The position numbers and the translations under genes are program-made. This document shows, piece by piece, positions 1 through 13,912 of a stretch of 13,912 nucleotides of DNA. Numbering within the stretch: the first letter of the stretch is position 1; every line of letters starts with the position of its first letter. Origin of the DNA: Treponema sp. (lineage in GTDB: Bacteria; Spirochaetota; Spirochaetia; Treponematales; Breznakiellaceae); assembly GCA_031278755.1 (NCBI GenBank), contig JAITJV010000187.1, forward strand, positions 1 through 13,912, in the 5' to 3' direction. The notes beneath the pieces were generated by a model. It worked only from the letters and a program-made list of their open reading frames with translations. It was not told where the DNA came from and did no database searches.

Positions 1-927
1 CATCCGCTTCCCGGATGGATGCGGGATATACGGCTCAAGGAATGGGAATCCTTTATTATACAGGATGATCATTTCTTTTTTGAAGCCGTGCTGTGCAACC
101 TGAAGCTCTACCGCCTTGCCCGGGTATTTCTTTACGACAGGGAAAGCCGGGAGAAGCTTTTATTCCGGAAGACCATGCCCTTTGCGGGCCGGGCCTTCCC
201 CCGGGGGCTTGCAAATGATTCCATTGATTCGCGGTCCTATGGCTTTTTTTTCCGCATTCATAACTGGCTTGATGCGGATACGGTAAAACTTGATCTTGAT
301 ATAGAGGCGAAAGGGCGGCGGCCTTCTTTTACCGCCCATGCCGAATTCGATCTGGACAGCCGCCGTTGTACCCCCATGGTGGTTTCGCTGGCCTTAACCG
401 AGCGGTGCAGTATGTATATGTTTAAGGCGCTGACCTGGGTACGGGGGGATATGGTTTTCGGGGGAAGGCATATTTCTTTCGATCCGGCAAAAACATCGGG
501 AATTGTAACGGATGCAAAGGGATTTTTCCCCTACCGCATGCGGTCTATTTGGTGCAGCGCCGCGGGGTTTGACGGAGAGGGCCGGCGTTTTGGTTTCAGT
601 CTTGGGGAAAGCCAGACGAGGGAGCCGAATAAAAACAACGAGAATGCCTTCTGGCTGGGAAACGAGCTTTCCCCGTTGCCGCCGGTGCGTATCACCATGC
701 CCGGAGGGGTTAATTCGGACTGGATCATACAGGATGTTGAAGGCATGGTTGATCTGGTATTTACGCCCCAGGAGCAGAACCGGAGCAGGGCGAATCTCCT
801 GATCACCAGCGTTGACTACGAAACGCCCCTGGGAGTATATAACGGTATGCTGGGAACTTCCGGGGGTGAACATCTGCCGGTACGCAATCTTTGGGGCACA
901 GGCGAACGTGTTTATTTACGGGTATAG
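1..927 (+). CDS. DUF2804 family protein, 5' end outside the window
   Basis: This reading frame is open from the first base and encodes about 308 residues before a TAG. An ATG lies at 19, but residues before it (HPLPGW) fit the Pro-Gly-Trp stretch found just inside DUF2804 proteins, so I treat the true start as upstream and the gene as partial. Family-like features include the early RLKEW stretch, a mid-protein segment around the ALTWVRGD and GFFPYRMRSIW motifs, the ENAFWLGNELSPLPPV block near residue 220, and a C-terminal VDLVFTP segment followed by a GVYNGMLGTSGG turn. DUF2804 proteins are poorly characterised; the fold is thought to be mostly beta, resembling lipocalin/hydroxysqualene-type barrels, but I would not assign a reaction. 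No signal peptide is visible in the part shown. The next gene starts 2 bp after its stop, so the two are probably co-transcribed and possibly translationally coupled. Confidence 0.75.
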   Translation, partial: HPLPGWMRDIRLKEWESFIIQDDHFFFEAVLCNLKLYRLARVFLYDRESREKLLFRKTMPFAGRAFPRGLANDSIDSRSYGFFFRIHNWLDADTVKLDLDIEAKGRRPSFTAHAEFDLDSRRCTPMVVSLALTERCSMYMFKALTWVRGDMVFGGRHISFDPAKTSGIVTDAKGFFPYRMRSIWCSAAGFDGEGRRFGFSLGESQTREPNKNNENAFWLGNELSPLPPVRITMPGGVNSDWIIQDVEGMVDLVFTPQEQNRSRANLLITSVDYETPLGVYNGMLGTSGGEHLPVRNLWGTGERVYLRV

Positions 928-929
928 TC

Positions 930-3077
930 ATGGCAAAGAAAGGTAAAGCGGTATATGCGCCGGGTGAATTGAACCGGGTGCGGGGAAAATTGGGCGAACT
1001 TGACGCCGACGAAGCCAAGCGCATGGCCCGTATTCTGGGCGGCGAAGTCGGTTATGAGCGTACCGAAACACAGGAATTCCGGCGGAAGCCCAAAGGCCGG
1101 ACCAGGCGTGAAACGGTGGAAATGGTTGTGAGCGGCCGCGGATCGTTCCGGGGCCATCCGAAACGCCGTGTTGAAGTAATTTCGGAAGACGCAAAGAAAC
1201 CTTCCAAGCGGATGTTCCGCCGCAGCAAGGAAGGGGATCCTGCCGACGATCCTGCGGTTCCGATCAGGCTTTCGTATTTTGAACGGGTCAAGATGGACCG
1301 CTATGCGGGAGAACCCGAATTTGATATCAAGTCTCCAAGCCAGGTGCTTATTTCCATGCTGTCCATTTTCAGCGAACCTCCCGATTATGTGAATTCCTTT
1401 TTTGTAAACAAACGGCTCAATGAGTACTACCGCCGCATAGAGCGGCTGGTTGTTTCTACGCGCACCCTTTTTCCGAGGAACAATGTCAAACGCAGCGAGA
1501 AACTCAAAAGAACGTCTTCCTTTGTGTTTGCAATATTGGATACCATACGCTATTGGAACATAGAGCGGATCACCGGAGACATGGCGAAGATACAGTCCCA
1601 TCCCCGTACGGTTAAGGTCCAGGAATTTTCCGATATACTCAAGGCGGTTTACCGCCCCCTTTTTATCCTGGAGAAACTCGATCCGGATATCCACATAAAA
1701 GGAGCCTATAAACTTCTTTACAAGCTTTTGTACATAGAAAACCCCATAGACGCCAAGGATAAATACCAGGAGCATATACGCACCGCCCTTGTGTCTTTTA
1801 ATGATGTACGCAGGGACGTTCGTTATTTTTTGTACCCCCTTTTGATGAAACTTCTTTCGGACCGGTGGCTTCCTTATGAGGTATTTTTTTCGGAAAGGCG
1901 GAACCGGTTCATGGCCTTTATCAACGCAAACGAAACCGACTGCATACATCCCCAGGCAATGACTGCGCGGGAAGCCGAATCCGGGGAAATCGTCGCCGAA
2001 GATAAAGCCGCGTCGTCAGGCGCACAGGGCCGGGAAGATGAAAAAGAACAGGAAGAGGATCCCGATGATCCTGAGGTAATAGAACGGAAGGCAAAACAGG
2101 CGGCGGTCGAGGCGGAGAAAAAAGCGCTGGACCGGGGGCTTTCTACCCTGGAAATTCTTTTTCCCAAGGCGGGCTGGGACCGGCTTTCAACATTTCCCGA
2201 TATGCATGCGTATTTTACCGATATTTTAAACCTGAAAAAAGGCTATGAGCTTATCGCTCCGACCGATCCCCTTCAGCAGGTTGCCGTTCTTATGCGCGTT
2301 GTGGAAGAACTGTGTTTCGGCCTCCGCTATATTACTTTCGGCGTTGTGGCGGGCGCCGACGGAAATCCGGTGCGGGTCGATGATTTTTTGGGGAGCATAA
2401 TCAACCATTGGCAGCAGTATATAGACATGAGTTTCGGCAAGGAGTACCTTCCCCGGCTCCAGGAATACTGCCACATTCTTGAAAATTCAGCCGAATCCCG
2501 CACGTCCAATTATGCACGGCGGACCCTTAATGAACTGCATTGGGTGAAGCGTCTTTTTTTTCTGCCGTATTACAAATTTGAATCCATTATGGCGCCGACC
2601 ATGAAGAAGGGGGATGTGACCCCCGTATACCCTGAAATTCGCCTTATGAGAAAATACCTGACCGCAGTCGCCGCCGGAATAGAGCAGGGCAATCAGCAGG
2701 GAGGCGCCGAAAAGCAGGCTCCCTGCGATGGTATAGACAACCCCTGGGAACCCTATAATTTTGAAGTGCCCAATCCGGTTTCAATACGGCTTGACAGCCT
2801 TCTTGATCCGAAAAAACGGAACAACGCCGCCCTGGTGTTTTTTTCCCTGGCGGTGATCACCGTACTGGATTACCTGGTGAACAGCGAAACCAGTTGGGCC
2901 TATGAAAACCGCCCCGGCCCCCTTTTCCGCAGTGTTAACGGCGAAGGCATTATGCCGCTCTTTGGAGTGGAAACGAAAATTGATGCGGATCTGATTTTTA
3001 AGCAGGCAATGAAAGACCGGGACCGGGCGCAGCAAAAATCGGCGGACAAGAAAACGGACGCCGGCATTGATCTTTAG
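930..3077 (+). CDS. Large protein of unknown function (715 aa)
   Basis: I do not recognise a named family. I chose the ATG at 930 because the protein then begins MAKKGKAVYAPGELNRVR, two bases after the DUF2804 stop; an earlier in-frame ATG at 891 would overlap that gene. There is only a weak ribosome-binding site (ACGGG), which suggests coupling to the upstream gene. The N-terminal ~110 residues are strongly basic (runs such as RRKPKGRTRRE), followed by a largely helical region rich in aromatic residues (roughly residues 130-340). A charged, low-complexity acidic linker occupies about residues 345-395 (EDEKEQEEDPDDPE), then a second helical region. One moderately hydrophobic stretch near residues 630-650 (ALVFFSLAVITVLDYLV) could be a buried helix or a single membrane segment. 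No signal peptide is seen. A scaffold, nucleic-acid-binding or cytoskeletal role would fit the composition but is a guess. It ends 6 bp from the convergent metH stop. Confidence 0.8.
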   Translation: MAKKGKAVYAPGELNRVRGKLGELDADEAKRMARILGGEVGYERTETQEFRRKPKGRTRRETVEMVVSGRGSFRGHPKRRVEVISEDAKKPSKRMFRRSKEGDPADDPAVPIRLSYFERVKMDRYAGEPEFDIKSPSQVLISMLSIFSEPPDYVNSFFVNKRLNEYYRRIERLVVSTRTLFPRNNVKRSEKLKRTSSFVFAILDTIRYWNIERITGDMAKIQSHPRTVKVQEFSDILKAVYRPLFILEKLDPDIHIKGAYKLLYKLLYIENPIDAKDKYQEHIRTALVSFNDVRRDVRYFLYPLLMKLLSDRWLPYEVFFSERRNRFMAFINANETDCIHPQAMTAREAESGEIVAEDKAASSGAQGREDEKEQEEDPDDPEVIERKAKQAAVEAEKKALDRGLSTLEILFPKAGWDRLSTFPDMHAYFTDILNLKKGYELIAPTDPLQQVAVLMRVVEELCFGLRYITFGVVAGADGNPVRVDDFLGSIINHWQQYIDMSFGKEYLPRLQEYCHILENSAESRTSNYARRTLNELHWVKRLFFLPYYKFESIMAPTMKKGDVTPVYPEIRLMRKYLTAVAAGIEQGNQQGGAEKQAPCDGIDNPWEPYNFEVPNPVSIRLDSLLDPKKRNNAALVFFSLAVITVLDYLVNSETSWAYENRPGPLFRSVNGEGIMPLFGVETKIDADLIFKQAMKDRDRAQQKSADKKTDAGIDL

Positions 3078-3083
3078 GTTTTT

Positions 3084-6000
3084 TTAAAGATTCTGCCCCA
3101 GCCTTTTTTCCGCTTCCCGCCGGCTGATTTTTTTCCGTTTGGCCCAGTCGTCGATTTGATCGTCGTTAAGGCGGCCCACGCCAAAGTAATACGATCCGGG
3201 AGCGGCTATGTACATGCCGCATACCGAAGCGGCCGGGATAATCATCGCCGTTTCGGTCAGGCTTAATCCGCAGCGTTTTTCCGCATCAAGAAGATCAAAG
3301 GCTGTTTTTTTGCACCAGTGATCGGGGCAGGCGGGATAACCAAAAGCGGGCCTGATGCCCCGGAATTTTCCCGTGAGTATTTCTTCTGTGGACAATATTT
3401 CGTTCGGGGCGTAACCCCACCACTCCCTCCTTACACGAAGGTGTATTTCCTCCGAAAAAGCCTCGGTCAGCGTGTTGGTAAGGCTGGCAAGCAATATGGA
3501 AAGATAGCCGTCATTTTTTTCACGGTACTCTTTTAATGCTTCGGAAAGGCCGAACCCCGCGCTGAGGGCAAAAAACCCAATCCAGTCGGTTCCGTTTCCG
3601 GCTTTTTCCCCGGGCATGATAAAATCGGCAAGGCAGGCATTGGGCCCTCCGACCCGTTTTTTTTCCTGATTTCTGGGAAAACAAAAACGCGAGATTTCAA
3701 GCCCGCCGCTTCCATAAATAACAATATCGTCTCCATCGGAAAGGGCGGGAAAAAAACCAACGGCCCCGCGGAGTTCCAGTATTTTTTCACCGGTTATTTT
3801 TTTCAAAAGATCTTTTGCGTCATTAATAAGTTTGTCGCGGGCTTTTTGCCTTTTTTCCATATTTTCCGCGGTATAGGCGGTAGGATAGGTTTTTTCGGCA
3901 AGATCCCAGGTTTGAAGAAAAGAGGACCAATCTATATGTGGAATAACGCGATCTATAGGATAGTTTTTGAGTTCGATAACATCCTTTATTTTAGGTTCCG
4001 CCGGTATGTCAAACACCATCGGTATTTTGTTTTCCCTGGCTTTTTCAAGAGGAAGAAGCCCAATATAGTGTTTGCCTTTTTCATGCTGCATTGCGGCGTT
4101 CTGGTATGCTGTTTCAAGTTTTTCAAGGAAGACGTTTTTTTCAGTATCTGAAAAAAAGGATTGGACGACTTCCGCAGATTGGCTCGCGTCCGGCACATAA
4201 ACCACAGGCCCCGAATATTCCGGGGCTATTCTCAGACCGGTGTGGGCAAGGCTTGCGGCAGCCCCCCCTGTAAGGAGGGGAATTTCCCTGGCCTTTTTTT
4301 CCATTTCCCTGACCGTGGCGATCGTTTCGTTGCGGTTAATTTTTTTCCCCGCGCCGGATTTGTCCTGCATTTTTTCCGCAAGGGAAAGAAGGCGGCCTGA
4401 GGGATCTTTGCCTTCGTTACGGCGGAGTATTACATCCCCGGCGGCTTTACGCAGGGCGGGATCCGTTTCATCACAGGAAAGAAGGCCGCCCGGATTTACT
4501 ATGGCCATGGAAAGGCCCGCCGCCAGGGCGTGTTTAAGAAAGACCGCATGCATCGCTTCCCGGACCGCATTGTTTCCCCGAAAACTGAAGGAAAGATTTG
4601 AAATGCCGCCCGAAATTTGGGCGCCGGGGCAGTTCTTCCGTATCCATTCGCAGGCGCGTATAAAGTCAAGGGCGTACCTGTCGTGTTCGGGGATACCGGT
4701 GGCTATGGCAAGGACATTGGGATCAAAGACGACGTCGCCTGCGGGGAACCCATTGTTGATAAGCAGGTCCCAGGATCGCCGGGCGGTCTCTATCTTCCGC
4801 TCATAGTCCGCCGCCCGGCCCTTTTCGTCAAAAAGCATCACCACTACGGCGGCGCCGTAACGCCGGGCAAGGGCCGCCCTGCGGAGAAATTCTTCTTCGC
4901 CTTCCTTGAGGCTGATGGAATTGATAAGGCACTTTCCCTGTATGCATTTAAGGGCGGTTTCTATTACTTCCCAGCGGGAACTGTCTATCATCACGGGAAC
5001 ACGCGCTATTTCAGGATCCTGGGACGCAAGGCCGAGAAAGGTTTCCATCGCCTTTTCCGGGTCAAGAAGCGCATCGTCCATGCAGACGTCGATCATTTCC
5101 GCTCCGGCGCCAATCATGTCCCGGGCAATATCCAGGGCTTCATTGTATTTTTCGTCTTTAATAAGGCGGAGGAATTTGCGGCTGCCCGCGGCATTGGTAC
5201 GTTCTCCTATTATGGTAAAAGAACGTTTCCGGCTTTTGTCTGCGGCCGGTTCTGCGGAACCGTTTATGCGGAGCGGTTCAAGGCCGGAAAGAAACAGGCC
5301 GGCCTGTTTTGCCGGAATTTTCCGCGGCTTGTAACTCTTTGCCCTTTCGGCGATGACGGCAATATGGGAAGGCGTAGACCCGCAGCAGCCTCCCACAACG
5401 TTGACGATTCCTTCCGCCATATATTCTTCCAGGCAGTCCGCCATAAAAACAGGGTTTTCGCCGTATACACCCGACGAGTCGGGAAACCCCGCATTGGGGT
5501 AAACGCTGATAAAACAGGGAGCGAAGGCGGCAAGATTTGCCGCATAGGGTTTAAGCCGTTCCGCGCCGAAGGAACAGTTAAGGCCGACCGCCCAGGGTTT
5601 TGCATGAAGCACCGAAACGCAGAAGGCTTCTACCGTTTGGCCCGAAAGGAGCCTGCCCCCCTCGGAAACGGTGGCGGAGATTATAAGGGGAACGTCCTTT
5701 GTCCCGGCGCCTTTCCGCCTTTCTTCCAGGACACGGGCGATCGCGGCTATGGCGGCCTTGGTGTTGAGCGTGTCAACGGCCGTTTCTATGAGCAGTATAT
5801 CCGCGCCGCCGTCCAAAAGTCCCCTGACATTATCGTAATAGGCCGCTTCAAGTTCGTCCCAGGTTACGGCCCGTTTGGACGGATTGTTTATATCGGGAAA
5901 GATACTTGCGCTTTTTGCAGTCGGCCCGATGCTCCCCGCCACAAAGCGGGGTTTTTCGGGTATGGAAAATTTGTCCGCCGACTTGCGGGCCAGGCTTGCC

Positions 6001-6317
6001 GCCGCCGCGCTTATCTCGTAGGCAAGGCTCCCTATGCCGAAATCCGCGAGCGATACGGATGTGGCGTTTAAACTGCATGTTTCGATAATATCCGCCCCTG
6101 ACCGCAGATACGCTTCGTGTATTCCTGAAATTACCCAGGGGCTTGTAATGCAGAGAAGATCGTTACAGCCGAGAAGCGGGATCTTATGGTCCGCAAAGCG
6201 GCTGCCGCGGAAATCCGCTTCGGTAAGTTTGAAGGACTGTATCATTGAACCCATGGCGCCGTCGATAATGATGATACGTTCGGCGGCGGCGGCGTCCAAC
6301 TGTTCCCGTATATTCAT
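3084..6317 (-). CDS. metH: MetH-type methionine synthase lacking the cobalamin-ligand core
   Basis: This 1077-residue protein is homologous to cobalamin-dependent methionine synthase, which transfers methyl from 5-methyl-tetrahydrofolate through cob(I)alamin to homocysteine. The start is the ATG at 6317, with AAGGTG at 6325-6330 spaced 7 nt upstream; ATGs at 6323 and 6398 are less well placed. Residues 1-330 form the homocysteine domain, with DGAMGSMIQ, GLNCSFGAE (Cys248) and the zinc cysteines in GGCCGST (311-312). Residues ~366-640 form the pterin domain (IIGERTNAAGSRKF, MIDSSRWEVIE, GGISNLSFSFRG). Residues ~775-1077 form the AdoMet reactivation domain (HIDWSSFLQTW, RPAFGYPACPDH, AAPGSYYFGVGR). 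Between them only the tail of the B12 fold remains (REMEKKAREIPLLTGG through PVVYVPDASQSAEVV). The cap helices and the DxHxxG loop, equivalent to E. coli Asp757/His759 and Ser810, are absent. The frame is open with no stop. It could be a functional enzyme using a corrinoid protein in trans, a recently disabled gene, or an assembly deletion. Confidence 0.9.
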   Translation of the reverse strand: MNIREQLDAAAAERIIIIDGAMGSMIQSFKLTEADFRGSRFADHKIPLLGCNDLLCITSPWVISGIHEAYLRSGADIIETCSLNATSVSLADFGIGSLAYEISAAAASLARKSADKFSIPEKPRFVAGSIGPTAKSASIFPDINNPSKRAVTWDELEAAYYDNVRGLLDGGADILLIETAVDTLNTKAAIAAIARVLEERRKGAGTKDVPLIISATVSEGGRLLSGQTVEAFCVSVLHAKPWAVGLNCSFGAERLKPYAANLAAFAPCFISVYPNAGFPDSSGVYGENPVFMADCLEEYMAEGIVNVVGGCCGSTPSHIAVIAERAKSYKPRKIPAKQAGLFLSGLEPLRINGSAEPAADKSRKRSFTIIGERTNAAGSRKFLRLIKDEKYNEALDIARDMIGAGAEMIDVCMDDALLDPEKAMETFLGLASQDPEIARVPVMIDSSRWEVIETALKCIQGKCLINSISLKEGEEEFLRRAALARRYGAAVVVMLFDEKGRAADYERKIETARRSWDLLINNGFPAGDVVFDPNVLAIATGIPEHDRYALDFIRACEWIRKNCPGAQISGGISNLSFSFRGNNAVREAMHAVFLKHALAAGLSMAIVNPGGLLSCDETDPALRKAAGDVILRRNEGKDPSGRLLSLAEKMQDKSGAGKKINRNETIATVREMEKKAREIPLLTGGAAASLAHTGLRIAPEYSGPVVYVPDASQSAEVVQSFFSDTEKNVFLEKLETAYQNAAMQHEKGKHYIGLLPLEKARENKIPMVFDIPAEPKIKDVIELKNYPIDRVIPHIDWSSFLQTWDLAEKTYPTAYTAENMEKRQKARDKLINDAKDLLKKITGEKILELRGAVGFFPALSDGDDIVIYGSGGLEISRFCFPRNQEKKRVGGPNACLADFIMPGEKAGNGTDWIGFFALSAGFGLSEALKEYREKNDGYLSILLASLTNTLTEAFSEEIHLRVRREWWGYAPNEILSTEEILTGKFRGIRPAFGYPACPDHWCKKTAFDLLDAEKRCGLSLTETAMIIPAASVCGMYIAAPGSYYFGVGRLNDDQIDDWAKRKKISRREAEKRLGQNL

Positions 6318-6383
6318 ATTCATACACCTTAGATCAGGGTTTGTCAGATAACCCGGCAAACAACTATAATTGGAATTTCCGGG

Positions 6384-6412
6384 ATTCAGCTTTTTCATAA
6401 AAAAAGCTGAAT
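6384..6412. promoter_or_regulatory. Perfect 12-bp inverted repeat in the metH/aat-like divergent region
   Basis: ATTCAGCTTTTT (6384-6395) is followed by the 5-nt spacer CATAA and then by its exact reverse complement AAAAAGCTGAAT (6401-6412). It lies 66 bp upstream of the metH start and 57 bp upstream of the aat-like start. It could be a protein-binding operator serving either gene. It could also form a hairpin in the metH leader if transcription starts far enough upstream. It is not followed by a direct U-run on either strand, so a simple terminator is less likely. A spare metH ATG (6398) falls in its loop. No SAM or cobalamin riboswitch is recognisable; the region is too short for either. 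Confidence 0.55.
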
Positions 6413-6415
6413 TCT

Positions 6416-6432
6416 GACATTTTTTGAATGTC
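6416..6432. promoter_or_regulatory. Second, smaller inverted repeat overlapping the putative -35 region
   Basis: GACATT (6416-6421) and AATGTC (6427-6432) are exact reverse complements separated by TTTTG. The repeat begins 4 bp after the larger palindrome and covers the expected -35 area of the aat-like promoter. A position this close to the promoter would suit a repressor site, but the repeat is short and could be chance. Confidence 0.3.
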
Positions 6433-6449
6433 TGGAAACATTATATACT
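6422..6449 (+). promoter_or_regulatory. Candidate promoter for the aat-like operon
   Basis: A good -10 match, TATACT, sits at 6444-6449. The -35 is weak: TTTTGA at 6422-6427 gives a 16-bp spacer. Transcription would begin near 6456, giving a very short leader that already contains the ribosome-binding site GAAGGA (6457-6462). The weak -35, with palindromes over it, suggests regulated rather than constitutive expression; this is inference. Confidence 0.4.
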
Positions 6450-6469
6450 CTAATTCGAAGGATGAAAAA

Positions 6470-7198
6470 ATGAAAGCGTACCCGCTGGTTTATACCCCTT
6501 CGGGCCATGTTCTGATAAGTCCCGATGACGATCCCGGCCGGATAATGGATGAAATCGTCGCCACGGGGTACGACATGGAATCGTGCCTGGCTCTGGACTT
6601 TGATCCCGATTTTGCCGCCAGGCTGATTGCCGCGGGTTTTCTTGTCTTGTCCGTACGGGCGAAAGAGGGAGGCAATACGGTCGTTGTTCTGGAACCCACG
6701 CATCACTTAAGACGTTCGGTTTTGTTTTTTGACGAGTTTCATGAAAGCAGATCGGCAAAACGTCTTCTTTCACGTTATGAACTTAAAGCCGGCGCGGCGT
6801 TTGATACCATTATCGAAAAATGCCGTATTACTTACGGCGATGCATGGCTTACCCGCGAGCTTATTGATCTGCTGCTTAAAGTGAGAAAACTCAAGAAACC
6901 CGACGCCCGCTTTTTTTCCTTCGGCGTATACCGCGAAGGCAGGCTGCGGGCCGGCGAATTCGGTACGATTTCAGGCCGGGTGTACACAAGCTATTCAGGC
7001 TATCATGATGAAAATTCCGCGGGTACGGTTCAGATGATCCTTACCGCTCATTGGCTGCGTGAAAACGGATTTGCCTTTTGGGATTTGGGCATGCCCCTTC
7101 CCTACAAGGAAACGCTGGGCGCGCGCGTGCTGAACACGGAAGATTTTTTAAGGCTCTGGAAAAAGGCGCGTGATCCCCTGCCGTTGTTTCTCCAATAA
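6470..7198 (+). CDS. Aat-like (leucyl/phenylalanyl-tRNA-protein transferase family) protein
   Basis: The 242-residue product resembles leucyl/phenylalanyl-tRNA-protein transferase, which adds Leu or Phe to N-terminal Arg/Lys of proteins and marks them for ClpS/ClpAP degradation. The ATG at 6470 is preceded by GAAGGA with a 7-nt gap; an earlier ATG at 6428 has no ribosome-binding site and precedes the likely promoter. Family landmarks are AAFDTIIEKC followed by DAWLTRELIDLL (cf. AF..VI..CA and TWI), then FFSFGVYREGRL, and the C-terminal WLRENGFAFWDLGMP...LGARVLNTEDFLRLW (cf. the G..L.DCQ...HL.SLGA block). The length is normal for the family. However, the WWSPDPR motif, the GESMFS motif and the DCQ glutamine are not conserved (YTSYSGYHDENSAG and WDLG stand in their places), so the activity or substrate may differ and I give no gene symbol. 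The next gene follows after 57 bp. Confidence 0.65.
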   Translation: MKAYPLVYTPSGHVLISPDDDPGRIMDEIVATGYDMESCLALDFDPDFAARLIAAGFLVLSVRAKEGGNTVVVLEPTHHLRRSVLFFDEFHESRSAKRLLSRYELKAGAAFDTIIEKCRITYGDAWLTRELIDLLLKVRKLKKPDARFFSFGVYREGRLRAGEFGTISGRVYTSYSGYHDENSAGTVQMILTAHWLRENGFAFWDLGMPLPYKETLGARVLNTEDFLRLWKKARDPLPLFLQ

Positions 7199-7255
7199 AC
7201 AGGGATGTCCCTTGACCTTGCCGTTTTTTTCCGCCAAAATTCGTCAGGAGAAAAA

Positions 7256-8056
7256 ATGGACATCTGGCGGGAAACGTTTCCCCTCCGTTTTGGAGCAATA
7301 GATCGGAGCGACCGGTTAACCCTTTGGTCAACCTTCGAATTTTTTCAGGATGCGGCCATAAGCCATGCGGAAGTTCTCGGCGTAGGGCGGGAAGCAATGA
7401 AAACCACCGGACAGGCGTGGGTGCTTTCCCGGCTTTCGGTGTTTTGGGAACGCCGGCCTAAATACGGCGAGATCATTACGGTCCGATCCTGGCCCCGCGG
7501 CTGGGAAAAACTCTTTGCCATAAGGGACTATGATATCCGGGACGCGGAAGACAGGCCCATAGTCCGGGGCAGAAGCGGCTGGCTCATTCTGGATATTGAA
7601 AAACGCCGCCCCCTGCGGGTTCAGCAGATTGTGGCCCCCCTTCCCCGCAATGACGGAGAAAACGCCTTTTCCGCCGCGGCGCCGGGGCTTTCCGCGCGGG
7701 AAAACCTTGTACAAAGCGGCGAACGGCGCGCCGCCTATTCCGATGTTGATTACAACGGGCACGTAAACAATACCCGTTATATTCAGTGGATTCAGGATAT
7801 TGTCGATCCCGCGCTGCTTGAACGCGCGGAAAAGAAGAGGCTGGATATCAACTATTTAAGCGAAGTGAAGCCCGGTGAAATGATAGGCATCTGGATCGCC
7901 CCTTTTGCGGACGTGTCTTCTGACGCTTACGGCGCCGATTGCCCCGAAAAAGTATCCGCCGCTCTCGCCGTTGAAGGGCGGAGGCCGGAATCGGGGCAGA
8001 GCGTATTCAGGGCGGAACTGCGCATCGAAAGCGGCGCGCCGCAGCCTCCGGTATGA
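7256..8056 (+). CDS. Acyl-ACP thioesterase (double hotdog fold)
   Basis: This 266-residue protein belongs to the acyl-ACP thioesterase family, which hydrolyses acyl-acyl carrier protein to release free fatty acids and end chain elongation. The start at 7256 has AGGAG at 7246-7250, 5 nt upstream; an upstream in-frame ATG at 7205 has no such site. The first hotdog spans about residues 1-130 (RETFPLRFGAIDRSDR, QAWVLSRLSVFWERRP, ITVRSWPRGWEKLFAIRDY). The second, from about 145, carries the expected catalytic block: Asp165, Asn167 and His169 in DVDYNGHVNNTRYIQW, with an acidic residue Glu203 in NYLSEVKPGE. No signal peptide or membrane segment is present, as expected for a cytosolic enzyme. It lies 57 bp after the aat-like gene and overlaps the MetF-like gene by 4 bp. 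Bacterial members often tune membrane fatty-acid composition; the chain-length preference cannot be read from the sequence. Confidence 0.9.
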   Translation: MDIWRETFPLRFGAIDRSDRLTLWSTFEFFQDAAISHAEVLGVGREAMKTTGQAWVLSRLSVFWERRPKYGEIITVRSWPRGWEKLFAIRDYDIRDAEDRPIVRGRSGWLILDIEKRRPLRVQQIVAPLPRNDGENAFSAAAPGLSARENLVQSGERRAAYSDVDYNGHVNNTRYIQWIQDIVDPALLERAEKKRLDINYLSEVKPGEMIGIWIAPFADVSSDAYGADCPEKVSAALAVEGRRPESGQSVFRAELRIESGAPQPPV

Positions 8057-8817
8057 TCATAGCACTTGAAGCGGTTCCCCGAAGCCCCGAGGCGCTTGTC
8101 GAAACAGCCAAAACCGCGTCCGCGTTTCCGGAGATACGGATCATCAATGTGCCGGATCTTACCCGTTTTAAGATACGTTCCTGGGAAGCCTGCGGCATTC
8201 TGGCCGGGAACGGCGCGGCCTTTTCGTTTATGCCCCACCTCCGCGCAAGGGACTTTGATCCGCAAAAGCCCTTTCCCCATGCGGTCCTTTTCCGCAGCCT
8301 TGGCATAGACCGGACGCTGGTCATAGCGGGGGATGCGGCTTCCACTGATACAGCGGGCATTGCCGGCGCGGCGCCGACTATTTCCTTCATCAAAAAATTA
8401 AAATCCGAAATGCCGGAACTTTCTATCTTTACAGCTTTCGATCCGTACCGGTCAAACATACGCTATGAGCTGGACTACCTTCACGAAAAAAAGGAGGCGG
8501 GAGCGGCGGGCTTTTTCAGCCAGCCCTTTTTTGATTTGAGACTTCTTGAAATTTACGCGGAATACCTTGAAGGCGCCGATGTGTATTGGGGAATTTCCCC
8601 GGTGCTGTCGGACAAAAACCGGAACTACTGGGAGTCCAGAAACAGGGCGATCTTTCCAAAGTCTTTCAGGCCCAATTTTTTCTGGAATGTGGATTTCGGC
8701 CGCCGCGTCCTTGACTTCTGCGAAAAGCGCGGGTTTAACCTGTACTTTATGCCTATAAAAGTTGAACTTAAAACCTACCTTTCGGGGCTATTGGGAACCC
8801 CCGGAAACTCCGGTTGA
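8053..8817 (+). CDS. Short MetF-like methylenetetrahydrofolate reductase
   Basis: The 254-residue product looks like a divergent 5,10-methylenetetrahydrofolate reductase, the FAD-dependent TIM-barrel enzyme that makes 5-methyl-tetrahydrofolate, the methyl donor for methionine synthase. Its start ATG overlaps the thioesterase stop (ATGA), implying translational coupling. Residues matching the MetF active site are Glu6 (ALEAVPRS, cf. catalytic Glu in FEFFPP), His62 (FMPHLRARD, cf. APHL), Asp94 (LVIAGDA, cf. LRGD) and Gln157 (GFFSQPFFD, cf. ITQFFFD). The later stretch VYWGISPVLS fits IPGILPV. It is about 40 residues shorter than E. coli MetF, and the usual substrate-loop and C-terminal helices are changed. 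A link to the metH gene 1.7 kb away is functionally attractive although the two are not in one operon. It may alternatively be a MetF paralogue with another folate substrate. Confidence 0.7.
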   Translation: MIIALEAVPRSPEALVETAKTASAFPEIRIINVPDLTRFKIRSWEACGILAGNGAAFSFMPHLRARDFDPQKPFPHAVLFRSLGIDRTLVIAGDAASTDTAGIAGAAPTISFIKKLKSEMPELSIFTAFDPYRSNIRYELDYLHEKKEAGAAGFFSQPFFDLRLLEIYAEYLEGADVYWGISPVLSDKNRNYWESRNRAIFPKSFRPNFFWNVDFGRRVLDFCEKRGFNLYFMPIKVELKTYLSGLLGTPGNSG

Positions 8818-8831
8818 GTTTTCAGGGTCTT

Positions 8832-8844
8832 CGGCGGAACGCCG
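8832..8844. terminator. Possible weak bidirectional stem-loop between convergent genes
   Basis: CGGCG-GAA-CGCCG forms a 5-bp GC stem with a 3-nt loop in the 50-bp gap between the convergent MetF-like and orphan genes. The plus strand continues TTGG then an A-run rather than a clean U-run, so intrinsic termination would be inefficient. The position supports a terminator role more than the structure does. Confidence 0.3.
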
Positions 8845-8867
8845 TTGGAAAAAATTGCTAATTCTTT

Positions 8868-9638
8868 TTACCGGTCCCTTTTATCCGCAAGGCTGAAATA
8901 GCGGCTGTAATTTTGTATCCATTCAAAATCAATGCCGAACTTTATTTTTGAATACATCGAAAGTTTGAAGATCAGGGAACAGAGGTAATTGATATAAAGG
9001 TAATATTCATCATCGGAAATTTCACCTGCATTTGTCCTGACGGAATCCTGCGGGTTTTCGGAACTTATCTTTTTTTCCCGCCTGTGAATTTCGGGAAGGT
9101 AATCACGCCCGTTGAGGTTCCAGATATCATCATCGTTGAGCTTTAAGGTCTTTTTGATAAAGAGAATTTTTTCGTCAAAAGGAAGAGAGGAAAAATTTTC
9201 CGCGTGAATATTGATGAAATAATTTTTGAGTTCTTCCCCGGATCTGAAATCCCTTGCCACCGAATAGGATATTTTTATCTCGTCGTCAGAATAGAGTTTT
9301 GCAAAGGAACGGTAATAAACGGAAGCAAGGTGGTTAAGGAAAAATTCAAATGTGATAAACGAAGAAACAAGAAGATTGTTTTTAATTCCCGACCAGCCGT
9401 CCTTGAGGGTTTTGTCGATCTGTTTCTGCCAGGGAACGCGGATTTCATTTATATATTTTTTAACCGCTTCTTCATCGGTGTTCTTCAAAAAAGGCTTTGT
9501 CGTCTGTATGAAGTTGTCAAAGATCACGTCCTTTATGATTTTGGAAATTTTTTCCTCGTTGACAAGGGAAAGATATTTATAGAGCGATGTGTTGAGGAGA
9601 ATTTCGTTGTGGTATTTCAGGGTTTGGATTTTTTCCAT
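8868..9638 (-). CDS. AT-rich orphan protein of unknown function (256 aa)
   Basis: I do not recognise this protein. The ATG at 9638 has GAGG (9645-9648) 6 nt upstream; in-frame ATG 9644 and TTG 9650 are too close to that site or upstream of it. The product is rich in Lys, Ile, Asn, Tyr and Phe, and the DNA is visibly more AT-rich than every neighbour, which suggests recent acquisition. It appears mostly alpha-helical and soluble. A central segment, SSFITFEFFLNHLASVYY, followed later by EIHRREKKIS and a helical tail (YYLYINYLCSLIFKLS), vaguely resembles the layout of RiboL-PSP/HEPN proteins of toxin-antitoxin and defence loci, but the catalytic R-x4-6-H motif is not convincingly placed, so this is only a hint. 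It has its own promoter and converges on the MetF-like gene. Confidence 0.8.
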   Translation of the reverse strand: MEKIQTLKYHNEILLNTSLYKYLSLVNEEKISKIIKDVIFDNFIQTTKPFLKNTDEEAVKKYINEIRVPWQKQIDKTLKDGWSGIKNNLLVSSFITFEFFLNHLASVYYRSFAKLYSDDEIKISYSVARDFRSGEELKNYFINIHAENFSSLPFDEKILFIKKTLKLNDDDIWNLNGRDYLPEIHRREKKISSENPQDSVRTNAGEISDDEYYLYINYLCSLIFKLSMYSKIKFGIDFEWIQNYSRYFSLADKRDR

Positions 9639-9667
9639 GAGCATCCTCAAGCCCGGTTCTCGGGAAA

Positions 9668-9696
9668 AGTATAACCATACGGCAAAATCATGGCAA
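9668..9696 (-). promoter_or_regulatory. Sigma-70-type promoter for the orphan gene
   Basis: On the minus strand, TTGCCA (9691-9696) and TATACT (9668-9673) are separated by exactly 17 bp. Transcription would start near 9661, leaving a leader of about 22 nt that holds the ribosome-binding site. This is the best promoter match I found in the window and it explains how the AT-rich gene is expressed independently of the run of genes upstream. Confidence 0.6.
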
Positions 9697-9794
9697 CTGC
9701 AACCGCTCCGCGAGATCGTCCGGCCCTGTGGTAATGAAGGCAGGCGATGGAACGGCCCCGCCGTAGAGAATTCGGTAAAATACCGCCACCGCCG

Positions 9795-10211
9795 TCAGGG
9801 CAATTCGGCGGAAACCGCTTTCATCAGTTCCTTTCTGTCTATGCCCCAGTTTCTTCCGAAACGCGCAAGGTCCCCGTCCGTGTAAAGCCTGTAGGGGGAA
9901 GGCAGGCGGGAAAGATCCGGGGCTTCGGCATCAATGAATTTCGGTGTGTTTTTTCCTTTGAGTATGGCGCGGCAAAGCAGTTCCAGGGCCGCCCGGTGAT
10001 TCCAGATTGAAACGGACATGGCAAAAATACGGGGCCTTGCCGCAAGAATGGGTTCCGTTTTTTCGGACAGGGGCTGCCGGAGGTTGAATTCAGGAATTTC
10101 GGAATTTTCTTCCAGTTCTTCAAGGCCGGCTTTAAGGAGGCGGACGGCAAGGGAAGGATGTATCCATTTTGCGTTGATTGAGGAAAGAAGTATGCCGGCC
10201 CGTCCCGTCAA
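9795..10211 (-). pseudogene. Remnant of a B12-binding radical-SAM (DUF4080-like) protein
   Basis: The 138-residue frame begins with the start of a B12-binding radical-SAM protein of the DUF4080 kind: ILLSSINAKWIHPSLAVRLL, FNLRQPLSEKTEPILAARP and MSVSIWNHRAALELL match the first half of the B12-binding Rossmann domain. It then jumps to the linker that normally follows that domain (ILKGKNTPKFIDAEAP, SPYRLYTDGDLA), and jumps again to an unrelated-looking or extreme C-terminal tail (RFGRNWGIDRKELMKAVSAELP). The middle of the B12 domain and the entire radical-SAM core, including any CxxxCxxC cluster motif, are missing; full members are several times longer. I place the start at the TTG at 10211, which overlaps the TGA of the phosphatase gene (TTGA), a typical coupled junction; no ATG precedes the conserved sequence. 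It is most likely a decayed gene, although the open frame leaves a small residual protein possible. Confidence 0.6.
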
Positions 10212-10864
10212 ACTACCGGGCCGTTCCCCTGCCGAAGCCTGCCGTTGAAGTCCACAGCTCCAAAGAGATCCAGGGTGCCTGTTTTCCATTCCTCCATACT
10301 GTTCATCACCATGCTTTCGGCTTTAATCCAGGAATCCGCACGGGGTCCGGCGATCATGCGGTTTGTGGAATTGGTAAAGACTATGGTCCTGCACCCCTGT
10401 TCACGGAGCTTTATGACGTTTGCAGGCGCGTCGTCTATGTACACATGCGCTCCCACCGCGCCCTTGTCCGCCATGAAGCAGATGTCCCAGTAGGGAATGT
10501 CGTAGTTGTCAAGCCAGTCAACGGTCTGGGTGATGGTGGTTTTGTGGGAATATTTGAGAAAGAGCCGGTGGGTAATGATCCGTATGCGTATGCCGCGGCT
10601 GGAAAGTTTCCGCAGAACGGCAGGGGCGTTTGTAATCGGCGCCATGTCGCGGAAGATGTTACGCTGCGTAACCGCAAAACGGTGAAGCCTGTCGTAGCCC
10701 CCGAATTCGGCGATGTTCCATTCCTCAAGCCCGTAGCTGACTTCTTCGGTAAGTGAGTCAAGGGGCCTGTTGAGCCATTCGGCGGCTATACGGCGCATTG
10801 CCCCGTAAAAATCGCCGACGACTCCGTCCAGATCCACCCCAAGTATAAATGTGCTTTCGTCCAT
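10208..10864 (-). CDS. NT5C-type HAD phosphatase (5'-nucleotidase-like)
   Basis: The 218-residue protein fits the NT5C family of HAD phosphatases, whose characterised members dephosphorylate (deoxy)ribonucleoside 5'-monophosphates. The ATG at 10864 is preceded by GAGG with a 5-nt gap. HAD motifs appear in order: motif I GVDLDGVVGDF (nucleophile Asp11, acid/base Asp13), motif II threonine in IITHR (Thr98), motif III lysine in MADKGAVG (Lys134) and motif IV acidic pair in VYIDDAPANV (Asp144, Asp145). A helical cap sits between motifs I and II (residues ~20-75). All catalytic residues are present, so it should be active; the substrate is not determined by these motifs. It starts 22 bp after the glgX stop and its stop overlaps the next start, so it belongs to the glgX transcription unit. 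Confidence 0.8.
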   Translation of the reverse strand: MDESTFILGVDLDGVVGDFYGAMRRIAAEWLNRPLDSLTEEVSYGLEEWNIAEFGGYDRLHRFAVTQRNIFRDMAPITNAPAVLRKLSSRGIRIRIITHRLFLKYSHKTTITQTVDWLDNYDIPYWDICFMADKGAVGAHVYIDDAPANVIKLREQGCRTIVFTNSTNRMIAGPRADSWIKAESMVMNSMEEWKTGTLDLFGAVDFNGRLRQGNGPVV

Positions 10865-10886
10865 TTCTTCCTCTTCAACCGGACCG

Positions 10887-13043
10887 TCAGGGAATATCCT
10901 TTGAGATCAGCACTGCCATGCTCCGCGCCGCGATGGTGTAGGTTTTAGGCGATTTAAGAGGCTTCTCGTTTCCCGGTGAAAGTATATCCTCCGGTGAAGG
11001 AAGACCTGTGTCCACAGCCCTGACCCATGTCTTGCCCTCAGGCGCATCGGCTATCCTGAATACCGCCGGTTCAAGGCCCGCGTTGAACATGATGAAAAAG
11101 TCATTGTCGTCGCGGTCCGCAAGTATATCGGCTTTGCTTCCGTCCATACGCAGGGCCAGGCAGTAGTTTAGTTTGTCCCATTTGGGGGCGTCTCCCTTGT
11201 CGTCGTACCAGCTTATGTCGGGAATGGCATTGTAGTTGCCGTCCCGCCCCGTATAGAATTCGGGCCGCATGAACCCGTGATGTCTGAGACGGAAGGCGAT
11301 AATTTCCTTTGCGAAGCGGAAGACGTTTGCGTTTTTTTCGACGAGGGACCAGTCATACCAGGATATTTCGTTATCCTGGCAGTACGCGTTATTGTTTCCC
11401 CGCTGGGTCCTGCCTATCTCGTCGCCGCCGAGCAGCATGGGAGTTCCCAATGAAACCATCATGGTAGTGAAGAAATTTTTAAGCTGCCGTTCCCGAATGC
11501 TTTCCAGATCAGGATCAGACGTGGGACCTTCGGAGCCGTAGTTGTAGCTGTTGTTGTCGTCGTTTCCGTCCCTGTTGTCTTCACCGTTATCGCCGTTATG
11601 TTTGTCGTTATAGCTGACAAGGTCTTTCAGGGTAAAACCGTCATGGCTTGTGATAAAGTTGATGGAATGGAAAGGTTTACGGCCGTCCCTGAGGTACAGG
11701 TCGGAACTGCCTGAAAGACGGGTGGCAAGGTGGCGGGTCTTGCTGGGATCGGCCCGCCAGTAGCGCCTGACATCGTCGCGGTAGCGGTCGTTCCACTCGG
11801 CCCAGCGGCCTCCGGGGAACCATCCCACCTGATAGGCCCCCCCGGCGTCCCAGGCTTCGGCTATGATCTTGGTTTGGCTTAACGCCGGTTCCTGTGCGAT
11901 CATTTCAAGCATGGGCGGATTCTCCATGAGCCTTCCCTGCTGATCCCGCCCCAGTATGGAGCCGAGGTCGAAACGGAAGCCGTCAACGTGCATTTCAATC
12001 ACCCAATAGCGGAGGCAGTCCAGGATGAAACTGCGGACTACGGGGTGATTGCAGTTTACCGTATTCCCGCAGCCGGAGAAATTTTTGTAGTACCGGGGAT
12101 TTTCATCAAGAATGTAGTAAATCGCGTTATCCAGCCCGCGGAAAGAAAAAGTGGGCCCCATTTCGCTTCCCTCGGCGGTATGGTTAAAGACAATATCAAG
12201 GATCACTTCAAGCCCCGCCTTGTGCAGTTCCCTGACCATTTCCTTGAATTCCCTTACCGCCGCGCCGGGCGTATTGTCCACAGCGTATGAATTCTTCGGC
12301 GCAAAAAAGGCCACCGTGGAATATCCCCAGTAATTGGTAAGCCGTGTTCCATTTTTTGGGTTTATCTTGTAGTTTTCGTGCTCATTGAATTCCTGTATGG
12401 GGAGGAATTCCAGGCTTGTGATTCCCAGATCCTTAAAATAGGGGATTTTTTCCGTTACTCCCCGGTACGTCCCCGGGTACTGTACGCCGGAATTGGGATT
12501 TTTGGTAAGGCCCCGGACGTGGGTTTCGTAAAGCACGCTGAACCGGAGCGGGTAATTGAGCGGCGTATCCCCCTGCCAGTCAAAATCATCGTCAATGACT
12601 ATGCACCGCGGCAGGGTAAAAAGATTATCATGGTATGAGAACGAAAGATCCCGGCTTGCTTCTTCGGGATCATAGCCCATACAACTGAAAAAATCCCAAT
12701 TACTGAAATCCGTAAGCGCCTTGGTGTAAGGATCGATAAGGGCTTTATGGTAATTGAAGCGGAAGCCCTTTTCCGGAATATACGGCCCGTCCACCCTGTA
12801 CAGGTAAAAGACCCCGGCTGTAAGCCCCAAGATTTGGCAATGCCAAATGTCCCCCGTTCTGTGTTTTTTCGGATTGAGCCGTATTTCTTCATACGGGCTG
12901 TCGGACCTGGGATTCTCAAAAAGGAGAATGGAAACAGATGTTGCGTTTCGTGAGAATACTGAAAAATTTACCCCCCGCCCGGTTACCGTAGAGCCCAGAG
13001 GAAGAGCTTTTCCGATTTCCATGCCAAAACCGCCGAAGGACAT
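10887..13043 (-). CDS. glgX: Glycogen debranching enzyme (isoamylase type)
   Basis: This 718-residue GH13 enzyme hydrolyses alpha-1,6 branches of glycogen or limit dextrins in the cytoplasm. The N-terminal CBM48-type domain occupies residues ~10-110 (KALPLGSTVTGRGVNFSVFS). The catalytic barrel follows, with YETHVRGLT (172-180), the VFNHTAEGSEMGPTFSFRG block (286-303), nucleophile Asp359 in GFRFDLGS, acid/base Glu396 in IIAEAWDAGG and Asp468 in SHDGFTLKDLVSYNDKHN. The Asn/Asp-rich loop that follows (NGEDNRDG) and NAYCQDNEISWYDW are typical of GlgX. The C-terminal beta domain is intact and the length is normal. The start is uncertain: the ATG at 13043 has no clear ribosome-binding site, and the ATG at 13022 is an alternative that would still keep the whole CBM48 domain. 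It lies 50 bp after the zinc-ribbon gene and 22 bp before the phosphatase gene. Confidence 0.95.
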   Translation of the reverse strand: MSFGGFGMEIGKALPLGSTVTGRGVNFSVFSRNATSVSILLFENPRSDSPYEEIRLNPKKHRTGDIWHCQILGLTAGVFYLYRVDGPYIPEKGFRFNYHKALIDPYTKALTDFSNWDFFSCMGYDPEEASRDLSFSYHDNLFTLPRCIVIDDDFDWQGDTPLNYPLRFSVLYETHVRGLTKNPNSGVQYPGTYRGVTEKIPYFKDLGITSLEFLPIQEFNEHENYKINPKNGTRLTNYWGYSTVAFFAPKNSYAVDNTPGAAVREFKEMVRELHKAGLEVILDIVFNHTAEGSEMGPTFSFRGLDNAIYYILDENPRYYKNFSGCGNTVNCNHPVVRSFILDCLRYWVIEMHVDGFRFDLGSILGRDQQGRLMENPPMLEMIAQEPALSQTKIIAEAWDAGGAYQVGWFPGGRWAEWNDRYRDDVRRYWRADPSKTRHLATRLSGSSDLYLRDGRKPFHSINFITSHDGFTLKDLVSYNDKHNGDNGEDNRDGNDDNNSYNYGSEGPTSDPDLESIRERQLKNFFTTMMVSLGTPMLLGGDEIGRTQRGNNNAYCQDNEISWYDWSLVEKNANVFRFAKEIIAFRLRHHGFMRPEFYTGRDGNYNAIPDISWYDDKGDAPKWDKLNYCLALRMDGSKADILADRDDNDFFIMFNAGLEPAVFRIADAPEGKTWVRAVDTGLPSPEDILSPGNEKPLKSPKTYTIAARSMAVLISKDIP

Positions 13044-13093
13044 ACATTTACTGTATCATATACAGCTTCCCGGAACAACTCCTGGCGTTGGTT

Positions 13094-13531
13094 TTACCTT
13101 TTGAACCTCCGGCACCGGCTGCATCCCAGAACATGGACATGGGGCCTCCGGCGGGGCCATTCGAACATACGGGCGACGAGGATTTCATCATCTTTAAGAT
13201 GTACTCCGCAGACCGGGCAGAAACGCGGGCGGCCGCCTTCGAGGCAGTACACACAGCCCCGTAAATACATAAGCCTGTCCTTCCCGTTGAACGAAGGGAA
13301 AGCCGACGATTTTACCAGATCCCCGTCGTTAAGTATGGCGGAACAGACGGGGCAAGTCTGGGGCGATCCGGGAAGGGCTTCGCCTTTCGGCTGCCGCGGG
13401 CGGAGGCCTTTCTGTTTTTTGGGGAATATGGCACGGGTTCCGCCGCCGAGGGTGAAAAACAGGGTATAGCCGAACCAGAGGAGAGCCGTTCCTATAATAA
13501 CCAGAACCAGTATTTCAACGTATAAAGCCAT
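13094..13531 (-). CDS. Membrane-anchored zinc-ribbon protein of unknown function
   Basis: The 145-residue product has an N-terminal hydrophobic helix (residues ~5-28, VEILVLVIIGTALLWFGYTLFF), most likely a membrane anchor, then a basic linker and a cytoplasmic part with four CxxC pairs: Cys60/63, 93/96, 105/108 and 137/140. The spacing suggests two zinc ribbons or rubredoxin-like knuckles (TCPVCSAIL, RFCPVCGVHL). The protein ends in a basic RCRRFKR tail. I do not know the family and assign no function. I chose the ATG at 13531, which has AGGA just upstream (tight spacing); the frame stays open to 13720, but that extension looks non-coding. It lies upstream of glgX in the same direction, probably as the first gene of that run. 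Confidence 0.75.
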   Translation of the reverse strand: MALYVEILVLVIIGTALLWFGYTLFFTLGGGTRAIFPKKQKGLRPRQPKGEALPGSPQTCPVCSAILNDGDLVKSSAFPSFNGKDRLMYLRGCVYCLEGGRPRFCPVCGVHLKDDEILVARMFEWPRRRPHVHVLGCSRCRRFKR

Positions 13532-13713
13532 TATTCCTGACCAAGAGGCTGAAATTGCCGGACGGCGCACCGGCGGCCTAAAGTCCGCCGGCCTTTTCCG
13601 CAACCCGCGGCTTTCATCGGGCGCCGGTCCGGGCCGCATGCGTCCATAAATCAGCCTGCGGCTGAAATTGCCGGACGGTAGCCTTGCCGATTCCCCCAAG
13701 ATATACTTGAGGG
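13532..13713. other. Divergent intergenic region with hairpins, upstream of rsmI
   Basis: This 182-bp gap between two divergent genes holds a GC-rich stem (CCGGCGG at 13570-13576 and CCGCCGG at 13585-13591, 8-nt loop, followed by CCTTTT on the plus strand) and a small hairpin TCAGCC-TGC-GGCTGA (13651-13665). It also contains a pair of direct repeats, listed separately. I see no convincing gene. A TATACT at 13702-13707 lies too close to the rsmI start and lacks a properly spaced -35, so I do not call a promoter. Confidence 0.4.
13547..13678. repeat. Pair of 19-bp direct repeats
   Basis: GGCTGAAATTGCCGGACGG occurs at 13547-13565 and again at 13660-13678 with no mismatch, a spacing of 113 bp start to start. 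The flanks do not match. The copies could be paired binding sites, a small tandem-duplication scar, or copies of a short dispersed repeat. Confidence 0.7.
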
Positions 13714-13912
13714 ATGGCAATCCTGTATATTATCGGCACACCCATAGGAAATCTGGGGGATTTGACCTTCCGGGCGGCCGAGATCTTTAAAACCGCCGAT
13801 GCGGTCGCCTGCGAAGACACCCGGCGTACACTGAAACTGCTCAGTCATCTGGGAATCAGGGCGCCGCTCATTTCATGCAGGGCTCAAAATGAACGGTTTG
13901 CCGCCGAAAAGG
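13714..13912 (+). CDS. rsmI: 16S rRNA (cytidine-1402 2'-O)-methyltransferase, 5' part
   Basis: The window ends 66 codons into this gene. The protein begins MAILYIIGTPIGNLGDLTFR and continues with DAVACEDTRRTLKLLSHLGI, the AdoMet-binding start and following block of RsmI, a member of the tetrapyrrole-methylase superfamily. RsmI 2'-O-methylates C1402 in the ribosomal decoding centre. Full-length members have about 280 residues, so roughly three quarters lie beyond the window. The ATG at 13714 is the first possible start after an in-frame TGA at 13708 and matches the family N-terminus; the only purine-rich sequence is GAGGG immediately before it, which is unusually tight. It is divergent from the zinc-ribbon gene. 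Confidence 0.93.
   Translation, partial: MAILYIIGTPIGNLGDLTFRAAEIFKTADAVACEDTRRTLKLLSHLGIRAPLISCRAQNERFAAEK

Follow-up and report, generated by a model that had tools for sequence, protein, structure and literature searches.

The window, meaning the whole stretch of 13,912 nucleotides analysed, is contig C202 of a Treponema assembly of 1.73 Mb (322 contigs, 62% complete). Its minus strand carries a metH-derived open reading frame of 1104 codons that contains no stop and no frameshift (Table 1). In the cobalamin-dependent methionine synthase MetH, the methyl group passes from methyl-folate to cobalamin and from cobalamin to homocysteine. The encoded chain resembles MetH (TIGR02082, NF007024) in the order of its homocysteine, pterin, and activation domains, but differs in having neither the cap nor a complete B12 domain. 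A Pfam scan of the 1104 residues matched neither the cap, PF02607 (B12-binding_2), nor the B12-binding domain, PF02310, and in a control the same Pfam library found all five domains in the MetH of G001 and G002, two of the three same-genus genomes used for comparison (G001, G002, and G003, 85-87% complete, hereafter the congeners). The motifs GLNCS, GGCCG, and RPAFGYPACPDH are found in the translation; the roles assigned to them and to the MetH domains are those of MetH in general. A preliminary description of the locus as a MetH without its cobalamin-ligand core and cap, in an intact frame and with the homocysteine, pterin, and AdoMet-reactivation parts retained, is borne out by the Pfam matches (PF02574, PF00809, PF02965), by these motifs, and by alignment to a solved structure and to the congeners.

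Table 1. Features of the two damaged genes in the window, and truncated MetH-derived loci inspected in other genomes.
Feature	Position or locus	Strand	Basis or remark
metH-derived ORF, 1104 aa, without cap and most of the B12 domain	3084..6398	-	ORF, Pfam, TIGR02082/NF007024 scores
Homocysteine S-methyltransferase domain, PF02574 (S-methyl_trans), residues 43-352	5343..6272	-	Pfam
Pterin-binding domain, PF00809 (Pterin_bind), residues 398-635	4494..5207	-	Pfam
Deletion join, codons N690-E691, AAC GAA	4326..4331	-	Alignment to congeners
B12-binding domain remnant (C-terminal part), residues 692-780, limits chosen by the authors	4059..4325	-	Alignment to 9ssp_A and congeners
AdoMet activation domain, PF02965 (Met_synt_B12), residues 815-1090	3129..3956	-	Pfam
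B12-binding radical SAM remnant, 164-aa ORF taken as the longest frame, with the true start probably more internal	9795..10289	-	Comparison with G001, G003, G148
Join of 48-codon in-frame deletion within the B12-binding domain of the radical SAM gene	9972..9977	-	Comparison with G001
Join left by the in-frame loss of 301 codons that covered the radical SAM core	9863..9869	-	Comparison with G001; CTTGCGC at both break sites
Inspected truncated MetH-derived loci	L021, L022, L024, L026, L028, L029, L030, L031, L060, L061		Several genera of the family

Alignment to 9ssp_A, a solved methionine synthase, pairs residues 27-688 of the chain with 15-661 and residues 690-1102 with 838-1258, so that 176 residues of the target are skipped. 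Compared with the congeners, 161 codons (G001 and G003) or 165 codons (G002) are missing, equivalent to 483-495 bp and close to the roughly 170 residues first estimated. The join had been placed near 4330-4345; alignment puts it at the edge of that range, at the codons listed in Table 1. The loss of the cap and B12 stretch from the metH-derived frame is far beyond chance. The shortened chain nevertheless scores 1085.3 bits against TIGR02082, above the equivalog cut-off of 1010.85, and 1279.5 bits against NF007024, below the cut-off of 1497.

MetH is full-length in all three congeners (frames of 1245, 1316, and 1276 codons), with 73-80% identity by segment. Among 58 genomes searched with the protein, its own included, 42 matched, and only the window's own gene matched as a single piece across residues 1-1104. 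At an E-value of 1e-30 or better, 149 of 195 genomes of the family gave a match, and no other internal loss like that of the window was seen among the matches listed. A search of about 5.8 billion proteins yielded 8000 scored candidates, 7977 of which passed; among the 120 matches listed from these, one was the chain itself, and the other 119 all contained both PF02607 and PF02310. The metH join is known from one contig within the data covered. The comparison with close relatives proposed in the preliminary description thus finds complete genes in the congeners and no recurrence of the join among the matches listed. The open-access literature searched contained no description of a MetH with such an internal loss, and in PMC13067680, on related termite-gut spirochaetes, methionine, MetH, MetE, and cobalamin do not occur as whole words.

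The second damaged gene in the window is a remnant of a B12-binding radical SAM gene. Its intact counterpart encodes 513-529 residues in G001, G003, and G148, and the 513-residue protein of G001 contains B12-binding, radical SAM, and DUF4080 domains by Pfam; the 164-residue remnant has no Pfam match. G002 and G058 gave no counterpart, and the matches in G009 and G059 were distant. The contig therefore carries three large in-frame deletions in two genes, both of them members of B12-binding protein families. The nine other window genes align with those of G001 without a large gap, the maximum being 12 gap positions in the methylenetetrahydrofolate reductase-like gene; this includes the neighbour at 13094-13720 (residues 54-204 of 208 aligned), which an early pass had aligned in two frames. 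If two of the eleven genes were hit at random, the chance that both would be the B12 ones is 1 in 55 by our arithmetic. A final survey, preceded by earlier passes, covered 45 ORF pairs between sampled sequence of G001 and the genome of the window (G000), 11 on the window contig and 34 elsewhere. Losses of at least 40 residues occur in these two genes only; none of the 34 pairs on other contigs lost as much (one lost 21), a control weakened because several of these pairs are antisense or paralogous with stops and the true orthologue pairs are accordingly fewer. In-frame deletion as a genome-wide tendency was rejected on this count.

Gene order over about 10 kb is common to the window and G001, with the exception of a leucyl/phenylalanyl-tRNA transferase-like gene (6428-7198, plus strand). 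This gene adjoins metH in the window; its closest match in the sampled sequence of G001 lies elsewhere (L084, 60% identity), and a relative stands beside metH in G058 (L062). The methylenetetrahydrofolate reductase-like gene (8053-8817, plus strand) scores 19.9 bits against a Pfam cut-off of 24, is conserved next to metH in G001 and G148, and has a dN/dS of about 0.10.

The break sites offer some indication of how the deletions arose. For the 301-codon deletion, the intact radical SAM gene of G001 has the seven bases CTTGCGC at both break sites. In-phase identity around the metH join amounts to 5 bp in G002, 3 bp in G001, and 2 bp in G003, and at the 48-codon join no clear in-phase repeat was seen. 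Random in-phase site pairs drawn from the G002 metH share at least 5 bp in 1.1% and at least 7 bp in 0.17% of draws. Taken together, these values make deletion between short repeats likely for the 301-codon join and only possible for the other two. Among repeat pairs of at least 6 bases lying 120-1500 bp apart, the share in phase is 52-61% for the metH of the three congeners and 42-57% for the radical SAM gene (two genomes), against an expected one third. The three intact frames, at first sight a proof of selection, are for this reason not strong evidence for function.

Selection on what remains of metH was examined through dN/dS. Values between the window and the congeners, followed by those among the congeners, are 0.14-0.17 and 0.06-0.09 for the homocysteine domain, 0.10-0.12 and 0.09-0.11 for the pterin domain, 0.15-0.21 and 0.20-0.22 for the activation domain, and 0.19-0.29 and 0.03-0.08 for the 89-codon B12 remnant. 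Conserved columns are broken at 8 of 140 positions in the homocysteine domain, 5 of 110 in the pterin domain, and 3 of 73 in the activation domain, similar to the congeners. In the remnant, 3 of 27 are broken and none in any congener, a value within the range of 139 reference proteins at the same columns (mean 3.9%, maximum 29.6%). With G001 as the comparison and G148 as outgroup, the relative-rate counts came to 73 to 57 over the gene and 10 to 4 over the remnant, without significance in either case. The retained domains stay constrained; dN/dS is slightly raised in the homocysteine domain and not in the pterin and activation domains, and only the remnant hints at relaxation. The preliminary description had also raised a deletion unique to this strain with relaxed selection: uniqueness holds among the matches listed, and relaxation is at most slight and is hinted at mainly in the remnant. 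The homocysteine, pterin, and activation domains show no visible decay, as would be expected after a recent loss, from an artefact, or under continued use.

A chain without its own cobalamin module raises the matter of a partner. Profile searches for PF02607 and PF02310 found no match anywhere in the genome of the window, and neither a second metH nor a MetE was seen there, although absences from an assembly 62% complete are weak. In the more complete congeners, no stand-alone PF02607 protein was found in any of the three, the sole PF02607 match lying inside MetH. The radical SAM protein, reduced to a remnant in the window, gives the only PF02310 match outside MetH in the congeners, and was seen in G001 and G003. 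MetE is matched in one congener of the three. The corrinoid protein in trans, the second full metH, and the metE suggested earlier as places to look were thus not encountered in the genome as assembled. A wholesale loss of cobalamin use was also considered; against it stands a match in the genome of the window to the PF01923 adenosyltransferase family (44.2 bits, cut-off 24). Class II ribonucleotide reductase (TIGR02504) is matched in all three congeners and not in the genome of the window; at 62% completeness, the absence of TIGR02504 and the presence of PF01923 decide nothing on cobalamin use.

Elsewhere in the family, MetH appears in several dismantled forms. In many genomes, MetH-derived chains stop within or just past the pterin domain, with frames of about 460-660 codons. 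Like the chain of the window, these keep the homocysteine domain and have no B12 domain; unlike it, they have no activation domain, whereas in the window the loss is internal and both ends of the chain remain. In the ten loci inspected (Table 1), which were picked by containing GGCCG and keep that motif by construction, the NCS motif of the homocysteine domain is also kept in every case, and most are altered where the pterin domain begins, which reads GERTN in the window. A split of metH between the pterin domain and the cap occurs in G149 (L059:2676-6415), where overlapping frames of 660 and 594 codons encode the two parts; in G150, from the same genus, a match was obtained for the first part alone. 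A hand tally among the matches listed found a PF02607 protein in 22 of 29 genomes with a single truncated match and none in 7, with contig ends checked for the inspected loci only. Where the single match is truncated, a PF02607 protein elsewhere in the genome must be stand-alone. The tally left out G189, G207, and G213 (second match) and G066, G113, G125, G149, and G152 (at a contig edge, in an odd frame, or split).

Divided methionine synthases are also known outside the family. In Phaeobacter inhibens (PMC5764234), separate proteins supply the methyltransferase, pterin, and corrinoid parts, three in all, and reactivation falls to a RamA-like protein. The likeness to the window is that the chains with methyltransferase and pterin functions contain no B12 domains; the difference is that the window holds three domains in one chain and that no corrinoid protein was found in its genome as assembled. 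The two-part MetH of Burkholderia phytofirmans and Bacteroides thetaiotaomicron (PMC7311316) likewise divides the MetH domains, but retains all five, with the B12 domains beside the pterin domain, whereas the B12 domains are missing in the window.

Since close relatives retain the part that holds B12, the locus is most likely a disabled or mis-assembled gene and not a new kind of enzyme. An in-frame deletion has probably disabled MetH in a lineage that is shedding B12-domain proteins. Judged from the three congeners, an ordinary cobalamin-dependent methionine synthase gene has lost about 0.49 kb in frame in its own lineage, and with it the cap and most of the B12 domain, ligand loop included. 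From the MetH mechanism given above, a chain without that loop would be expected to be unable to pass methyl from methyl-folate to homocysteine via its own cobalamin. The most likely course is deletion, clearly between short repeats at one join, since which there has been little time to decay further, in a lineage that seems to be losing B12-domain proteins. Such events can leave the frame intact fairly often by chance alone, as repeats in these genes are computed to have a tendency to lie in phase. The full gene in 3/3 congeners, the two in-frame losses in a second gene of the contig, the 9/9 other window genes without a large gap, the in-phase excess of 52-61%, the remnant dN/dS of 0.19-0.29, the absence of PF02607 and PF02310 elsewhere in the assembled genome, and the absence of stand-alone PF02607 in 3/3 congeners favour a disabled gene. 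Against it stand the 1104 open codons, retained domains that are not visibly decaying, the non-significant 73 to 57, the remnant's 3/27 within the reference range, a metH join repeat of 5 bp in G002 only, the missing in-phase repeat at the 48-codon join, and an assembly 62% complete. Among the readings offered in the preliminary description, a recent disabling deletion in frame is the best supported, with full-length congeners and a second B12-binding gene gutted.

The chief rival to a disabled gene is an artefact of assembly or amplification, in which a chimeric template or strain mixture misjoined the contig and the real genome has complete genes. Three large deletions on one contig, set against none of at least 40 residues in 34 ORF pairs elsewhere, would suit such an origin, as would a join found on a single contig among the matches listed and the fragmentation of the assembly into 322 contigs. 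All three losses keep the frame, however, an outcome that chance would give 1 time in 27, and the identity at the break sites amounts to 2-7 bp, which is too short to mislead a k-mer assembler. Furthermore, a domain search found the missing cap and B12 stretches on no other contig of the assembly. An artefact is accordingly unlikely, though it deserves more weight than either of the functional alternatives.

A three-domain methionine synthase could in principle act together with a corrinoid protein supplied in trans, whose cobalamin its activation domain would re-methylate, but this is doubtful. Constraint on the homocysteine, pterin, and activation domains beside a looser B12 remnant (small numbers) points in this direction, as do the split synthase of Phaeobacter with its separate corrinoid protein (PMC5764234) and the many family genomes that keep MetH-derived chains without a B12 domain, a PF02607 protein being present in 22 of the 29 tallied. 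The remaining 7 of 29 also show no PF02607 match, PF02607 and PF02310 are unmatched in the genome of the window, and the three congeners, without a stand-alone PF02607 protein, leave a partner in trans unsupported. The arrangement is chemically reasonable and possible, yet nothing found supplies the partner. It is equally doubtful that a three-domain synthase whose cobalamin module was excised remains under selection with a mobile corrinoid protein serving it in trans, as a further route in a spirochaete family dismantling MetH several ways. Least probable, and very improbable overall, is a chain kept for its homocysteine domain alone, using a non-corrinoid methyl donor with the rest carried along. 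Chains of a homocysteine domain and an eroded pterin piece occur in several genera of the family, so that this domain seems to be kept there without the B12 part. In the window, the pterin and activation domains are intact and constrained as well, which is unexpected for passengers unless the loss is recent.

A disabled MetH at this locus carries a practical warning. Because the chain scores above the equivalog threshold of TIGR02082, an automatic pipeline can overlook the loss; the chain could then be labelled a working MetH and lead to a wrong prediction of methionine synthesis. If the chain were instead active in trans, the cobalamin module of MetH would be shown to be detachable. The truncated chains of other family members are possible homocysteine methyltransferases free of a cobalamin domain. 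The more promising question may be how homocysteine is methylated in a family where many genomes have MetH truncated or split.
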